NCBI RefSeq assembly: GCF_020091585.1
Contig: NZ_CP083583.1
Coordinates: forward strand, 744,001-808,000
Origin: Kovacikia minuta CCNUW1
GTDB taxonomy: Bacteria > Cyanobacteriota > Cyanobacteriia > Leptolyngbyales > Leptolyngbyaceae
Direction: 5' to 3'
Length of the DNA stretch: 64,000 bases
Part shown: positions 1 through 64,000 of the stretch, piece after piece
How positions within the stretch are numbered: position 1 is the stretch's first letter
How the letters are laid out: each line of letters starts with the position of its first letter
Notes under the pieces: model-generated
What the model was told of the DNA's origin: nothing
What the model saw: only the letters and a program-made list of their open reading frames with translations
The model's database searches: none
Made by a program: the position numbers and the translations under genes

Positions 1-140
1 CAGAGATGGGTTGATGGTTTTCCGTAGAGGTTTGGATGATGACAGATCTGAGAAGCCTGGAAAAGTCTTGAAATCACTCTGCCTTGCAATTCCTCATCCC
101 CATCTGGATTGAATGGGCAGGTTTTGCACCTCTTTTTCAT
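1..140 (-). CDS. Partial Cys-motif protein, DUF6283-like (3' end off window)
   Basis: The reading frame runs off the left edge, so only the first 46 or so residues are visible. They show an early Cys pair (C-K-T-C-P-F-N-P-D), then a conserved-looking ASQICHHP and GKPSTHL stretch. That pattern resembles the small cyanobacterial/phage family called DUF6283, probably metal-binding through Cys and His; the family call is from memory and moderate. It is the last visible gene of the minus-strand operon that starts near 4508. I see no clear ribosome binding site before this ATG, so the start is uncertain. Confidence 0.5.
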   Translation of the reverse strand, partial: MKKRCKTCPFNPDGDEELQGRVISRLFQASQICHHPNLYGKPSTHL

Positions 141-159
141 GACTGGGAAATCTGAAATA

Positions 160-240
160 TCAGTCGTTTGCACCATAAAAATACCCGAATAAAAATCCAA
201 TTAAAATTCCGATTAGATAGGCTATCACCATTTCCGGCAT
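160..240 (-). CDS. Small single-pass membrane peptide (26 aa)
   Basis: A 26-codon frame, too short for usual gene calling, encodes almost only a hydrophobic helix rich in Ile, Leu, Gly and Phe, ending in GANDstop. A strong Shine-Dalgarno (aaggaggg) lies 6-8 bases before the ATG, the main support. It follows the FtsK-like gene by 13 bases on the same strand, so it is probably co-transcribed and may be a small partner of the membrane proteins upstream. Function unknown. Confidence 0.5.
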   Translation of the reverse strand: MPEMVIAYLIGILIGFLFGYFYGAND

Positions 241-253
241 TGTCATTCCCTCC

Positions 254-1963
254 TTACCAAAAAGATGTTTCCAACTCTGCGTCTGCCATTTGAGGTTCAA
301 ATGTTTTGACGTTTGTTCCCTCTAAAACTTGATGTAGTTCTCTTGCTTTGGGCGAACTGTGAAGTAATTCGTAAAAGAGCTTGCTACTCGCATTTAAGCA
401 ACGACCCCGAATAAATTCATTGTCGTAGATGATACAATCTCCATCCCCCATTAATTTAGGGACTTGTGAACACCAGTAGGAATCATCGAAAATCATCTTC
501 GCTGCCTGTTCGGATGTTTTGAAAGCGACTTTGCTTCCAAATCCTGCCCTAATTGCAGGAGGCAAACTCATTTTCTGATCTGCATATTGGGCTGTTGCAA
601 TCACAGGCATTCCATAACACCTCCATTGCAAAATTGCATCGTCAATATACTTGCAGACCTTTTCTCCCAATACCTCCTCTCTTCTCTGAAACTCGTCGAT
701 AAGGATTGGATACCAGGGCATTGGAATACCTGATACCTTGTTGTAATCCTGAATTTTGTCTACATGGGCTTGCTCAAATAAATCGCTTCGACGCTTAACT
801 AAAGGAAGCAGAACTTCCTCGAACAACTTGAGTGCCTTGTCCTTAACTGAGGCATCTTTTGAAGTCAGAATTTCTCCTTCATGGAAGACCTCTGCTTTCC
901 CTAAGTCAACTACTCCCTTTGTCCAGGGACTTCCCTTTAACGGGGAGAGAGTTTGCCCATTCTTAAGATCGATATTTACAAAGAAACGAATATTTTTCCC
1001 GTATAGGTGGCTTAGTCCCAGGATGATTGTTCTTAGTCCGGTACTCTTCCCCTTGTTGGGCTGCCCAATCAATAGGGCACCAGAGGTCAAATCAATGTAT
1101 TTTCCATAGCCCTCTAAATCCAGCAGAAAGGGGGCTTTCAAATCATCCCAAATTTGAGGTTGGTAGTTCGGCAAACAGAAATCTACAGACACCCATTCTT
1201 CCCTTGGTTTAGGAATATGCAAAGTGAATCTGTTTCCGGGTAGCCGCTCAACTGCAACTTGCATATTCGGATCAAATCCCGAATCTGATAGAACTTCGGG
1301 GATACATCCGTCAATCATGCTGTACTGAAACCTGAGTGGCTTGAAAAAAGTCAAGCGATAATGCATTAGCCCTTTAGTACAGGCTGGAGGGATAAAATCT
1401 ATTCCCGGTAGTCTGGACTGAAAAGCCTTTGCCAATTGAAACCCTTTGACATCTAACTCGTTCTTAGAAGGAATTGGAGTCGTTTCTGTAATCGGTGTAG
1501 AAATCGGAACAGGAGCAGACTGGCTGGATTGAGTAGGTTGAATAGGAGTAACCGGAGTAACCGGAGTAACCGGAGTAACCGGAGTAACCGGAGTAACCGG
1601 AACAGCCGGAGATGGAGACAAGTATCCATACTCAATCAACTTCTGTTCAATCTGTCTAAATTCGTTCTGGACTACATCAATTTCCAATTTCAAATCTTGA
1701 CCCATAGAAAAGATTTCAGCCTGGTTCCCGTTTTCTACCAGGATTGAGAGGATTTTTTGCCTGATCACGATAATCCCAATTGCACTGGGGTTGAACCCGT
1801 TGCGTTGAGCAACAATCGGCAACTGACGTGCCATCTGAGGCAGTTCTTTTGTCCAGAGCTTGTTCGGGTCAAGTACGTTTAAGTTTTGAAGTAGAAGCTT
1901 CAGCTTCTCTACTTCGTCTTGGCTTGGCATTTCACTAAAGTTAAATAGGTAGGTATAGTCCAT
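254..1963 (-). CDS. FtsK/HerA-type P-loop ATPase (DNA translocase-like)
   Basis: A 569-aa ATPase. An N-terminal region (residues 1-125) without recognised domain is followed by a Pro-Val-Thr linker (about 120-145), a linker of about 40 residues and then the motor. Walker A is GQPNKGKS near residue 300 and Walker B PILIDE near 420. The late segment PPAIRAGFGSKVAFKT resembles the FtsK/SpoIIIE sensor region, and GDGDCI matches the FtsK 'GxGDML' strand. Such motors pump dsDNA for segregation, conjugation or packaging; which applies here is not evident. It has no transmembrane N-terminus of its own, but the two genes upstream encode short membrane proteins that could anchor it. The start overlaps the preceding gene by 55 bases, suggesting coupling. 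Confidence 0.85.
   Translation of the reverse strand: MDYTYLFNFSEMPSQDEVEKLKLLLQNLNVLDPNKLWTKELPQMARQLPIVAQRNGFNPSAIGIIVIRQKILSILVENGNQAEIFSMGQDLKLEIDVVQNEFRQIEQKLIEYGYLSPSPAVPVTPVTPVTPVTPVTPVTPIQPTQSSQSAPVPISTPITETTPIPSKNELDVKGFQLAKAFQSRLPGIDFIPPACTKGLMHYRLTFFKPLRFQYSMIDGCIPEVLSDSGFDPNMQVAVERLPGNRFTLHIPKPREEWVSVDFCLPNYQPQIWDDLKAPFLLDLEGYGKYIDLTSGALLIGQPNKGKSTGLRTIILGLSHLYGKNIRFFVNIDLKNGQTLSPLKGSPWTKGVVDLGKAEVFHEGEILTSKDASVKDKALKLFEEVLLPLVKRRSDLFEQAHVDKIQDYNKVSGIPMPWYPILIDEFQRREEVLGEKVCKYIDDAILQWRCYGMPVIATAQYADQKMSLPPAIRAGFGSKVAFKTSEQAAKMIFDDSYWCSQVPKLMGDGDCIIYDNEFIRGRCLNASSKLFYELLHSSPKARELHQVLEGTNVKTFEPQMADAELETSFW
1545..1598 (-). repeat. 9-bp tandem repeat encoding Pro-Val-Thr linker
   Basis: Six perfect head-to-tail copies of GGAGTAACC (plus-strand reading) and a seventh degenerate copy (GGAACAGCC, to 1607) inside the FtsK-like gene. 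The 9-bp unit keeps frame and encodes repeated Pro-Val-Thr, a rigid interdomain linker. Copy-number slippage would change linker length without breaking the frame. Confidence 0.9.
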
Positions 1964-2400
1964 TTGCAGTCCATCTCATCGCTAATCAAGTTCGCAGAAA
2001 GGCAAACCAGATTAGTCCATAGGAAATAACAAACGAACGCTCCGACATCGTTGAACTCCTTCCATTCATCCTTCAAGCAACCGAAGATCATAAACAACAT
2101 TCCAATTCCGAGTAGAAATGGAGGGTTGAAGGTTGTCAAGATGCCAGGGTCAAAGAATTTTAGCCCCCCAATCATCACAACAAATAAGGTGGTAGTAGTT
2201 GAAATCGTTTCCCACCTTTGCCTGAAAGACCGACTTAGCTTTATCCCTTTGAACCCACTGGATTGACTCGCTTTCGGAGCAGTTTCAATAGGGGCTTTTT
2301 TGGTTGATCTCACTGGAGGAGATTTTTTTTCTTGTTCAAACTCTCTTGGTAGGTCTTCTGAATTCTCCAGCAGAGACTCCAGCAAATCTTTAGGGTTCAT
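1909..2400 (-). CDS. Small membrane protein, about three hydrophobic segments
   Basis: About 163 aa from the ATG at 2400, chosen because AGAGGA lies 7 bases upstream. An in-frame ATG at 2541 would add 47 residues but overlaps the previous gene by 80 bases and has no ribosome site. The first half is acidic and soluble. Hydrophobic segments follow: TTTTLFVVMIGGLKFF, PPFLLGIGMLFMIFGCL, then AFVCYFLWTNLVCLSANL. No family recognised. Its 3' end overlaps the FtsK-like gene by 55 bases, so it may be that motor's membrane anchor (inference). Confidence 0.65.
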   Translation of the reverse strand: MNPKDLLESLLENSEDLPREFEQEKKSPPVRSTKKAPIETAPKASQSSGFKGIKLSRSFRQRWETISTTTTLFVVMIGGLKFFDPGILTTFNPPFLLGIGMLFMIFGCLKDEWKEFNDVGAFVCYFLWTNLVCLSANLISDEMDCKWTIPTYLTLVKCQAKTK

Positions 2401-2461
2401 TTCTGCATCCTCTGGCGTGTAATCAAACCATGTTTCATATTCCTGATCTAAGATTTCCACT

Positions 2462-3091
2462 TCAACCTCCACCCCCACCCCCTCTTCTTCTGGGGGGACT
2501 GGGAGAGGAGGGAGGTAGGACTGATTTAGGAGCGGTTTCATTGGGGTTAATAAAATTCCAAACTAAATTGCTGATCTGCCGAACTTCAGGGAGTCTTGAA
2601 AGTCCCCAGATGATCAAAATAACGAGAATCGTTTGAATCCAAAACGTTGGGTCTTTTGCAGCTTCTTCCAATCTTTCGGCGTAGGTTTTCCGGCTCCGAC
2701 GAACTGGAACAATCGCCCTCTCTGTAGAAACTTCGTAAGAGACAGGATGGGAATCTCCATAGGTTTCTTGAACTGGGTACTCAAACTGAGGATTAGAGCT
2801 TGAGGTTTCAACCGGATAGGGTTGAGGAATTGTTGGGGGCACCGTTGGATGAGCCTGGAAATCCTGGAAGTGGGTTTGATTTTGGGATTGAGTCTGTCTA
2901 TTAGGGACATCGAAACTATTTTCATAACCAGGAGGCAAGGCAAGAGTGGTCGGAGCAAACCGTGAGGGGGAAATCCGTCGAACCAGCGTCCCGGCAAACA
3001 CAGGCCCAAGGTTTTGGATTTCCTCAACAGTAAACTCCATGTCTAGAACATCTTCTGACTGCCCGTTGCGATACTCGTGCCTGAATTTCAT
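2462..3091 (-). CDS. Single-pass membrane protein, unknown
   Basis: 209 aa. Residues 1-60 are compact and charged, residues 60-150 form a Gln/Pro/Ser-rich linker, and one hydrophobic helix follows (WIQTILVILIIWGLSRL, about residue 160). The tail ends in Pro/Arg/Gly-rich low complexity with a run of six glycines. No family recognised. It is part of the overlapping minus-strand set feeding into the FtsK-like ATPase, and this layout of soluble head, Pro-rich linker and single helix would suit a membrane scaffold. Confidence 0.65.
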   Translation of the reverse strand: MKFRHEYRNGQSEDVLDMEFTVEEIQNLGPVFAGTLVRRISPSRFAPTTLALPPGYENSFDVPNRQTQSQNQTHFQDFQAHPTVPPTIPQPYPVETSSSNPQFEYPVQETYGDSHPVSYEVSTERAIVPVRRSRKTYAERLEEAAKDPTFWIQTILVILIIWGLSRLPEVRQISNLVWNFINPNETAPKSVLPPSSPSPPRRRGGGGGG

Positions 3092-3105
3092 TTGCTTCTT
3101 TATCG

Positions 3106-3786
3106 CTATCTAAAAATGAAACGGCTTGTGTCTACCTCTAAATCGGATTCGGAAACCAGGGGGGATTCTAGAAAAGTTTCGGAAACAGGAGCTTCTAGAG
3201 TAGGAGTTTCCAGGACAGACGATTCCAATGGACTGAATTCTGGGATGAAAGACTCTGCTGGCTTGACCGCGATCGGGGATTCCCTAATCTCTGTTTCGAG
3301 TTGAAAGGGGTTTGACTCTTCTTTTGCAGTCTGAATCTGAGGCGAAGCTTGAAATGGGGGTTTAGGTGGGAAGGGATTATTTGAAAGGACAGGTTCATTC
3401 AGGAATAAATCGACTTCGGAATATTCTTTGTATCCGTTTCCACCCCAGTAGGAATACTGAAGACCTAAAGCAATTCCCCCTCCTCCCAGTCCTGCAACCA
3501 GTCCAATCAGAAAAGGGTTTGCAGCCTCTCTGTCCCTGGCATAGTTGCAAATCCCTACAAGCAGTCCGAACAGTCCTGCCGAAGCGATTAACAGGGGAAT
3601 ATTAGGTCTTTTTAACTTGACTGGCTTAATACTGGGTTGCACCTCTACCTCCTTCTGTTTAGCGACTGTAATGAATGCTTTAAGAATCTGTGGGAGATTC
3701 TGCTGGACGTAACTGCTTTTGGTCTGGGGAACCTCCTTCAGGAAGTCCCAAAATAGCGGGAGGTAGCTTATATCCGCTTCGTTCAC
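3106..3786 (-). CDS. Two-helix membrane protein, unknown
   Basis: 226 aa with a GTG start inside the 3' end of the gene upstream (107-base overlap). No Shine-Dalgarno is evident, so the exact start is uncertain and coupling is likely. Two adjacent hydrophobic helices (PLLIASAGLFGLLVGICNYA and ANPFLIGLVAGLGGGGIAL, residues 80-125) form a hairpin. The remainder is Pro/Glu/Ser-rich and repetitive (ESPIAV, LESSVLETPTLEAP), so probably disordered. No family recognised. Confidence 0.6.
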   Translation of the reverse strand: MNEADISYLPLFWDFLKEVPQTKSSYVQQNLPQILKAFITVAKQKEVEVQPSIKPVKLKRPNIPLLIASAGLFGLLVGICNYARDREAANPFLIGLVAGLGGGGIALGLQYSYWGGNGYKEYSEVDLFLNEPVLSNNPFPPKPPFQASPQIQTAKEESNPFQLETEIRESPIAVKPAESFIPEFSPLESSVLETPTLEAPVSETFLESPLVSESDLEVDTSRFIFR

Positions 3787-4225
3787 AAAAGGATTTCGCC
3801 CATTCTTGCACCTCCTTCAAGTGATCTCTTTTTACAAAGAGATGAGGGCATTCCTGTCTGAGAATTTCCTCAGTCCTTTGATTGACCCTTCGATGAAAGT
3901 CTTTAATTTGTTCAGCTTTTAATCTGGCTACTACTTCTGCTGCTTGAAGAGATGAATCTTTTTCGCTTTCCAGATCGGATAAATTCTCAGCATAAGAACC
4001 AAGGCTATCTTTTGAACCCAACTCTCGAATTGAGTCCACTTGATTGCGGATCGAACGATCCGCTTCAATCATTTCAAATACGGTCTTATTATTTGATTCT
4101 GCAAAAGCTACAAATTCAGAGATAGCCTGTCTATTTGTGATTGGAATATTCAGGTATTTAGAAATAGCCTGAGCCTCTTCAGGTGTGGCTTGATGGTTTT
4201 TATCGATCGGGAATTTGTTCGTCAC
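3680..4225 (-). CDS. Hypothetical soluble protein
   Basis: 181 aa, mostly helical, acidic and Gln-rich, without membrane segments. Residues 70-115 look coiled-coil-like. A late segment has spaced Cys and His (ECPHLFVKRDHL ... FCERSGY) that may or may not bind metal. It overlaps the upstream HTH gene by 26 bases and the downstream gene by 107, so all belong to one transcript. No family recognised. Confidence 0.6.
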   Translation of the reverse strand: MTNKFPIDKNHQATPEEAQAISKYLNIPITNRQAISEFVAFAESNNKTVFEMIEADRSIRNQVDSIRELGSKDSLGSYAENLSDLESEKDSSLQAAEVVARLKAEQIKDFHRRVNQRTEEILRQECPHLFVKRDHLKEVQEWAKSFCERSGYKLPPAILGLPEGGSPDQKQLRPAESPTDS

Positions 4226-4508
4226 TTCTTAGCACTCCGTACTCTTTCAATTTGTGTTCAAGACTTCCATCAAACAGGGATTCAACAAATCTTTTTCGGG
4301 TAAATCCACCTTTTAGGTTGCACCACCCCCGGATTAGTCGAATCCAATCGAACAGGGAAGGGTCTTCCATTAAAGAAGCTCTAATGTTTAGAGCCTGCCT
4401 ATCCCTGTAAATAGTCTTGGGAGACACTTCCATTCGCTTTGCTAACTCCTCCCAGGTAGTAGGGATGGGTTGAGCTTCGCAATCGACAGATCTGCCTTCC
4501 TCTATCAC
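4200..4508 (-). CDS. Small helix-turn-helix protein, first gene of the operon
   Basis: 102 aa with a GTG start; AGGGGG lies about 11 bases upstream. Residues 18-42 (TWEELAKRMEVSPKTIYRDR) form a clear helix-turn-helix of the replication/transposase-like kind, where 'SPKTIYRD' would be the recognition helix. The rest is basic and Trp-containing. It is the promoter-proximal gene next to the 11-bp-phased TGGACA array, so it is the best local candidate to bind those repeats (inference). Confidence 0.7.
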   Translation of the reverse strand: MIEEGRSVDCEAQPIPTTWEELAKRMEVSPKTIYRDRQALNIRASLMEDPSLFDWIRLIRGWCNLKGGFTRKRFVESLFDGSLEHKLKEYGVLRSDEQIPDR

Positions 4509-4558
4509 TAAAATCTAACCCCCTTTTTATCCACTCAAAATCCATACTTCACTTTTCA

Positions 4559-4575
4559 ATGAGTATATCACTCAT
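4559..4575. promoter_or_regulatory. Operator-like palindrome ATGAGT-N5-ACTCAT
   Basis: Copy of the element-wide core ATGA-N9-TCAT, here with 6-bp perfect arms and a following CAAAA. It lies 51 bases upstream of the minus-strand operon and 10 bases before the first TGGACA unit. Read on the minus strand it contains TATACT, which could be a -10 box covered by the operator. Confidence 0.65.
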
Positions 4576-4584
4576 CAAAAAAAC

Positions 4585-4759
4585 TGGACAGGGAGTGGAC
4601 ACCCCCTGGACACCCTATGGACAGGACACTTAATTTAACTGGTAAATTTTGCTACATGCCAAGTTCTCAGTGTCCAGCAGGTGTCCACATAGACCAACTG
4701 GACATGTCCTGGACAGGTCTTGGACACGTACTGGACAAGCAGTGGACAGGTAGTGGACA
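4585..4759. repeat. Iteron-like array: twelve TGGACA units on an 11-bp period
   Basis: TGGACA starts at 4585, 4596, 4607 and 4618, then its complement TGTCCA at 4671 and 4682, then TGGACA at 4699, 4710, 4721, 4732, 4743 and 4754. Within each run the spacing is exactly 11 bp, about one helical turn, so all sites face the same side. The five bases between units vary. Arrays like this serve as replication origins (iterons), plasmid centromeres or multi-site operators. It occupies the gap between divergent transcription units, and no open frame runs through it. Confidence 0.9.
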
Positions 4760-4887
4760 GGTAAGACCCTGTTCGATCACTTTTTAATTCCTGAAATGCC
4801 CATTTTTCGTTCAGAACCCCCCAGAAAAAACCCTGTTTCCTGGACTAAACCCCAGAGGACTACCCCGGAAGTAAAGCCTAAGAATTG

Positions 4888-4935
4888 AAAATGTTCATCG
4901 GGATACAAAGTGATTTGTAACTTGATGAACATTTT
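4888..4935. repeat. Nested palindrome in origin-like region
   Basis: Outer arms AAAATGTTCATC and GATGAACATTTT are perfect 12-bp complements. Inside them sits a second perfect hairpin, TACAAA-GTGA-TTTGTA (4904-4919), with 4-base unpaired collars. The whole 48 bp can form one cruciform or RNA hairpin. There is no T-run matching a simple terminator beyond five T's inside the right arm. It lies 130 bp from the TGGACA array. Confidence 0.8.
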
Positions 4936-4994
4936 TCTAGGTAATACTTTGTCAGTTTTGTTCTCGACTTGTTCAATCTAGGGTGTCATAATCA

Positions 4995-5011
4995 ATGAAA
5001 GAATTACTCAT
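4995..5011. promoter_or_regulatory. Operator-like site ATGA-N9-TCAT
   Basis: ATGAAAGAATTACTCAT followed by CAAAAGAGG. An ATG inside this site could be read as a gene start, but the next in-frame ATG (5028) has a proper ribosome site, so I treat this as the operator/promoter of that gene. Confidence 0.6.
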
Positions 5012-5027
5012 CAAAAGAGGTAAGACC

Positions 5028-5324
5028 ATGCATGTCGTTTTTACAAACAACCCGGAAAGTCGTTGGAATCACCTGGATGTCAAAGACCCTTTGCGAAAAG
5101 AGTCCCTATCTTTAGGGAAACTACTCAAGAACGATCTCGAAGGACTTGGGACTTACTTGCTAGAAGTCGAGGTGACAGTCAAAATCCTAGACTACGTTCC
5201 AGTCGAAAGCGATGAGCCGGAGACCCCAGACGATCACCCTTCGCTTCAGCCAAACGCAGCAGATTTAGATTATCTGTTTGGTGAGTCAAACAATCATCAG
5301 CACGACCTCGAACGTACCCACTAG
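5028..5324 (+). CDS. Hypothetical protein
   Basis: 98 aa from the ATG at 5028, preceded by AAGAGGT at 6-7 bases. An upstream in-frame ATG at 4995 lies within the operator-like palindrome and is less likely. The first 60 residues form an alpha/beta-looking segment (VVFTNNPESRW, LLEVEVTVKILDYV), and the tail is acidic and Asn/His-rich. No family recognised. It is the first gene of the plus-strand side of the origin-like region. Confidence 0.6.
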   Translation: MHVVFTNNPESRWNHLDVKDPLRKESLSLGKLLKNDLEGLGTYLLEVEVTVKILDYVPVESDEPETPDDHPSLQPNAADLDYLFGESNNHQHDLERTH

Positions 5325-5384
5325 GGGACACTTAGGGGCACAGTAGGGGACAAAGGGGGACTTTAGCCGCCCCCTTTGGGGACA
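5322..5384. repeat. 11-bp-phased TAGGGGACA repeats plus G/C-rich hairpin
   Basis: TAGGGGACA begins at 5322 and 5344, with a variant TAGGGGCA at 5333, again 11 bp apart, and a further GGGGACA at 5378. Between the last two lies a hairpin with 8-bp arms (AAAGGGGG / CCCCCTTT). The GGACA core and the 11-bp period match the large array at 4585-4759, so the same protein may bind both. There is no T-run, so a terminator role is weak. Confidence 0.6.
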
Positions 5385-5431
5385 AATGGATCTTCAACCA
5401 ATACGCCACAAGTTAAAGAAGGACAATTCCA

Positions 5432-5872
5432 ATGACTCAACTACATGCGATCAATCAAGAGCAAAAACTGTATGTTTTAACATGTGGAGACGGATATACC
5501 TGCCTGGGTTTTGGTGTGGCTGCCCGTAAGGCGAAAGCTGTTGCGAAGTGGTTAAAACTCCCAATTCCTTCCAACTTAATCAATGAAGGTACTAAAGAGG
5601 GTTTTGCAGAATATCAGCAGATTATGTTGGCTGGTGCTGACCATCATGGTCGTACTGGAAAGCGTTGTGAGGCTGAACTTGTTCAACAGCTTAAAGGATT
5701 GGAAGGGCATTGGGTTTGGGTTCAAACCCATGATGAGGAGATTGAAATTTTCAAAGTCGGAAAGTCTACGGGATGGTTTCCCTGTCATTTGAAAATTACT
5801 CCTCCTGGCCTTTCAGGAGGAGATCCCATTTTTGAAACTTCTTTCAAACGTGTTGAATTACTGCTGAATTAA
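5432..5872 (+). CDS. Hypothetical protein
   Basis: 146 aa, with AAGAAGGA 8 bases before the ATG. Compact alpha/beta composition; Cys at positions 18 and 25 (CGDGYTC) and later RCEAELVQQL, HWVWVQTHDEE. Not recognised. It starts a run of small same-strand genes to 7410 that look phage/plasmid-like by size and packing. Confidence 0.6.
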   Translation: MTQLHAINQEQKLYVLTCGDGYTCLGFGVAARKAKAVAKWLKLPIPSNLINEGTKEGFAEYQQIMLAGADHHGRTGKRCEAELVQQLKGLEGHWVWVQTHDEEIEIFKVGKSTGWFPCHLKITPPGLSGGDPIFETSFKRVELLLN

Positions 5873-5876
5873 TGCA

Positions 5877-6305
5877 ATGAACCATTTCAATATCACAAGC
5901 TGCTTGCCTATCCCTCAGACTCCTTACCCCAGCACCCCGATCATTTACCACATGGAACGATCTATGCCTCAGAAGGCAAAAATGACCAAAGCAGAATTTA
6001 AGGCAATTGAACTCGAAAGCTGTGGCACACCAGCAATTTTCTATCGTGCTGATACCAGTAGACTTACTCGACATCGAAACCTCGCCTCAATCCATCGGAT
6101 TCTAAGATACCGATTTGATATTGAAACCGTGGAAGCAATCCGCTTTGGTGATTCCCCCAGAAAAGAAGGGGAAGTATTTATCACTTTCAAAAACGGGGAT
6201 ATGTACCGAACCGCATGGGCAAGCTTTGATCTAATGATGGAATGGATTGAAAAACGCTGTAAGTCGGCACCATTGATTTTGAAAACCGATGAAAACATAA
6301 TGTAA
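5877..6305 (+). CDS. Hypothetical protein
   Basis: 142 aa. The first ATG is 4 bases after the preceding stop (coupling), but the first 29 residues are Pro-rich and unconserved-looking, and an in-frame ATG at 5964 is a plausible alternative. From residue 60 there is an ordered domain (ETVEAIRFG ... FITFKNGDMYRTAW ... MMEWIEKRCK). No family recognised. Confidence 0.55.
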   Translation: MNHFNITSCLPIPQTPYPSTPIIYHMERSMPQKAKMTKAEFKAIELESCGTPAIFYRADTSRLTRHRNLASIHRILRYRFDIETVEAIRFGDSPRKEGEVFITFKNGDMYRTAWASFDLMMEWIEKRCKSAPLILKTDENIM

Positions 6306-6342
6306 TGAACTTCAAATTCAGTTAATACATTGGAAATCAAAA

Positions 6343-6495
6343 ATGGAACCTGAACAGGCCTTAAAAGACCTTGTTGAAGCGATCAAATCTGGCGATCGTG
6401 ACCAGGCTGAAATCCTGCTGGATGCAATCTTGATCTGGAAAGAAAAGGGTGGATATATGCCTGAATTTTCCCTGGAATTGTCTAAGAAAAACTAA
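6343..6495 (+). CDS. Small helical protein (50 aa)
   Basis: 50 codons with a helical hairpin: LVEAIKSGDRDQAEILLDAI then GGYMPEFSLEL. The spacing and residues resemble the N-terminus of the winged-helix protein at 7060 (LIQAIEKDDYQGARNTLDTI), so this is probably a stand-alone version of that N-terminal module. Such short 'GDxxxAxxxLD' proteins are seen in cyanobacterial mobile DNA. No strong ribosome site; coupling to the previous gene is likely. Confidence 0.55.
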   Translation: MEPEQALKDLVEAIKSGDRDQAEILLDAILIWKEKGGYMPEFSLELSKKN

Positions 6496-6497
6496 CG

Positions 6498-6818
6498 ATG
6501 GCAGAATCCAAAGTAGTCTTTCAACGCCACGCCCTACCCAACGCAGAAGAATTGTACTTTTGCGCCCAATATTAACTCAAAGGGCATCCTTTCATCCATG
6601 TCACAAGAGCATGGAAAAATGGAACTTATTGGGTACTGACACTAACCTTGAGTGACGGTGGACATTGGGAACCAGGAAAATCTTGGGTTACACTCAAAGA
6701 CGCTCGTAAGTGGTTCTCCTTCCAAGAAAATATTGACTGGTGCTATGAGCAAATCGACATATCTAAAAGGATGAGAGAGTTTGCAGAGAAAGCGAAAAAA
6801 TCAACTATTCCCAAATGA
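6498..6818 (+). pseudogene. Interrupted small gene (in-frame TAA at codon 26)
   Basis: From the ATG at 6498 the frame stays coding for 106 codons to the TGA at 6816, except for a TAA at 6573-6575. Downstream of the stop the translation is still protein-like (HPFIHVTRAWKNGTYWVL, then GGHWEPGKSW, ending in a basic helix) and contains no usable ATG for 170 bases. Either a point mutation killed the gene or the stop is read through. It starts 3 bases after the previous stop. No family recognised. Confidence 0.55.
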
Positions 6819-6840
6819 AAATGTTCTTAAAAGGACAATC

Positions 6841-7047
6841 ATGATTTGCAGACATCTAACTAGCGTTGAATGACAGCCCGAAGAGAATGAATTAATTGAA
6901 CATGGGGTAATGATTTTTCACTACCTCCTCAACCAAAGCGACTATCGAAATCGTTGGATTTCCTGGGATGAGTTTGCTTCTTTAATCGAAGCTTCCAACA
7001 CCAGTCCCCAGGCTAAGGAAATTGTCCAGGCAATGCGATCACTCTAG
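6841..7047 (+). pseudogene. Interrupted small gene (in-frame TGA at codon 11)
   Basis: A good ribosome site (AAAAGGAC) lies 4-6 bases before the ATG at 6841, yet codon 11 (6871-6873) is TGA. The frame then continues open for 57 codons to TAG at 7045 (QPEENELIEHGVMIF ... WISWDEFASLIEA). An internal ATG at 6910 could give 45 residues but has no usable ribosome site. A TGG-to-TGA change (Trp lost) would explain it. This is the second interrupted gene in a row. Confidence 0.5.
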
Positions 7048-7059
7048 TGACTAATCATT

Positions 7060-7410
7060 ATGGAAGAATCTTCAACTTCAAGACAGGCACTTGTCGATTG
7101 TCTGATTCAAGCAATTGAAAAAGATGATTATCAGGGTGCCAGGAACACTCTAGACACAATCTTCGAGCAGAATTTTCCTGTTTTGGTTGAAGTTGCAACC
7201 CTTCCTAAGACCCGTTACAGAGTGTTTATCTGGGTGTTTCAATATATTCGACGGAATAGAGTTGCACCCACACTTAAGGAGATTGAGAGGGCATTAGACC
7301 TTACTCAATCTTCTGTTCAGAATGCTCTTGCAAAGCTGAAAATTGACGGGTATCTAACCTGGGAGAAAGGAAGTCCCCGGTCAATCAGAATTCTTCGGAC
7401 TCGTATTTAG
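7060..7410 (+). CDS. Winged helix-turn-helix regulator
   Basis: 116 aa. Residues 1-40 are a helical hairpin like the 50-aa protein at 6343. Residues 50-116 form a LexA/MarR-like winged helix: RYRVFIWVFQYIRRNRVAPT, then LKEIERALDLTQSSVQNALA as helix-turn-helix and LKIDGYLTWEKGSPRSIRIL as the wing. It lacks any protease or ligand domain, so it is probably a simple DNA-binding regulator. Targets unknown; two palindromes lie immediately downstream at 7453-7481. Confidence 0.75.
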   Translation: MEESSTSRQALVDCLIQAIEKDDYQGARNTLDTIFEQNFPVLVEVATLPKTRYRVFIWVFQYIRRNRVAPTLKEIERALDLTQSSVQNALAKLKIDGYLTWEKGSPRSIRILRTRI

Positions 7411-7452
7411 GAAATGAATTAATCTGCCTTAAGCAGTTTTTCAGAAAATAAG

Positions 7453-7481
7453 TTACTCTTTATAGTGAGTAACTTTTTCAT
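7453..7481. promoter_or_regulatory. Two overlapping operator-like palindromes
   Basis: TTACTC-N8-GAGTAA (7453-7472) overlaps a variant of the element-wide site, GTGA-N9-TCAT (7465-7481). The same pairing of both palindrome types occurs at 19574-19627. The site is 30 bases before the gene at 7510, after a 40-base gene-free gap. Confidence 0.6.
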
Positions 7482-7509
7482 CACCCGTCATTAAGTAGGA
7501 AAGTTAGGC

Positions 7510-8106
7510 ATGAAAACGAATTGGATTTTATTAGGACTAGCTGTTGGGCTGATAGCGCTGCCTAGTATTGGGCAAGCTCAATTCAAGCAGGCTTGGGATC
7601 AATCTGTTCCCAAGCAAGGAGGGGACAGTGGACAGGCATCTATTGAGCAGCAGAAACTTTACCGAGAAGTCCAACAGGCTCAGAAGGGAGGAAATGACGA
7701 TACCTCTTATACTCCTGGAACTGACGAAAACGGCAGTATTAAAATTGCCAAACAGGATGAAATTGATTCAAGTAGCGAGGGACTACCTGACTGCCCTCAC
7801 CCCAGGGACAAAGGGACTGGGGTTTTGATTGAAGGCAATATTCCCGAACAGGGGGATGATCGCGAACAAAAGATTGAAGAGATTGTCAAAGCCAACCATC
7901 TTCAGGGACGTTGGTGCAAGTCTCTCAAAACAGGCAACAAGACCTGGAATGCAGATGGGATTAGCGTTGATGAAGCAATGAAAACGTTCGAGCTATTTAA
8001 GCAAGGTGGATTGATCTCACTCGCACAGCCATCAACTGGCAAAAAGAGGGTTCAGTGGCAGCGGGCTAATCCAGGGCAGGCACCCTCTGAGCGTCCTGGG
8101 ATGTAG
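7510..8106 (+). CDS. Secreted protein with signal peptide
   Basis: 198 aa. A Sec signal peptide is clear (KTNWILLGLAVGLIALPSIG) with a signal peptidase I site after GQA. The mature part is hydrophilic, Gln/Gly/Lys-rich, with two Cys (LPDCPHP and RWCKSLK) that could pair. The C-terminal half (WNADGISVDEAMKTFELF) looks folded. No family recognised. It stands behind two operator-like palindromes and AGGAAAG. Confidence 0.65.
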   Translation: MKTNWILLGLAVGLIALPSIGQAQFKQAWDQSVPKQGGDSGQASIEQQKLYREVQQAQKGGNDDTSYTPGTDENGSIKIAKQDEIDSSSEGLPDCPHPRDKGTGVLIEGNIPEQGDDREQKIEEIVKANHLQGRWCKSLKTGNKTWNADGISVDEAMKTFELFKQGGLISLAQPSTGKKRVQWQRANPGQAPSERPGM

Positions 8107-8176
8107 TTAGAACTGATTCAAGATTGTTCGCTTAATTGGACTTCGATTAAACAACTTGTAATTTCCAGGAGTAACA

Positions 8177-8458
8177 ATGGCAGGAGATCCCGGAATAGGA
8201 TCAGGAGTATCCGAAGGGTTATTCCCATCAAGTGTAGATTTGAAAATTGACTTCAACGTAGTAGTCATACCATCAACCGATTCACCTTCATCCAGTCCAA
8301 TTTCTATCCATACCTTAATTGAGAATCAAAAAAAACTGATTGAGCAAACGCAGGAAAAGCTGCTAAATGGAGGAGATTGTGACGATGGTTGCTATCTTGG
8401 CAATTTGATCAGTCAACTGAATATCCTTATACAAATAAGACTTCAGCTTACAGCTTGA
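8177..8458 (+). CDS. Hypothetical small protein
   Basis: 93 aa, with CAGGAG 6 bases before the ATG. Extended Ser/Pro-rich first half, then a helix (LIENQKKLIEQTQEKLLNGG), a Cys pair (CDDGC) and a second helix (LISQLNILIQIRLQL). No family recognised. It is the last gene before the terminator at 8496, probably transcribed with the secreted protein upstream. Confidence 0.6.
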   Translation: MAGDPGIGSGVSEGLFPSSVDLKIDFNVVVIPSTDSPSSSPISIHTLIENQKKLIEQTQEKLLNGGDCDDGCYLGNLISQLNILIQIRLQLTA

Positions 8459-8495
8459 CCACTTACCAAATCACAAACAGTAACAAGAAAAGACT

Positions 8496-8534
8496 ACTCC
8501 AGTATCTTAGGATGCTGGAGTTTTTTCTTTTTTT
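8496..8534 (+). terminator. Rho-independent terminator
   Basis: Stem ACTCCAGTATC / GATGCTGGAGT (one mismatch) with a 4-base loop, followed by TTTTTCTTTTTTTT. It ends the plus-strand genes and also lies at the end of the converging minus-strand gene, whose stop is at 8535. Confidence 0.9.
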
Positions 8535-9848
8535 TTAATCAGGCTGAAACTGCAAAACAGCTAATCCGGTTTGGGTTTTGATTAAGTCAACAAGCTTCAG
8601 GGTAGGGTATTCTTTGAGCCAGTGACCAACTGCCTGTTGTTCCCCGTATCGATAGAAATCGTCTATCAGGATAAAGGTATTTGCTGAAAGGAATGGTTTT
8701 AACTGGGACAGAACTGGATACCGACTGGTGAGATGGAGATCTCCTGGAGGGCCGTCTACTAGCAATAGATCGATTGTCGGAAGACTGGCTTTCGAGATGT
8801 CATACCAGGGAATCGAATTGATTAGCCTCAGTGGGCAGAAAAGAACACTTTCCGAAGAAAACCCTTTCTCACTAAGACGGCTGATGATTGATTCGTACCA
8901 GACTGAATCATGCTCTAAAGAGCGAAAGTCTTCAATCACTCCTTTTTTCTGAGCCTCTGCAAACATTAAGGTTGATTCACCTGTACCCAGTTCCACAACT
9001 GTTTTGATCTCGTTCTCCTGAATAAAGTCTAATATCCACTGGAGAGTATCTTCATCAAGTGCCCATGCGCTTGACTTGGGAGCAGAAGGTTTAGCAAGTT
9101 TGTCAATTAAAGTAAAACGAGTAAAGGTCTGAACCTCAAGTTCAATATTATTCATCCCTCTACGCTTTAGAGCCTGACGCACCGACCTGGCTGTAAACTC
9201 AATCTGTTGAAATCGTTTCTGGAAAGTTATGCAATCCTTATGGTGACGGCAAAAATACAGGGGCTTTTGCAGATGATAAAAGCCTGTCACCTCTGACAGT
9301 CTGATACAGAAATCCACATCCATACAGCAAAGACAGGTTGGATCGACTCCCCCAGCAGCCTCGTAAGCTTCTCTCCGAATTAATCGAAACTGGTAAGTCA
9401 TGAACTGAACCAGAATCTTTTCCCTGGAATAAGGGGTTTGTGTAACCTTCCCATATTCCTTAAATGAGCCATCCTCATTGGTGACAATGTAATCGGTGTA
9501 GACAACGCCTACATCCTGGGAAAGGCGATCTAAAAGCCCCACTGTATCCTCAAGGCATGTTGGAGCTAAGAAATCGTCGCTATCTAACCATCCAATATAT
9601 TTTCCCGTACAGTGCTTATAGGCTTCAACTAAAGCGGGTGCCCTGCCAACATGCTCAGACTGAATCACCTTGATTCGGAAATCTTGACGGGCATATTCTA
9701 GACAAATATCTAGAGATTTATCCGTTGAACCATCATCGAAAAGAATCAACTCCCAGTCTTCAAAGGTTTGACCAAGAGTTGATTCAATGCAGTCGGGAAG
9801 ATATGCAGCCCGATCAATGAATGTTGTGATCAGGGAAATTTTTGACAC
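8535..9848 (-). CDS. Glycosyltransferase family 2 fused to a class I methyltransferase-like domain
   Basis: 437 aa, GTG start, no clear ribosome site. Residues 1-215 are a GT-A fold: ISLITTFIDRAAYLPDCIES, FDDGSTDKS (nucleotide-sugar site), GKYIGWLDSDDF (metal-binding DxD) and an acceptor-side MDVDFCIRL. Residues 245-437 are a Rossmann-type SAM domain: VVELGTGESTLMFAEA is motif I, and LLLVDGPPGD and FILIDDFYRYG are later strands. Such fusions decorate polysaccharides or glycoproteins. The gene is followed on the same strand, upstream, by two unknowns and a giant secreted protein that could be a substrate (inference). Confidence 0.85.
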   Translation of the reverse strand: MSKISLITTFIDRAAYLPDCIESTLGQTFEDWELILFDDGSTDKSLDICLEYARQDFRIKVIQSEHVGRAPALVEAYKHCTGKYIGWLDSDDFLAPTCLEDTVGLLDRLSQDVGVVYTDYIVTNEDGSFKEYGKVTQTPYSREKILVQFMTYQFRLIRREAYEAAGGVDPTCLCCMDVDFCIRLSEVTGFYHLQKPLYFCRHHKDCITFQKRFQQIEFTARSVRQALKRRGMNNIELEVQTFTRFTLIDKLAKPSAPKSSAWALDEDTLQWILDFIQENEIKTVVELGTGESTLMFAEAQKKGVIEDFRSLEHDSVWYESIISRLSEKGFSSESVLFCPLRLINSIPWYDISKASLPTIDLLLVDGPPGDLHLTSRYPVLSQLKPFLSANTFILIDDFYRYGEQQAVGHWLKEYPTLKLVDLIKTQTGLAVLQFQPD

Positions 9849-9855
9849 TATACTG

Positions 9856-10629
9856 TCAGATTGCTGGTTTTAGAAGATTGGGATCAATATAAAAACAATC
9901 CCTGATATGCGGCTCAAATGAAAAATTCAACTTACCTAAAGAACTTAGACCTTGAAACTCTTCAGATGCATAAAAAACACTTAAAACAGCAGTATCAAGC
10001 AATTTCCAGAATGCATCAACTGTTATCGTGTCAAAGTCATACCCTAAAACAAAATACTTTTTGTCATAAACGGCATATACGTTTTCTGGATAGCAAACAG
10101 TATAGAATCCAATAACACCTAAAGATTTGAGGAGATCGTAGAAAACAGGAAACTTCAACGATGAATTTGGCTGGACTAAACAATCAGAATGTAATTCAAA
10201 TCCTAGTGCTTTTAATTTTAATCGTCTCCGTTCTGTTTCTATACTGAAACTTTGTAGACAAACTTCAAAAAAGTCATTTTTTCCACTAAAACAATGATCC
10301 TTCGGAAGATATTTTGCAATAGGGAGAAATTCAAATTCTGATGGATTTTTGCAGCCTTCCTCCATTAAAGAAATAAACCACTGGAACCATTCTGTATTAG
10401 AAATTTTATCTAGAGGATCAACATCAATCTCTGAGGCGGAATAAGAGATGTGATTCTCAAAAACAGGGTATTGCTTTTGAGAATCACTTAAAAACGGAGG
10501 AATCAACCGACCTTGACGGTGTAGTATCGCAACAGCGAAATCAATAAGAGGGGCGTAGAGAAAAGATTCAAACCTTGCAGATTCTACGAAGATTTCATCA
10601 GGCTCAGACGAAATAAAGGATGCATTCAT
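9856..10629 (-). CDS. Hypothetical protein
   Basis: 257 aa, soluble, Phe/Leu-rich, no membrane helix. Segments such as FWKLLDTAVLSVFYASEEF and SLGVIGFYTVCYPENVYAVY look folded, but no motif is recognised. It sits 7 bases upstream of the glycosyltransferase gene and 21 bases after the secreted protein, so it shares their transcript. Confidence 0.6.
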   Translation of the reverse strand: MNASFISSEPDEIFVESARFESFLYAPLIDFAVAILHRQGRLIPPFLSDSQKQYPVFENHISYSASEIDVDPLDKISNTEWFQWFISLMEEGCKNPSEFEFLPIAKYLPKDHCFSGKNDFFEVCLQSFSIETERRRLKLKALGFELHSDCLVQPNSSLKFPVFYDLLKSLGVIGFYTVCYPENVYAVYDKKYFVLGYDFDTITVDAFWKLLDTAVLSVFYASEEFQGLSSLGKLNFSFEPHIRDCFYIDPNLLKPAI

Positions 10630-10650
10630 TGGGGTTTTACAGTAAATTAC

Positions 10651-11454
10651 TTACCCAACATAGCTCATAGTCCATCCCTCATCAAGAACAGCCCCATCAT
10701 CTACAAGAGCAACCGACCTACTTGAGCAATGTGCCCAGTCATTGCAGACCCCATCTCCACAGTAATCAATACAATCACTTCCTCCCTTGCATTTGGGCTT
10801 GTCACCAATGAAAAAAGGGGCACCCTTAAATTTGTGCCACCAGGGATCTTTTTGATCCTGCTGTTCCCTTTCGTCTTTTGGAAACCCAATACAAGGAACC
10901 TGTATTGGATCTTTACCCGTAAAACGTTCATGAAGGAAAACGCCTGAGCCAGACTTAGACCCCGTAACTAACCAGGCACTAGCTTGTACTGCTCCTGTTC
11001 TGTTGCCTGTCCCTCTTGGGAATCTAAAAATTGAAAAATCATTATAAGTTGAAACCCCTGATGTTTTTAACGGGTGACGAGTCAAAAAATCTTCACCCAC
11101 CCGATAAAGTCGGACGTGTGGCCCCTTCCCAAGACCTACATCCTTTAGCTTTTTTCGCCCCCAGACTTTAACTTGTCGCATAATTCGAGGACTGGAAACT
11201 TCATCAATTCTATGAAGACTTTGAAGATTTAGAATTAACTGAACAAATACAGTAGTTGGAGCTGCCGTTGTTCGACACTTAAAAACACTTACTGGATGCA
11301 AAAAAGGATCTACAAGCGCGCCTTTACCTGAAACTTCAGTTTCTTCAGATATGGTTTGAGCGTAAACCGATTGAGGCAGCACCAAAAGCAGATTAAAGTA
11401 TCCAATAACAGCAAGCAGGATTCCAATAATTTTCTTCACTTTCTTATCCTCCAT
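10651..11454 (-). CDS. Secreted protein with Cys-rich C-terminus
   Basis: About 267 aa from the ATG at 11454, which puts the signal peptide (KKIIGILLAVIGYFNLLLVL, cleavage after VYA) at the N-terminus; an ATG at 11532 would overlap the gene upstream. The mature part has no recognised domain, but residues near the end carry a compact Cys cluster (CKGGSDCIDYCGDGVCNDW ... HC), which resembles small disulfide-bonded or metal-bound modules. It lies 13 bases after the giant repeat protein gene and is probably exported with it. Confidence 0.65.
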   Translation of the reverse strand: MEDKKVKKIIGILLAVIGYFNLLLVLPQSVYAQTISEETEVSGKGALVDPFLHPVSVFKCRTTAAPTTVFVQLILNLQSLHRIDEVSSPRIMRQVKVWGRKKLKDVGLGKGPHVRLYRVGEDFLTRHPLKTSGVSTYNDFSIFRFPRGTGNRTGAVQASAWLVTGSKSGSGVFLHERFTGKDPIQVPCIGFPKDEREQQDQKDPWWHKFKGAPFFIGDKPKCKGGSDCIDYCGDGVCNDWAHCSSRSVALVDDGAVLDEGWTMSYVG

Positions 11455-11467
11455 CTTTGTTGAATTT

Positions 11468-14400
11468 TCAGATTTTCCAGAAACCAACAGTTGTGGGTTG
11501 ACCTGTAACAAAATAAAGATTTGATCCAACAACCTTCAGTCCTGAAACACCATAATCCAATCCGGGATTGAAATCCTTTATTTCGACTGTTCCACTAGAA
11601 GTTCCATCGGATTTCCAAAGCTCATAACCATGATCAGGTGTCATCGCCAGAAAATAAAGAGTTCCAGAAAAATTCACCAATTCACTTGGGGCAGAATCAT
11701 CAGATCCAACATAAATATCTTTAACCAAAACCGTCCCACCAGAAGTTCCATCAGATTTCCAAAGTTCAGTTCCATTAGTTGAAGTCGTTGCACTGAAATA
11801 AAGGGTTGAACCAACAGGTGTTAATTCTTGTGGAGTTGATCCATCTGCTCCACTCGATCCTGTATTGATGTCTTTTACTAGAACTGTTCCACTAGAAGTT
11901 CCATCGGATTTCCAAAGTTCAGTTCCGTTAGCTGAAGTCGTTGCACTGAAATAAAGAGTTGAGCCAATGGCTGTTAGTTTTTGAGGCTCAGACCCTAATC
12001 CTGCTGTTGTTTCTATATTCTTCACCAGAACTGTTCCGCCAGAAGTCCCGTCGGACTTCCAAAGTTCGCCACCATTAGTACCATCATCAGCAGTAAAGAA
12101 AAGAGTACTACTAATAGGTGTCAAAAAGCGGGGTAAAGAATTTCCTGATGTATTGATGTCCTTTACTAAAACCGTTCCACCAGAAGTCCCATCGGATTTC
12201 CAAAGCTCATAGCCATTCGTACCATCACTAGCAGAAAAGTAAAGAGTTGATCCCATCAAAATAACTTCGGAGACAGGTTCTCCAGTAGTATTGAGATCTT
12301 TTACTTTTGAAGTTCCAGCATTTGTTCCATCTGTTTTGTAGAGTGAAGTTGTTGTGACACTCCCAGAAGTAGTTTGCCCAAAATAGTAAAGAGTTGTTCC
12401 ACTAACTACAGGATTTTGAACGTTAACTTCCGTCCCGGAAGTGTGAACAATACCAGTTCCAGCAGAAGTACCATCTGTCTTATAAAGCCTAGACACCTCA
12501 TTTGAATCTTCTGCAATGAAATAGAAACTTCCTCCCATGACAACAAAATCATGAGGATCAGAACTCTGAGATCCAGAAACAATATCTTTAATCAAAACAG
12601 TTCCGCCAGAAGTCCCGTCTGTTTTCCAAGGTTCAACTCCATTGCCTAAAGAATTCATTCCAAAAACAGAGATTGTCCCATTTGAAACAAACTCTGCATT
12701 GATAGGGCCAAAGCTTTTTCCAAGATCGGCAATTTGAACTGTCCCGGAGGAACAGCCGCAACTTCTATAAAGCTCTAATCCATCATGCTCAGATGAGGCA
12801 AAAAAGATTAAATCGTCTTTTCTGCTTAAACGAGTAAAACCTCCAGGTTCAGAACTGTTTGTTCCAACGTAAATATCTTTCACTTGAACAGTTCCACCGG
12901 AAGTCCCATCGGACTTCCATGCTTCACGCCCAGAACTTGAATCGATTGCAGAAAAGTAGAGTGTCCCATTAATATTAGTCAAACTGTGGGGATAGGATCC
13001 TGTAGAGCCAGAGTAAATATCTTTCACTTGAACAGTTCCACCGGAAGTCCCATCGGACTTCCAAAGCTCAACACCACCCGTAGAGTCTTTTGCAGCATAA
13101 TAAAGCGTTGTTCCTACTGGTGTTAAGTCAACGGGATCTGCTCCAGTCGGACTATTAACAGTTCTCACAACAGCAGTCCCGCCACTTGTACCGTTGGAAC
13201 TCCAAAGCTGATAGCCATCCGTTCCATTGGTTGCACTCAAAAACAGGGTATTTCCAATTTTTGTTATTTCGTAAATTGGAGTATCCCCGGCGTCCCCATA
13301 GTGAGCAGTTGTATTAATATCCTTGACTAATACTGTTCCACCAGAGGTTCCGTCTGTTTTCCAGAGACTAACACCAACACCTGTATCTGTCCCCGATGGA
13401 TTAACATACTGAGTTGCAACAAAATAAAGCACTCCATTCATTTCAATAAAGTTGTAAGGAAAAGAATCAGGAATATTATCAGCAGCACGATAGCTGATTT
13501 CCTTTAATAGAACTGTCCCAGTTGATGTTCCATCACTAACCCAAGGTTCATATCCATTTGCACCAGTAAAAGCAGCAAAATAGATCTTTCCTTTGAAAAT
13601 TGTCAAATCTAATGGATTTGAACCTCCGGGAGTACCATCACTATTAGTTGTTGTATTGATGTTTTTAACCATCATGGTTCCGGCAGCAGTTCCATCGGAT
13701 TTCCAAAGTTCCCTTCCATTTGTCCCATCGGTAGCATTGAAGTAGAGGATTGACCCCATTGCAATCATTTCGGACGGATTAGAATCTCCACTGGAATTAA
13801 TATCCTTCACTAACACCGTTCCTTCCGAGGTTCCATCACTTTCATAAAGTTCAATCCCATAATCTGAATCGTAAGCAGAGAAGAAAAGACGATCACTTGT
13901 TGGGATAAGATCTTCAGAGGCAGGAGTAATTGAAAAAACCTGGAAAGTTCCTTCGGCTGTTCCATCTGTTGTCCACAACCCTGCATTCTCTGTTGTCGAG
14001 TCTAGAAAGTAGTGTTGCCCCTTGAATGGAACAAGACTCATCGGCTCTAGGCCTTTTGAACCAATATCAATATTGACAAAATTCGTAGGAAGTCCTGAAC
14101 TTGCAAACTGAGAATTGACATTGATCGTTATTTTGTACTTGTCAGCAGTGCTGTTTGCATCTTGTCCAACACTCTGAGAAACCTTCACATAGAACGTTCC
14201 AGCACTTGATTGAAAAGTTGAAATGTTCGCAAAGGAACCGTTGTTCACGTTCGCTGTAATGCCAGTAATTACAGTGTCAGAGGAATTCCGAATGTCAACG
14301 GTTGATTGATCTCCACCAGTCTGCTGGTCGTTGTAGAGAGTAGCGGTGATGTTAGCAGGGCCAGTTGTAATGATCTTAAAGTAATCACTCCGATCTGCTG

Positions 14401-15622
14401 AAGACCCAATACTGGAGAAGTAGTCTCCAACCCCACTAGTTGAAGTTCCATTCCCCAGGTCATAGGCAATGGCTGTTGTGTCTCCAAAGGCGTCGATGGC
14501 TATTGGATCATTTGCCTTGAGATAAGGAGTCATGGGTTGCCAACCAGAACCGGATACAGTTCCAATCGTTGGAGAAGAAGTCGGAGCAGTACCTCCATCC
14601 ATCAACCAAAGAATTGCTTCCCATGTGGAAGCTAATCGACGGAAAAGAAGATCAGCATATCCATCGGAATTGAAATCGGCAATTCCTCGAACCCACCAAT
14701 CAACAGAGTTCACATTATTGAGGGAAGCGGCTGTCTGGGCGTACACTTCTCGATCCATCTCCCAGACAACGGTTTGCCCATTGCTGGCATTCAACCGCTT
14801 CCAATAAATGTCCAGGTCTCCATCGTTGTCGTAGTCACCGACTCCTGAAAGCTTCCATTCGGATGCACTGCCTGAAATAGCAGGAAGGAGAGCCACTTTC
14901 TTAGCTTCAAGACCCTTCATCAACCAAATCTGATTTTCACCAGTACTAGAATTACGCCAAAGAATATCTGGGTTCCCATCCAGGTTCATGTCGCCTGCTG
15001 CGCTGGCTACCCAATTGGCGGCAGTCCATCCAGAATCAAATCCATTCGTTGTTAGATCGGCTGCTCTAAGATAGGTCGAATCCTTCATGAACCAGACCGT
15101 CTTTTGTCCGGTGCTGTCGTTATAAAAAAGAATGTCGCTGTACCCATCCTTATCAAAGTCAGCTAAAGCCCCCATCTTCCAAGCTGACCCGGAAAGTGAG
15201 TTTAGAGAGGTACTGGAACCAAATGATGTCCCATTTATGCTCCAGAGGGTATTAGAACCAGAGCTAGTATCTCGCCATACCACATTAGGGGTTAAGCCCT
15301 GGTCAACTTTCAGTTTGTAGTCATCCTCTGGTTGGAGCGCTTTTGGCTGAACCTTTAGATAATACTCACCAGCCGGAAGAGAGGTGTTGATGTTCTCAGC
15401 CAGGTTCCCAACAGCAGCAGAAGAATTAAGCTGACTGCCATCTGCACTTAGCAGATAGAGATCGGCGTCAGCCTTCATTCCAGAAAGATTGATGTTAACG
15501 ATGCGCTCATAGGGGATTGTGAACTTGTAATAGTCGGGATTGATGTTCAGATGGCCCGTGACCATTTGAATCCCAGAAGTGAACAAAAGTAAAAGCGCTG
15601 TTGCCAGGGTATGACCAACCAT
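11468..15622 (-). CDS. Giant secreted surface protein: PPC, FG-GAP and ELWK repeats
   Basis: 1384 aa with a signal-like N-terminus (TLATALLLLFTSGIQMVTG). Order: a pre-peptidase C-terminal-like beta domain (residues 25-95, DADLYLLSADG, LPAGEYYLKV); three or four FG-GAP/VCBS-type units (DFDKDGYSDILFYND, DMNLDGNPDILWRN, DYDNDGDLDIYW) with Ca-binding Asp loops; a second PPC-like domain (370-500); then about 17 copies of a ~48-residue ELWKSDGTSGGTVLVKDI repeat, probably a beta-propeller or solenoid. One copy is altered (CGCSSGTV). The domains suggest an extracellular adhesin or matrix protein; no catalytic site is seen. DNA of the repeats is visibly redundant, so recombination between copies is likely. 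Confidence 0.85.
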   Translation of the reverse strand: MVGHTLATALLLLFTSGIQMVTGHLNINPDYYKFTIPYERIVNINLSGMKADADLYLLSADGSQLNSSAAVGNLAENINTSLPAGEYYLKVQPKALQPEDDYKLKVDQGLTPNVVWRDTSSGSNTLWSINGTSFGSSTSLNSLSGSAWKMGALADFDKDGYSDILFYNDSTGQKTVWFMKDSTYLRAADLTTNGFDSGWTAANWVASAAGDMNLDGNPDILWRNSSTGENQIWLMKGLEAKKVALLPAISGSASEWKLSGVGDYDNDGDLDIYWKRLNASNGQTVVWEMDREVYAQTAASLNNVNSVDWWVRGIADFNSDGYADLLFRRLASTWEAILWLMDGGTAPTSSPTIGTVSGSGWQPMTPYLKANDPIAIDAFGDTTAIAYDLGNGTSTSGVGDYFSSIGSSADRSDYFKIITTGPANITATLYNDQQTGGDQSTVDIRNSSDTVITGITANVNNGSFANISTFQSSAGTFYVKVSQSVGQDANSTADKYKITINVNSQFASSGLPTNFVNIDIGSKGLEPMSLVPFKGQHYFLDSTTENAGLWTTDGTAEGTFQVFSITPASEDLIPTSDRLFFSAYDSDYGIELYESDGTSEGTVLVKDINSSGDSNPSEMIAMGSILYFNATDGTNGRELWKSDGTAAGTMMVKNINTTTNSDGTPGGSNPLDLTIFKGKIYFAAFTGANGYEPWVSDGTSTGTVLLKEISYRAADNIPDSFPYNFIEMNGVLYFVATQYVNPSGTDTGVGVSLWKTDGTSGGTVLVKDINTTAHYGDAGDTPIYEITKIGNTLFLSATNGTDGYQLWSSNGTSGGTAVVRTVNSPTGADPVDLTPVGTTLYYAAKDSTGGVELWKSDGTSGGTVQVKDIYSGSTGSYPHSLTNINGTLYFSAIDSSSGREAWKSDGTSGGTVQVKDIYVGTNSSEPGGFTRLSRKDDLIFFASSEHDGLELYRSCGCSSGTVQIADLGKSFGPINAEFVSNGTISVFGMNSLGNGVEPWKTDGTSGGTVLIKDIVSGSQSSDPHDFVVMGGSFYFIAEDSNEVSRLYKTDGTSAGTGIVHTSGTEVNVQNPVVSGTTLYYFGQTTSGSVTTTSLYKTDGTNAGTSKVKDLNTTGEPVSEVILMGSTLYFSASDGTNGYELWKSDGTSGGTVLVKDINTSGNSLPRFLTPISSTLFFTADDGTNGGELWKSDGTSGGTVLVKNIETTAGLGSEPQKLTAIGSTLYFSATTSANGTELWKSDGTSSGTVLVKDINTGSSGADGSTPQELTPVGSTLYFSATTSTNGTELWKSDGTSGGTVLVKDIYVGSDDSAPSELVNFSGTLYFLAMTPDHGYELWKSDGTSSGTVEIKDFNPGLDYGVSGLKVVGSNLYFVTGQPTTVGFWKI

Positions 15623-15814
15623 AAATCTTTTATGTAGGAAGACTCAAACACTCCCATTCTCAATTGTTCCGATGAAAGAAACAATCATCACTTTATAAGG
15701 CGTATATACTCACAAAACAGATACAGTCGATCCGCTTCTTTCATAGGTTGATGTTAGAACCGATGAACTCAGACGAACTCTTGGCCTACTTCGATTAACT
15801 GAAACTGGCTCCCT

Positions 15815-15965
15815 GGCGGAACTCTGCGTACTTTTGCTACTTTTGCCACCTCAGCTTCACTATTACTAAAACAGCGATCATCGGAAAAAGAAATTCAACG
15901 TTCGTCTTTTAAGACTTTTTGTGCAGACTTCCTGGAAAAGTAAGTAAAGTACGCAGAGTAACGCC
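15815..15965. repeat. 20-bp inverted repeat, arms 111 bp apart
   Basis: GGCGGAACTCTGCGTACTTT at 15815-15834 is complementary to 15946-15965 at 18 of 20 positions (AAAGTACGCAGAGT then two mismatches then CGCC). The enclosed DNA contains GTCTT-TT-AAGAC and a CATCGGAAAAAGAA copy. Could be ends of a tiny mobile unit or an RNA stem; no flanking duplication was found. Confidence 0.65.
15879..15892 (-). repeat. Dispersed 14-bp motif CATCGGAAAAAGAA (one of seven)
   Basis: Copies reading CATCGGAAAAAGAA on the plus strand: 15879-15892, 31235-31248, 40994-41007, and 39000-39013 (CATCGGAAAAAAAG). On the minus strand: 16804-16817, 41181-41194, and 33646-33659 (one base different). Four lie in genes, in more than one reading frame, so amino-acid bias does not explain them. 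A weaker relative sits at 46544-46556, beside the integrase end of the element. None was seen in the chromosomal part. Confidence 0.75.
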
Positions 15966-16080
15966 TGGGTAAGGGTTTGGGTCAATCAAAGTACCTCGAA
16001 GTACCTCGAAAGTTAGTCGAAAGTTCCCCGGAAGGGTCTGTTCTTTCTTTGTTGAGGTAAAATCAAAATAGCGATCGCTC

Positions 16081-16250
16081 ACCAGTGGCAAGTCGCGCTC
16101 CGATCACCAGGAGGCTCCTGAAGCGAAAGGCGTCATTTGCGAAGGTGGGAGACTGGGCACCGAATATTTAGAGTGGGTGGGTGATTCCGCCCACTGGTCA
16201 GACACATCCTCAGTGCGTCTAAGCGGCAACGGTGCAATGAGCGATTGCAC
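16081..16250 (+). ncRNA. Candidate structured leader RNA
   Basis: Paired segments: ACCAGTGG (16081-16088) with CCACTGGT (16191-16198); CAGGAG-G-CTCCTG (16108-16120); and GTGCAAT-GAGCG-ATTGCAC (16232-16250). An alternative helix AGTGGG/CCCACT competes with the first, as in switching leaders. It precedes a 55-codon gene by 36 bases. Strand assignment follows that gene. No known riboswitch core recognised. Confidence 0.35.
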
Positions 16251-16285
16251 TCCGATAACAACAAAAGGTAAAAAAAAGAGGATTT

Positions 16286-16453
16286 ATGGGAATTCGTAGC
16301 GACGATTTTAAGATTATTAAAGATTCTCGCAAACCCATTAGTTTCAAGGTGATTTGGGGTTCTTTTGACGTTTGCTACTGGCTTGTTCAATGGCTGTTTG
16401 GTGGAGATCCTGAAATCATCAGCGGCGATACTGGCTACATTAAGGGAACTTGA
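16286..16453 (+). CDS. Small protein (55 aa)
   Basis: Starts with ATG preceded by AAAGAGGA at 4-5 bases, a strong ribosome site. The peptide has a basic head (MGIRSDDFKIIKDSRKPI), a hydrophobic Trp-rich middle (FDVCYWLVQWLFGGD) and a polar tail. It could lie at a membrane surface. No family recognised. It lies between a hairpin-rich leader and a tRNA-like RNA, with 12 bases to the latter. Confidence 0.55.
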   Translation: MGIRSDDFKIIKDSRKPISFKVIWGSFDVCYWLVQWLFGGDPEIISGDTGYIKGT

Positions 16454-16465
16454 AACTTCTAACCC

Positions 16466-16604
16466 CTCACAGTGGCGGAATGGTAACGCAACCATGGTAG
16501 ACGAAAGACTTTACCCTATCGGTGGTGCGGCGAGAGTTTAAGAAACTCGGTGATAGTCAACCGAACAAGCGTAGCTTTTGCAGGTTCGACTCCTGCCTGT
16601 GGGA
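16466..16604 (+). ncRNA. tRNA-like RNA with oversized central region
   Basis: Ends match a tRNA: 7-bp acceptor CTCACAG (16466-16472) / CTGTGGG (16597-16603), discriminator A then CTA instead of CCA; T-arm GCAGG-TTCGACT-CCTGC (16580-16596); D-arm GCG-GAATGGTAA-CGC after TG, like class II (Leu-type) tRNAs. Between D- and T-arm lie about 90 bases, far more than the usual 25-45. They contain GAGTTT-AAG-AAACTC, CTATC/GATAG and GGTAGA/TTTACC pairings. A 7-base loop TTAAGAA on a 4-bp stem could act as an anticodon loop (AAG). Not a canonical tRNA; no group I intron core seen. Confidence 0.55.
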
Positions 16605-16620
16605 CTAAAATATTGAATAG

Positions 16621-16723
16621 CAATCCCTCTACCTGGTGTTTGCTGGCATCGACACTTACGCATCGACCCTGCCCAAGTGCAGATCAGAACGGTGTACGAG
16701 CAGCGTTAGGGTTTGAGGGATCG
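16621..16723 (+). ncRNA. Candidate rod-shaped small RNA
   Basis: Pairs stack in order along one rod: ATCCCTC (16623-16629) with GAGGGAT (16715-16721), then TGCT/AGCA, ACAC/GTGT and an apical CTGC-CCAAGT-GCAG (16669-16682), separated by bulges. No open frame fits. The shape recalls 6S-like RNAs, though about 100 bases is short for those. It begins 14 bases after the tRNA-like fold and could be part of the same transcript. Confidence 0.35.
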
Positions 16724-16828
16724 CTCTAAACAAGCATTAAAACAAACAGACGAATAGGGTCAAAAAGTGCAGAGGCATGGCGATCGTAGGTGTGCCCCCC
16801 TGTTTCTTTTTCCGATGCTCTTTGTCTG

Positions 16829-16845
16829 ATGAGTGATATACTCAT
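16829..16845. promoter_or_regulatory. Operator-like palindrome before protease gene
   Basis: ATGAGTGATATACTCAT: 6-bp perfect arms, with TATACT as a likely -10 box inside. It is 22 bases upstream of the protease start at 16868 and 11 bases after a dispersed-motif copy (16804-16817). An earlier in-frame ATG (16790) would place this site inside the gene. Confidence 0.7.
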
Positions 16846-16867
16846 TAAAGAGAGTAATCCCTACCTG

Positions 16868-17617
16868 ATGGCTGTCCCCCGGTTCCGTCTAGCCTGTTTA
16901 TTCCTGGTTCTTGTAGCAGTGCAATGGCGATATGTTCGCTCCGTTACTGCTACTTCATCTGCTCAGTTGAGTGATTCTGCTGGAGTCACCCGTACCGACC
17001 CTCAGCAGAAAGAGCAAGAACCTGAACGGGAATCTTCGCCTTCGGAGACTCTTCCAGTTGATCCTGATTCAGTCAGGGTGAGTGCAGGTCGTGGAATGGG
17101 GTCAGGTTCGATTGTTTCATCTGATGGACTTGTGCTGACGAACTCTCATGTCGTTGAGGGTTCTAGAACCGTACAGGTTCAGCTCTATCAGAATAGACGA
17201 CCTTTTAAGACTGTTTCAGGTGTTGTACTAAGGAAAACAGATCGTTTCCGGGAAGCCCCAGATTTTGCCCTGGTTAAGCTCAGAATGGAAGGAACTTTCC
17301 CCTACCTTAAAAGATGCTCTGGTATTTCAGAACTTTCCAAGATTCAGATTGTCGGGTTCCCGATTGGGACTTTCGATCCGGTTATAAAAAAAGGAGTTGT
17401 TGCCTCTTTAGCGGGTAGCCCGAAAAGCAATCAGCTTATGGTCAGGGTTCGGGTTCAGCCTGGGAACTCTGGCGGCCCAATGCTTGATTCAGAGGGTAGG
17501 CTTTGCGGAGTTGTCACAGCCCAACTGGGAGGGGGAGGCAATCCCAACCAGGGTAGTAATATCGCTGGTGTTCAAAGTATCCAGTCAATCAATCAGTTTT
17601 TAGCTAAAGATAATTAA
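16868..17617 (+). CDS. Trypsin-like (HtrA/DegP-type) serine protease, exported
   Basis: About 249 aa from the ATG at 16868. An uncleaved anchor or signal peptide (FRLACLFLVLVAV) is followed by a Ser/Pro/Glu-rich linker and the protease domain. Catalytic triad: His in LTNSHVVEG (about residue 92), Asp in DFALVKL (about 133) and Ser in QPGNSGGPM (about 198). No PDZ domain follows, so it is a minimal S1-type protease like cyanobacterial HhoA relatives without PDZ. Substrate unknown; the secreted proteins of the element are possible. The operator-like palindrome just upstream suggests regulated expression. Confidence 0.85.
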   Translation: MAVPRFRLACLFLVLVAVQWRYVRSVTATSSAQLSDSAGVTRTDPQQKEQEPERESSPSETLPVDPDSVRVSAGRGMGSGSIVSSDGLVLTNSHVVEGSRTVQVQLYQNRRPFKTVSGVVLRKTDRFREAPDFALVKLRMEGTFPYLKRCSGISELSKIQIVGFPIGTFDPVIKKGVVASLAGSPKSNQLMVRVRVQPGNSGGPMLDSEGRLCGVVTAQLGGGGNPNQGSNIAGVQSIQSINQFLAKDN

Positions 17618-17628
17618 GGATTTTATTT

Positions 17629-17934
17629 ATGACTCAACATAGGCTTAAAACCTGGACGATATTTTTCAATCAGGTTGTTCAAGGTAGTAAAACTTTTGAG
17701 ATTCGCTTGAATGATCGCAACTTTAAGATTGGGGACACTCTTCTTTTGATGGAGTATGACCCACTTAAAAAGGCTGTAAAAAACAGAACATTTGCTGTCA
17801 AGGTTACTTATATTCTTTCTTTGAAATGCTTTCTTGACATCAAGGGTTGGAGATGGCAAATAGCCAGAGTCATTGTTCCCGATCTGGTTGTAATGGCGAT
17901 TCAACCAATTTCTAGTCAAACCGATACCCTTTAA
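17629..17934 (+). CDS. DUF3850/ASCH-like small protein
   Basis: 101 aa. The start (HRLKTWTIFFNQVVQGSKTF) and EIRLNDRNFKIGDTLLLMEYDP match the DUF3850 pattern: a compact beta-barrel of the ASCH/PUA-like type expected to bind RNA or modified nucleotides. VKVTYIL near residue 60 is the next conserved strand. It lies 11 bases after the protease gene and starts a run of small genes. Full-length for the family. Confidence 0.75.
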   Translation: MTQHRLKTWTIFFNQVVQGSKTFEIRLNDRNFKIGDTLLLMEYDPLKKAVKNRTFAVKVTYILSLKCFLDIKGWRWQIARVIVPDLVVMAIQPISSQTDTL

Positions 17935-17939
17935 TTATC

Positions 17940-18392
17940 ATGAGTATTCTTACCTGGCTTTGGGCACTTCTGACAGGACATAACGAATTCGGACAGGTCA
18001 TTAATCGGTCTGGGAGGTTCAAGGATTCCTCCTTTACAAAAAAGGAGTTCAGGTATTGCGTAGATGCTCTCTGTGATCGTTGGGGTGTTAGCAAGGGTGA
18101 AGCTAAAGAAATGCTAGAAAGGCATCTTAATCTCAACCCTCAGCTTACTTCAACTATTTTCCTGGCAAGACTCAGCAGAGGAGTCTACTGTCTTCGCTAT
18201 CGGAGACTGGGGGACGTATTTACCTATCTCTACATCGAGACATTAGAACCCGCTTCTCCTTCTGATTCTTTTTGCCATTCTTGTCTTAGCTATTACGGAC
18301 AAGAGGTAGGAGGAGTTTATTTCCACTGTGCGATTCACCCTAAAGGGATTGAAGGTAATCCTTCCGGCTGCCCCGATTTCACTTTCAAATAG
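17940..18392 (+). CDS. Hypothetical protein
   Basis: 150 aa. Residues 30-70 look like a helical DNA-binding-type segment (KKEFRYCVDALCDRWGVSKG, EAKEMLERHL). The C-terminus has several Cys and His (FCHSCLSYYG ... FHCAIHP ... GCPDF) arranged like a zinc ribbon. The combination suggests a nucleic-acid-binding protein, unproven. Five bases after the DUF3850-like gene. Confidence 0.6.
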   Translation: MSILTWLWALLTGHNEFGQVINRSGRFKDSSFTKKEFRYCVDALCDRWGVSKGEAKEMLERHLNLNPQLTSTIFLARLSRGVYCLRYRRLGDVFTYLYIETLEPASPSDSFCHSCLSYYGQEVGGVYFHCAIHPKGIEGNPSGCPDFTFK

Positions 18393-18410
18393 TTTTTAAT
18401 CTGAGTTTTT

Positions 18411-18710
18411 ATGAATTCTTTTTGGTTTGATAAGATGTGTGGTCTTACCACTTCTGACACTGGTTTAAGTCGTTTGATTTCAGTTGTTAGTAAGCAGTTT
18501 GATATTTCTCGTTCACAGGCAGAAGATTTAATTGTTGAGATGCATAATACTCAACAGAAAGAATTGTTGGCTTCAGTTTCTAGGAGTCATTTCCTTTACC
18601 AGTCAATTCAAGCCTACTCCCTTGAAGATACCTGTGAAGGAATGCTGCTTCATTTGAATAACCGTGAATTATACCTTTGTGAAGGTCAACTTCGGTGGAG
18701 ATGGAAATAG
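18411..18710 (+). CDS. Hypothetical protein
   Basis: 99 aa. Residues 20-55 (LSRLISVVSKQFDISRSQAE, then DLIVEMHNTQQ) parallel the GVSKGEAKEMLERH helix of the preceding protein, so both may share a helical domain with 'DISRSQAEDLI' as its recognition-like helix. Not recognised beyond that. Ribosome site is weak (TCTGAGT). Confidence 0.55.
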   Translation: MNSFWFDKMCGLTTSDTGLSRLISVVSKQFDISRSQAEDLIVEMHNTQQKELLASVSRSHFLYQSIQAYSLEDTCEGMLLHLNNRELYLCEGQLRWRWK

Positions 18711-18757
18711 GGGGTAATACTCTGGCTTGGTTTGATTGACCTAATTGGAGTCTTTTT

Positions 18758-19399
18758 ATGGGCGAATTTTTAACGAATCATGCCGGAGAGCAGCTTTGCA
18801 AGGCTGAAACCATGAGTGATTTCAGGTACATCCGGTATGAAGAATTAAAGTTCTGGGCACCTTCTGACGGAGGGCATGGAACTGATTGTCAGGCTGTACT
18901 TGAAGATCAGGATACTCTTTATCGATTCCCCTATCCCTGGGAAGATAACCACTGTGCTAGAAATGATTCTGGTGAAATTCTTGGCATCAGATTTTCTGCA
19001 ATCAACTCCAGGGATATGTTCAAAACGATGGCTTTTTATGGTTTCGCTATCCCTGAACAGGTTGAACACAAACCCGTTTATGCCCATCTCAAAGGGCGTT
19101 CGATGGGTGGTGGAATTAATGTTTCTCTTCCCTGTCCTGTTGACCCTAGGTTCAAACCTGAACCTTACCCTATTGGTAAATCTTCTAATCCTGTTACTTC
19201 TTGCATTGCCATCGCAGGCGAACGATACGATGCTAACGGAGTAGGGAGAACAATTTTTGAGTGTGGCTGGTGTGAAACCTATTTCAGCCTCGATCCCGGC
19301 ACCCTTGCCATGTTCCTGGAACACATTACCAAAAAGTACAGCAACTCTGATTTTCTGCCCTGGCTTCAGGTGGCTAATCGGTTTAAGGCTAAACAGTAA
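18758..19399 (+). CDS. Hypothetical protein
   Basis: 213 aa, soluble, mixed alpha/beta. Notable local features: GGHGTDCQAVLEDQDTLYRF, SMGGGINVSLPCPVDPRF and FECGWCETYFSL (a Cys-x-x-Cys knuckle). No family recognised. It is the last gene before a hairpin terminator. Confidence 0.6.
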   Translation: MGEFLTNHAGEQLCKAETMSDFRYIRYEELKFWAPSDGGHGTDCQAVLEDQDTLYRFPYPWEDNHCARNDSGEILGIRFSAINSRDMFKTMAFYGFAIPEQVEHKPVYAHLKGRSMGGGINVSLPCPVDPRFKPEPYPIGKSSNPVTSCIAIAGERYDANGVGRTIFECGWCETYFSLDPGTLAMFLEHITKKYSNSDFLPWLQVANRFKAKQ

Positions 19400-19421
19400 T
19401 CTTTTACCTCCTCCAAAAAAC

Positions 19422-19460
19422 AAGCCCTGTAGTAGTCCTTAGACCATTACAGGGCTTTCC
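19422..19460 (+). terminator. Hairpin terminator
   Basis: Ten-bp perfect stem AAGCCCTGTA / TACAGGGCTT with a 16-base loop, followed by TTCCTCT. The U-tract is interrupted, so termination may be partial. It ends the 16.9-19.4 kb gene run. Confidence 0.7.
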
Positions 19461-19573
19461 TCTACTTGTTCGGCATTGTAGAGGGGGTGCTAAAAGCGTA
19501 TAGCCTTAGCGGGTAATGCCACTACCGAAGGCTTCTCCTTTCTAACACTTTTCCATTAATCTTTCCCAACTCT

Positions 19574-19627
19574 TTACTCTTTTTAATGAGTAACGGGTTA
19601 GAATTTAGCAATGAAAAATCCTTTCAT
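19574..19627. promoter_or_regulatory. Paired operator-like palindromes
   Basis: TTACTC-N8-GAGTAA (19574-19593) and, 17 bases on, the element-wide site ATGAAAAATCCTTTCAT (19611-19627) followed by CAAT. They precede the gene run that begins at 19644 by 16 bases. The same two palindrome types occur together at 7453-7481. Confidence 0.65.
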
Positions 19628-19643
19628 CAATTAGGACTTTTGC

Positions 19644-19952
19644 ATGGAAATTACACAATCCTCACAGCCAACTCAAGCACCATTCATTCCCAGGATGGGG
19701 GATGGTACTCCAATCTCGATTGAATATCTAAACAGTCTCTCTATTATTCAACTCTTGCAGTTAAAGCAAAGAGTTCGTCTTGAGCTTTATTCGATTCAAA
19801 CCCAGATTGACACCTGCCCTCCTTCTGACCCTGCTACTAACGAAGACTGGGGAAGGAAGGTTAAGGCGGCGCGGTCATGCAAGAACGCCATTCTGGGACT
19901 GATTTCAGATGAACTTGACATAAGAAGGATTCAGGCCGATGGAAGCATTTAA
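19644..19952 (+). CDS. Hypothetical protein
   Basis: 102 aa. Extended Pro-rich N-terminus, then helices (LLQLKQRVRLELYSIQTQID; VKAARSCKNAILGLISDELD). No family recognised. First gene of the run to 24669; its end overlaps the next gene by 14 bases. Confidence 0.6.
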   Translation: MEITQSSQPTQAPFIPRMGDGTPISIEYLNSLSIIQLLQLKQRVRLELYSIQTQIDTCPPSDPATNEDWGRKVKAARSCKNAILGLISDELDIRRIQADGSI

Positions 19953-20379
19953 CAGGACGGTCTGCACAGGTGATTATGTCTCCCTTGTTGCGGGGTCGAA
20001 TGATTATTACGGAATTCTAGACAAAATATTTGTCAATTCCCTTGGTCAACCCTGCTTTGAATTGGGTGGTCAGATTTATTCTGACCCGCACATTTATACC
20101 CGACTGCGAATTGGAGATGCAGTTATTCCCCGGTACTGGGAGCAACCACTGGATTCTTTCCGAGTGATTTCCTTAGAGCCTCTTTCCTGTCCTTCTACTT
20201 TCATTTCAGAGGTTCAAGTTGAGCTTGAAAAGTGGGATGGAGAGCAAAGACGCTGGGTTCCGTTCCCTCGGAAATTCAAGTCAAGTGATCTGGTTTCTCG
20301 CTCCTTCCGGGAAAACATTCCGCTTGAATCATCCCTTGTAGGAGGTTTTTATGGTTTGGGCGTGGTCACACACGATTGA
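19939..20379 (+). CDS. Hypothetical protein
   Basis: 146 aa, beta-rich with SH3-like look (DYVSLVAGSNDYYGILDKIF, QIYSDPHIYTRLRIGDAVIP). Starts inside the end of the previous gene (14 bases) with no strong ribosome site, so coupled translation is likely. No family recognised. Confidence 0.6.
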   Translation: MEAFNRTVCTGDYVSLVAGSNDYYGILDKIFVNSLGQPCFELGGQIYSDPHIYTRLRIGDAVIPRYWEQPLDSFRVISLEPLSCPSTFISEVQVELEKWDGEQRRWVPFPRKFKSSDLVSRSFRENIPLESSLVGGFYGLGVVTHD

Positions 20380-20716
20380 AGCTTATTTGAATCTCAAGAC
20401 CAATATTGCAGGACTTCCCCCGGATCAACTTCAGTGTATTTGGGCAGAGATTCTAACTTCAAAATTCTGTCAGAAAAAGCAGCAGATTGAAAATAGACTT
20501 CTCTATCCAGGAAAAGACATGCCTGTTTCTTGTGATGAATTTGATGAGAATTTCTATAACGAAGCTTTGGAAGTCTCAACTCAAAAAGCAGCTTCTCAAT
20601 TGGTAGAAGAAATCTTCAGCTTTGCGCAAAATCAAGCTCTTTGCTCCGAAGGGGGGTATCAGGATTATGTCTGCCCCTACGGATGTCACACACTCCCCTT
20701 TAATTTACTCAATTGA
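20351..20716 (+). CDS. Hypothetical protein
   Basis: 121 aa, helical and Gln/Cys-containing, with a CPYGCHTLP end. AGGAGG lies 4-5 bases before the ATG. It overlaps the previous gene by 29 bases. No family recognised. Confidence 0.6.
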   Translation: MVWAWSHTIEAYLNLKTNIAGLPPDQLQCIWAEILTSKFCQKKQQIENRLLYPGKDMPVSCDEFDENFYNEALEVSTQKAASQLVEEIFSFAQNQALCSEGGYQDYVCPYGCHTLPFNLLN

Positions 20717-20722
20717 TTACCC

Positions 20723-21163
20723 ATGAACATCAATCTTTTAGAACAAATCATCGAAGCAATTGACAGGGAACCTCAACGGTTTGACATGGAGTTCTGGTCA
20801 AGAAAAGTAAAACCGACTGAGGATTCTAAAAACACTCATTCCTGTTACACAACGCAGTGTATTGCAGGGTGGGCAGTTGTCATCGATAGACAGCTTAATC
20901 CACTAACTGACTTCGCTTTTTATCTGGCTACAAATCCTCAACATGGCGACATTTCATCATTTATTAGCAATGGTCTTGATATTGAAGAGACAGCCCAAGA
21001 AGCCATTGGACTGGATGAGGATGACGCTGAACGACTTTTCTTTGTTGGTTCCTGGCCTTTTGAATTTAGAGAGCCTTATTACAATGCTACGTCAGATCAG
21101 GAAAGGGCAACTATTGCAATTGCTCGGATTCGACACTTCATTGAAACGTATGGAGAAGAGTAA
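20723..21163 (+). CDS. Cys-Ile-Ala-Gly paralogue 1
   Basis: 146 aa. One of three related proteins in this run (with 22237 and 22852). Shared order: N-terminal LLEQIIEAIDREPQRFDMEF, the TTQCIAGWAV motif, an AQEAIGLDEDDAERLF helix, a SWPF aromatic turn and the end ERATIAIARIRHFIET with GEE. The architecture recalls widespread phage/plasmid proteins of unknown role in which one Cys sits in a 'CIAG' or 'CLGV' turn. Near-identical termini with 22852 point to a duplication. Confidence 0.65.
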   Translation: MNINLLEQIIEAIDREPQRFDMEFWSRKVKPTEDSKNTHSCYTTQCIAGWAVVIDRQLNPLTDFAFYLATNPQHGDISSFISNGLDIEETAQEAIGLDEDDAERLFFVGSWPFEFREPYYNATSDQERATIAIARIRHFIETYGEE

Positions 21164-21212
21164 TTAATCTTTCTTCTCTTTTCTTTTTTTCACTCACTTT
21201 TTAAGGAATCCC

Positions 21213-21737
21213 ATGAAATACATTGCCTACATTGGTGGCCCCTATCGAGCAACCGAGTCTGTTCAAACGTCAATCAATATTGATAAGTCGAGAGAAGCAG
21301 CCCTTGAACTTTGGGAGAAAGGTTACGCTCCACTTTGTCCTCACCTCAACTCTGCCCATTTTGAATGGTATCTAAATCTGGAAGATAAAGAGTATCTGGA
21401 AGCTTACCTTTCAATGCTTGCCAGGTGTGATCTACTTGTTTTGATTCCCGGATGGGAAAAGAGTGAAGGCACTTTAGCCGAGAAGGAACTCGCTGAGTCA
21501 ATTAATATTCCTGTTTTCGAGTTAGGTAATGTTCCATCTGTCGTTGAGTTTGAAAAGCTTGCTTTAAGTGGGTGGGATCTGAAGGAAATTACTCGCAGAT
21601 GGATTGTTACCTCCAGTATTCTAAACAGTCAGTTTGTTCGTGATCATATCAACGAACTGAAGGCTCAACTTTACGAAAGACATCCTTTTCTAAAGCGGGA
21701 AAACTTTCAATTGCGAGAATCGTTTAGACCGGAATAA
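21213..21737 (+). CDS. DUF4406-like (nucleoside 2-deoxyribosyltransferase fold)
   Basis: 174 aa. YIAYIGGPYRATESV, then INIDKSREAALELWEKGYAP, LCPHLNSAHFEW, RCDLLVLIPGWEKSEGT and AEKELAESINIPVFEL follow the order of DUF4406/NDT-like Rossmann proteins: a Gly-Pro-Tyr nucleotide loop, an early helix, a His loop and the GW-x-S-x-G-T phosphate/base loop. Such proteins may hydrolyse or transfer deoxynucleosides; in phages they are linked to nucleotide metabolism. The catalytic Glu candidate lies in SEGTLAEKE. The C-terminal 55 residues are an extra helical tail. Confidence 0.75.
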   Translation: MKYIAYIGGPYRATESVQTSINIDKSREAALELWEKGYAPLCPHLNSAHFEWYLNLEDKEYLEAYLSMLARCDLLVLIPGWEKSEGTLAEKELAESINIPVFELGNVPSVVEFEKLALSGWDLKEITRRWIVTSSILNSQFVRDHINELKAQLYERHPFLKRENFQLRESFRPE

Positions 21738-21739
21738 TC

Positions 21740-22198
21740 ATGAGAAGAATTATTTACCCTCGAACAATTGTCAAAAAACCGGATTTTTGCATCCCTGGAT
21801 TAGCAACTGTTGTCTATCAAGAAGAGGCATATCAAGTTGCTATCTATTGGAGTGACGATCCTTTAGATATGTATGATCCAGTCACAAATACTGTCCTTGT
21901 CAAGGAGGACGCAGGAGGTTTGGGCGTTGCTGCTTTTAAGCACTCTCCCTATCCTCTTGATTACTACCTCAACTACCATTCTCAGGCATGTCCAGGAGAT
22001 GCTCTTTTCACAAAGATCGTTAGTGCAAACGACCAGGTTCAATTCAAGGGTTCCTATCCAAAGATTAGGCTTAGAAACAAAAAAGGAACTGTACATGAGA
22101 TTAAAGGGGATCAGATTTACGTGCAGGTTGAAGGTGAAGTAAACGAAATAGAAATTACTGAGGTTTCTGATTTTAGAGTTTTAACTCAAAAGATTTAG
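21740..22198 (+). CDS. Hypothetical protein with beta-barrel-like end
   Basis: 152 aa, 2 bases after the DUF4406-like gene. The C-terminal third (KIRLRNKKGTVHEIKGDQIY, VQVEGEVNEIEITEVSDF) reads like a KOW/SH3-type small barrel. No family recognised. Confidence 0.55.
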   Translation: MRRIIYPRTIVKKPDFCIPGLATVVYQEEAYQVAIYWSDDPLDMYDPVTNTVLVKEDAGGLGVAAFKHSPYPLDYYLNYHSQACPGDALFTKIVSANDQVQFKGSYPKIRLRNKKGTVHEIKGDQIYVQVEGEVNEIEITEVSDFRVLTQKI

Positions 22199-22236
22199 TT
22201 TTCATTGTTTCCCAGTTCATTTTTAGGATTCAAACC

Positions 22237-22803
22237 ATGTCAAACACAGTCAACCTTTTTGAACTCACGCTCCACGAAACAACAAGAGCAGTGAATCTTC
22301 CTGCTTTTCAACAGTTCATCGATCACATCTCTGTCCACCCAGAAGAGTTTTCAATGGATATGTGGATCATGGGTGTAGACGAAGTTGGAAACCCACTTTT
22401 CAAACCGACATCTAAAGAACTTAATATTTGCAAAACTGTTGGTTGTTTTGCGGGAACAGTTTGCAGACTGAACATTCCCAACCTGAAGCCATATTTCAAG
22501 AAACATGAAACGCTTAATCGATATGAGGAGGTTTTTGATCCCAGGTCTTACGTTTTTACGTTAGCAGATGGATCGACTATAAACGTCGAATGGTCAGAAG
22601 TGCCAGGGTATGAAGGGTATCCTTACTCTGCTGCTGCGAGAAACATTCTTGGACTGACTGAAGATCAAGCTGAATCTCTATTTTATGTTTGTGGATGGCC
22701 TAAAGAATTCTCTGAATTCTATGATTACAAGAACAATCCAGCAGAAGAAAACGTTCAAGTAACGATTGAACGAATTATTTACTTCCTGACTACTGGTGAA
22801 TAG
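22237..22803 (+). CDS. Cys-Ile-Ala-Gly-type paralogue 2 (variant CFAG)
   Basis: 188 aa. Aligns by eye with 20723 and 22852: AFQQFIDHISVHPEEFSMDM, TVGCFAGTVCRL in place of CIAG, AARNILGLTEDQAESLFY, GWPKEFSEFYDY and a VQVTIERIIYFL end. It carries about 40 extra residues in the middle. More diverged than the other pair. Confidence 0.6.
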   Translation: MSNTVNLFELTLHETTRAVNLPAFQQFIDHISVHPEEFSMDMWIMGVDEVGNPLFKPTSKELNICKTVGCFAGTVCRLNIPNLKPYFKKHETLNRYEEVFDPRSYVFTLADGSTINVEWSEVPGYEGYPYSAAARNILGLTEDQAESLFYVCGWPKEFSEFYDYKNNPAEENVQVTIERIIYFLTTGE

Positions 22804-22851
22804 TTTTTTGGATTTACAAGTCAACAACCTAGAACAATATTGGAGGTAGAG

Positions 22852-23289
22852 ATGCCGAATGAAATTAACGTCGAATTACTTGACCAAATCATTCAAGCAA
22901 TTGACAGGGAACCCGAAGTCTTTGACATGGTAATGTGGGCTAAATCTAAGCCCTGGCGTTCAGGCTGTGGCACTACAGCTTGTATTGCGGGTCACGCTGT
23001 AGCGATAGGAGATAAGGTTCAACTTTCAGCACAAGCTAAATTTGATGAATTTGGAGATGCCAGCACTTATTTCTCCCTAGAGAGACCCGATCCCAAAGAA
23101 CCTGTCCATATTGAAGACAAAGCAATAGAACTTCTAGGTCTTAGCGGTTCTCAGTCTCGGATTCTTTTCTATGTAAGTCACTGGGGAGATTTTGAACAAC
23201 CCTATTATGACGCTACATCATACCGAGAAAGAGCAGATGTTGCGATTGCCCGGATTCAACACTTTATTACAACCAATGGAGAAGAGTAA
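22852..23289 (+). CDS. Cys-Ile-Ala-Gly paralogue 3
   Basis: 145 aa from the ATG at 22852, with GGAGG 6 bases upstream; an ATG at 22840 precedes that ribosome site and is rejected. LLDQIIQAIDREPEVFDMVM, TTACIAGHAVAIG, AIELLGLSGSQSRILFYVS, and an end RADVAIARIQHFI nearly identical to that of the 20723 protein. Function unknown. Confidence 0.65.
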   Translation: MPNEINVELLDQIIQAIDREPEVFDMVMWAKSKPWRSGCGTTACIAGHAVAIGDKVQLSAQAKFDEFGDASTYFSLERPDPKEPVHIEDKAIELLGLSGSQSRILFYVSHWGDFEQPYYDATSYRERADVAIARIQHFITTNGEE

Positions 23290-23296
23290 TAAATTC

Positions 23297-23869
23297 ATGA
23301 CTCACTTCAAGCTTTTTCCAAAACCTATCTTCAAACTTTCTTATTGTGGGGAGTCAGAATGGTTAGTTGGGCCTTATATCCCTGGTGAAGGAACTCCCCG
23401 AATTGTTTTGCATGGTTCTCTGGATTACTTTGAATTATCTAAGTTGAATTATCCAGAGTCGTTTTGGAACCATAAAATCCCCTTTCTAGGTACAATTTCT
23501 TGGGACTTCAAACCTTATACATTGGGACATAAGGAATTTGTTCCTCCAGAGGTTGCAGCAATGTTTCCTAAGTACATTCCTTCTCGCTATACAGAAGATT
23601 ATTCTGCTATTGAAGTGCAAGGAGATTTCCCTCAACTGATTGCAACAACCCATTCAATACAGCCACTCTCTTTTTACAAAAAGGATTTAGAAGATGGTTT
23701 TGCATCAGGCAAGATTCTTTGGCAGGGGATTGGACCGAATCTGACAAAGGATGTTTTTTTTACAGACATCTTTCCTTGTCTAGACTCTCAACTTCAACAG
23801 GTAATTACAAAATTTTTAGATTACAAAAAAGTTTCTTACCCTTCCTTAAATCATTCCTCTCTGCTATGA
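23297..23869 (+). CDS. Hypothetical protein
   Basis: 190 aa from the ATG at 23297, the first in-frame ATG after the previous stop; longer forms overlap that gene. Beta-rich and aromatic (SEWLVGPYIPGEGTPRIVL, FLGTISWDFKPYTLGHKEF). Ends in an ATGA overlap with the methyltransferase-like gene, so the two are translated together. No family recognised. Confidence 0.6.
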   Translation: MTHFKLFPKPIFKLSYCGESEWLVGPYIPGEGTPRIVLHGSLDYFELSKLNYPESFWNHKIPFLGTISWDFKPYTLGHKEFVPPEVAAMFPKYIPSRYTEDYSAIEVQGDFPQLIATTHSIQPLSFYKKDLEDGFASGKILWQGIGPNLTKDVFFTDIFPCLDSQLQQVITKFLDYKKVSYPSLNHSSLL

Positions 23870-24669
23870 ACCTTCCAACTGATAACTCTATTCCATTCTC
23901 TGAAGACTTTAAGTTTCCCAATTCTGGAAGCCTATTGGTTTTTGAGGCTTCTTCTTATCAGGCATGGGCTGATAATTATCTTCCTCAAGTGTCTTCTTTA
24001 AGTCCTTTTACTGGATTTGATTTATCTCAGGATAAGGATTTTATTCAAATTGGGGATTGTGTTCTACTACGAAGGCTCTTTGAAACCCACTATCTTCAAA
24101 CCCATTCTTCTTTTGGTGGACTGTTCTCTTCTCCCTTGAAAGAACCAATAAAAAGACGTGCAACCTTGAAGCTATTTCAGGGTTCAAAGCTTGCTCAGGT
24201 CGCATTTTCCGAGGCTGTCTGTATTCCTGTTTTAGCCAAGAAAAACAATCTTAAAGATGTCTGGATGTCTTTAACTCCAATGGAAGTTGCAACTTGCAGA
24301 AGTGGAATTCACAGGGCTAATGGAAACGTTTTAATTGCCGGGATGGGATTGGGATGGATGACCCGTCGAATCTTACAAAGGAAACAGGTTAAGTCTGTTA
24401 CTGTCGTTGAAATCAACCCAGATATTCTTCAATTTTTTGGATCACCCTTAAAGTCTGAATTTTCTCAATTAGATCTTGTCAATCAGAATGTTTGGAATTT
24501 TCTGGAGAATTCCTCTCATTCTTTTGACAGTTACATTTTTGACATCTGGGGAAAGTATGGAGAAGCAAGTGATGACGACAGATTTCAACATCTAAAAAAC
24601 TGGGCTAGGAAAGAAAACAAACGGATTTGGGGATGGGGAGATGTTGCCAACACTCCCTCTTCTTTTTGA
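23866..24669 (+). CDS. SAM-dependent methyltransferase-like (spermidine-synthase-type fold)
   Basis: 267 aa from the ATGA-overlap start. Residues 145-230 contain a Rossmann core: GNVLIAGMGLGWMTRRIL (motif I), SVTVVEINPDILQFFG (acidic residue for the SAM ribose), then a later strand DSYIFDIWGKYGE. The MTPMEVATCR stretch before motif I resembles spermidine-synthase-like proteins. The N-terminal 130 residues are unrecognised. Substrate unknown. Its stop abuts, without any gap, the stop of the converging gene at 24670 in the palindrome TGATCA. Confidence 0.7.
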   Translation: MNLPTDNSIPFSEDFKFPNSGSLLVFEASSYQAWADNYLPQVSSLSPFTGFDLSQDKDFIQIGDCVLLRRLFETHYLQTHSSFGGLFSSPLKEPIKRRATLKLFQGSKLAQVAFSEAVCIPVLAKKNNLKDVWMSLTPMEVATCRSGIHRANGNVLIAGMGLGWMTRRILQRKQVKSVTVVEINPDILQFFGSPLKSEFSQLDLVNQNVWNFLENSSHSFDSYIFDIWGKYGEASDDDRFQHLKNWARKENKRIWGWGDVANTPSSF

Positions 24670-26040
24670 TCAAATCATTCCTCTCTGTCTTAACAATGCC
24701 TGTGCCCTTTCCCGTGGTGTTCCTACCATCGTAGGACGACGGGGAGGGGCTATTCTTGTGGGTTGGTCGTATCTGCTCTGGATCTCATACATGCGGTTAG
24801 CAGCCCCCATAGAGGCTTCTCCTGAAGCAATCCGTTCCTGTCCTCTTTGGGCAATCGCATCATTGAAAGATTGAGCTTGCTCTGCTCTTTGTCTGAGTGC
24901 AATTGCTCCAGGCGTTTGCATTAGTTGTTCAGTTGGAGTGAACCCTGGTAGTCCACGACCCTTCAGAACCCTTTCTTGTTGTCGTAAATTGCTGATGTCT
25001 CGCTGGAGTGTAATTGGAGGCTCAACCTGTTGATTGATTGGTTCAAGCCTGGAGTAATCAATCGGTCTTCCGGCTGTTGCATCTCCGTAGATTTGTCCAG
25101 CAACAATCATGTCATCGAGTGCTTTTGCAGCAATCTTTTCCTGTGGTCGAATCTGTCTTGATGCAGCTAACCCAAAATCATCCTGTCTGGTGATCTCAGA
25201 TAGGGCATTGTCATAAGTTGCCTGAGCCTGGTTGAAAACACCTTTTGCTAAGGAAGCCTGTTCCCGGTTTTCTTGGATAGCATCAGGTAGATCCATTCCA
25301 GCTTTAATTGGCATTACCTTTGGATAGTTGCCTTCGGAAAAAAGATTAACCTCACGTCCTGTTCCAGGCTGTCCGAATTTCCATTGTGCTGCTGTCCCTG
25401 TAAATGGACTTTCTCCCGGCATTGAAGTTGCAGCTTCAATTTGCTGAGAGATTGAGGGCGTCTCACCTAACTCTTGTCTAAAGGTATCGAAGATTTTCAT
25501 CGATCCTGACCCTGCAAGAGTTGGGCGATCACCCATGATTTCCCCATACCCCATCTCCCGATCTGAAGATAAAGCATCTCTCAAGGCTCTTTGTTTCTGC
25601 TCTCTAGGCAGGTTTGTAAACTGCTGTAAGCTCATTCCTGAATTTGCTAGAGAACTTTCTAATTTCCCCTGACTAATTGATCGATTGGTTGAAACGTCAT
25701 ATCCAGGAGAACGAAGATAAACCTCCTCAATTTTTCCCGGTGCCCTGGTCATAGCAGTTGCATCAACTTCTGCCATCAGGTCATCAAGGGTCTGTCCTGT
25801 AGTAATAGATCTACCTGTTGTCGGGTCATTAATTTGAATTGGGTAATTAATGCCCTGTTGCTTCATTGGAACCATGACATCATAGTTAGCCAAGTCTCTA
25901 GGGGAGCGAGGACGGAGGGACATCCTTGCAAGCAAAGCTTTATTTTCCGAAGACTGCTGCCCTGCGAAAACATCCGTATATTGAGATCGCTGGGTTTTAG
26001 GAATCAGGTTCAAATCCCGATACTGATAACCCCTTACCAT
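24670..26040 (-). CDS. Large hypothetical protein, Gln/Arg-rich
   Basis: 456 aa, polar, rich in Gln, Arg, Ser and Pro, without membrane segments or Cys. Residues 90-200 and 250-400 are helical (EQASLAKGVFNQAQATYDNA). Composition resembles phage internal or tape-like virion proteins or plasmid mobilisation proteins, but no motif supports either. The first 44 bases overlap the preceding minus-strand gene, so it is coupled to it or made by frameshift. Confidence 0.6.
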   Translation of the reverse strand: MVRGYQYRDLNLIPKTQRSQYTDVFAGQQSSENKALLARMSLRPRSPRDLANYDVMVPMKQQGINYPIQINDPTTGRSITTGQTLDDLMAEVDATAMTRAPGKIEEVYLRSPGYDVSTNRSISQGKLESSLANSGMSLQQFTNLPREQKQRALRDALSSDREMGYGEIMGDRPTLAGSGSMKIFDTFRQELGETPSISQQIEAATSMPGESPFTGTAAQWKFGQPGTGREVNLFSEGNYPKVMPIKAGMDLPDAIQENREQASLAKGVFNQAQATYDNALSEITRQDDFGLAASRQIRPQEKIAAKALDDMIVAGQIYGDATAGRPIDYSRLEPINQQVEPPITLQRDISNLRQQERVLKGRGLPGFTPTEQLMQTPGAIALRQRAEQAQSFNDAIAQRGQERIASGEASMGAANRMYEIQSRYDQPTRIAPPRRPTMVGTPRERAQALLRQRGMI

Positions 26041-26869
26041 CTGCCCACCCGCGCAAAAGGTGAAGTCGGGTATTTGCTTCGGGTAAAGCCATAATTTCTG
26101 AAGGGGTCATTCCCAGGGTTTTAGCAATTTGCCCTCCTGACATCTTCACATCCCCAGGCACCCCCCGATAGCCCGGATATAGACCCGTATAACGCTCGCT
26201 CATTGCAAGACGTTCTACATTCTGCTGATTGAGTGTATGAATTCGATCTTCAAGACCGTCAATTTTTTGACTCAAATAGCCCTGCTTTGCAGGGGAAGCA
26301 TTTTGCATTTGGGATCGGGCTGATTGGAGTTGAGTTTTAAGGATTGAGGCTGTATCGGGATTATTAACCGTCATGTCCCATAGATGCTGACGATAACCGG
26401 GGGCGTTACTCAAATTGCCAAAAGTAAGAGTTGGAAAGGTTGCATCTCCTCCCTGTAACTCTCGATTAACTCTTCTAGAAAAGAACTGAGGGATTCCGTA
26501 TTCCTGGGGTAAAACACTTGTCCTTGTTCCCAATGCATCAGTCCCAGTTAACCCCTGCATTCCAGCCGCTCTAGGGTCAACAGGAGGACGGATTAACCCT
26601 GTACTACGTTCTGCAATGTGACTTCCCATTCTGCTCTGTGGGTAGCCCTGTGGGTAAGAGGATTGTATGTCTCGAAGAATCCTGTCATCACTAATCCTTG
26701 GAACCTTGAAATTTCTTACTGCCCGCTGAACAGAGAATGCATCCATCGCAGAAGGAGGAATATTTCCACTGGTTCCCCCTGTCGCAAGCCAATTTTGAAT
26801 CTCTTGAAAGGAAGCGGATCTACGTCCGGTTGATTGAAAAAAAGCTCGGCGCTGTTCGGGGGTGACCAT
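25997..26869 (-). CDS. Hypothetical protein, partner of the 456-aa gene
   Basis: 290 aa of similar composition (Arg/Gln/Ser/Gly-rich). RRAFFQSTGRRSASFQEIQN at the start; QSARSQMQNASPAKQGYLSQ and KIDGLEDRIHTLNQQNVERL look coiled-coil-like. Ends in the overlap with the downstream gene. These two form an isolated minus-strand pair between plus-strand operons. Not recognised. Confidence 0.6.
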   Translation of the reverse strand: MVTPEQRRAFFQSTGRRSASFQEIQNWLATGGTSGNIPPSAMDAFSVQRAVRNFKVPRISDDRILRDIQSSYPQGYPQSRMGSHIAERSTGLIRPPVDPRAAGMQGLTGTDALGTRTSVLPQEYGIPQFFSRRVNRELQGGDATFPTLTFGNLSNAPGYRQHLWDMTVNNPDTASILKTQLQSARSQMQNASPAKQGYLSQKIDGLEDRIHTLNQQNVERLAMSERYTGLYPGYRGVPGDVKMSGGQIAKTLGMTPSEIMALPEANTRLHLLRGWADGKGLSVSGFEPDS

Positions 26870-26886
26870 AATTAAATATGCTGAGA

Positions 26887-26903
26887 ATGAAATAATTACT
26901 CAT
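26887..26903. promoter_or_regulatory. Operator-like site ATGA-N9-TCAT
   Basis: ATGAAATAATTACTCAT followed by CAG. It lies 18 bases beyond the start of the minus-strand pair and 60 bases before the plus-strand gene at 26964, so it may control both directions. Confidence 0.65.
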
Positions 26904-26963
26904 CAGATCACTCACCAATCAATTCAATTCAATTCTACCTATCCAAACAAACGAGGAATAGAT

Positions 26964-27320
26964 ATGGCTAAACTGTCCCAGGAAGAAAAAGAACGTATTA
27001 TGCAGCTTCACAAACAAGAACTTCACCCCAGCGTGATTGCGCAAAGGGTTGGTTGTTCCAAGGAAACGGTTCGCAATGTGATCCGAAACAATGGGGAGTC
27101 AAAACACTTTTACTTCTTTCAGGCCCCGGATGGGACAATCCACAGGACTTCCAACGTTACAGACTTTTCTATCAATCAAAACCTCGAAAGCAGATACCTC
27201 TACAGCCTAAACAGCGGAAGCATAATCACCTATAAAGGATGGAGCAAAGCCACAGAAGAAGAATGGATTCGGCAAAACTCTCAAAATTCCCCTGCTGAAG
27301 TTACTCATCTTGACGAGTAA
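26964..27320 (+). CDS. Helix-turn-helix protein (Mor/resolvase-like HTH)
   Basis: 118 aa from the ATG at 26964, with GAGGA 6 bases upstream; a longer frame from 26862 would translate through the operator-like site. Residues 3-40 (LSQEEKERIMQLHKQELHPS, VIAQRVGCSKETVRNVI) are a tri-helical HTH like those of transposases and resolvases, without a catalytic domain. The rest (SKHFYFFQAPDGTIHRTSNV) is beta-rich and unrecognised. Probably a regulator. Confidence 0.7.
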   Translation: MAKLSQEEKERIMQLHKQELHPSVIAQRVGCSKETVRNVIRNNGESKHFYFFQAPDGTIHRTSNVTDFSINQNLESRYLYSLNSGSIITYKGWSKATEEEWIRQNSQNSPAEVTHLDE

Positions 27321-27350
27321 TTTCTATTGTGTTTTTATAGAGGGTAAGTG

Positions 27351-27482
27351 ATGAATAGTCTTTTCATCGAGTCTGGTGTAAGGGGTAATTTTTCAAGTGT
27401 GAATAAGGTCAGGGATGAAAATCTTTTTGTCGGTGGTCGTGCCCTGGTTTTGTCGTTGATGACCGTTTTTTTCACCAATTAA
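27351..27482 (+). CDS. Possible small protein (43 aa)
   Basis: 43 codons with AGAGGGT 6-7 bases before the ATG. Ends in a short hydrophobic stretch (ALVLSLMTVFFTN). The first 17 bases also fit the operator core ATGA-N9-TCAT, so this may be regulatory DNA rather than a gene. Confidence 0.3.
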   Translation: MNSLFIESGVRGNFSSVNKVRDENLFVGGRALVLSLMTVFFTN

Positions 27483-27500
27483 AACCAATTAGGAGAATTT

Positions 27501-28334
27501 ATGTCGAATAAATTGATGCTTCATTGCGGTGCTTTCCAGGCTTCTCTTTCCGATGTCAAAAGTGCAGTGGTTCCCGAAGCAACCAGAACCTACACTCCTC
27601 TTCCCCATTACCAAATGTTGGAATGGATTTTCGAGGAAGCAGACAAACTCAATCTGACCCCAAAGAAGTTTCCGGTTCCAAGCCCTCTTGCTGAAGTCAG
27701 AACAATGGAGACAATAGAAGCGTCATCTATCTCGAACCCTGTTGAGCATCTTGAGAACTGCTTGCTCCAGCCTGCTGAAATCGGCTTAACGAAAGATGGC
27801 AACCGGATGTTTTTTCTGGTTGAGTTTGAACAAGAGTACGAAGGACACAACTTTGCTGTAGGAGGAAGAAACTCCTATGACAAAACCTTAGCCGCAGGGC
27901 TAACCGCTGGTGCCCGAAATTTCATCTGTGACAATACTGCTTTGTCTGGGGATTACGTTGTCTTACAGAAGCATCATGGACAGGTGAACTTTGAGAACCT
28001 GATCAAATCAGCACTCCTGACAATGCCAGCACGATTAGAGAAGCTGATTAACAGAATCAATTCACTCAAAGACGAGCGGATCGACATGGATGAGGCAAGG
28101 AAAATCCTCATTCAAGCTGGCAAGACCAAAGTGATTCCCTCTTCGGACATCATTCCGGTCTGGGAGGAATACCTTAAGCCAACTCATGAAGAGTTTCAGG
28201 AGTTCATCGATACCAAGTATGGACTTCTTCAGAGTTTTACTGAGGTCGTCAAAAAAGAAAATTCAGCAATGACGCTTATGCAACGTCATGCCCGGTTTGC
28301 AGACCTGTTTCAACTTGATGCCAATTTGAACTAG
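27501..28334 (+). CDS. DUF932-like phage/plasmid protein
   Basis: 277 aa, with TAGGAG 7 bases before the ATG. The central block FAVGGRNSYDKTLAAGLTAG, ARNFICDNTALSGDYVVLQK, HH is the hallmark of DUF932 ('RNSYDKS ... GARVFVCDN'), a family common on plasmids and phages with unknown biochemical role. The last 100 residues are helical (ARLEKLINRINSLKDERIDM). Family members are usually 250-350 aa, so this is full-length. It has its own terminator. Confidence 0.8.
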   Translation: MSNKLMLHCGAFQASLSDVKSAVVPEATRTYTPLPHYQMLEWIFEEADKLNLTPKKFPVPSPLAEVRTMETIEASSISNPVEHLENCLLQPAEIGLTKDGNRMFFLVEFEQEYEGHNFAVGGRNSYDKTLAAGLTAGARNFICDNTALSGDYVVLQKHHGQVNFENLIKSALLTMPARLEKLINRINSLKDERIDMDEARKILIQAGKTKVIPSSDIIPVWEEYLKPTHEEFQEFIDTKYGLLQSFTEVVKKENSAMTLMQRHARFADLFQLDANLN

Positions 28335-28340
28335 GCATCG

Positions 28341-28388
28341 GGGAATCTCTTCCTACCTGGGGAGGAGATTCCCTTTTTCTATTTTTTG
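28341..28388 (+). terminator. Rho-independent terminator
   Basis: Perfect 9-bp stem GGGAATCTC / GAGATTCCC, 15-base loop, then TTTTTCTATTTTTT. Closes the DUF932-like transcription unit. Confidence 0.9.
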
Positions 28389-28426
28389 GTAGTACTCAGT
28401 CTATTTGGTTTTTGAATTACTACCAA
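28386..28426. promoter_or_regulatory. Inverted repeat TTGGTAGTA-N23-TACTACCAA
   Basis: Perfect 9-bp arms, centre-to-centre 32 bp, ending 11 bases before the gene at 28438. It lies where that gene's promoter should be and differs from the element-wide palindrome, so it may be a private operator. Confidence 0.5.
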
Positions 28427-28437
28427 AGGTCTAAACA

Positions 28438-28791
28438 ATGTCTCAATGGCAACAACCAGTCCTTCCAGTTGGAACCCATTTTCTACAAGACGACATCCTA
28501 AGTCCCCATATTGTCGTTTGTCGGATGGAATCTGGACAAATCTGGACAACCTATGTCGGGATGAGTCTATCCGAATTCCATAAAACTCAGTGGTTAAGAA
28601 TCCTTAAATATCGCTCCCTTGCTCAATTTGCAGTTTGTCGTACCCCCGGCAAACGTACAGGGTTTCAGTGCGAAGTCAAAGTTTGGGGCATTGACAAGGA
28701 CTTTCTTACCTGGCTAATTCGACAAGATAAGCCGGAATTAAAGTTCGACCCAAACGGCTATCCATTTTCCAAAGTTAAGCAACTCATCTAA
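28438..28791 (+). CDS. Hypothetical protein
   Basis: 117 aa, small and beta-rich, with aromatic residues (ESGQIWTTYVGMSLSEFHKT, FQCEVKVWGIDKDFLTWLI). No family recognised. First gene after the DUF932 terminator; starts 11 bases after a 9-bp inverted repeat. Confidence 0.55.
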   Translation: MSQWQQPVLPVGTHFLQDDILSPHIVVCRMESGQIWTTYVGMSLSEFHKTQWLRILKYRSLAQFAVCRTPGKRTGFQCEVKVWGIDKDFLTWLIRQDKPELKFDPNGYPFSKVKQLI

Positions 28792-28804
28792 AAGGAAACT
28801 AACT

Positions 28805-28972
28805 ATGAGCCAAGCTGACAAAATGCTTTCTCCCGGTGAAATGCAACGATTAATTCAAACCCTCAGAGAAGCTGCCTCCACTATCAGGTTGCATCTTCAA
28901 ATCTCATACGGCTCACTCGCAAGAGAACTTGATGTTCTTGCAGACACCGTAGAGCGTATCTACAACCGCTAA
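28805..28972 (+). CDS. Small helical protein (55 aa)
   Basis: 55 codons, AAAAGGAAA 7 bases before the ATG. Two helices: LSPGEMQRLIQTLREAASTI and HLQISYGSLARELDVLADTV ending ERIYNR. It fills the gap between larger genes on the same strand, 13 bases after the previous stop. No family recognised. Confidence 0.55.
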   Translation: MSQADKMLSPGEMQRLIQTLREAASTIRLHLQISYGSLARELDVLADTVERIYNR

Positions 28973-29024
28973 TTTTTTCGACCTAACCAACCATCCAACT
29001 CACCCAATTAACCAGGAGTACCAA

Positions 29025-29381
29025 ATGAATCTTCCATCCCCTGAAACTCAAGTCGAATCTCCAGCACTAAAACTGCAAGAAATTGAAGAGATTTCTGATA
29101 TCTCAGTAGAAGCTGTCCTTGATAGCCTTGATGCCTATGTCTGGTCTAACAGCTACGAAAGAGACGCAGTAGAAAGCCTACTGAAGACCCACATTAGTCA
29201 CATCTTCAAAATCAAGTTACAAATTGCAGTCTCCCTTAAACATCCCAATCCCAATCCAGGCTCAGATTCAGAAGGTGAAGATTTAGAAAGCTTACAAGCA
29301 GCCTTTCAACCGCCATCTCCCTGGAAGAGTTTTGATGACATCCCTTTTACTGAAGTAGAGGGATGGGTAGAACCTATCTAG
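29025..29381 (+). CDS. Hypothetical protein
   Basis: 118 aa, with CCAGGAG 7 bases before the ATG. Acidic; one ordered helical part (ISVEAVLDSLDAYVWSNSYE, AVESLLKTHISHIFKIKL) and a Pro/Ser/Glu-rich tail. No family recognised. Confidence 0.6.
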   Translation: MNLPSPETQVESPALKLQEIEEISDISVEAVLDSLDAYVWSNSYERDAVESLLKTHISHIFKIKLQIAVSLKHPNPNPGSDSEGEDLESLQAAFQPPSPWKSFDDIPFTEVEGWVEPI

Positions 29382-29406
29382 ATTTCAGCCTACTCAAGAA
29401 TCAATC

Positions 29407-29446
29407 ACTTCAATCTGTCGGGGGTAAAACTCTGGCAGATTGAAGT
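29407..29446. repeat. 11-bp perfect inverted repeat
   Basis: ACTTCAATCTG / CAGATTGAAGT with an 18-base loop between the genes at 29025 and 29468. No T-run follows, so either an operator or a processing hairpin rather than a standard terminator. Confidence 0.55.
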
Positions 29447-29467
29447 ATTAGCTTTAAGGGGTTTGTC

Positions 29468-29731
29468 ATGATGTTTGGTTTTCTTTTCGGAGTCCTAATT
29501 TCATTCTTTGTTGATTTTCTTTATTTGTACTTTATCTATCCAGCCCTATTTGATGGGGCTGTTCGCAATCCAGACATCGGACTCAAGAAATGGTTGCGTT
29601 GTTTCTACCTATCTCTTGCTCTTGCGGGTACTGGATTGCTCTTTGGTAGTCCACTTACTACTCCTATTTATCTAGGAGCAATTGCAGGTCAATTTTTAAT
29701 TGCAGCAATACAGGAATTTAATGAAGGGTAA
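29468..29731 (+). CDS. Small integral membrane protein
   Basis: 87 aa, with about three hydrophobic helices: FGFLFGVLISFFVDFLYLYF, LRCFYLSLALAGTGLLFG and PIYLGAIAGQFLIAAIQEF. No holin hallmark could be confirmed. Ten bases before the next gene, co-transcribed. Confidence 0.6.
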   Translation: MMFGFLFGVLISFFVDFLYLYFIYPALFDGAVRNPDIGLKKWLRCFYLSLALAGTGLLFGSPLTTPIYLGAIAGQFLIAAIQEFNEG

Positions 29732-29740
29732 AGGAGGAGT

Positions 29741-29983
29741 ATGCCCTTTCAATTCGATTACACAGATGGACTGGGAAACTACCCTATAGAAATAAACCTG
29801 GTCAGACGTAAGGGGTGTAACTACTGGAAGGGGGATCGAATTAGGGATCAAGCCTGGGTCAAACTCTGGAGTAGGGATGGGCGGATTTACGATCATCAAA
29901 TCGATGATTTTCAAGAGTTCCTTTCAGAGTATGACCCTCCAATCTATTCCACTACTTTTCAGGATTACAATGTCACTAACTAG
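29741..29983 (+). CDS. Hypothetical protein
   Basis: 80 aa, with AAGGAGG 5-6 bases before the ATG. Aromatic/charged (YPIEINLVRRKGCNYWKGDR, DFQEFLSEYDPP). No family recognised. Overlaps the next gene by 14 bases. Confidence 0.6.
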   Translation: MPFQFDYTDGLGNYPIEINLVRRKGCNYWKGDRIRDQAWVKLWSRDGRIYDHQIDDFQEFLSEYDPPIYSTTFQDYNVTN

Positions 29984-30839
29984 CCATCTTAAGCCAGGGC
30001 AACCTTTGCATTCCTGGTTTGAAAAAAATTCAAATCACGCTTTGCTTGACCAGCTTTGTTATGAACATAACTCTTTATTAAGTCGCTGGAAAGTGGATTA
30101 TCCGGGAGAAGTTAACTTCCCACTTGTGGGAATGGCAATGACTTACGCTGTCCGAGATATGATCAAGCCCCTCAAGGAATCAATAGAGGGGACTGTTGCT
30201 TGGCATGGTATTCAATTCCTGGGATTACAGTCAGAAGCCAGGTGTTTTCTTGAACATCCAGAGAAGGCTATTCTTTACGTTCTACTTGGGCTGTTCGACA
30301 GTGTTGGCAGAGGAAGGCTAGATAAGTTTGAAACCTTGTTTGGAACCCCTCCCAAAGGCAATCTTCTTCCGGTCGTTAAAACTGAATCACTTTTCACTCT
30401 TGACACTTATTCTAGGTTGATGCAACGAACAATCCAGGATGTACATACAAACCTGGCAAAAGTAAAGACACTAATCAGACTTCACCCTGAAGTGTTTTCA
30501 AATCCTTCAAACTATTATGTGAACCCTACTTTTGAGAATTCTTTTCTTGTAGGAGGTGCAGATGCTCAGATGATTGTCAATCAGACTTTGATCGATATTC
30601 GGACAACTTGCAAACGCAGACCTTTTACGAAGGAGAATTTTTACCAGCAAATTGCTTATGTCCTACTTGGGCATCAATCTAAAATCACTCATTTAACCTG
30701 GATGTACACACGGCAGCAATGCCTCTTCAGCTACGAGGTCGAAAATCTATTTGATGTTTTCAGAAAACAGAAATCTTTTCAAGACCTCGCCGAATCTCTT
30801 TACTTCGATGAAGCCGATGAGGATGAATATTATGGGTAG
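29970..30839 (+). CDS. Hypothetical protein
   Basis: 289 aa from the ATG at 29970, with AGGA 6 bases upstream; an in-frame start at 29877 lies deep in the previous gene. Mostly helical (AMTYAVRDMIKPLKESIEGT, AILYVLLGLFDSVGRGRLDK, FYQQIAYVLLGHQSKITHL). No motif recognised. Overlaps the next gene by 8 bases. Confidence 0.6.
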   Translation: MSLTSHLKPGQPLHSWFEKNSNHALLDQLCYEHNSLLSRWKVDYPGEVNFPLVGMAMTYAVRDMIKPLKESIEGTVAWHGIQFLGLQSEARCFLEHPEKAILYVLLGLFDSVGRGRLDKFETLFGTPPKGNLLPVVKTESLFTLDTYSRLMQRTIQDVHTNLAKVKTLIRLHPEVFSNPSNYYVNPTFENSFLVGGADAQMIVNQTLIDIRTTCKRRPFTKENFYQQIAYVLLGHQSKITHLTWMYTRQQCLFSYEVENLFDVFRKQKSFQDLAESLYFDEADEDEYYG

Positions 30840-31266
30840 ACCTAAGACTAAAAAAAGAGTCCCTCACTTCCCTCATGGAGATGAGGTTGATGTAATTTTC
30901 CGGGTGTTTACTAAGACTGGACAGGTAATTGCATTCTTTCCTGAAATGATTGCAGACAGCAATCCAAACAACTGCCTTTCTTATATGCATGTAGGACAGC
31001 ATAGTGCAGCAGATTATTCTGCCCTTGCACATTCAACTAAAGAGAACAAATGGACTCCTCAGACTCGCATGGCGAAAGTGGAAGAGTACAGTTCCCTGAA
31101 GACTGAACTTGAGGGTCTGGGATATGTCCTGGCTATTCGCTTCAAAGAAACCAGAAGACATTATCAGTTAAGGAAAGGGCAGGTTCAATCCCACCTTTTA
31201 CTAACCGGGGCATCGACCAGGGCATCGACCAGGGCATCGGAAAAAGAATGTTCTAACACTGTCTAA
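30832..31266 (+). CDS. Hypothetical protein with GDxVDV domain
   Basis: 144 aa from the ATG at 30832 (GAGGA 8 bases upstream, ATGGGTAG overlap with the previous stop). Basic N-terminus, then HGDEVDVIFRVFTKTGQVIA, similar in pattern to PGDKVDVLYRCSDPFTGVV of the protein at 42016, so both may share a small beta-domain. Near the end a 15-bp repeat (GGGCATCGACCA type) encodes Ala-Ser-Thr-Arg twice, and one CATCGGAAAAAGAA copy lies in the last codons. Confidence 0.6.
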   Translation: MGRPKTKKRVPHFPHGDEVDVIFRVFTKTGQVIAFFPEMIADSNPNNCLSYMHVGQHSAADYSALAHSTKENKWTPQTRMAKVEEYSSLKTELEGLGYVLAIRFKETRRHYQLRKGQVQSHLLLTGASTRASTRASEKECSNTV

Positions 31267-31282
31267 ACAGTCAGGAGAAGCT

Positions 31283-31786
31283 GTGACCAAATTACAAGGG
31301 CAAGCCCAAAATCAAACCCAATCCACCACACAGAACCTTAAGCAATTAGTCGATCTGAAGTGGCAGATCGAAGCCTTGACAGCAAAAAGGAAAGAAATTG
31401 AACCTCTAGCCATCGAGGAGGCGCTCCAGGTGATGAGTGGTTTAGCAAAAGGAAGTGTTGTTCTAGAAACACCTTCTGGAAAAATCACTTTTGCTAAGGT
31501 TAAAAAAGCCCCCTCAATTGAAAAGCCAGAGGGGTTTCCCGACCTGGAACACCTGGTTGAAGTGTTTCAGCTTGAAGCTGAAGCGATCCTTCGAGACAAC
31601 AAGGAGGAGTTCAAGGAAATTGAACGCAAAATTCAAGTTCTCCAGGGACGGATAGAAAACCTCCAGAAGAGAAGGGAGAAAAAGCTTTCCACTCCTCGAA
31701 TGGTTCAACTCAAGGAAGAGATCGAAGAAGAGATTGCAGCCTGCACGGTAATGGAACCTCAGTTGCGAGTTCAACTCACCAAGTAA
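31283..31786 (+). CDS. Coiled-coil protein
   Basis: 167 aa, GTG start with AGGAG 6 bases upstream. Charged helices with heptad character (LKWQIEALTAKRKEIEPLAI; EFKEIERKIQVLQGRIENLQ; KEEIEEEIAACTV) flank a short beta segment (VVLETPSGKITFAKV). That pattern is typical of small phage/plasmid structural or accessory proteins, e.g. Gam-like, but no family is assigned. Confidence 0.6.
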   Translation: MTKLQGQAQNQTQSTTQNLKQLVDLKWQIEALTAKRKEIEPLAIEEALQVMSGLAKGSVVLETPSGKITFAKVKKAPSIEKPEGFPDLEHLVEVFQLEAEAILRDNKEEFKEIERKIQVLQGRIENLQKRREKKLSTPRMVQLKEEIEEEIAACTVMEPQLRVQLTK

Positions 31787-31789
31787 TTG

Positions 31790-31806
31790 ATGAATGAATC
31801 ACTCAT
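31790..31806. promoter_or_regulatory. Operator-like site TTGATGA-N9-TCATCAA
   Basis: ATGAATGAATCACTCAT flanked by TTG and CAAAA, giving the most complete 23-bp palindrome in the window. It starts 3 bases after the stop of the coiled-coil gene and precedes the gene at 31950; GATAAAAT 10 bases on could be a -10 box. Confidence 0.7.
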
Positions 31807-31949
31807 CAAAAAGTGATAAAATAAAAGGGTAATCCTTCGGTCTCCTTTGTCGTGACTAAAATTGGGCAAGAGAAATTTTTATCAGTTCCAGTCCCAGGAA
31901 AAACAAACCGATTTCAGGGATTACTTTTTGACCTACAGGAATACAAATC

Positions 31950-33077
31950 ATGCCAAGAAAATCCGAACCAACCCAAACAATCGAAGCAAGCCAAACAACC
32001 GAAACAACCGAACAAACGCAAGCGACGGACTTACAAGCAATTGAATCTGCTAATTCCGCTGACCAGCCCGGAGCTTTAAGCCTGGACTTTATGGATCTAG
32101 AAGGAGAGCAGTACTCTTCAGATGATCAAACTCTTCAATTCCGCCTGCCTTTGGCTCTCATCCTGAATACAAAAGATGTCCCCAAGCATGGTTTGTTTCT
32201 GAAGGAGGAATCTCTTCGGACAGCAGGATGGAGGGGTATCCCTCCAAATCACGTCAACACATTCTCCGATAAGTCTCAGTCTTCGGGAGTCCTTCTTCAC
32301 GGCTTTCATGGAGAGGCTGACGGGGAGAAAGTTGATTACAGAACCAGGTATCCCGCGCCTAGGATGCAGATCTTAGCTGTTAGCCCTATCTTTATCAAAT
32401 TGACAAAGCGGGATGGGCGAGATCCTTTTAACCCTCACACGGGTCAACCTTTTACCGACTCTCAAGGTAATCCGCTAAAAGCAGGTGCCATTATTGGCAC
32501 GTATGAAATCGGTGGATCAAACCCTGTTTACGATGCTCTCAAGCTGGAAAAGATGGTCACTCTGACCACTCTTTACTATTTCAATCTCTTAGACGAGAAC
32601 AACCAGAAACTTCATGACTGGAGTTTTTTCTTGCCGATTAGTGGGGCGGCAGCGGTTTCCCTGTCGAAGGCTTACACAACCTGGAAGCTAAATTTCCAGA
32701 TGGCCTATATCAAATTCTGGCAACAGCAGGGCAAGCAAAAGCTGTTTGATCAAAAACGAAACCAGAAGTTCTATGCAACGGGTGTGTTTGTTCCCACTTT
32801 AGGGGTAGAGCTTTCAGGTCAGGAGCAGACAAGCAACACAACTTCTATTGTCTCAGTTGAAGTCCCAACAGGGGAAAACTTCTTGAGCTACTACATCCCA
32901 AAATCCCAAGATGACTTGATGGAGATTAGCGCTCAAGTGGATATGTCTCAAGGATTTGCGGAGACATACTTCAAGGAGCAGTCGGAGTTTCATCAATACG
33001 ATCCAAATGTTCTAGACGCAACGGCAGAACTACTTAGCCTGCCTTCCTCTACCGATCCTAATGAAATTCCTTTCTAG
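31950..33077 (+). CDS. Hypothetical protein, possibly DUF5895
   Basis: 375 aa, with CAGGA 9 bases before the ATG. Thr/Gln-rich disordered head (residues 1-45), then an ordered domain: TLQFRLPLALILNTKDVPKH, GLFLKEESLRTAGWRG, TRYPAPRMQILAVSPIFIKL, GTYEIGGSNPVYDALKLEKM and HDWSFFLPISGAAAVSLSKA. This order resembles DUF5895 proteins frequent in cyanobacterial plasmids and phages; I hold that only moderately. Role unknown; presence beside nuclease genes suggests DNA-related work (inference). It has its own terminator. Confidence 0.65.
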   Translation: MPRKSEPTQTIEASQTTETTEQTQATDLQAIESANSADQPGALSLDFMDLEGEQYSSDDQTLQFRLPLALILNTKDVPKHGLFLKEESLRTAGWRGIPPNHVNTFSDKSQSSGVLLHGFHGEADGEKVDYRTRYPAPRMQILAVSPIFIKLTKRDGRDPFNPHTGQPFTDSQGNPLKAGAIIGTYEIGGSNPVYDALKLEKMVTLTTLYYFNLLDENNQKLHDWSFFLPISGAAAVSLSKAYTTWKLNFQMAYIKFWQQQGKQKLFDQKRNQKFYATGVFVPTLGVELSGQEQTSNTTSIVSVEVPTGENFLSYYIPKSQDDLMEISAQVDMSQGFAETYFKEQSEFHQYDPNVLDATAELLSLPSSTDPNEIPF

Positions 33078-33112
33078 CTTGCGATCGCTAACTGTATGAA
33101 TGCTGTGTGTTT

Positions 33113-33152
33113 AGCCTGGGGATTAAGCAAGTAATTCTCAGGCTTTTTTTTT
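33113..33152 (+). terminator. Rho-independent terminator
   Basis: AGCCTGGGGA / TTCTCAGGCT stem (one or two mismatches) followed by nine T's. Ends the 31950 transcription unit. One of the element's two GCGATCGC sites lies just before it (33081). Confidence 0.85.
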
Positions 33153-33184
33153 CAAAGATGACTACTCATTAAAAGGAGCAGATT

Positions 33185-33601
33185 ATGTCTAAAACTTTTC
33201 AAATGGATTTTGAAATTCGAGAAGAATTAGCAAGACGGCTAGAGTCTGGGGAGTACATTCAGACCACGTACTCTCTCAAGAAGTCCAACGAAGAAGGGCA
33301 GATGTGTCATTGCTACTTTGGAGTCCTGGCAGAGATCCTTGTAGAAAGACATCCCGAAAATTTTGAGTGGTTGGAGCAGGACGAAGACACCACCAAATTT
33401 TATGTGTTTTCTCGAAATTCAGAAGACCCTGGTTCTTATGCGGCGTCAATTCCTGGGGAAGTCCTTGTGGAATATGCAGGGTTTGATTTAAAAGAAGTCA
33501 ATTATGTCTTCGGGGTTCTCTCTCGCGCAAATGATAAAAGAACCTACACTTTCAAAGAACTGGCTGAACTTACCCGAAAAGGTATTTTGCCTAAAGGGTA
33601 A
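33185..33601 (+). CDS. Phage-type Cys-motif protein (CHCYFGVL)
   Basis: 138 aa, AAGGAG 7 bases before the ATG, preceded by ATGACTACTCATT, a shortened relative of the operator core. Pattern: EIREELARRLESGEYIQTTY, a Cys turn CHCYFGVLAEIL, RTYTFKELAELTRKG end. Matches the general design of small phage proteins 'W..AL.SGxYxQ ... CCLGVL' with unknown role, and is a cousin of the gene at 33707. Confidence 0.65.
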   Translation: MSKTFQMDFEIREELARRLESGEYIQTTYSLKKSNEEGQMCHCYFGVLAEILVERHPENFEWLEQDEDTTKFYVFSRNSEDPGSYAASIPGEVLVEYAGFDLKEVNYVFGVLSRANDKRTYTFKELAELTRKGILPKG

Positions 33602-33706
33602 TACATCCAGGGAGACGCAACTAAACAGAAAGGGATAGCCTCAATTCCTTTTTCCGATGTCCCTTTATTAGGCTTTAGATACAAAATCCTAAACAGCGAG
33701 GAAAAT

Positions 33707-34150
33707 ATGACTCAAGTAGTAGAATCCAACTTCCCCAAAATAGATCCTTCAAAAAAAGCAATATGGGTTGAAGCCCTTCGAGAGGGTCAATATACCCAGG
33801 GACAAGGTTACTTACGGATGGAAGATACAGACGAAGGAGAAGGCTGTTTTTGCTATTGCTGCTTGGGCGTTGGACTTGACTTAATGGATAGTTCAAAGTG
33901 GAAGAAAGAGAGTCACATTTACAGTTATCCTTCTCATTTCCGTAATTTTAACGGCTATCCCCCACCAGAATTTTTTGACTGGTTGGGAGTTCCCGACAAT
34001 AGAGATTTTAATGATGGTTTCTATGTTGAAAATGAAAACGGAATGAATCATGCTCAGCTTGCCGATGAGTGGTGGAGGGTGCTTGCAAGTATGAATGATA
34101 AGGGATACACGTTTGAGGAAATTGCTGACTGGATTGAGCAGCACTTGTAA
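33707..34150 (+). CDS. Phage-type Cys-motif protein (CCLGV)
   Basis: 147 aa, GAGGAAAA 3-5 bases before the ATG. KAIWVEALREGQYTQGQGYL, CFCYCCLGVGLDLM, HAQLADEWWRVLASMNDKGY, TFEEIADWIEQHL. The CClGV turn followed by a 'xxLNDxxxxsFxeIAdxIE' end is widespread in phages and plasmids. Paralogue of 33185 by layout. A dispersed-motif copy (33646-33659) lies just upstream. Confidence 0.7.
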   Translation: MTQVVESNFPKIDPSKKAIWVEALREGQYTQGQGYLRMEDTDEGEGCFCYCCLGVGLDLMDSSKWKKESHIYSYPSHFRNFNGYPPPEFFDWLGVPDNRDFNDGFYVENENGMNHAQLADEWWRVLASMNDKGYTFEEIADWIEQHL

Positions 34151-34209
34151 ACCGCTTGAAACGATGGAGAAAAGACTTGATTCTAAAAAGCATCTACATT
34201 GTCAGCGGC

Positions 34210-34398
34210 ATGAAAAAGCTTTCAGAGGAAAGCTTAACCCCTGCTGAGGTAGGAGTTTCTGTTGAGTTTGCACAAGACAGAGAGGAACCGGGAAAAGAGT
34301 TGGCTCTTAAGGTAAACGGATTAACAATTTCAATTCCGCTTTGTGATCTGATTGATGTTTTGAGAAAGGAAGGTTTTGATGTCCTCGCTTCAGATTAA
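34210..34398 (+). CDS. Hypothetical small protein
   Basis: About 62 aa from the first ATG; TTG codons at 34156 or 34177 (the latter behind GGAG) are possible earlier starts. Acidic, with LALKVNGLTISIPLCDLIDV and a LRKEGFDVL end. Overlaps the RuvC-like gene by 20 bases. Not recognised. Confidence 0.5.
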   Translation: MKKLSEESLTPAEVGVSVEFAQDREEPGKELALKVNGLTISIPLCDLIDVLRKEGFDVLASD

Positions 34399-34945
34399 AC
34401 CAGTCGTTTTAGCCATTGATCCGGGATCAACTCATTCCGCTTTGATTGAATGGGATGGAGAGAGAGTTCGGAGTAAAACTCTTGAAGCTAATCAAAATAT
34501 TTGCAACTTTCTCCACTCTTTTAATTCTCGCTTGTCCCATCATTCATCTACTTCTCAGCATCATCTAGTTATTGAACAGGTCAAACTCTATCAAACAGCA
34601 GATAGCAACGTCCATGACACAATTCTATGGACTGGACGATTTATTGAGTCCTGGTACAGGGGAGGGAATTCTTTCAATCCTGTGTTGATTCCTAGAGCAA
34701 CAATTAAAGCAGGGCTTGTCCATTCAGCACAAGCGACTGATGCCCAGATTAACGCCTACTTAAAAGATCGATTTGGGTGTTCAACCAGTAGAAAAGACCC
34801 CCATCCAATTACAGGAGGCTTATCAGTAACAATCGACGGCAAATCAAAAAGTGATCTATGGCAGGCATTAGCCCTGGCTGTCTACTACTTTGACAATCTC
34901 AACATCAGTATCCCAGATAAAATCCAGGCTAAACTAGACACATAA
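34379..34945 (+). CDS. RuvC-like Holliday junction resolvase family protein (RNase H fold)
   Basis: 188 aa from the ATG at 34379, AAGGAAGG 5-8 bases upstream. VLAIDPGSTHSALIEWDG gives the first catalytic Asp in the classical DPGS loop of RuvC; HLVIEQVKLY gives the second acidic residue; a late SDLWQALALAVYY contains the Asp of the last helix. These three acidic positions define the RuvC/RNase H metal site. Phage/plasmid versions resolve branched DNA during replication or recombination. It lies two genes before a PD-(D/E)XK nuclease, which fits a recombination module. Confidence 0.8.
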   Translation: MSSLQIKPVVLAIDPGSTHSALIEWDGERVRSKTLEANQNICNFLHSFNSRLSHHSSTSQHHLVIEQVKLYQTADSNVHDTILWTGRFIESWYRGGNSFNPVLIPRATIKAGLVHSAQATDAQINAYLKDRFGCSTSRKDPHPITGGLSVTIDGKSKSDLWQALALAVYYFDNLNISIPDKIQAKLDT

Positions 34946-34952
34946 CTTTTTA

Positions 34953-35273
34953 GTGACCACGGAACTGATGAGTGCTTCAATCACAAAAGCTGAAACTGAA
35001 CTAACAAAGAAGACAGTTCCCCTACTTCTCTCAGAAAGGATGAAAGAAAGGGGAATTGCTTTTGCGCGTTTGGTCAGCCTGAACGCTGAGAGCAGGGGGT
35101 TTAAGAAGGGATGGCATGGGGCAAAGCGAGTACGCTCTGCAATTCGCAATATCCTTTATGGGAAAAGTGATCCGAGGCTTTCAACTCTTCTAGGGCTAAT
35201 TCACAACCTGGGAGGAAGGGTTGTGATTCAGTGGGATAACGAGACTGAGCTAAAAAAAAAGGAGGAGGAGTAA
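34953..35273 (+). CDS. Small XRE/HigA-like DNA-binding protein
   Basis: 106 aa with GTG at 34953 (ATG at 34968 is an alternative). The second half (AIRNILYGKSDPRLSTLLGL, IHNLGGRVVIQW) ends like antitoxin-type XRE proteins, where 'GKxxPxLxTLxxLxxxLGGRVxI' is the C-terminal half of the HTH plus strand. No toxin partner is visible beside it, so it is probably a plain regulator. Stop abuts the next start. Confidence 0.6.
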   Translation: MTTELMSASITKAETELTKKTVPLLLSERMKERGIAFARLVSLNAESRGFKKGWHGAKRVRSAIRNILYGKSDPRLSTLLGLIHNLGGRVVIQWDNETELKKKEEE

Positions 35274-36074
35274 ATGAGACTTTACCCTACTCCTATAGGA
35301 TCGCTTCCTTCGGTAACTTCCATCCTTTCTGAGACTCATTCAGTCAAGAGGAAAGCCCAACTTCAGAATTGGGCTAGAAAGGGCGATAACGCCATCAAGA
35401 GCCAGGAGGCAAGAGCGAGAGGCACAAAGGTTCATAGCCTTTGTGAGCAATATCTGATGGATTCATTGTGCGAGCAGGAAATAGAGGAAGATGTCTTTAC
35501 CCTATTCAAAGACCTTCCTCCTCTGCTTGACAGGTTTACGGATCTAATCTGGGTAGAGAAACCCCTGGACAGGGACAAGTATCCAGGAAATTTTTACTTC
35601 AGTGAGGAACTTCAAAAGGAAGCCGGAATGGTTTGGAGTCGTCAGGGTTATGCAGGGTGCCCTGATTTAATCGGGTATTTAGACGGAGTGTTAACCCTGG
35701 GGGATTTGAAAACCAGTAAAAGGCTTTACTGGCAATCCTACGCGAGTCTACCAAAAGAACTCTACGCATTGACTGGCAAAAAGTTCAAAGATCATCCTAA
35801 TCATGAGATGGCTAAACAGGTGGTCGCAGAGAATCGTGAGATGTTGAACGGTTATCTAGCGTATCAGAACACAACTTTCCAGCTTGCCGGATATGCTCAA
35901 GCGATCGAGGAGTCCCTTGGGCTGAAGGTAGAAAGACAGGTGGTAATAGTGACCAGTCTATCAGGGGTGCAACTATTGGAAGTCAGTCAGGATGATAAAG
36001 AGTACGGGAAGTCCGAATGGGAAAGAAGGGTGCGAGCTTTCAAAGAAGATTCCCTTATAGCAGTAGCCAAATAA
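35274..36074 (+). CDS. PD-(D/E)XK nuclease, RecB/exonuclease-like
   Basis: 266 aa, start directly behind the previous stop, with AAGGAGGAGG upstream. Motifs in order: RGTKVHSLCEQYL (early helix with His/Glu), GCPDLIGYLDGVLTLGDLKT (Asp, then Asp-x-Lys of the active site) and FQLAGYAQAIEESLG (the Gln-x-x-x-Tyr helix typical of RecB-family nucleases). Family members process DNA ends in recombination. Together with the RuvC-like gene it suggests a Red-like or replication-repair module, though no annealing protein was recognised. Confidence 0.8.
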   Translation: MRLYPTPIGSLPSVTSILSETHSVKRKAQLQNWARKGDNAIKSQEARARGTKVHSLCEQYLMDSLCEQEIEEDVFTLFKDLPPLLDRFTDLIWVEKPLDRDKYPGNFYFSEELQKEAGMVWSRQGYAGCPDLIGYLDGVLTLGDLKTSKRLYWQSYASLPKELYALTGKKFKDHPNHEMAKQVVAENREMLNGYLAYQNTTFQLAGYAQAIEESLGLKVERQVVIVTSLSGVQLLEVSQDDKEYGKSEWERRVRAFKEDSLIAVAK

Positions 36075-36218
36075 AAATATTATGAATCGGTGCAAATACC
36101 GATCAAAAAACTATAAGATGAGTAAAATATTTTTTTTCAGGCGCATCGGACTAGCTTCTCTGTATTATTTCACTGGATTTTTTAAGTAACTGTTCTTCAC
36201 CGCTTCTTCAGAATTCAG

Positions 36219-36584
36219 ATGAATAAAAGTTTTCTAAAGCTTTCTCAGGCTTGTCTAGCCTGGAGACTTGATTTGTCTCATGTGGCTTTACTTGATCCCC
36301 ATGCAAGCCTGAAAATTCGTCTTCTAACTGAAGGCTTGAAGGGGCTTATAAATCACTCAGACCTTTACATTGTTGCAGGCAATTTAGAACACCTGGAAGC
36401 AGTAGAAGGAAAGTATTGTGTTCTGGTGTATTGGGTAAACCAGTTCTTTCCTTACAAGAGGGTAAAACTTGTTTTGAGAAAGGAAGATAGGTATTTCATT
36501 GAGTATGAAATACCTATAAAAGAGACGCTGCAAAGTCCTCTTTGCAAGACCCAGATAGAACTATTGAAACTCTGGTCACAGTAG
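36219..36584 (+). CDS. Hypothetical protein
   Basis: 121 aa, helix-rich first half (SFLKLSQACLAWRLDLSHVA, IRLLTEGLKGLINHSDLYI), beta-rich second (YCVLVYWVNQFFPYKRVKLV). No family recognised. Preceded by 144 bases of A/T-rich DNA with a partial operator (ATGAGTAAAATATTT at 36119). Converges on the minus gene at 36587. Confidence 0.55.
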   Translation: MNKSFLKLSQACLAWRLDLSHVALLDPHASLKIRLLTEGLKGLINHSDLYIVAGNLEHLEAVEGKYCVLVYWVNQFFPYKRVKLVLRKEDRYFIEYEIPIKETLQSPLCKTQIELLKLWSQ

Positions 36585-36586
36585 TT

Positions 36587-36856
36587 TTACTGGGCTTTTT
36601 TTGGACGACCTGGGCGAGGTTTAGGAGTAACTTCTTCCTCTGTTTCAGATTCTTCGGAAGTCCCATCTCTTAGATGGAACAACTCTTCAGGGGACATCTG
36701 TAAAATCTTTGGTAACGGCCCATGAATCAGCTTGTCTGGTATGGGTTCAGAAGAGAGTCTGATTAACTCTATATCCTCTTTTGCCAGCCTGTAAATTTCA
36801 CAGAACTGGTAAAATTCCTCATCCGTTTGCTGAAGATCTTCCTGTCTAGCGGCCAA
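36587..36856 (-). CDS. Small acidic protein with basic AT-hook-like tail
   Basis: About 89 aa from a TTG; the frame is open further upstream without an ATG, so the start is unresolved. Helical, acidic middle (EFYQFCEIYRLAKEDIELIR), then TPKPRPGRPKKAQ at the end, where P-R-P-G-R-P-K matches an AT-hook for minor-groove binding. It follows the XRE repressor on the same strand and may be co-expressed with it. Confidence 0.5.
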   Translation of the reverse strand: MAARQEDLQQTDEEFYQFCEIYRLAKEDIELIRLSSEPIPDKLIHGPLPKILQMSPEELFHLRDGTSEESETEEEVTPKPRPGRPKKAQ

Positions 36857-36890
36857 AAGAGAAGCAATCTTTTGATTCCCTTCATAGGGT

Positions 36891-37376
36891 CTAGGCTCTA
36901 GTTCCGGGTTCTTTAATAACTTCTTCTTTGAATTCTTTCATAAGACGATTGGCTATATTAAACAATAATCTATACAGAGAAAAAACTGGCAGAACTTCAA
37001 TTAATTTCAGGTAATCTTCCAGTCCAGGTTCAGGCTTGGGGGCAGTAGATGGTAAGACTGAAGGATCTGTACCGTCTAGAAAAGCTCGAAGCTCCAGGAG
37101 TGTTAGACCCCTAGCTGCGGCAATCTTCTCAAGGTCTGACCTCTTTATGCCATTGGGTTCAGCAATGTCTCCAACCATCCATCCTCTTAGGGATGGCTGA
37201 GAGATGTTGAGCCTTGAGGCAAGACTCCTCTGAGAAGAGGCATTCAGACGATAAGCAACCTGCTCAAGAACAATGATCAACCTTTGCTGGTCTGGAGTCC
37301 TTCCTTCAAATTCTGGCTTAGACAAACCTGGAAACCCCTTTCGAGGTTCCTCCAATAAAGCATTCAAACCTTTCAT
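36891..37376 (-). CDS. XRE-type helix-turn-helix repressor candidate
   Basis: 161 aa. Residues 40-95 form an HTH: LNASSQRSLASRLNISQPSL is helices 2-3, then RGWMVGDIAEPNGIKRSDLE, AARGLTLLELRAFLDG. The second half is helical with hydrophobic faces (YLKLIEVLPVFSLYRLLFNI) and could dimerise. It is transcribed divergently from the gene at 37584, with an operator-like palindrome between (37526-37542). It is therefore one of two candidates for the protein that binds the element-wide sites. Confidence 0.75.
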   Translation of the reverse strand: MKGLNALLEEPRKGFPGLSKPEFEGRTPDQQRLIIVLEQVAYRLNASSQRSLASRLNISQPSLRGWMVGDIAEPNGIKRSDLEKIAAARGLTLLELRAFLDGTDPSVLPSTAPKPEPGLEDYLKLIEVLPVFSLYRLLFNIANRLMKEFKEEVIKEPGTRA

Positions 37377-37525
37377 CCCAAAATCCGCTCACTACTGTAT
37401 AAGCCTATTGCTTCAGGCGAAAAGAATCAAATATTCTTAATAAAATCTTTGAAAAAACATCAGGGGAAATTTAGGTCAAAGAGCCTACAAACTTAACAGG
37501 AAAAACATCTGATCTTTATGAATTG

Positions 37526-37542
37526 ATGAATATTTTTTTCAT
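37526..37542. promoter_or_regulatory. Operator-like site TTGATGA-N9-TCATCA
   Basis: ATGAATATTTTTTTCAT, flanked by TTG and CAG, in the divergent gap between the XRE gene (37376) and 37584. Well placed to control both. Confidence 0.7.
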
Positions 37543-37583
37543 CAGACTGTTAAAATTACAATCGTCAGACAAAGGAGAAATCT

Positions 37584-37922
37584 ATGCCCACCAACCATTA
37601 CAGCAGATTGTCTAGCCAAGAAAAGGCACGTATATCAAAAGCTTTGAAGACCCGTAAGTCTTCTGAGTTGCTACACATGCTTAATCACTACAAGAAAGAA
37701 CTCTCTCAACTGCAAAAAGGACAGTACCCCACCCTTTTTCTGGTAAACCAATCGAAGTGCATCGGTCGAACTCAAGAGGGGCCAGAACTGGCAGCTTTAA
37801 CAACACGCGAAAAAAAGGAGGCAATTGAGAAAGGGATTGCTATCTGCAAATTCAGGGTGTTCCTCTTAACTCTGCTAATCAACGACCCTTCCGACCCCTC
37901 CCCGGAAACGATCATTAACTAG
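37584..37922 (+). CDS. Hypothetical protein
   Basis: 112 aa, AAAGGAG 6 bases before the ATG. Basic, helical: SSQEKARISKALKTRKSSEL, LLHMLNHYKKELSQLQKGQY, then TREKKEAIEKGIAICKFRVF. Could bind nucleic acid, but no family recognised. Divergent from the XRE repressor across an operator; ends at a hairpin. Confidence 0.6.
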   Translation: MPTNHYSRLSSQEKARISKALKTRKSSELLHMLNHYKKELSQLQKGQYPTLFLVNQSKCIGRTQEGPELAALTTREKKEAIEKGIAICKFRVFLLTLLINDPSDPSPETIIN

Positions 37923-37942
37923 CCATAATCCTGTATAAAAAG

Positions 37943-37984
37943 CATCAACCGAAAGTTTGTTCTTCGGTTGATGAAAAGTTTTTT
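37943..37984 (+). terminator. Hairpin terminator overlapping an operator-like site
   Basis: Perfect 11-bp stem CATCAACCGAA / TTCGGTTGATG, 9-base loop, followed after five bases by six T's. The right arm and T-run also make up ATGAAAAGTTTTTTCAC (37971-37987), a variant of the ATGA-N9-TCAT site, so the element-wide similarity here may be incidental. Confidence 0.6.
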
Positions 37985-38004
37985 CACTGGTAGTCTGGTA
38001 GAAT

Positions 38005-38172
38005 AGCAAGTAGCTAAACGCCTACATTGAAGTCCCCTCAATGGTTTTAGGCTTTAGAAGCATGTTTCTTCTACTTTGTGAAAACAATGGAAAGTTACCC
38101 GATAGGAAAATCCCCATAAAAAAAGAACCAGACTCTCTTTTTGCCCCGGAGTACGTCTGGTTCTTTTTAAGC
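38005..38172 (+). ncRNA. Candidate small RNA upstream of the primase-helicase gene
   Basis: No open frame. TAGAAT (37999-38004) could be a -10 box. The transcript would fold as GCCTA-ATTGA-loop-TCAAT-TAGGC, then AGAAG/CTTCT, and end in a perfect 14-bp stem AAAAAGAACCAGAC / GTCTGGTTCTTTTT (38120-38168) with terminal T's, a strong terminator that would work in both directions. Small RNAs before replication genes often control copy number; that is inference here. Confidence 0.4.
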
Positions 38173-38236
38173 CCACCCAATTGGCAATCAAGTTAATGAG
38201 GAAGATGTCTCATTTCCATCGCCCATCGAGTTAATA

Positions 38237-38253
38237 ATGAGTATAACATTCAC
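38237..38253. promoter_or_regulatory. Operator-like site before the primase-helicase gene
   Basis: ATGAGTATAACATTCAC followed by CAAAAAA; one mismatch in the right arm (TCAC). TATAAC inside could be the -10. The gene starts 54 bases further at a GTG. Confidence 0.6.
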
Positions 38254-38307
38254 CAAAAAAAATGCAACCCCTTGAGGTTGCACCTGTAAACAATTAGGAG
38301 GTAGAAG

Positions 38308-41300
38308 GTGACTCTGATCCAAAATCTTTCTGACAGGCTAGTAGACTCGATTGAATCTGGACATAACCAGGAAAAAATAGTTTCTGAGGATCGTCATGAG
38401 TGGAGTCTGTCTTGCCTATGCGGAGGAAACTCACTGAAGGTTGTAAAGAGCGGCAATAAAGCCGGAACCTTTTACAACTTTTGCTGTGAATCAATCCACT
38501 CGATTGACGAAATTAGAAACTATCTCCTTCCTGTGAATCACAATCCAGCTACTACTATAGCAAACCCAGGGAAAAAAAGAATCATCACTCCCGGTAATTC
38601 CACAAAAAGAACCAGGAAGAACACTACAGGTAGTGTGGGGACAGAAGTGGAGATACCAGATTTCAACCTATTCTTACTAACAACTGAAGATTTGCAAATT
38701 AATCCCGTTGTCTATGATTCCGGTTTTGACACCAGAAAAGGAGCAACTAAAATATCTCGATTCCCCTACCCAGATGATCGGCGGATAGATCGAATTGACT
38801 TTTTAGAGTTTCAAGATGCCCCTAAGAAGTCCGATAGAAGAGATTTCTACCACTGGCATCAAGCGAATAAAGATGGAACTCTTCCAATCTTCAAAGGTAA
38901 AAGGCAGATCGGAACAAGAAGGGTTCGATCAGGAGACTGGGTTATGGGTAAGGGGGAAGACCCCTGGAAAGCCTATCGGATGGATGAAGTTGAACGGAGC
39001 ATCGGAAAAAAAGATAGGGATGCTCATGCCATTGTTCTAATTCAAGAAGGAGAAAAGTGTGTTGAATATGCGCGAAACAATCTACTACTACCCTCGATTA
39101 CCTGGGCAGGAAGTAGTTGGAAGAATGACAGGGAAATTAGAAATACAGCGATCTCATTTCGAGAGATGCGATTGGTTGGACTTTTCCTTCCAGACTTTGA
39201 CCAGGCAGGAGCGGGTAAGGGAGAGGCTGTAAGACAAATTTTTGCTGAAGAAGGGGTTTGGGTTGGAATTCTTGATCCTGAGATTCTAGCGGGATGTCCA
39301 CTAGAGAAAGCAGATGACTTAGTTCAGATAGTTGAAAAGATAAAGGAGCAGGCAAAAGTGGGTGAAAAAGATTGGGGTGAATTGTTTGTTGAACGGTTTA
39401 ATACTTCAGTTGTGGAGGCAACCCAAAGAGCTAAAACGGTAAGAGAGAATTTGGAGGAGGTTGTTAAGAACTCCCCAGAAAACACCGATCAAGTTGGAGG
39501 TCATCCAGAGGTTCCCTATCGTCCACCTGGGGCTAAACGACTGGCAGAGCAGATTGCTGAGGATGTTGAGCAGTATCTTAAGTGGGACTTAAAGCGTTCT
39601 TGCTGGTGGCAATATGACCGGAACAAGTTTATCTGGGAGGTCGTGGACGAATTTGACATCTACGAAATGATCACCAGAGAAGGGGATCGGCTGGGGTGTG
39701 CATTAACAGCAAACTTTCTTAAAAACACAGCCCTATTTTTGAAAGTCCTTTGTCGAATCAAAGAGCTTTCTACAGACCTGGATCTAATCCCCTTTGAGAA
39801 TGGAGTTTTCAGCACCCGATCAAACAAATTCCTACCCCATTCCCCCTTCAACTTTCTGATCTGGAAACATCCATTCCCCTTCACTCCTTTTGAGGGTAAA
39901 AAAAAGGAAGACTTGATTAGCGAATGCCAACCAATCTGGGATTGGATGATTGAATCGGTTGGCAAAACACCAGAGGATGATAGTCTGGTTTATCCTCTGG
40001 TCGCATTCCTGTCAGCCGTTCTCAGAAGACAGACTTACCTGCAACGGTTTCTTGAATGTATTGGGCCTGCACGGTCGGGAAAAGGGACTTTCATCCGATT
40101 AGCAGAGGCTTGTGTTGGGCGTAGACGAACCTCATCAACGTCTTTCAAATCCCTGGAAGAGGGTTCATTTGAAATCGGCAAAGTCTTGGATGCCCATTTA
40201 AGCGTTATCTCCGATGCGGAACGATGGGCAGGGGAAGGCACGACTTTCAAATCAATTATCGGGGAGGATAATACTCCTCGGTCAAGAAAATACGTGCAGT
40301 CGGAAGTAGGGGAGTCTGCTCCTGCTGTGGGCATGATTATTGTTGCTGGAGAACAGTCTCCCGGTGCGGGAGATTCCGGGGGGATAGACAAGAGACGGCT
40401 TACGATCCCATTCCTGAAGCCTGTCGCAGAGGAGAGAAGGCGCAATCTGATCAAAATCAATCATGCAGGACAAATTGAAGGAGAGTTCGCCCCTTATGTT
40501 TCTGCTTTCATCTCCCTGTGCCTCTCGTTTAGTGATGAGGAGATCAGGAAGTACGTCCTTGAAACTAGCAAGACAGTTCCCCGAATTGCAGAGATCAAAG
40601 CTCAGGCATTGATTGAGTCCGATCCGCTGGCAAATTTTTTAGATCGGTGCTGCTATTGGTCGGATGAAGTTGACCGGAATGGAATCGCCAGATTAAAGAC
40701 CCCAATGGGATCAGCCCTCACCAAAGAAGAGGATGAACTATCCCCCAAAAGACTCTATCCTCTTTATCGGTTGTTTTGCCTCAACGAAGGGTATAAACCG
40801 ATTGCCGGGAATACCTTTGGTCGAAATCTAGAGAACTTCCTCAACAACCATCTGGGATTGAAAGTGAAGCGTGTGCGGCATACCGATGGCACCACTTACA
40901 TGCATCACCTGGGAATTAGACATCAGGGGCTTGAGGCTCCTGCCATTATCACTGACCTGTATGCCAAAGGACTCCAACAACCGGAACCAGAATCATCGGA
41001 AAAAGAAATAGAGACAGACAAATCTACGATCGCATCTTCAGATCGTTCGTCCGAGGAACTTTCGGGGAACTTTGAGCTACCCCAGGGGAATTCAAACCCT
41101 TACGTAGGCGGAACTCTGTCTACTTTACTTACTTTCTCAGAAGATCGAGAGAATTTGACAGATACGAACGGACATGAGATTTCTTTTTCCGATGATCGTT
41201 GTTTTGGTGATAGTGGAGTTTACGAGGCAGAAAGTAGCGAAAGTTTCTCAAGTTCCGCCACAGAGGGGTTTTCGGTCAATCAGAGTTCGTCAGAGTTAGA

Positions 41301-41652
41301 AATAGTTGATCAGGAATGGGGAGAGAGTATGCCTATTGCCTATACGGGGGGAGACATTAAAGTAGGTTCGCTTGTCTTGATTAAAGGGGCAGCGCAATGG
41401 ATTAGGGCTTATAACGGTGTCATTTCCACCACACTCCCTTCAAAAAGCGTTCCCTACTTTCTTTTCAGTAAAGATTCCATTCCTGTTTCGGAGATGAGCC
41501 AGAACTTAGTTAACGATTTCTATCGTCCTTTGAGAGTCCTCCGAATTAGCAAGGACGGCACAATGCTTCAGCTAATTAGCCCCAGGAGCCAACGTATTTC
41601 TTTATTCTCTGTAGATGACATTTGTGATGTCATGCCAGAAGAACGAGGGTAA
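38308..41652 (+). CDS. Primase-helicase, SF3 (phage P4 alpha/D5-like)
   Basis: 1114 aa, GTG start with AGGAGGT 5-6 bases upstream. N-terminal Cys-rich fold (CLCGG ... NFCCESIH, residues 35-60) may be a degenerate zinc finger. A TOPRIM-like region follows (residues 245-345: AIVLIQEGEKCVEYARNN, RLVGLFLPDFDQAGAG). The helicase core is SF3: Walker A GPARSGKGT (about 586), Walker B HLSVISDAERW (about 633), then EDNTPRSRKYVQ and a RRLTIPFLKP arginine-finger segment. A D5-type winged helix follows (YPLYRLFCLNEGYKPIAGNT). After a 100-residue Ser/Glu-rich linker there is an extra domain of about 110 aa (residues 1003-1114, IKVGSLVLIKGAAQWIRAYN) that I do not recognise. Likely the element's replication initiator and helicase. 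Confidence 0.85.
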   Translation: MTLIQNLSDRLVDSIESGHNQEKIVSEDRHEWSLSCLCGGNSLKVVKSGNKAGTFYNFCCESIHSIDEIRNYLLPVNHNPATTIANPGKKRIITPGNSTKRTRKNTTGSVGTEVEIPDFNLFLLTTEDLQINPVVYDSGFDTRKGATKISRFPYPDDRRIDRIDFLEFQDAPKKSDRRDFYHWHQANKDGTLPIFKGKRQIGTRRVRSGDWVMGKGEDPWKAYRMDEVERSIGKKDRDAHAIVLIQEGEKCVEYARNNLLLPSITWAGSSWKNDREIRNTAISFREMRLVGLFLPDFDQAGAGKGEAVRQIFAEEGVWVGILDPEILAGCPLEKADDLVQIVEKIKEQAKVGEKDWGELFVERFNTSVVEATQRAKTVRENLEEVVKNSPENTDQVGGHPEVPYRPPGAKRLAEQIAEDVEQYLKWDLKRSCWWQYDRNKFIWEVVDEFDIYEMITREGDRLGCALTANFLKNTALFLKVLCRIKELSTDLDLIPFENGVFSTRSNKFLPHSPFNFLIWKHPFPFTPFEGKKKEDLISECQPIWDWMIESVGKTPEDDSLVYPLVAFLSAVLRRQTYLQRFLECIGPARSGKGTFIRLAEACVGRRRTSSTSFKSLEEGSFEIGKVLDAHLSVISDAERWAGEGTTFKSIIGEDNTPRSRKYVQSEVGESAPAVGMIIVAGEQSPGAGDSGGIDKRRLTIPFLKPVAEERRRNLIKINHAGQIEGEFAPYVSAFISLCLSFSDEEIRKYVLETSKTVPRIAEIKAQALIESDPLANFLDRCCYWSDEVDRNGIARLKTPMGSALTKEEDELSPKRLYPLYRLFCLNEGYKPIAGNTFGRNLENFLNNHLGLKVKRVRHTDGTTYMHHLGIRHQGLEAPAIITDLYAKGLQQPEPESSEKEIETDKSTIASSDRSSEELSGNFELPQGNSNPYVGGTLSTLLTFSEDRENLTDTNGHEISFSDDRCFGDSGVYEAESSESFSSSATEGFSVNQSSSELEIVDQEWGESMPIAYTGGDIKVGSLVLIKGAAQWIRAYNGVISTTLPSKSVPYFLFSKDSIPVSEMSQNLVNDFYRPLRVLRISKDGTMLQLISPRSQRISLFSVDDICDVMPEERG

Positions 41653-41673
41653 TGCGTTGCTGTTGGTTTGTTG

Positions 41674-41690
41674 ATGAATGGATTTTTCAT
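41674..41690. promoter_or_regulatory. Operator-like site before XRE regulator
   Basis: ATGAATGGATTTTTCAT flanked by TTG and TAG, 15 bases before the XRE start at 41706. Its place suggests autoregulation. Confidence 0.7.
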
Positions 41691-41705
41691 TAGTGAGTGA
41701 TTGTT

Positions 41706-42008
41706 ATGCATGAAGCACTGAGGTTTATAAGGGTTTGCCATAACCTTTCCCAAAAGGAGTTAGCAGAAAAGCTTGAAGTTTCTAAATCCTATCTCTCGGA
41801 AATTGAGTCAGGGAAAAAGCTTCCTACGCTTTATGCGCTTAAAAACTACTCAGAATTTTTTGAACTTCCACTCTGGTCAATCCTGTTTTTTGTCGAGAAT
41901 TTCGATCAAGGGATTGAACTAGAACCGTTGCAGCCATTTCTGCCTCCGAGAATCTTTTCTCTTTTGTGTATCGACAAGACGAATCTGAAGAACTGGGACA
42001 AACAGTAG
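41706..42008 (+). CDS. XRE-family transcriptional regulator
   Basis: 100 aa from the ATG at 41706 (a GTG 9 bases earlier is possible). Residues 3-60 are a complete Cro/cI-type HTH: EALRFIRVCHNLSQKELAEK, LEVSKSYLSEIESGKKLPTL, YALKNYSEFFELPLWSILFF. No cleavage or ligand domain, so a small repressor of the SinR/Cro kind. An operator-like palindrome sits 15 bases upstream. It is the best candidate to read the element-wide palindrome, next to the XRE protein at 36891. Confidence 0.85.
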   Translation: MHEALRFIRVCHNLSQKELAEKLEVSKSYLSEIESGKKLPTLYALKNYSEFFELPLWSILFFVENFDQGIELEPLQPFLPPRIFSLLCIDKTNLKNWDKQ

Positions 42009-42015
42009 ATCGACA

Positions 42016-42564
42016 ATGCCAAGAACAAAGTCCAGCACAAAGTTTCCCCCTATCCGGGCACCCAGGAAAACCAGATCCAAGGTCAAGCTCCCTCCTCCTG
42101 TGACCTTCAAGCCACTGAATCCGGGGGATAAGGTTGATGTCCTTTACCGCTGTTCCGATCCTTTTACAGGGGTGGTTCATGAACACTGGGTTCATGGTTA
42201 TGAGGTTTACAATCCTCGATACACCATTCCTGTAACCAGTAGGGAGGGAATCACAACCGAGAAATCCTATGTAAAGACAATCAAAAAGTCTACAAAGGAT
42301 TGTGGGTTTAGACCGGGAATGATCCTTGTTGTAACTTCAACAATCAGACCTTATGTTCTTGCCCTCAGACTGGATAGGGTTCGCCCTCACGACCCCGAAA
42401 CTTCAGTTTCATTCAACCAGGTTTACCCTGCTCCAACAGGTTCAATTAGCGTTAACGCTTCTTTTGAGGCTGTTGACGACCTGGTAACAGGTGATTCGGC
42501 TTTTGAGGAGTATGAAGATTGGGACAAAATTTCTGACGGGACTCCATTTGTCGATTATGATTGA
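42016..42564 (+). CDS. Hypothetical basic protein with GDxVDV domain
   Basis: 182 aa. Basic Pro/Lys/Arg tail (residues 1-32: PPIRAPRKTRSKVKLPPPVT), then a beta-domain (NPGDKVDVLYRCSDPFTGVV, FRPGMILVVTSTIRPYVLAL) and an acidic end. Pattern-similar to the protein at 30832. Seven bases after the XRE gene. May bind nucleic acid through its tail; unproven. Confidence 0.6.
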   Translation: MPRTKSSTKFPPIRAPRKTRSKVKLPPPVTFKPLNPGDKVDVLYRCSDPFTGVVHEHWVHGYEVYNPRYTIPVTSREGITTEKSYVKTIKKSTKDCGFRPGMILVVTSTIRPYVLALRLDRVRPHDPETSVSFNQVYPAPTGSISVNASFEAVDDLVTGDSAFEEYEDWDKISDGTPFVDYD

Positions 42565-42580
42565 TGAAAATATTACTCAT
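42564..42580. promoter_or_regulatory. Operator-like site TTGATGA-N9-TCATCAA
   Basis: ATGAAAATATTACTCAT, TTG before and CAAAG after: both full arms. It starts at the stop codon of the previous gene and ends 12 bases before the gene at 42593, so any -10 box must lie inside it (TATTAC). Confidence 0.75.
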
Positions 42581-42592
42581 CAAAGAGTTGGT

Positions 42593-43012
42593 ATGAAACA
42601 TATTAAAGAAATTCTTCCAGTAGCAGTAGGAACACAATCCCAGGAAGGCGACTGGGAAAATCGCCTCAAAACGATGATTGAATCTGCTGCTCAGGATGCA
42701 GGGGTTTCATTTGAAGAGGCTTCAAGAGTTATTTGGGAAGCCTGCTCTACAGGTTGTGACGATTTTCAATTAGGGTCTTCAGTTATCCCTTTTTCTGTTT
42801 GTCTAATCTTTCGGATGCTGGCTTTAAGAGCAGGGGGTTGGTGGCTAATACCCAAGCAGTCAGAATTGCAACCCGATTTTAACAATCCTGTTTTTCTTAA
42901 ATACACCGAAATAGATTTTCACCTCATCGCTACTTCTCCTGAGTTCCATCAGTTGTTTGCTTTAATCAATGGAGAGTCCCATGAAGCGAATGTGTTGGAT
43001 GAGTGCCGATAA
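42593..43012 (+). CDS. Hypothetical protein
   Basis: 139 aa from the ATG at 42593 (AAAGAG 7-8 bases upstream); longer frames translate through the operator. Helical (ENRLKTMIESAAQDAGVSFE, ASRVIWEACSTGCDD) with a hydrophobic FSVCLIFRMLALRAGGWWLI stretch. No family recognised. Overlaps the next gene by 32 bases. Confidence 0.6.
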   Translation: MKHIKEILPVAVGTQSQEGDWENRLKTMIESAAQDAGVSFEEASRVIWEACSTGCDDFQLGSSVIPFSVCLIFRMLALRAGGWWLIPKQSELQPDFNNPVFLKYTEIDFHLIATSPEFHQLFALINGESHEANVLDECR

Positions 43013-43181
43013 AGAGAACGGAGACAAGATTCTTCATCTGGACGAGGGTTCGAGTTGGACGCCTTACTATTCTTCACCCCATGCTATTCCTGACCATCCA
43101 ATCCCAGGAGGATCAAAAGGGTGGGCAACCTATCTCCACCTAAAAGACAAGGGATGGACTCTAGTTCGGGAAGAGGAATAG
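42981..43181 (+). CDS. Hypothetical small protein
   Basis: 66 aa from the ATG at 42981, behind GGAGA at 5-6 bases; an ATG at 42969 is less likely. Trp/Pro/Ser-rich (LDEGSSWTPYYSSPHAIPDH, GGSKGWATYLHLKDKGWTLV). No family recognised. Confidence 0.55.
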   Translation: MKRMCWMSADKENGDKILHLDEGSSWTPYYSSPHAIPDHPIPGGSKGWATYLHLKDKGWTLVREEE

Positions 43182-43230
43182 CAAACAACTTTTTAGTCAT
43201 TGAATTTTATTTACTAATTAGGAGAACTCA

Positions 43231-43530
43231 ATGAAGGTTATGGAATCAATTGCAAGTAGAGATCAACTTGCTGACACTCAAACCAGTCTTGCTTTTTGTA
43301 CAGAGGTGAAAGACCAATACAGGTCTCTATGGCTTGGATTGGCAATTCAAGTCACGAGAGACTGGCTTTTAGGTAGCTTTGTCAATGCAGTCGCAAAGTC
43401 CGTTTTGTTTGAGGAGTGTCCCGCTTTTCAGGAATTGAACCCAGTAAAAAAGCAGGAGCTTTTTCATCTCCTCCTTGAGAACGAAGTTTTCTCTTCAGTA
43501 TGTGAAAACATTTGCTACTTTGAACCCTAA
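43231..43530 (+). CDS. Hypothetical protein
   Basis: 99 aa, TAGGAGA 6 bases before the ATG. Helical: SLWLGLAIQVTRDWLLGSFV, PVKKQELFHLLLENEVFSSV. No family recognised; 8 bases before the next gene. Confidence 0.6.
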   Translation: MKVMESIASRDQLADTQTSLAFCTEVKDQYRSLWLGLAIQVTRDWLLGSFVNAVAKSVLFEECPAFQELNPVKKQELFHLLLENEVFSSVCENICYFEP

Positions 43531-43538
43531 CACTTGAC

Positions 43539-43823
43539 ATGCAAGATAGCTTTTCAAGTTTCCAGAAAAATCTTCCTAATTCTCACAGGAGTCCCTGGTA
43601 CTCGATAGCAGATGCCTACAAACTTCTGAATAAACCGAGTGCCAGGGCGCTTAGGGACTGGGTAAATGATCGGATTGAATCTGGGGCTTTGAAGCCTAAT
43701 TATCACTATCAAGTTTGTCCCCCCAGTCGAAGGACTCGGTTTTACTGGGAGGAGAAGGGAAAGCCTTCAAACCCAAAACCGAGAATTCGACTTCACGTTA
43801 TCAGATGTCAAGATGTCCCTTAA
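43539..43823 (+). CDS. Small basic protein, possible excisionase-like DNA binder
   Basis: 94 aa. WYSIADAYKLLNKPSARALR, DWVNDRIESGALKPNYHYQV resembles a MerR/Xis-type winged HTH ('xxxAAxxLNxxxxTxRRWVxxG'). The end is basic (KPRIRLHVIRC). An excisionase partner for the integrase at 45313 is possible, but it is not adjacent to it. Confidence 0.6.
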   Translation: MQDSFSSFQKNLPNSHRSPWYSIADAYKLLNKPSARALRDWVNDRIESGALKPNYHYQVCPPSRRTRFYWEEKGKPSNPKPRIRLHVIRCQDVP

Positions 43824-43835
43824 CCAATAAAGTCA

Positions 43836-44075
43836 ATGAACAATTTTGAAGAATACGAAGGTCAGTCTCTCGTCCAAAAGGAGCTAGAAGAAACTGAACT
43901 TTATTTATTAACCAAACTCAGAATTCTTACCGATGCGAGGATTGACGGAGGGGTTCTAATGGCTTATGCAGCAATGGTTAAGTCTGTACAGCAGATGAAG
44001 TCGGGTTTGCAAAGTAAGCAAATGTTTCAGGACACGATGGACTCCTGGTTTAAGGATTACAGAGATCGCAGGTAG
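43836..44075 (+). CDS. Hypothetical small protein
   Basis: 79 aa, helical: SLVQKELEETELYLLTKLRI, AYAAMVKSVQQMKSGLQSKQ. Acidic head, basic end (YRDRR). No family recognised. In the tightly packed run from 41706 to 45311. Confidence 0.55.
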   Translation: MNNFEEYEGQSLVQKELEETELYLLTKLRILTDARIDGGVLMAYAAMVKSVQQMKSGLQSKQMFQDTMDSWFKDYRDRR

Positions 44076-44112
44076 GTTGAGAAAATCAAATCCGGCAAGG
44101 AGTGATTTAGGT

Positions 44113-44328
44113 ATGAGGTACTTTGTCAAAATCCATCTTCCAACTGGCATTGTTCAAGGCTACATGGAGCAGGAGTCATTAAATAAACTCCGACATTCCC
44201 ACAGGACTGAATCAAAAGATTTCTGTCATATTTCCTTAGCCGAAGGATGTCGTTACGACTCAGATGAAACCGATCTTTCCGTTGCTCCGGATCAGATCAT
44301 TGCGATTGAATCGAAGTTTGTTCGATAG
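44113..44328 (+). CDS. Hypothetical small protein
   Basis: 71 aa from the ATG at 44113 (AAGGAG 10-11 bases upstream); a TTG at 44077 would include that ribosome site and is rejected. Beta-rich (YFVKIHLPTGIVQGYMEQES, FCHISLAEGCRYDS). No family recognised. Confidence 0.5.
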   Translation: MRYFVKIHLPTGIVQGYMEQESLNKLRHSHRTESKDFCHISLAEGCRYDSDETDLSVAPDQIIAIESKFVR

Positions 44329-44355
44329 TTGTCTAACCGTCTTTTTCTTGACCCT

Positions 44356-44487
44356 ATGAAGAAGCTAATCAGGTCTGCTCAAAGATTTGAATATAAATGG
44401 CTTAGACTTTCTTTGTGGATTCTAGATCGGATTGAAAGACCTGTTGTAACGAAGCGGATTAAAACCCTTAAGAAAATCTTGAAGTAA
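44356..44487 (+). CDS. Small basic protein (43 aa)
   Basis: 43 codons, strongly basic and amphipathic: KKLIRSAQRFEYKWLRLSLW, RIERPVVTKRIKTLKKILK. Would bind membrane or nucleic acid. Fits the gene spacing on this strand, but has no strong ribosome site, so uncertain. Confidence 0.4.
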   Translation: MKKLIRSAQRFEYKWLRLSLWILDRIERPVVTKRIKTLKKILK

Positions 44488-44525
44488 CGACTTAGTTCAT
44501 TTGTATATGTTAGAGTCAACTTTTT

Positions 44526-45311
44526 ATGTCTAAAGCGTCACATCCTTATTATCCTTGTCTAATTGAAAGTCTGAAGAATCCAGAAGAAGCAATTCTTTAT
44601 ATTGAATCGATTTCTGAAGAGGGTTCAGATTTAAGTTTAGAGGATCGTCGGTCACTTCTTGCCAAAGCAATTGGAGATGTTGTCCAGGCTTACGGTGGCA
44701 ATTCCAACGCCTTTCGAGATACGAAAGAAATTGAGTTGATCGAAAAGCAATCTTTAGAAGTGCTGGATTTCAAAGATACTCAGCAGGTTGGTGAACAAGT
44801 TATTTTTGAAACTCCTGGGCAATGGTTACAGGTTGTCAAAACGCCTAGAGGATTTTATTATGCAAGGCGCAAAAATAAGGACTCTGTTGCTATTTTTCTG
44901 GTTCGGAAAGGAAGAAATGGATGGGAGGTTTTAGTCAGGTTTCAGCCACTCCCTCTGCATAATGCTGATCTTGATTCAGTCCAGACTCTTTATCCCTGTC
45001 CGATTACAGGGGGATTGGATTCTCCCACTGAAACACCTATCCAGTGTGCTGTCAGGGAGGTTTATGAGGAGACTGGATATTCTGTTGAGGTTGACTATTT
45101 GGGCTTGTACGTTGTCGGAACTCAAACCGATGAATTGGTTTATCTGTTTTGGCAAGACGTAACAGGTCTTGAACCTGACGTCCCACAGCAGGACGGAACT
45201 TATTTTGAGTCTATTAGTCGAAATGAATGGAAACCTCTTGTTGACTTAGAGGGATTCCCATATTCAGCTTGTCAAATTGGCTACTACAAGCTTCTTGAAA
45301 TCTTGAACTAA
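44526..45311 (+). CDS. Nudix hydrolase with extra N-terminal region
   Basis: 261 aa. The Nudix box is complete: G-x5-E-x7-REVYEETGY, within GGLDSPTETPIQCAVREV (about residues 160-182), with both metal-binding Glu. Residues 85-250 make the Nudix fold; residues 1-85 are helical and unrecognised (KNPEEAILYIESISEEGSDL). Nudix enzymes cleave nucleoside diphosphate-linked compounds; the substrate cannot be told. Phage Nudix genes occur near replication modules. It converges on the integrase with a 1-base gap. Confidence 0.8.
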   Translation: MSKASHPYYPCLIESLKNPEEAILYIESISEEGSDLSLEDRRSLLAKAIGDVVQAYGGNSNAFRDTKEIELIEKQSLEVLDFKDTQQVGEQVIFETPGQWLQVVKTPRGFYYARRKNKDSVAIFLVRKGRNGWEVLVRFQPLPLHNADLDSVQTLYPCPITGGLDSPTETPIQCAVREVYEETGYSVEVDYLGLYVVGTQTDELVYLFWQDVTGLEPDVPQQDGTYFESISRNEWKPLVDLEGFPYSACQIGYYKLLEILN

Positions 45312-45312
45312 T

Positions 45313-46416
45313 TTATATTTCTCTCCTTTTCATTGCAGCAATCCATATCTCTTTAGCATCGGAAGCCTTCAGCCATCGTTGATAGGTCTTCCGATGTTCG
45401 TCTACTGAGTGTCCCATAAAAGATGCCATTGCTCTTTCCGGGATACCTGCATGGATTCCTCGGATGGCATAACTATGACGGAGATTGTAAGGAGGAAAAC
45501 CCAAATAGCTTTTCTTCCCAAGCATTTGGGTTACTCTTTGTCCTACATAATGATGGGATCTCTTCTCAACCTGTGGAAGCCTATCCACTTCCCAGACCTT
45601 CCACTGCTCTGCCCATTCTGGGAACAGAGGAGCAACTTCCCTTTCTCCAGTTTTCCCTTCGAGAACATGGCAAATATAATCTCCAGAGTTCTCGACTTCA
45701 CAGAAGAAAGCTTCATGGGGTCGAAGTCCATAGACTGCCAGTAGAGAAAATACATATTTCCACCGAGCAACTTCTATCCTTCCCTCTCTAAATTCATCCC
45801 AAGTTTTAATAACTTCACCATCTGAGAGAATGTTCCTGGCTGAAACCTTGCTCCGACTCCAGTTCCCCCGATAGGGTTTTAGATCAATCTCTATTCCTGC
45901 TTGTCTTGCCAATCTCCCCATTGCATCACAACATGACTTCCTGTGCCTGCTATTCTTTGGAGTCTGCTCAATAATTTCCAGGATTGATTTAATAGATAAA
46001 GGCAGGTCAGGGTTTAGCTTTTTATAGAAATAAAGATAATGGTCTTCCCAGGTTGTCTGGGCTATTTTGTCCTGGTATAGTTTTTCCTTTTTAAGGGACT
46101 CTATCCAGTGACTTGCTGGATAACCTGATTTCTCTGGATGAATAGATTTGTCCCAGTCATCCCAGTTAAAGCGCTGTTGATTCTTCGCGTAATGCATCTC
46201 CCAGGCTTTTGCTTCTGCCCACTGCAAGTTAGCCTCATCGCAGGTACATCCCAGCGACACCTTGTATTGTTTTTTAATCCCGATCAACTCTTTATGGGGA
46301 AGTGTTGCCCGAAGATAAAGCCGATTCCCTTGCTGCTCCACCCGAACATCACACATCCCCGATTGCAACCGAGCGTTGCATGACTCGACCGTAAATGTTT
46401 TCCTTCCCATAACCAC
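45313..46416 (-). CDS. Tyrosine-type site-specific integrase
   Basis: 367 aa from GTG (ATG two codons on, at 46410, is as likely). N-terminal AP2/SAM-like arm (residues 1-150), then the catalytic core: LAVYGLRPHEAFFCEV (first Arg), CHVLEGKTGE (Lys), PPYNLRHSYAIRGIHAG (Arg box; Tyr in place of the usual first His, as in many cyanobacterial integrases), FMGHSVDEHRKTYQRW (His and nucleophile Tyr). Mediates integration/excision of the element. Its upstream side faces the chromosomal DNA, where an inverted repeat (46423-46463) may be part of the attachment site. Confidence 0.9.
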   Translation of the reverse strand: MVMGRKTFTVESCNARLQSGMCDVRVEQQGNRLYLRATLPHKELIGIKKQYKVSLGCTCDEANLQWAEAKAWEMHYAKNQQRFNWDDWDKSIHPEKSGYPASHWIESLKKEKLYQDKIAQTTWEDHYLYFYKKLNPDLPLSIKSILEIIEQTPKNSRHRKSCCDAMGRLARQAGIEIDLKPYRGNWSRSKVSARNILSDGEVIKTWDEFREGRIEVARWKYVFSLLAVYGLRPHEAFFCEVENSGDYICHVLEGKTGEREVAPLFPEWAEQWKVWEVDRLPQVEKRSHHYVGQRVTQMLGKKSYLGFPPYNLRHSYAIRGIHAGIPERAMASFMGHSVDEHRKTYQRWLKASDAKEIWIAAMKRREI

Positions 46417-46422
46417 TCACTG

Positions 46423-46463
46423 TTAGTCTAGAATCAAGCCCTTTCATCCCTAGACTAGACTAA
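46423..46463. other. Candidate attachment/integrase-binding inverted repeat
   Basis: TTAGTCTAG (46423-46431) and CTAGACTA-GACTAA (46450-46463), 18 bases apart, just beyond the integrase start and within 160 bases of chromosomal-type DNA. No tRNA gene is here. The matching copy at the other end of the element would be outside the window, so this is unverified; it could equally be the integrase operator. Confidence 0.4.
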
Positions 46464-46583
46464 TATCTCGTTTTTCTTCTGGTTTTTATACTTATTTACG
46501 TCATATTGCATTTTAGAGTTTTGCCCTAAAAAGCCTTCTCTACTTCTTTTCCGACGATCTATCAACTCAAACGTTCACCGTTT

Positions 46584-49500
46584 ATGTATACGGACAAATC
46601 CTGTATGAGACGCGACGCGACCGGCAAGTTTGTGAACAACTGGAATTCAGAGGCAAAGCAACGAGTCAGCGTATCTCTAACCAGAACAGCATGGCGATCG
46701 CTGGATCAGGAAGCGCAAAAACGGGGGGTTTCTCGTTCTGAAGTGATTGAACAGTTTGCTCGCAGTCTTGAAGCCGAGCATCCTAATCGGGAAATGCCTG
46801 CTACGACCCAAACCATTGATCGCACAGTAGCAACCATTTTAGAAAGTATTACGGATGCCTTTGTTGCCTTCGATCTCGACTGGCACTACACCTATGTCAA
46901 TCATGCTGCGGCTCAAATTTTGCACAAACAGCCAGAAGAATTAATTGGCAAGCACGTCTGGAATGATGTTTTTCCCGAACTGGTGGGGGGAGTTGCCTAT
47001 CAAGCCATGCACCGGGCGATCGCAGAGCAAGTTCCCGTCGCATGGGAAGAATTTGGGGAGCCGATTCAATATTGGCTGGAAGTGAATGCATATCCTTCAG
47101 CCGCAGGACTCGCCGTTTATTTTCGGAATGTGACGGAACGCAAGCAAGCAGAGGCAGAACGGGAACGATTGCTGCAAGAATTGGAACGGGAACGTACCCA
47201 ATTTAAAGCGGTTTTACAACAAATGCCAGCGGGTGTTTTGATTGCTGAAGCAGCATCTGAAAAGTTAGTGCTGGCAAACGAACAAGCAAAGAAAATTTTA
47301 GGATACGACTTTGAAGAGTTCCATGAATTAGAAGACTATGAACCCATTACTCCGTTTCACGCGTTTCGCTCTGATGGGCAAATTTACGCACCGGATGCAT
47401 ATCCCCTGCCGCGATCGCTGAGGACGGGTGAAGTCATCGCTAACGAGGAATTGGAACTACGCTACGAAGATGGCAGTCGGACCATTATTGCGGTCAATTC
47501 CAGCCCAATCTTAGACAAGCAAGGACAAATCCTGGCAGCGGTTGTCATTTTTCAAGATATTACGGAGCGTCAGCAAACCGAAATACTGCTCCAACAGGCA
47601 AAGGGAGGCATTAGAAAACCAGCAGAAATGGTTAGAAATGGTGCTGGATTTAATGCCAACACCAATGGTGTTTATTGAACCGGAAACAGCAAAAGTTACG
47701 TTCGCGAACCGGATTGCCAATGAATTAGCCGGGGGAGACTTACCCAAAAACAAATCGTTGGATGAGTATGCAGAGGCTTATTACTGCACAGACGCGAACG
47801 GCGATCGCATTCCAACGGAACGCCTGCCAGCGGTGCTAATTGCTAAAGGAGAACGGTTAGTAAACTATGAGATGAATTGGTATACTCCTGGCGGTATTCG
47901 CTCAACGCTTTGCTGGGGAGAAATATTGCCAGCCATGTATGGCCATCCTGCGATCGGCATTGGCATGTTTCAGGATGTAACTCGGCTCAAGCAAATTGAG
48001 GAGAACTTGCGGCAAATCGAAGAACGCCTACAGCTTGCCCTCTCATCAGCCCAGATGTTTGCCTGGGATACAGATTTAATTACCCAGCAGGTGGTGTGTT
48101 CTCCTAATGCAACAGAGATTTGGGGGTTTCATCGTGGGTTATCAGACGCCTTTCACGCCTTAATGCACCCAGACGATGTGCAACTAGTTCTGCAAGCGGT
48201 AGAGCAGGCAATTGCGGGAGATTCCTGCTTCTCCTACCAATATCGGGTGATGAGTCCAGATGGTAAGACCCGCTGGCTAAAGAGCCAGGGACGTGTTTAT
48301 CGCAATGAAGCTGGACGGGCGATTCGGATGATTGGGGTCTCAGCCAATATCACTGAACTGAAGCAGATTGAAGCCGATCGGGATCAACTCCTAAAACAGG
48401 AACAAGCAGCCCGACGCCTGGCTGAGAATGAGCGCCAGCGACTAAGAGATATTCTCATGCAAGTGCCCGCGATGTTTGCTGTACTATCAGGTCCCGATCA
48501 CGTCTTTGAACTGGCGAACCCTAAGTTTCTCAGCGTGTCTGGGCGTTCTCAAGAAATTATTGGCAAGACTGCACGGGAAGCCTTTCCTGAGATGGAAGGG
48601 CAGGGATATTTTGAGATTCATGATCATGTCTATCAAACTGGAGACATTGTTCGAGGTGATGAATTCCTGTCCCGTTGGGATGTTAATGGAGATGGCAATT
48701 TAGTTGAAGGATTTTTTAATCTTGTATTTCTGCCATTGAGGGATATTGACAGTTGTATTGACAGTGTTTTAATTCATGGAATTGAGGTTACTGCCCAGGT
48801 TCAAGCCCGGCAGCAGGCAGAAGCTTTACTTCAAGAACTACAGAAAAAAGAAAAGCAACAACAGTTTTTGATCGAACTGAATGATGCAATCCGTGCCATT
48901 CAAGATTCACAGGAGATTATGTGGCATGTGGTTAGCGCCACAGGACAGCATTTTAATGTGACACGCTGTACCTATGGTGAAATTGATGCCACACAGGAAT
49001 ATGTCATGGTCGATCGCGATTATTGCAATGGTGTGATCAGTGTGGCGGGCAGCCATCGGATGGATGCCTTCGGTCCTGCGCTAATTGCAGAGTTAAGGCA
49101 AGGCAAAACCATTGCGGTGGATGATGTCGATCGCGATCCTCGCACGGCTGGCTCAGGAGCTGCGGCATTTGATGCAATTCAAACAAAATCTCTTCTCTGT
49201 GTTCCGCTCGTAAAACAAGGTCGATTTGTTGCATTGTTTTTATTGCATCATGTTGCTCCTCGCCAGTGGACAGAGGACGATGTGGAATTGATGGAGCGAA
49301 TCGCGACAAAAACCTGGTTAGCGGTGGAGCGATCGCGCGCGGAGGCAGAACTACGGGAAAGCGAGGCTCATCTGCAACTGGCACTCAAGGTTGGACGCAT
49401 GGGAACCTGGGATTGGAATATGCAGATGGACACCATCACCTGGTCTGACGGACAATTTTCCATCATGGGGCTACAAGCTGGCGAACACCCCCCCAGCTAT

Positions 49501-51912
49501 GAACTATGGGCTAGAAGTGTTCATCCAGACGATTTGGCGGCAACAGAAGCCACCCTTCAACAAGCGATGCAGGAACGAACCGAGTTCCACCATGAGTATC
49601 GAACCCTGTGGCCGGACGGCTCTCTCCATTGGATAGAAGCGAGAGGACGTTTTACCTATAATGCAGTCCAGCAGCCAATGCGCATGATTGGTGTATTGAT
49701 TGACATTACGGAGCGCAAACAAGCGGAGCAAGAGCGGGAACAACTGCTAGAGCGGGAACGCATTGCCCGATCGCAGGCAGAAACGGCACAGCAGCAATTA
49801 GCAACCATTGTTGACACCTCCCCGATCGGACTGGCGTTATTAGATGCGGAGCAGCGATTTATTACAATTAACGACGCACTGGCTGAAATTAATGGATTAC
49901 CGCGTGAACATCACTTAGGTAAGTCAGTGCCCGAACTATTTGGTGACATTGATCCTGAAATCGTTGAAGTCATTCGTCAAATTTACGTCACAGGGAATCC
50001 TGTTATCTCGCCAAACCTTGCAATCAACGCACCGGGACACGACGATCGCCGTCCCGGTTATTACAACGTTTACTATCTCCCAACAGTTGACTCGAATCAC
50101 CAGGTAGAAGGACTGTTAGCCTATGTCGTTGATGTCACAGAGCGGGTCAAATTAGAGCAAGCCCAGCAGTTTCTCTCTGAAACCAGTGCCGTACTGGCAT
50201 CCTCCCTGGACTATCAAACGACGCTGGAGCAGGTTGCCCAGCTTACTGTCCCGAAATTAGCCGATTGGTGTACGGTTCACATTGCTGAGGAGGATGGCCG
50301 CATCGACCAGATTGCGATCGCTCACATTGACCCTGCCAAACTGGAATGGGCCTATGAACTTCGAGAGAAGTACCCGTTAGATCCAAATGCCACGCATGGA
50401 GTTGCGCTCACTCTACGAACCGGACAACCTAATTTCGTCCCAGACATTTCCGATGAACTTCTGGTACAGGCAGCGCATAATCCTGAACATCTGGAGATTC
50501 TGCAACAGGTTGGCTTCAGTTCTTTTATGTGCGTACCGTTGCGAACTCAGTCCCGCATTATCGGCGTCATTTCCTTTATCTTTGCGGAATCTGAACGGCG
50601 ATATACAGCGGCAGATTTGCAATTAGCAGAAGAACTAGCCCATCGTGCGTCCCTTGCGATCGAGAATGCCCAACTATATCAGACCGCTCAACAGGATCGC
50701 ACTAAAGCAGAAGCTGCAAACCGGATCAAAGATGAGTTTTTAGCTGTTCTATCCCATGAACTGCGATCGCCGCTCAATCCGATTCTTGGTTGGACAAGGC
50801 TGTTACGGAAACAGCAACTCGATGCGACCAAAACTGCCCAGGCTTTAGAAACCATTGAGCGCAATGCCAGGTTACAGGCACAACTGATTGAAGACCTGCT
50901 GGATGTTTCCCGAATTTTGCAGGGGAAAATGACCTTAAATATTGCGCCTATAAATTTAGCTGCCACAATTAACGCTGCGCTAGAAACGGTACACCTGGCA
51001 GCAGAAGCAAAACAGATTCACATTCAAACCATACTCGCTCCTATTTCTGGAAGGGTTTTAGGGGATGCAAATCGTCTTCAGCAGGTAATTTGGAATCTGC
51101 TTTCAAATGCTGTAAAGTTCACTCCAGAAGGCGGTAGTGTCACCCTTGAGCTGTCAGCTAAAGAGAGCGTGAGAGAGCATGAGGGTGAGAATGAAGAGGC
51201 TTCTCTGTTCCTCCCTTCCCACTCTCCTACCCTTCCCTATGCCCAAATTACCGTCACCGATACGGGGAAAGGCATCAGCCCTGAATTTTTGCCCCATGTG
51301 TTTGATTACTTCCGGCAAGAGGATAGCACAACAACCCGACGCTTTGGCGGGCTAGGATTAGGACTGGCGATCGTTCGTCAACTGGTTGAACTGCATGGAG
51401 GCACCGTTTGGGCAGAAAGCCCAGGAGCTGATTTAGGAGCCACCTTTACCCTGCGATTACCCTTGAACAGTACAGGGCACAACCAATCTTCTCAAACTAA
51501 ATCTTTAGAGAAAGAGACAGACTTAACAGGGATTCGCATTTTAGTGGTAGAGGACGAACCAGATATGCAGGAACTATCATCCTTCATCTTGACCAATGTG
51601 GGTGCCCAGGTTATGGCTGTAGGCTCTGCCATGCAAGCATTGACTCTTCTCAATCAATTTTTGCCTGATTTGCTCCTGTGTGACATGGGAATGCCAGACA
51701 TGGATGGTTATTCCCTGATCCAACAAATTAGAACATGGGCACCCGAACAGGGTGGAAACATTCCGGCGATCGCCCTCACAGCCTATGCCGGGGAAATTAA
51801 CCAGCAACACGCCATAGCTGCTGGATTTCAAATGCATATCTCGAAGCCAATAGAGCCAGAAAAATTAGTGCGATCGATCATTCACTTGCTTCACCTAGAC
51901 TTGGAGCGTTGA
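46584..51912 (+). pseudogene. Multi-PAS hybrid histidine kinase, one-base frameshift
   Basis: Two frames make one gene: 46584-47678 and the +1-shifted frame running to 51912. Residue order: ribbon-helix-helix-like head (KQRVSVSLTRTAWRSL), PAS, PAS, frameshift, PAS, PAS, PAS, GAF (CVPLVKQGRFVALFLL), PAS with GAF again, HisKA (LAVLSHELRSPLNPILGW), HATPase (NLLSNAVKFTPEGG, GLGLGLAIVRQLVELHGG) and a receiver (ILVVEDEPDM, phospho-Asp in LLLCDMGMPDMDG). The break is in CAAAGGGAGG at 47600-47608: deleting one G joins ITERQQTEILLQQAK to REALENQQ. About 1770 aa intact. Either a true null mutation or a sequencing error; both halves keep good coding quality. Confidence 0.85.
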
Positions 51913-52650
51913 AATGGTCAAGATCCCCGCACCTGCATGGGCGGATGTTGCCTCGGACTTTCCAAACTGGAAAATGGTCTATCACTACTTTTTGAGTTGC
52001 AATCAAATGTAGGATGGGTTAGCAATGGCGTAACCCATGCGGGCGTTGGGTTTCGTGCCTTAATCCAACCACACAGGTCTTGTATTTAATTGCACCCTCC
52101 CACTTATCACTACTTTTTGAGTTGGATTTGAAACTCCAACTTTAGTTGGAGTTCATCTTCTCCTTTAAGACGAACGGATGCTCAACCTCTGTGCGGGATA
52201 AAAGTTTCAACTCTGAGTGGACGACAAGTTGGAATCAATTGCCTATATTGAATTCATAGCAAACACAACCGCAACCCAATTGCAAGTTTCAAGTTTGCTA
52301 GATACAGATTCAGAAAGGTGAGGAATGAATGGGGCATTTCCTAAATGGATTATCCATCACCCATCCCAGGGAAATTACTCGCCTCATCTTGGATATTGCA
52401 GGATTAAGTAGTACGTGAACAGGATGGCTTTTTTTTGCCTTAAAGCGTGGCAGCTCATATTTCCGCTCTATTCAGCCTGACTACCGAAGTTGATCGAAAA
52501 TAGCTGATTGGTAGTGGCACGTAGTGTTCACACCGTATCTATTGAATCTATACCAATCAGATTAATTCCGTATTGCTGGACTTTTTCAAAAAAGCCATGA
52601 CCGCAATCAAACGATCGTCACCATTACTTTAACCCCAAAGGAGATTTTCT
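51913..52650. other. Intergenic stretch with short repeats, no gene
   Basis: 738 bases without a credible frame. TATCACTACTTTTTGAGTTG occurs twice (51980-51999 and 52105-52124) as a 20-bp direct repeat. Between them lies GGATGGGTTAGCAATGGCGT (from 52012), the start of a dispersed hairpin repeat common in cyanobacteria (GGGTTA / TAACCC arms, continuing GCGGGCGTTGGGTTTCG). The rest shows nothing. Confidence 0.7.
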
Positions 52651-53145
52651 ATGAAAGGACTTGTTTTTACCGCACTTTATGCCTCCATGATGACAATAGG
52701 TGTGGCTATGACTGCTCAGGCACAATTAACAAGCTCCAGCGCATCTGCCCCTCAAATTGTCATGGCTGATGCTGATCCGCTTGATACACAAGCAACTGAA
52801 ACAGGTTTGGCGACCCATTTTATTGATGTCAAAGTTGAAGGTAATCCCATTTCCCAATTGACGATCGGTTTTCCAGATGGACTCAAAGTGGCACGGGGAA
52901 TTAATGTTGCCGCCCGATCTCAACAATCTATCAATAGTACCGTTGCGATAAATGGCAACACTGCCACAATCAACTTTGCGCAGCCAGTGAAACCAGGCAC
53001 AACGCTAAAGGTTGCCCTCCGCGGTGTCACGGGTTCACGGGCTAACGATGATATCTGGTTCTATCCCGTTTCAGTTCGTTATGTTGGGGAAACGGAAAAT
53101 ATTCCGATTGGAACTGCTCGGATTCAAACCTACGACGACGATTAG
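52651..53145 (+). CDS. DUF2808 secreted protein
   Basis: 164 aa, AAAGGAG 7-8 bases before the ATG. A signal peptide (GLVFTALYASMMTIGVAM, cleavage after AQA) precedes the domain: THFIDVKVEGNPISQLTIGF, PDGLKVARGINVAA, NTATINFAQPVKPGTTLKVA, DIWFYPVSVRYVGETENIPI. This matches DUF2808, a family of cyanobacterial exported proteins of unknown role. Length is normal for the family. Stands alone, no operon partners. Confidence 0.85.
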   Translation: MKGLVFTALYASMMTIGVAMTAQAQLTSSSASAPQIVMADADPLDTQATETGLATHFIDVKVEGNPISQLTIGFPDGLKVARGINVAARSQQSINSTVAINGNTATINFAQPVKPGTTLKVALRGVTGSRANDDIWFYPVSVRYVGETENIPIGTARIQTYDDD

Positions 53146-53189
53146 GGGCTATAAAGAAACAATTCTATTCTGTAGCTGTTAGTTTGTAG

Positions 53190-53223
53190 CTGTTGGCGGT
53201 CAGTTGTTTCTGGTCGCCAACAG
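53190..53223. repeat. 9-bp hairpin after the DUF2808 gene
   Basis: CTGTTGGCG / CGCCAACAG with a 16-base loop, 45 bases past the stop. No T-run, so a weak terminator or an RNA-stabilising hairpin. Confidence 0.4.
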
Positions 53224-53379
53224 TTGAGTACTCATCGCCCAATTCCATATTTTCCATACCAGTACTGCCGCGATCGTGATTGATTGAGATCTTAAGATCA
53301 TTTGTGATTTTTCTCACTCTAAGCCCATTTCCCAGGTAAGAGGTTGTTTGAAAAGTCCTACTGTCGGTAGCAAAGATGC

Positions 53380-53653
53380 GATCCCCCTAAGTCCCCCTTA
53401 ATAAAGGGGAGTTTAAGCCTGTTTCCCCCCTTTTTAAGCTACGGTGTACACACAAGTCGATCGCTGATTCGTTTTCCGAAAACCTGATCCTCCACAACCT
53501 TGATTTCTCGTTGCCGGTTCTCAATAAGCCGAGATTATTGAGATTTCAGCCAATTTCCAAAGTTGAGGCAGAGCAAGGGTTTCAGGACTTGTGTTCACAG
53601 ATTTCCGACTTGTGTGTACACGGTAGCCTTTTTAAGGGGGGGTAGGGGGGATC
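53380..53653. mobile_element. Foldback repeat (outer, older) carrying a nested MITE
   Basis: Left end GATCCCCCTAAGTCCCCCTT and right end AAGGGGGGGTAGGGGGGATC are imperfect complements, with C/T-rich and G/A-rich inner parts. Removing the nested 188-bp MITE and one 10-bp duplicate restores CCCCCCTTTTTAAGGGGGG. No transposase gene. Similar 'CCCCCTTAAAAAGGGGG' foldbacks are common in cyanobacterial intergenic DNA. Confidence 0.65.
53439..53626. mobile_element. 188-bp MITE with 21-bp inverted ends and 10-bp target duplication
   Basis: Left end 53439-53459 begins CTACGGTGTACACACAAGTC and is complementary to 53606-53626 except at one position. Both sides are flanked by CCTTTTTAAG (53429-53438 and 53627-53636), a 10-bp direct duplication made on insertion. 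The interior has no open frame, so it needs a transposase from elsewhere in the genome. Confidence 0.85.
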
Positions 53654-53715
53654 TCTGAATGTTACATCTTACAGTCCATACCTTTTCAAACATCCTCTAA
53701 GGCAGATGTAACCCA

Positions 53716-54273
53716 TCAGGATGCACCGTTGTCAGATGGAATTTGATTGACGTGAGGAGGATTGCGATAGTGCAATTCAAATGACACGGGAGCACCACTG
53801 ATTCGTTCAATGTCATTGCGAATTGCCTCTGCATTCCCCCAAACGATTGCCCCATCACTCCGGTTATGGACCAGGGTTTCAATCTGTTCACAGTATTGGT
53901 TATGGTCACGAGTGACGAAGAAGCCATAAGTCCGGCAGGCGATCGGGCGGGAATCATAGATCCTGCATGCTCCCTCTTGCTCATCCAAATAGGGGCATAC
54001 CACCGCTGAACTTAACGTTTGCTCAGCGATTTGTTGTAGCAGGGCGTCGATCCTTTGTTCAACGATCGCCTGGGCGGCATCGGGAAGTCTGGCGACAGCA
54101 GCATCTACTCTTTCCCATTCGGCTGGGCTAAGTTCAAGCGGTTGGGCAAGGTGGCGACAGCAAGCATCACACCCTCGCTGACAGGGCCACCAGTCCCGAT
54201 CGATCCGGATAGCGCGCACTCTGGATTCAATTTGTATCTCCAGACTTTGCAAGGATTGGCTGCCTTTGCTCAT
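53716..54273 (-). CDS. YkgJ-family cysteine cluster protein
   Basis: 185 aa. Metal-site Cys are clear: CQRGCDACCRH near residue 31, CPYLDEQEGACRIYDSRP near 93 and ACRTYGF near 112. This is the layout of YkgJ/UPF0153 proteins, small zinc- or iron-sulfur-binding proteins of unknown role. Full length for the family; ATG start. No operon partners on this strand. Confidence 0.85.
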   Translation of the reverse strand: MSKGSQSLQSLEIQIESRVRAIRIDRDWWPCQRGCDACCRHLAQPLELSPAEWERVDAAVARLPDAAQAIVEQRIDALLQQIAEQTLSSAVVCPYLDEQEGACRIYDSRPIACRTYGFFVTRDHNQYCEQIETLVHNRSDGAIVWGNAEAIRNDIERISGAPVSFELHYRNPPHVNQIPSDNGAS

Positions 54274-54482
54274 GTCGCTCTCACCTTGAGACCTCAGGTA
54301 TATGTTACAGCGACCACCAAAGGTTAGGGCAAAGGTTTTTGCTCGCAGGCTCAGCCCTTACGACTGGAACTGCCGGGATGATTTAATTCGAGCGTGGTCG
54401 TGCAATTCGAAGGGGGATAAAAAAGGTCATCTAGAACTAAAACTAAGCCTTAAACTGATACAGAACCCTTTGACTTCTATCA

Positions 54483-55073
54483 ATGCAATTGCCCCTCGCT
54501 ACCAGTAATGTTGAAACTCAAGCTAAAATCATTGGCGGCTCGATCGCGCTAATTTGGGGGCTAGAACTGATAGACCAACTATTGTTGCGGCACCGTTTAG
54601 ATCGCTTGGGCATTGTGCCTCGTACTCAAATTGGACTGCGAGGCATTTTGTTTGCGCCCCTGTTGCATGGCAGTTGGAGCCACCTGATTGCAAATACCCT
54701 ACCTTTCGTTGTTCTAGGCTGGTTGACCCTACTGCATGGCGTCACAGAATTCACGATCGTGACGGCTGTTATCTGGTTGGTTAGTGGTTTAGGCGTTTGG
54801 CTCCTGGCACCATCCCATACGCTTCACATTGGTGCTAGCGGCATTATTTTTGGCTATTTTGGCTTCCTGCTATCCCGCAGATATTTTGAGCAAGACCTGC
54901 GCTCTGCAACCGTTTCGGTGGTGGTTGCGGTGCTCTACGGTCCCCTTATCTGGGGTATCCTACCTTCTCGGAGACGGGGCATCTCCTGGCAAGGACATCT
55001 GTTTGGCTTTGTCGGCAGTATCCTTACAGCGCGTTATCTACCAGAGTTAAGGCAGTGGTTTGCAACGTTCTAA
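54483..55073 (+). CDS. Rhomboid-family intramembrane serine protease
   Basis: 196 aa with six hydrophobic helices. Hallmarks: APLLHGSWSHLIANTLPF (the HxxxN segment of helix 2), LHIGASGIIFGYFGFLLSRR (nucleophile Ser in GxSG, helix 4) and SWQGHLFGFVGSI (catalytic His, helix 6). Cleaves membrane proteins in the bilayer; substrates unknown. Compact, without cytoplasmic domain. Confidence 0.9.
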   Translation: MQLPLATSNVETQAKIIGGSIALIWGLELIDQLLLRHRLDRLGIVPRTQIGLRGILFAPLLHGSWSHLIANTLPFVVLGWLTLLHGVTEFTIVTAVIWLVSGLGVWLLAPSHTLHIGASGIIFGYFGFLLSRRYFEQDLRSATVSVVVAVLYGPLIWGILPSRRRGISWQGHLFGFVGSILTARYLPELRQWFATF

Positions 55074-55195
55074 GGTCAATCGCCAGCCGTCAAAGCTCAA
55101 ATTCCTGCATGCAACAACGCTTTCCTGATTCCCCAAAAGCGGGTCTGTCCCTAGTAAGCTAAAAAAGCTGACTTCTTATTTAAAGCGGTTGATTA

Positions 55196-55699
55196 ATGCA
55201 AAAGACTCATGCCTTCGCCATTCTTGCCCCCGTCCCAGAGATGCACCTGATCTCAGGGTTGGATGCCATTGCTGCTCAACTGGACTCAGACGATTTGCCG
55301 TCTGAACACCTGACCAGGGTGGCGTTTGGCAGCATGGACTTTGAGGTGTTTGGTGAGGCCGAAAAGCTCCGGGGTGGAAAGGCGATCGAAGTGTTGATTT
55401 ATGCGTCTCATGCCAAAGGTGAGCAACCCTTAAACCCAGAGGTGACCTGGCGAGGGTTGTATGTCGGCTATGTCGCTTCTCGTCGAGGGCGCTATCCAGG
55501 TAAACCAATTTACCGCCCTCAATCTACGGCGACGGATACGCCAACCTGGGCAGTGTTTTGGGAGGTGCAGGAGTTAGAACTGCTCAAGAAAGCGATTCCA
55601 ATTGGTAGCTTGCGTGGGAAGAATAAGAAAACAAACTTTGGAGCGCGATTCATTCCAGAAGGTCCAGTTTTGATTGAGTATCCGGCAATCCGACCCTGA
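55196..55699 (+). CDS. Conserved hypothetical protein
   Basis: 167 aa, soluble, beta-rich (TWRGLYVGYVASRRGRYPGK, WAVFWEVQELELLKKAIPIG). Looks conserved cyanobacterial but I cannot name a family. Start chosen at the first ATG after the rhomboid gene; ribosome site weak. Confidence 0.6.
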   Translation: MQKTHAFAILAPVPEMHLISGLDAIAAQLDSDDLPSEHLTRVAFGSMDFEVFGEAEKLRGGKAIEVLIYASHAKGEQPLNPEVTWRGLYVGYVASRRGRYPGKPIYRPQSTATDTPTWAVFWEVQELELLKKAIPIGSLRGKNKKTNFGARFIPEGPVLIEYPAIRP

Positions 55700-55727
55700 T
55701 GGAGTTCACCAGGTAGAGGAACCAGCC

Positions 55728-55847
55728 ATGACAATTGCAACCTACAATCTTCGGTGTGGTGGCAGGGCAGCGCATCCATTGGATTCAGCTTTGCCAGGAA
55801 CCTCCCCAGCCAGGAATGCACTGAGAACTGTTGGCGTCTGCCCATAA
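55728..55847 (+). pseudogene. Possible 5' remnant of an endonuclease/exonuclease/phosphatase gene
   Basis: A 39-codon frame starts MTIATYNLRCGGR, a typical opening of EEP-fold enzymes (first strand with the Asn metal ligand). It ends at a TAA after unrelated-looking sequence, so at most a short remnant. Low support. Confidence 0.25.
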
Positions 55848-55905
55848 AACATTGGCGGTTTAAAATCTTTGTACTACAATCACATAGACTCTGGAGGGTT
55901 TAGAG

Positions 55906-56187
55906 ATGAATAAGGGCGAATTAGTTGACCAAATTGCTGAGAAGGCAGACTGCACCAAGAAGGATGCTGATGCCATTTTGACCGCAATCCTCGATACCAT
56001 TTTGGAAACTGTAGCTAAAGGTGAAAAGGTAACACTGGTAGGCTTCGGTACTTTTGAAGTGCGAGATCGAGCGGCACGGGAGGGGCGTAATCCTTCGACG
56101 GGTGCGACGATTCAGATTCCAGCAACGAAAGTTCCAGCCTTCAGTGCTGGGAAACAGTTTAAGGATAAGGTGGTGAACCTTAAGTAA
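55906..56187 (+). CDS. hup: HU-type histone-like DNA-binding protein
   Basis: 93 aa, GGAGG 8 bases before the ATG. Complete HU: helical dimerisation part (NKGELVDQIAEKADCTKKDA, ILTAILDTILETVAKGEKV), TLVGFGTFEVRDRAAREGRN, then the arm RNPSTGATIQIPATKVPAFS and GKQFKDKVVN. Bends and packages DNA; abundant nucleoid protein. ACAATCACA... A/T-rich promoter region precedes it. No operon partner. Confidence 0.95.
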   Translation: MNKGELVDQIAEKADCTKKDADAILTAILDTILETVAKGEKVTLVGFGTFEVRDRAAREGRNPSTGATIQIPATKVPAFSAGKQFKDKVVNLK

Positions 56188-56353
56188 TGAGCTAGAGCCT
56201 GGACCCACTTTGCGTGCTCAAAACGGTCCGCACTGGCTACTCAAATGGAGGCTTCTGCGCTCAAGCTGAGTACCCAGTGTGGACTGTTTCAATTTCCCAA
56301 TTCCTGTAGGTGGGTGAAGTGTGCAGAGGGGAGATTTGCTAGGAAAATTTGGA

Positions 56354-57517
56354 TTAGAGTTTGTCTACCGCAATTTGAATTCGTTTCAGGGCTTCCTGGA
56401 TATTTTCCAGGGAGTTTGCATAGGAAAGCCTCAAGTACCCCTTCCCAAACTCACCAAAGGCTGTACCCGAAAGAACCGCAACCCCTGCTTCCGTCAGCAG
56501 ATAATTGGCAAATGCATCACAGGGAAGGGAAAGTTTTGTGACGTTAGGAAATACGTAGAATGCCCCCGTGGGCTTGAGACAATCGATGCCTGCGATCGCA
56601 TTCAAACCATTGACGATCGCATCCCGCCGTTGCCTAAATTCAGCCACCATCCGATCAACAGCATCCTGGGAGCCTAAAAGCGCTTCCATGCCAGCAATTT
56701 GTGTAAAAGAACAGGTGCAGGAGTTGGAATTAATCATCAACCGAACAATCTGTTCAGTGATGGGTTGGGGAGCAATGCTGTACCCTAATCGCCAGCCCGT
56801 CATGGCATAGGTTTTTGAATGACCATCCAGCAAAATGGTTCGTTCCTTCATTCCAGGAAAACTAATGATGCTCTGGTGTTTGCCTTCGTAAAGAATGCGG
56901 GAGTAGATTTCATCTGAAAGCACATAAAAGTTGTGCTTGTTTGCCAGGTAGGCGATCTCTTCCAGATCCTCGGCGGTTAACAAACCACCCGTTGGATTTT
57001 GGGGAGAATTTAAAATTAATAATTGGGTGCGATCGGAAATTGCATCAATTAAATCATCCATCCGAAAGCGAAAATCCACTTCCTCCAGTAATGGCAGCGG
57101 AACTGCTTTTGCCCCGGCAAAGCGAATCACAGATTCGTAAATCGGAAATCCTGGATTGGGATAAATCACCTCATCCCCGGCATCCACTAACGCCAAAATG
57201 GTGAAAAAGAGAATGGGTTTAGCGCCAGGAGTCACCGCTACTTCATCGGGATGAACTCTGACTCCTCTTGTTTGGGCAATCTGTTGCGCAATCACTTCAC
57301 GAAATTCCAGGATTCCCGCCGCTGGAGCATACCCCGTATAGCCGTCCTTCATGGCTTGAAATGCGGCATTACAAATATTTACAGGAGTTGGAAAATCAGG
57401 CTGCCCAATTTCGAGGTGAACCACACTTTTACCCTGAGCTTCCAGCTCCTTTGCTCTGGCAAAAACCTCGAACGCAGATTCGGTGCCTAAACGATTCATG
57501 CGCTCAGCAAATTTCAT
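56354..57517 (-). CDS. Class I/II PLP-dependent aminotransferase
   Basis: 387 aa from the ATG at 57517 (MKFAERMNRLGTESAFEVFA), the usual family start; ATGs at 57556 or 57670 would add an unlike N-terminus. Fold-type I marks: LEIGQPDFPTP, SPQNPTGGLLTAEDLEEIA, YVLSDEIYSRILYEG (Asp binding the pyridine N), LLDGHSKTYAMTGWRLGY (Schiff-base Lys in SKTYAMTGWR) and the end RLSYANS (substrate Arg). Likely acts on aspartate, aromatic or branched amino acids; the neighbourhood (homogentisate pathway) makes tyrosine a possible substrate, which is inference. Confidence 0.9.
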   Translation of the reverse strand: MKFAERMNRLGTESAFEVFARAKELEAQGKSVVHLEIGQPDFPTPVNICNAAFQAMKDGYTGYAPAAGILEFREVIAQQIAQTRGVRVHPDEVAVTPGAKPILFFTILALVDAGDEVIYPNPGFPIYESVIRFAGAKAVPLPLLEEVDFRFRMDDLIDAISDRTQLLILNSPQNPTGGLLTAEDLEEIAYLANKHNFYVLSDEIYSRILYEGKHQSIISFPGMKERTILLDGHSKTYAMTGWRLGYSIAPQPITEQIVRLMINSNSCTCSFTQIAGMEALLGSQDAVDRMVAEFRQRRDAIVNGLNAIAGIDCLKPTGAFYVFPNVTKLSLPCDAFANYLLTEAGVAVLSGTAFGEFGKGYLRLSYANSLENIQEALKRIQIAVDKL

Positions 57518-57575
57518 GGGCAGGGAAGGGGTGGGAGGGGAAAGGGAAGGTTGCATAGGAAGAATGAAGGATGAG

Positions 57576-59442
57576 TTATGGACCAGGAATTCGTTCTGAT
57601 TCCTGCTTGAAGCGATCGCGCAAGACCCGCCGCATAATTTTGTTTGAGGCAGTACGGGGCAGGGCATCAATGATGACCAGATGATGAATCTTGAACAGGG
57701 GATTGAGCCGTTGTTTGATTGCCGTTTGTAATTGCACGATTAACGGTTCCTGAGCGGTTTTTTGGCTCCTCTGGTGCAACAACCACATAAATCACCAACT
57801 GGCTGGGACCTCCATCAGGGGGAGAAACGGCGATCGCCGCCGTCTCACAAACCCCATCCACGGTGTTCAATGTTTGCTCAATCTCGGCTGAACTGACCTT
57901 AATCCCCCCCAGGTTCATCGTGTCATCGACGCGACCGTGGGAACGGTAGTAACCATTTGCCAGCCGTTCTATCTGGTCTCCGTGGCGGCGAAGCGGGGCG
58001 GCAGGGAGGGGCGGCAGGGAAGGGGTGTCGGCGAAATAAACCTGGTGGTGGTTCTGGTTAAGTAACTCGGTGGAAAGCCCGATCGCAGGTGGAATGATGA
58101 ACGCTTCCCCTTTGTTTGTGGGGTGCCCCACCTCGTCGCAAATCGCAATCTCTAAACCGAGGGCAGGTGTGGTAAAAGTTGCTGGAATGCAGGGTTGAAT
58201 CAGGGTTCCTGTGAGGTAGGCACCGCCAATTTCCGTCCCGCCACAATACTCAATCACAGGTTTGCATCCTGCCAGGGACATCAGATAGTGCATATCCTGC
58301 GGAGTCGAACATTCGCCCGTAGAACTGAATGCCCTGATCTTGCTCCAATCCAGTCCCTCCATACAGCTCGTTGTCTTCCAGGCACACACCAGACTGGGAA
58401 CCACACCCAGCATCGTCACGCCCGCAGATTGAATGAATTGACCATAACCCCGTTCTGTGGGGGCACCGGTATAGAGCGCAATGGTCGCCCGGTTAATCAG
58501 GCTAGCGTAAATTAACCACGGTCCCATCATCCATCCCAGGTTCGTGTACCAGGCAACCACATCCCCAGGGTGAATATCCTGATGCAGGTGCCCATCAGCG
58601 GCGCACTTAATTGGAGTCGTCTGGGTCCAGGGAATCGCCTTGGGGGTGCCCGTAGTGCCAGAAGAGAACAGGATATTGGTGGGGGCTGCGGGGGTGGCGG
58701 GGATCGGGTCAAATTCTTGATGAGGACTCAAAAACTGTTCCCAGGTGCCATCTCCTGGGCGCAATTCAATCGAAACGGCAGAACTGAGCGATCGCACGAT
58801 CGCCGGGGGTGCCCCTGCATCGACTACTTTGGCGTACAGCGGAAATTGTTTTCCCGCATGGCGCGTGTAGTCCTGGGTAAAAATGGCTTTTGCCTGGGAT
58901 AGGCGCAGGCGGGTTGCGATCTCATTGGCAGCGAAACTATCGGCAATGGAAACCACCACACACCCTGCTGCCACAATTCCCAGATAAATCGCGACCGATT
59001 CGGGTGTCATCGGCATAGCAATGGCGATCGCTTCCCCTGGCTGAAACCCCATTGCCACCAGCCCATTTGCCACCCGATTGGTGAGTGCCCGCAGTTCTCC
59101 AAAGGTCAAGCGGTAGAGGGAACCTGCTTCTGATTGGGCAACAATGGCAATGGCAGTTTCCGATGCCTGAAAGCAACTCTCGGAAATGTTGAGGCGGGCA
59201 TCGGGCAACCATTTTGGGAACTCCATACCCTCCGCTAAATCCACAATTTGGCGATAGGGTTGCCTGAACCGAATCCCTAGACGACGAATCACCCAATCCC
59301 AATAATCAGCCCGATGCTTCGCTGTCCAGGCATGCAGTTCTTCGTAGGAATTGAGTTTCAGCTCGCGCATGCCTGCGGCAATATTCGTTGCCTGAATTTG
59401 CTCAGGAGAAGGAACCCAAACCGGAATCTGATTAGCCATCAC
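57576..59442 (-). pseudogene. AMP-dependent acyl-CoA synthetase, frameshift near the C-terminus
   Basis: The main frame (59442 to 57667) gives 591 aa: ANL superfamily with P-loop ILFSSGTTGTPKAIPWTQ, GECSTPQDM and YCGGTEIGG (adenylate site), GYYRSHGRVDDTMNLGGIKV (hinge). At the A6 run near 57759 it leaves the true frame; removing one A continues as PKTAQEPLIVQLQTAIKQRL, PRTASNKIMRRVL (catalytic Lys) to 57576. So the last 65 residues, including the adenylation Lys, are out of frame. Closest in feel to plant AAE17/18-like acetate/acetoacetate ligases. Could feed acetoacetate from homogentisate cleavage to acetoacetyl-CoA (inference). Null mutation or homopolymer sequencing error. Confidence 0.8.
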
Positions 59443-59447
59443 CGTTG

Positions 59448-60371
59448 TTAAACATAAATGAAATTGAGACGATCGTTCTCTAATCCATCCCAGAAAACAG
59501 CGATCGCCGCTAGAATTTCCTGCCCTCCCTGCATGAACTTTGCCCGATCGAATTCTGGTTTAAAGTAAACCTCCTCCAGTTCTTCTAACGTATGTCCGGC
59601 GTGTTGGGCTTCGACCCGGTTGTGCCAGGTAAAAAATGCCAGGGGTAACTGGGGAAAGCGGCTCCGCTTGATCAGGCTCAACCCATCTTCCAACTCCTGC
59701 CAGAAACCCGCTGCTGCCCAATTTTCAACAGCAAAGCTGGCACCCTCAGCAATCTGCGGATCATCACTGCCGTAGAGACGAATCAATTCATCGCAAAAAT
59801 GCAGGGTGGTTGGTCGTCCGTGTTTGCGTTTGCCAATTTCCTCAAAGTGGAGTCCGATGTTCTCCGCAACCGCAGTCAGCCACTCAAAATGGGCTGCTCG
59901 AAACCGACAAATGCCCCCATCCACGGTTCCTTCCGTACTAACCAATTCGGGATCTCCTTCCCGATCTTTCTCTGCTTCGGTCACTGGTATTCGTTCTTCG
60001 ATCGCCCGATCCAGCCTGCGGTAAATCACCCCCAGCTCGTTCAGTAAAATTTCCCGACTAGCACGGGACTGCTGCAACGTCGGCGAGTTAATTTCCTTTT
60101 GCAACGCTGCCAGCAGAAATTGGTTTGAGAACACCGAGAATTGCTTAATGAAGTGCTGCAACTCTTCGGTTGTGGCGGTTCCTTTAGAAAACCAACGGGT
60201 GTAAGCGTTATCGGTAATAATCCGATGGTGCAAAAAATCGCGATCGACCGCTGCCAAAAAATTCTGAAAATCATTCACCTGGGTTTGCGTTAACTCACCC
60301 TTATGCAATCGTTTTTGAATCCGAGCAGAAAGGGTTAAATGACCTGGAGGTGCTGTAGAACTATGAACCAT
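59448..60371 (-). CDS. Heme-oxygenase-like iron-containing redox enzyme family protein
   Basis: 307 aa, all-helical. Candidate iron ligands are spread along it: AEKDREGDPELVSTEGTVDG, RAAHFEWLTAVAENIGLHFE, EEIGKRKHGRP and FTWHNRVEAQHAGHTLEELE. The HxxxE-type helices fit the TenA/heme-oxygenase-like diiron oxidase (HDO) group. Such enzymes cleave or oxidise small organic substrates; the reaction here is unknown. It sits 5 bases before the acyl-CoA ligase gene in the homogentisate cluster. Confidence 0.7.
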   Translation of the reverse strand: MVHSSTAPPGHLTLSARIQKRLHKGELTQTQVNDFQNFLAAVDRDFLHHRIITDNAYTRWFSKGTATTEELQHFIKQFSVFSNQFLLAALQKEINSPTLQQSRASREILLNELGVIYRRLDRAIEERIPVTEAEKDREGDPELVSTEGTVDGGICRFRAAHFEWLTAVAENIGLHFEEIGKRKHGRPTTLHFCDELIRLYGSDDPQIAEGASFAVENWAAAGFWQELEDGLSLIKRSRFPQLPLAFFTWHNRVEAQHAGHTLEELEEVYFKPEFDRAKFMQGGQEILAAIAVFWDGLENDRLNFIYV

Positions 60372-60543
60372 AATCTATCTCCTTGGAAATAAGGATAAAT
60401 CGAGCCTCTAGATCCCCGTTTAAAGAAGTAGGGAATCTCTAGGCTACAGTTTTAGGTTTAATCATGCCTACCTATTTATTAACCTAACTAACCGCAAACA
60501 ACCAACAACTGTTAACAAGATGGATCACATCTAATAAAAATGA

Positions 60544-61698
60544 CTAGATCCAACTATAGGCATAGTTTTTATCCTCAATCAACATTGCGTATTGAGTGAA
60601 TCTTAGCGGTTGAAACGTATCGATCATGACCGCAAATTCCTCGGTTCGTTCTTTGCCGATCGACCCCTCATACATACCGGGATGGGGACCGTGGGGAATG
60701 CCTCTGGGATGCACCGTAATCGATCCCTGCTCAATCCCTCGATGGGACATAAAATTGCCAGAAACGTAATAGATTACCTCATCGGAATCCACATTGGAAT
60801 GATTGTAGGGAGCGGGGATGGAACGGGGATGATAGTCGAACAACCGGGGAACAAAGGAACAAATCACAAACCCTGGTCCTTCAAAGGTTTGATGTACCGT
60901 TGGAGGTTGATGAATTCGACCCGTAATCGGTTCAAAGTCCTCAATGTTGAACGCAAATGGGTAGAGGTGCCCATCCCACCCAACCACATCTAGCGGATGG
61001 TGGTGATAGAAATAGCGCGTTGTGCGATCATGCACTTTCACGCGCACCTCAAACTCCCCTGACTGATCATGGGTCATTAACTCATCCGGTGGGCGAATAT
61101 CCCGTTCGTTGTAAGGTGCATTTTCCAGGAACTGTCCGTATTGATTGAGGTAACGGGTGGGGGGTTTGATATGCCCCTGGGCTTCAATCACCAACATCTG
61201 CTGGGAGGTGTCAGGGTCGGGAATCATCCGCCACAGTACTCCGGTTGGAATCACTAAATAATCCCCCATCCGATACCGGAGGATGCCGTACTGGCTTTCT
61301 AAAACACCACTCCCCTGGTGAACAAAAATCACCTCATCTCCCAGGGCAAATCGATACCAATACGACATGGGTTCTGTTGGTCGAGCAACGGAAATGCAAA
61401 CGTCTGAATTTGCCATCAGGGGAATGCGGGCTGCGATCGCATCGCCCTCAGACATCCCTTCAGCGGTGCGTAGATGCCGATGACGCAGGGGACCCTCCTC
61501 CTCAAAGGGGATGTCAATCCGTTGTTCCAGCACGATTTTTTGAATTTGGGTGGGGGGATGCAGATGATAGAGTAGCGATTGCACCCCGGAGAACCCCCGT
61601 GTTCCCATCAATTCTTCGTGATACAAAGATCCATCGGGTTGCCGAAATTGCGTGTGCCGTTTGTGGGGAATGGTTCCTAGTTTGTAGTAGTAAGTCAT
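60544..61698 (-). CDS. hmgA: Homogentisate 1,2-dioxygenase
   Basis: 384 aa. Opens homogentisate to maleylacetoacetate using Fe(II) and O2, the ring-cleavage step of tyrosine/phenylalanine breakdown. Cupin double fold: YYKLGTIPHKRHTQFRQPDG start, GDEVIFVHQGSGVLESQYGI, GDYLVIPTGVLWRM, YFYHHHPLDVVGWDGHLYPF (close to the substrate pocket), DSDEVIYYVSGNFMSHRGIE and HPRGIPHGPHPGMYEGS, which supply His and Glu for iron. Slightly shorter than proteobacterial HmgA (about 430 aa), matching the shorter bacterial type. Next to HPPD, giving two consecutive steps. Confidence 0.9.
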   Translation of the reverse strand: MTYYYKLGTIPHKRHTQFRQPDGSLYHEELMGTRGFSGVQSLLYHLHPPTQIQKIVLEQRIDIPFEEEGPLRHRHLRTAEGMSEGDAIAARIPLMANSDVCISVARPTEPMSYWYRFALGDEVIFVHQGSGVLESQYGILRYRMGDYLVIPTGVLWRMIPDPDTSQQMLVIEAQGHIKPPTRYLNQYGQFLENAPYNERDIRPPDELMTHDQSGEFEVRVKVHDRTTRYFYHHHPLDVVGWDGHLYPFAFNIEDFEPITGRIHQPPTVHQTFEGPGFVICSFVPRLFDYHPRSIPAPYNHSNVDSDEVIYYVSGNFMSHRGIEQGSITVHPRGIPHGPHPGMYEGSIGKERTEEFAVMIDTFQPLRFTQYAMLIEDKNYAYSWI

Positions 61699-61953
61699 CG
61701 TTTTATCCCTTGGGGGGCTGAGGGGGAAGGCAGAGGGCAGAAGGGAGGAGGGGGTAGGTGAGAGGGAAAAGGCAGACGATAGAAGGCAAGAGGGAATCGG
61801 TATCGGGCGTCAATTGTGAGTTTCCAACAACAAACAACCGACAACCAACAACCAACGCCCCACAATCACCAGTTGCCAATTATCTGATTATTCTGTAAAA
61901 ACCCGATAATTCATCATTCATAATTCATAATTCGCAATTTACAATTCAAGGCT

Positions 61954-63048
61954 TCAAAGGTTTCCTCTCTGGGCTTGTTCCCGTTCAATTGCCTCGAATA
62001 ACGCTTTGAAGTTTCCCTCTCCAAACCCCTGGGCACCGTGTCGTTCAATGACTTCAAAGAACAGGGTTGGCCGATCCTGCATGGGTTGAGTAAAGATCTG
62101 GAGGAGATAGCCCTCCTGATCCCGATCGACCAGGATGCCCAATTCTGCTAGTTGGTCGAGGGGTTCATTGATCGATCCGATCCTTGCCTTTAAGGTTTCA
62201 TAGTACGTTGTTGGAGCATGCAGGAATTCCACCCCTGCTTCCCTCATGCGGGTAACGGTTTCAATGATGTTTTCACTTGCCAGGGCAATATGTTGGATTC
62301 CAGGTCCGTGGTTATATTCCAGATACTCCTGAATTTGAGACTTATATTTGCTTGGTGCAGGCTCATTCACAGGTAATTTAATTTTGCCCTGACGATCCTG
62401 CATCACCTTAGACATTAAAGCTGAGTATTTTGTAGAAATGGTTTTATCATCAAAATGCACCAGCAGGGTAAATCCCATGACATCAGCAAAAAACTTTACC
62501 CAGGTTTCCATTGCACCCAGTTCCACATTACCAACGATGTGATCAATGGCAGTTAGCCCGACACTGGTCTGGCTGGGATGAAGAGGCGGTTGGGGTTCAA
62601 ACCCAGGAGCAAATCTGCCTCGATAATCGCTGCGATCGACGAACTTGATCAGAACATCGCCATAGGCATGAATTGCCGAGAAATTGAAAATACCAAAGCC
62701 ATCTTCCATTTCGGTGGGAGCAATCGCGCCGATCGCCCCCCTTGCGGTTGTCTCCTTGTAAGCACTAACCGCATCTGGAACTTCCAACGCGATCACAGCC
62801 ACATGATCTCCATGTTTCGCCACCCTGTTTGTAATGGCATGCTCAGGCTTTAGGGCGGTACTCAAAACAAAACGGATTTCCCCCTGTTCCATCACATAGG
62901 AGGCAACATCCCGACTGCCTGTCTCTAACCCCCGATAGGCCGTATTGGTAAAGCCAAAACACTTGGAATAAAAAAGCGCTGCCTGTCTTGCATTGCCAAC
63001 GTAAAACTCTAGATGGTCAAAGCCTTGAATCGGGCAATAATCTCTCAT
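61954..63048 (-). CDS. hppD: 4-Hydroxyphenylpyruvate dioxygenase
   Basis: 364 aa. Turns 4-hydroxyphenylpyruvate into homogentisate with Fe(II) and O2; in cyanobacteria this also supplies homogentisate to tocopherol. Two vicinal-oxygen-chelate halves: GFDHLEFYVGNARQAALFYS and AIDHIVGNVELGAMETWVKF (first His), GPGIQHIALASENIIETVTR (second His), QDRPTLFFEVIERHGAQGFG (Glu), then GEGNFKALFEAIEREQ, the C-terminal helix over the pocket. Length is normal. ATG start with AGGAGGT 5-6 bases upstream. Confidence 0.92.
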   Translation of the reverse strand: MRDYCPIQGFDHLEFYVGNARQAALFYSKCFGFTNTAYRGLETGSRDVASYVMEQGEIRFVLSTALKPEHAITNRVAKHGDHVAVIALEVPDAVSAYKETTARGAIGAIAPTEMEDGFGIFNFSAIHAYGDVLIKFVDRSDYRGRFAPGFEPQPPLHPSQTSVGLTAIDHIVGNVELGAMETWVKFFADVMGFTLLVHFDDKTISTKYSALMSKVMQDRQGKIKLPVNEPAPSKYKSQIQEYLEYNHGPGIQHIALASENIIETVTRMREAGVEFLHAPTTYYETLKARIGSINEPLDQLAELGILVDRDQEGYLLQIFTQPMQDRPTLFFEVIERHGAQGFGEGNFKALFEAIEREQAQRGNL

Positions 63049-63541
63049 GGAGATACCTCCTGGTGACGTATCATGGAGCGCTTAGTGGTTAGCAAAAGCC
63101 GTAGCGGAAACTGATAAGGGTTACTAATTGCCACCGACAAATGTGTCGTTACTCTGGGCAAGCCCTCAGACGTTCTGGGAATTCAATATGAGACAGTCGA
63201 AATATTTCCACCAGCAACAACGAGGGAAGCTTTGATAAACTCCTGATACATCTGAATTTTGTCCTGAGGGTTTTTAGTTTAGAAGTTAACTAAAAACCCA
63301 TGTTTCAATTATAAATAACATCACGAATTGGCTTCAAGGAGAAAAACTTAATAATCAGGTTGCTTTAATATTTGCAATGAATTAAGCTATCTCTCAAAAC
63401 TACCCAGGACTTGTCAAAGAAACTACGAACCTTTATCCGTTATCGTGAAGTTTACGCCAAAACTACCCCCGAACTCTCTCTAGATGTCTCAACGATTTGC
63501 TGCCGCCTGAGACCTAACCTCTAACCCCTACTGTAGTCCCT
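63049..63541. other. Divergent intergenic region, no gene seen
   Basis: Between HPPD (minus) and the plus-strand gene at 63542. No frame longer than about 40 codons and no repeat stands out. AAGTTAACTAAAAACCC near 63283 is A/T-rich promoter-like DNA. Confidence 0.6.
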
Positions 63542-64000
63542 ATGCTGGCACCCATTAAAACGCTCCTCACCTCTATCGTGGACTACGCCGGACTGTTTCC
63601 TCCCGCAACGCTGAGTCTACCCGAAGCGTTGCAACAATACACTCAACATCAGGAGTCTTACGACGCCTGGATGCTCAGTCGTTTCGTCTTGCCAGTGTCC
63701 CGGCTCAATGAATTTGCAACACTCCTATCAAAATTCTCCTTAAAGCACTGTTCACTTAGCCTCATTCTCTCGATAGATCTGGGACAGGCGATCGTTCCCC
63801 AATTGTCGAGTCAGCTCAACCAGATTCAATCTTTGAGTCTTCCAAAGATTTCGATGCGGGCGTTAGAAGTGCCGCCGATTGCACCGGCAGAAATTGAGCA
63901 GATTCTCCCCCATCTGCCTGCGGGGATTGAAACATTTTTTGAAATTCCCCTGGGTGAAAATTTGAAACCTTACCTGGCAGTTCTGCACGATTCAGGAGCC
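63542..64000 (+). CDS. Partial conserved hypothetical protein (3' end off window)
   Basis: 153 codons, open to the right edge. LTSIVDYAGLFPPATLSLPE near the start, DAWMLSRFVLPVSRLNEFAT, SLILSIDLGQAIVPQLSSQL, EIEQILPHLPAGIETFFEIP. A stop just upstream fixes the ATG. The start resembles a family of cyanobacterial and planctomycete proteins of unknown role; no catalytic motif seen. Divergent from HPPD. Confidence 0.65.
   Translation, partial: MLAPIKTLLTSIVDYAGLFPPATLSLPEALQQYTQHQESYDAWMLSRFVLPVSRLNEFATLLSKFSLKHCSLSLILSIDLGQAIVPQLSSQLNQIQSLSLPKISMRALEVPPIAPAEIEQILPHLPAGIETFFEIPLGENLKPYLAVLHDSGA

Follow-up and report, generated by a model that had tools for sequence, protein, structure and literature searches.

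The TGGACA array and its intergenic surroundings

The window analysed here is a 64-kb stretch of DNA (positions 744001-808000 of contig C2, which measures 1,207,795 bp) from a cyanobacterial genome assembled in three contigs. Between two divergent operons of this window, adjoining a small HTH gene, lies a 175-bp intergenic array (4585-4759) of 12 units of the hexamer TGGACA, ten direct and two inverted (Table 1). From unit to unit the spacing within every run is exactly 11 bp and only the six core bases are conserved: the 5-bp spacers are dissimilar, their pairwise identity averaging 0.20 within set 1 and 0.46 within set 2. An earlier note on this DNA, made from the letters alone, had described this arrangement and its place beside the HTH gene, and we find all twelve units, with one operon starting to the left of the array and the other to its right. 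The leftward operon comprises the HTH gene, genes for proteins with membrane segments (assigned by eye) and the gene for an FtsK-like ATPase, while the rightward operon consists of small genes.

The same note held that such regularity is far outside chance, and our statistics agree. Among 60 dinucleotide-preserving shuffles of the window, scanned for hexamers of every sequence with periods from 9 to 24 bp, the longest run of one hexamer was two copies in 58 and three in the other two, against six in the real sequence. What exceeds chance is the ordered run rather than the word count, since no shuffle went beyond three copies and TGGACA itself is about as frequent in the window as expected (37 occurrences against 37.5). 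Elsewhere in the prophage that carries the array (see below), the word occurs 57 times against 41.8 expected from base composition, without clustering: nowhere outside the array are there more than two exact copies per 150 bp. In the 8.56-Mb genome, the three-copy 11-bp pattern gives six overlapping matches, all within this array.

That no frame runs through the array, as had also been proposed, holds only in part: one plus-strand frame stays open between 4563 and 4787, a length of 74 codons from stop to stop, and it contains no recognisable gene. We could reject a minisatellite, as the spacers differ, unlike those in the tandem repeats at loci L007-L009 and at many of the genome-contig matches listed. 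An RNA element was likewise rejected, with no Rfam match at E ≤ 0.1 across 4000-5600.

Table 1. Features of the array region and of the surrounding prophage (window positions; strand where assigned)
Feature	Position	Strand	Remarks
FtsK/SpoIIIE-like ATPase, leftward operon	254-1963	-	
Orphan HTH protein of 102 aa, encoded first in leftward operon; candidate binder or regulator	4200-4508	-	
Least stable 60-mer of 4000-6000; alternative candidate melting site	4524-4583		Nearest-neighbour sum 68.5
Weak DnaA-box-like word TTATCCACT	4527-4535	+	Loose pattern matches 8 places in 64 kb
Operator-like quasi-palindrome upstream of leftward operon	4556-4580		Loose member of TGATGA-N9-TCATCA family
Iteron set 1, TGGACA x4, 11-bp period	4585-4623	+	Units start at 4585, 4596, 4607, 4618
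A+T-rich gap between iteron sets; candidate melting site	4624-4670		47 bp; A+T 0.64 (0.77 over 4628-4657)
Inverted TGGACA x2, 11 bp apart	4671-4687	-	Units at 4671, 4682
Iteron set 2, TGGACA x6, 11-bp period	4699-4759	+	Units start at 4699, 4710, 4721, 4732, 4743, 4754
Second loose operator-like copy	4992-5016		Abuts promoter-like site 4964-4992 of rightward operon
Degenerate satellite	5325-5384	+	GGGACA at 5325, 5347, 5379; TAGGGG x3 at 11-bp period from 5322
Strict palindrome copies	31788, 37524, 42562		Five more upstream of window
Loose palindrome copies	4556, 4992, 16824, 38234		More loose sites at many other prophage places
D5 primase-helicase of the P4 family, Pox_D5 domain at C terminus; proposed initiator	38308-41652	+	1114 aa
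Integrase-like gene	45313-46416	-	Pfam Phage_integrase E 2e-5, just under cut-off; two related prophage regions carry homologues
attR-like core CCGTTTATGTATACGG	46578-46593		Partner copy at C2:699064

The nearest-neighbour sum of 60-mers has a window mean of 79.5 (sd 4.6), against 68.5 in the weakest stretch of 4000-6000, with near-ties at 4108 and 4903. This weakest stretch adjoins set 1, beside the array rather than inside it, and contains the DnaA-box-like word. Terminator-like hairpins stand at both edges of the array and point outward (4589-4608 on the minus strand, 4754-4775 on the plus strand); the array region holds six terminator-like sites against 1.7 expected. The same intergenic region also contains an inverted repeat of 22 nt around a 4-nt loop (4888-4935), and a weak second 11-bp array (5322-5384) sits where the first rightward gene ends.

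Prophage setting and related elements

The 16-bp direct repeat CCGTTTATGTATACGG occurs at C2:699064 and C2:790578, 91.5 kb apart, and bounds a prophage of ~91.5 kb (C2:699064-790593, that is, window positions 1-46593 and the DNA upstream). Just outside the integrase-like gene, its right copy extends over the beginning of a gene for a sensor-kinase-like protein; the insertion is at the start codon of that gene, whose kinase identity comes from a weak PHROG match. The prophage encodes a terminase large subunit with 37% identity over 94% to that of Synechococcus phage S-EIVl. An endolysin-like protein, an SSB, an exonuclease and a D5-type primase are encoded between the repeats, and a portal-like and several tail-like proteins were recognised by eye, on the basis of their size, place and sequence. 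Besides the 102-aa HTH protein, the prophage encodes further small HTH proteins at 7060-7410, 26862-27320, 36891-37376 and 41697-42008. Judged from this gene content and the repeats, the array lies within an integrated temperate prophage and not in a plasmid backbone, ~49.5 kb from the left end and near the middle of the element. The plasmid-type setting implied by the note is therefore replaced by an integrated prophage with integrase and att-like repeats, and we reject a new plasmid replicator on that account. The cumulative GC skew of the prophage reaches its minimum near C2:758-760 kb, ~10 kb to the right of the array, and there is no skew switch at the array itself. Upstream of the prophage, C2:665000-683000 holds a cluster of transposase-like genes (by eye), with the same ORFs in repeated copies.

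We looked for comparable arrays in related genomes. The three-copy TGGACA pattern matched 4 of 144 relatives, our own genome included, and a backward-read control matched 5 of 144, so that relatives show no enrichment; in the three other matching genomes the spacers are all identical. The control matches (G049, G059, G075, G100 and G142) are probably tandem repeats, and G059 and G075 matched the control again in a scan of phylum genomes. Among 385 other phylum genomes, a single one contains four TGGACA units with at most two mismatches, and there they form a pure tandem repeat. The genome-contig pattern scan gave at least 120 matches, and related arrays elsewhere are possible.

The terminase was found at E ≤ 1e-40 in 3 of 318 other genomes, the third time on an 11.4-kb contig. 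The other two, G580 and G035, belong to the same class, have long flanking DNA and carry homologues of the terminase, the integrase and the portal-like protein (the last named by size and position only). Neither has a BLAST match at 1e-4 to the HTH, FtsK-like or D5 proteins, and neither related prophage has a comparable array. The array thus travels with an unshared module that includes both candidate binders.

The HTH protein is an orphan. A search of 143 other relatives gave nothing at E ≤ 1e-3, and the weak matches at E ≤ 0.1, present in 22 of 385 other phylum genomes (best E 0.009), run in many cases through frames with stops. In plasmids the best E was 0.5, and in viral contigs three stretches matched a pattern, none of them a relative. 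Predicted alone, the protein reached a mean pLDDT of 63.6, too poor for a fold search. With an orphan gene, it is adjacency that links the protein to the array, of which it may be a binder. Homologues of the FtsK-like protein were limited to weak matches with at most 34% identity over long stretches, and its best NCBIfam similarity, to type VII secretion ATPases, is far below cut-off. The FtsK-like gene contains a perfect 9-bp tandem repeat of 6.3 copies (1545-1601) that encodes a VTP repeat.

Hexamer arrays in other phages

Classic plasmid iterons measure 17-22 bp, and the earlier note had taken the 11-bp period as unusual and as a possible mark of a new replicator. This does not stand: hexamers at 11 bp are common within phage replisome-organiser genes, those of Tuc2009 and r1t among them, and the period is for that reason no sign of a new replicator. 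At 88 of the 120 viral loci listed, three TGGACA-N5 units lie within a replisome-organiser ORF, against 4 of the 120 loci listed for a reversed-word control (ACAGGT). Both scans gave at least 120 loci, and it is the kinds of place that can be compared, not the totals; moreover, some of these very ORFs had served to train the organiser HMM, and many prophages look related, so that these counts are not independent and the contrast is qualitative.

Spacers vary at 83 of the 120 TGGACA loci listed. At the loci listed, the arrays in organiser ORFs are short runs of three to five exact copies, in many cases two runs 66 bp apart; across viral contigs L030-L149, TGGACA-N5 arrays recur in organiser ORFs of various kinds of phage and read CPxxVQxxS in the protein. 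PHROGs gave replication names to five of six representatives (replication initiation O-like, DnaD-like helicase loader twice, replisome organizer and replication initiation protein), the sixth, L118, being assigned to a family without function and having no organiser ORF at its array. Pfam recognised Phage_rep_org_N in two of eight representatives (L108 and L055) and no replication family in the other six. Among the loci listed, 19 variable-spacer arrays lie outside organiser ORFs; L053 and L118, treated below, are among them, as is L078, whose array falls in an ORF assigned by PHROGs to a different family of replication initiation proteins. It is possible that TGGACA at 11 bp is a general phage origin word.

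The period recurs with other words. Stretches from ten organiser phages, seven of which had been chosen as relatives of a TGGACA-array protein, were scanned with a detector for hexamers in at least three copies, at a period of 9-24 and with dissimilar spacers. Five of the ten carry an 11-bp array within rep: CAACCA in Tuc2009, GGAACC in r1t (one array each in the 14 kb examined of each) and TGTCCA or its one-base shift in three streptococcal phages. TP901-1 has a 15-bp array, four of the ten have none within rep, and the sole array outside rep is a 24-bp one in L480. The sequence record of Tuc2009 notes that its rep gene contains the origin, and passages of a published account describe the organisers of TP901-1 and Tuc2009 as binding direct-repeat regions in their own genes, which are the origins (PMC8965321). 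An 11-bp hexamer array is thus an already known style of phage origin. Among the titles and abstract openings searched, none presented a TGGACA array as a phage origin, and such a description may exist elsewhere.

Candidate origin function and comparison with known systems

With moderate confidence, we favour the array as the replication origin of the ~91.5-kb temperate prophage. Four observations argue for this: the prophage setting, the presence of the motif and period in phage rep genes, a layout like that of P4 and PICI origins, and a homologue of P4 alpha encoded in the element. Others weaken it, namely the lack of an organiser homologue, the intergenic position 33.5 kb from the D5 gene, the absence of arrays near D5 relatives, the GC-skew minimum ~10 kb away, the least stable DNA lying beside the array, and a site between the operators of divergent operons. 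For the organiser, two profiles found no homologue among prophage ORFs of at least 50 aa (best E 0.19), and none was found at E ≤ 1 in the whole genome, in a search that had no positive control. The array is also not the coding remnant of an organiser gene, for every minus frame has a stop within it and no organiser N-terminus was found among the prophage ORFs.

At such an origin, an initiator would bind each hexamer, one protomer per turn and on one face of the DNA; the two iteron sets would form a nucleoprotein core that melts either the A+T-rich gap or the weak stretch 4524-4583, and a helicase would be loaded at the melted DNA. The likeliest initiator would be the D5 protein, which like P4 alpha would act by way of its C-terminal Pox_D5 domain, with a second phage protein, possibly the HTH protein, as the alternative binder. 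The P4-family helicase may accordingly be named the first initiator candidate and the 102-aa HTH protein the second, and that the origin is bound by the D5 protein is plausible if short of probable. In a single comparison, the D5 protein aligns to P4 alpha over residues 413-859 (26% identity, E 4e-24); the two proteins have D5_N and Pox_D5 domains in common, and the NCBIfam model of P4-family primases matches the D5 protein below cut-off.

Relatives of the D5 protein at E ≤ 1e-10 occur in 8 of 143 other genomes, from which 14 stretches around them were fetched and one, of 391 bases, was excluded; no 11-bp array was found in the 13 stretches from these eight genomes. A scan of viral contigs found no relative of the D5 protein. 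A D5 ORF is present at 1 of the 120 TGGACA viral loci listed and at 5 of the 120 control loci listed, a control count that omitted ORFs running off the 3' end and could only have been lowered by this. The lone TGGACA locus with a D5 ORF, L044, encodes a D5 protein 99.8% identical to a Streptococcus satellite phage protein, and its array lies ~0.6 kb before that ORF, with a D5 frequency not above the control.

The earlier note had named origin, centromere and master operator side by side. Origin is the best supported of these, as a phage origin, and an operator is the next to be weighed. We consider it unlikely, if not negligibly so, that the phased hexamers are a master operator, bound cooperatively by a phage regulator that governs the leftward operon, with its FtsK, membrane and lysis genes, and the rightward one as well; a late activator or the 102-aa HTH protein would perhaps be this regulator. 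Such a role would suit the intergenic place between divergent operons next to the HTH gene, the operator-like sites that flank the array at 4556 and 4992, and the promoter-like site at 4964-4992, the last being no evidence by itself because shuffles give 1.5 such sites by chance. It would also suit two viral arrays of three to four TGGACA copies with variable spacers (L053:7989-8027 and L118:4623-4650), each just 3' of a small gene that we take to be an ArpU/Alt-like late activator; for L118, PHROGs assigns a family without function. Arrays of this kind in L053, L118, L228 and L246 lie beside a repeated hairpin-like GTACAGTAGA stretch, and are perhaps late-activator sites.

Against this stand the number of sites, twelve over 175 bp being many for an operator, and the quasi-palindrome, which is already a good candidate operator. 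The nested palindrome that the note had reported next to the array is indeed present at 4556-4580, but it is a loose member of a family dispersed over the prophage and is not peculiar to the array. The strict form, TGATGA-N9-TCATCA (21 bp), has eight copies in the 91.5-kb prophage, always with a spacer of nine bases in a search that allowed five to eleven, against a chance estimate of 0.04 copies (from 4^12 and seven spacer lengths), whereas TGGACA is clustered only at the array. This family probably represents the operators of a prophage repressor, separate from the array. Of the loose members, that at 38234 stands 74 bp ahead of the D5 gene.

A separate class of origin is improbable, though it would share much with the origin that we favour: TGGACA would be an old, shared phage origin word, and the prophage array would have become detached from an organiser and be served by a new type of initiator, for which the orphan HTH protein or the winged-helix end of the P4-family helicase may be candidates. 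The prophage array is the largest varying-spacer TGGACA array among those found here.

The parC iterons of plasmid R1 are 11 bp long, and parC likewise has 11-bp direct repeats in two sets. A centromere-like partition site of the ParMRC type, bound by a ParR-like protein in a plasmid-like state of the prophage, would thus have a similar architecture, as judged from the 22-bp EMSA fragment with parC iterons 1 and 2 that one paper describes (PMC4949242). Unlike parC, however, the array has no recognised ParM- or ParR-like gene beside it: the ten proteins scanned next to it include no Pfam partition family, no actin- or tubulin-like protein was found among the other prophage proteins scanned against Pfam (a subset of the ORFs), and the element lies between att-like repeats. 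We regard this reading as very unlikely.

Translocase-site systems such as clt/TraB are known from Streptomyces plasmids. A loading or transfer site of that kind for the FtsK-like ATPase, which shares its operon next to the array with the small HTH gene and the membrane-segment genes (by eye), is hardly to be expected, as the ATPase has no close homologue for comparison, its type VII similarity is far below cut-off, and the scans made recognised no nicking or conjugation gene.

If the array is indeed an origin, it provides a candidate origin for this cyanobacterial prophage, and TGGACA every 11 bp with varying spacers suggests itself as a rule for flagging phage origins in unrelated hosts. As a plasmid-iteron curiosity it is ordinary, the 11-bp period having phage precedents.

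With classic iteron plasmids the array shares direct repeats, an A+T-rich stretch and a nearby DnaA-box-like site, but its period is 11 bp instead of 17-22 bp, only six bases are conserved and no plasmid Rep gene was recognised next to it. With organiser phages it shares a hexamer core, the 11-bp period and variable spacers, and often the identical hexamer TGGACA. Their arrays, however, lie within rep in runs of three to five copies, whereas the prophage array has 12 copies in both orientations and is intergenic, outside any initiator coding sequence and spanned only by the 74-codon frame, in a prophage where no replisome organiser or DnaD-like loader was found.

P4 alpha acts at repeats of 10-11 bp spacing. 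The P4 record places type-1 repeats at 9310, 9320 and 9331, an opposite one at 9353, and then two at 9396 and 9406; neighbours within clusters are 10-11 bp apart, an 83% A+T gap precedes the last two repeats, and the origin is intergenic between divergent genes. The prophage array resembles P4 in its spacing, in having inverted repeats and in its intergenic place. For PICIs, a figure legend (PMC6092414, Fig. 2) says that the origins 'always' contain two sets of iterons, one on either side of an AT-rich region, and the authors state in that paper that this organisation is common to no other known bacterial element. The likeness of layout (sets at 4585-4623 and 4671-4759 around a 64% A+T gap) does not therefore amount to membership, even though the element encodes, as P4 and PICIs do, a D5-type primase-helicase with a C-terminal Pox_D5 domain.

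The differences are several. P4 repeats vary in sequence (GGTGAACA), whereas the array units are identical; compared with P4 and PICIs, the iteron sequence is another one and the copies are more numerous. The gap has 64% A+T (77% over its richest 30-mer) against 83% in P4, and the array lies 33.5 kb from the helicase gene, where the P4 origin is ~2.3 kb from the start of alpha and PICI origins lie beside the initiator gene, immediately 3' of rep. The host element, finally, is a full-size prophage with a terminase and not a satellite like P4, PICIs or SaPIs. Altogether, the array would be a variation on the iteron origins known from phages, set apart by its copy number, its intergenic position and the lack of a recognisable organiser gene.
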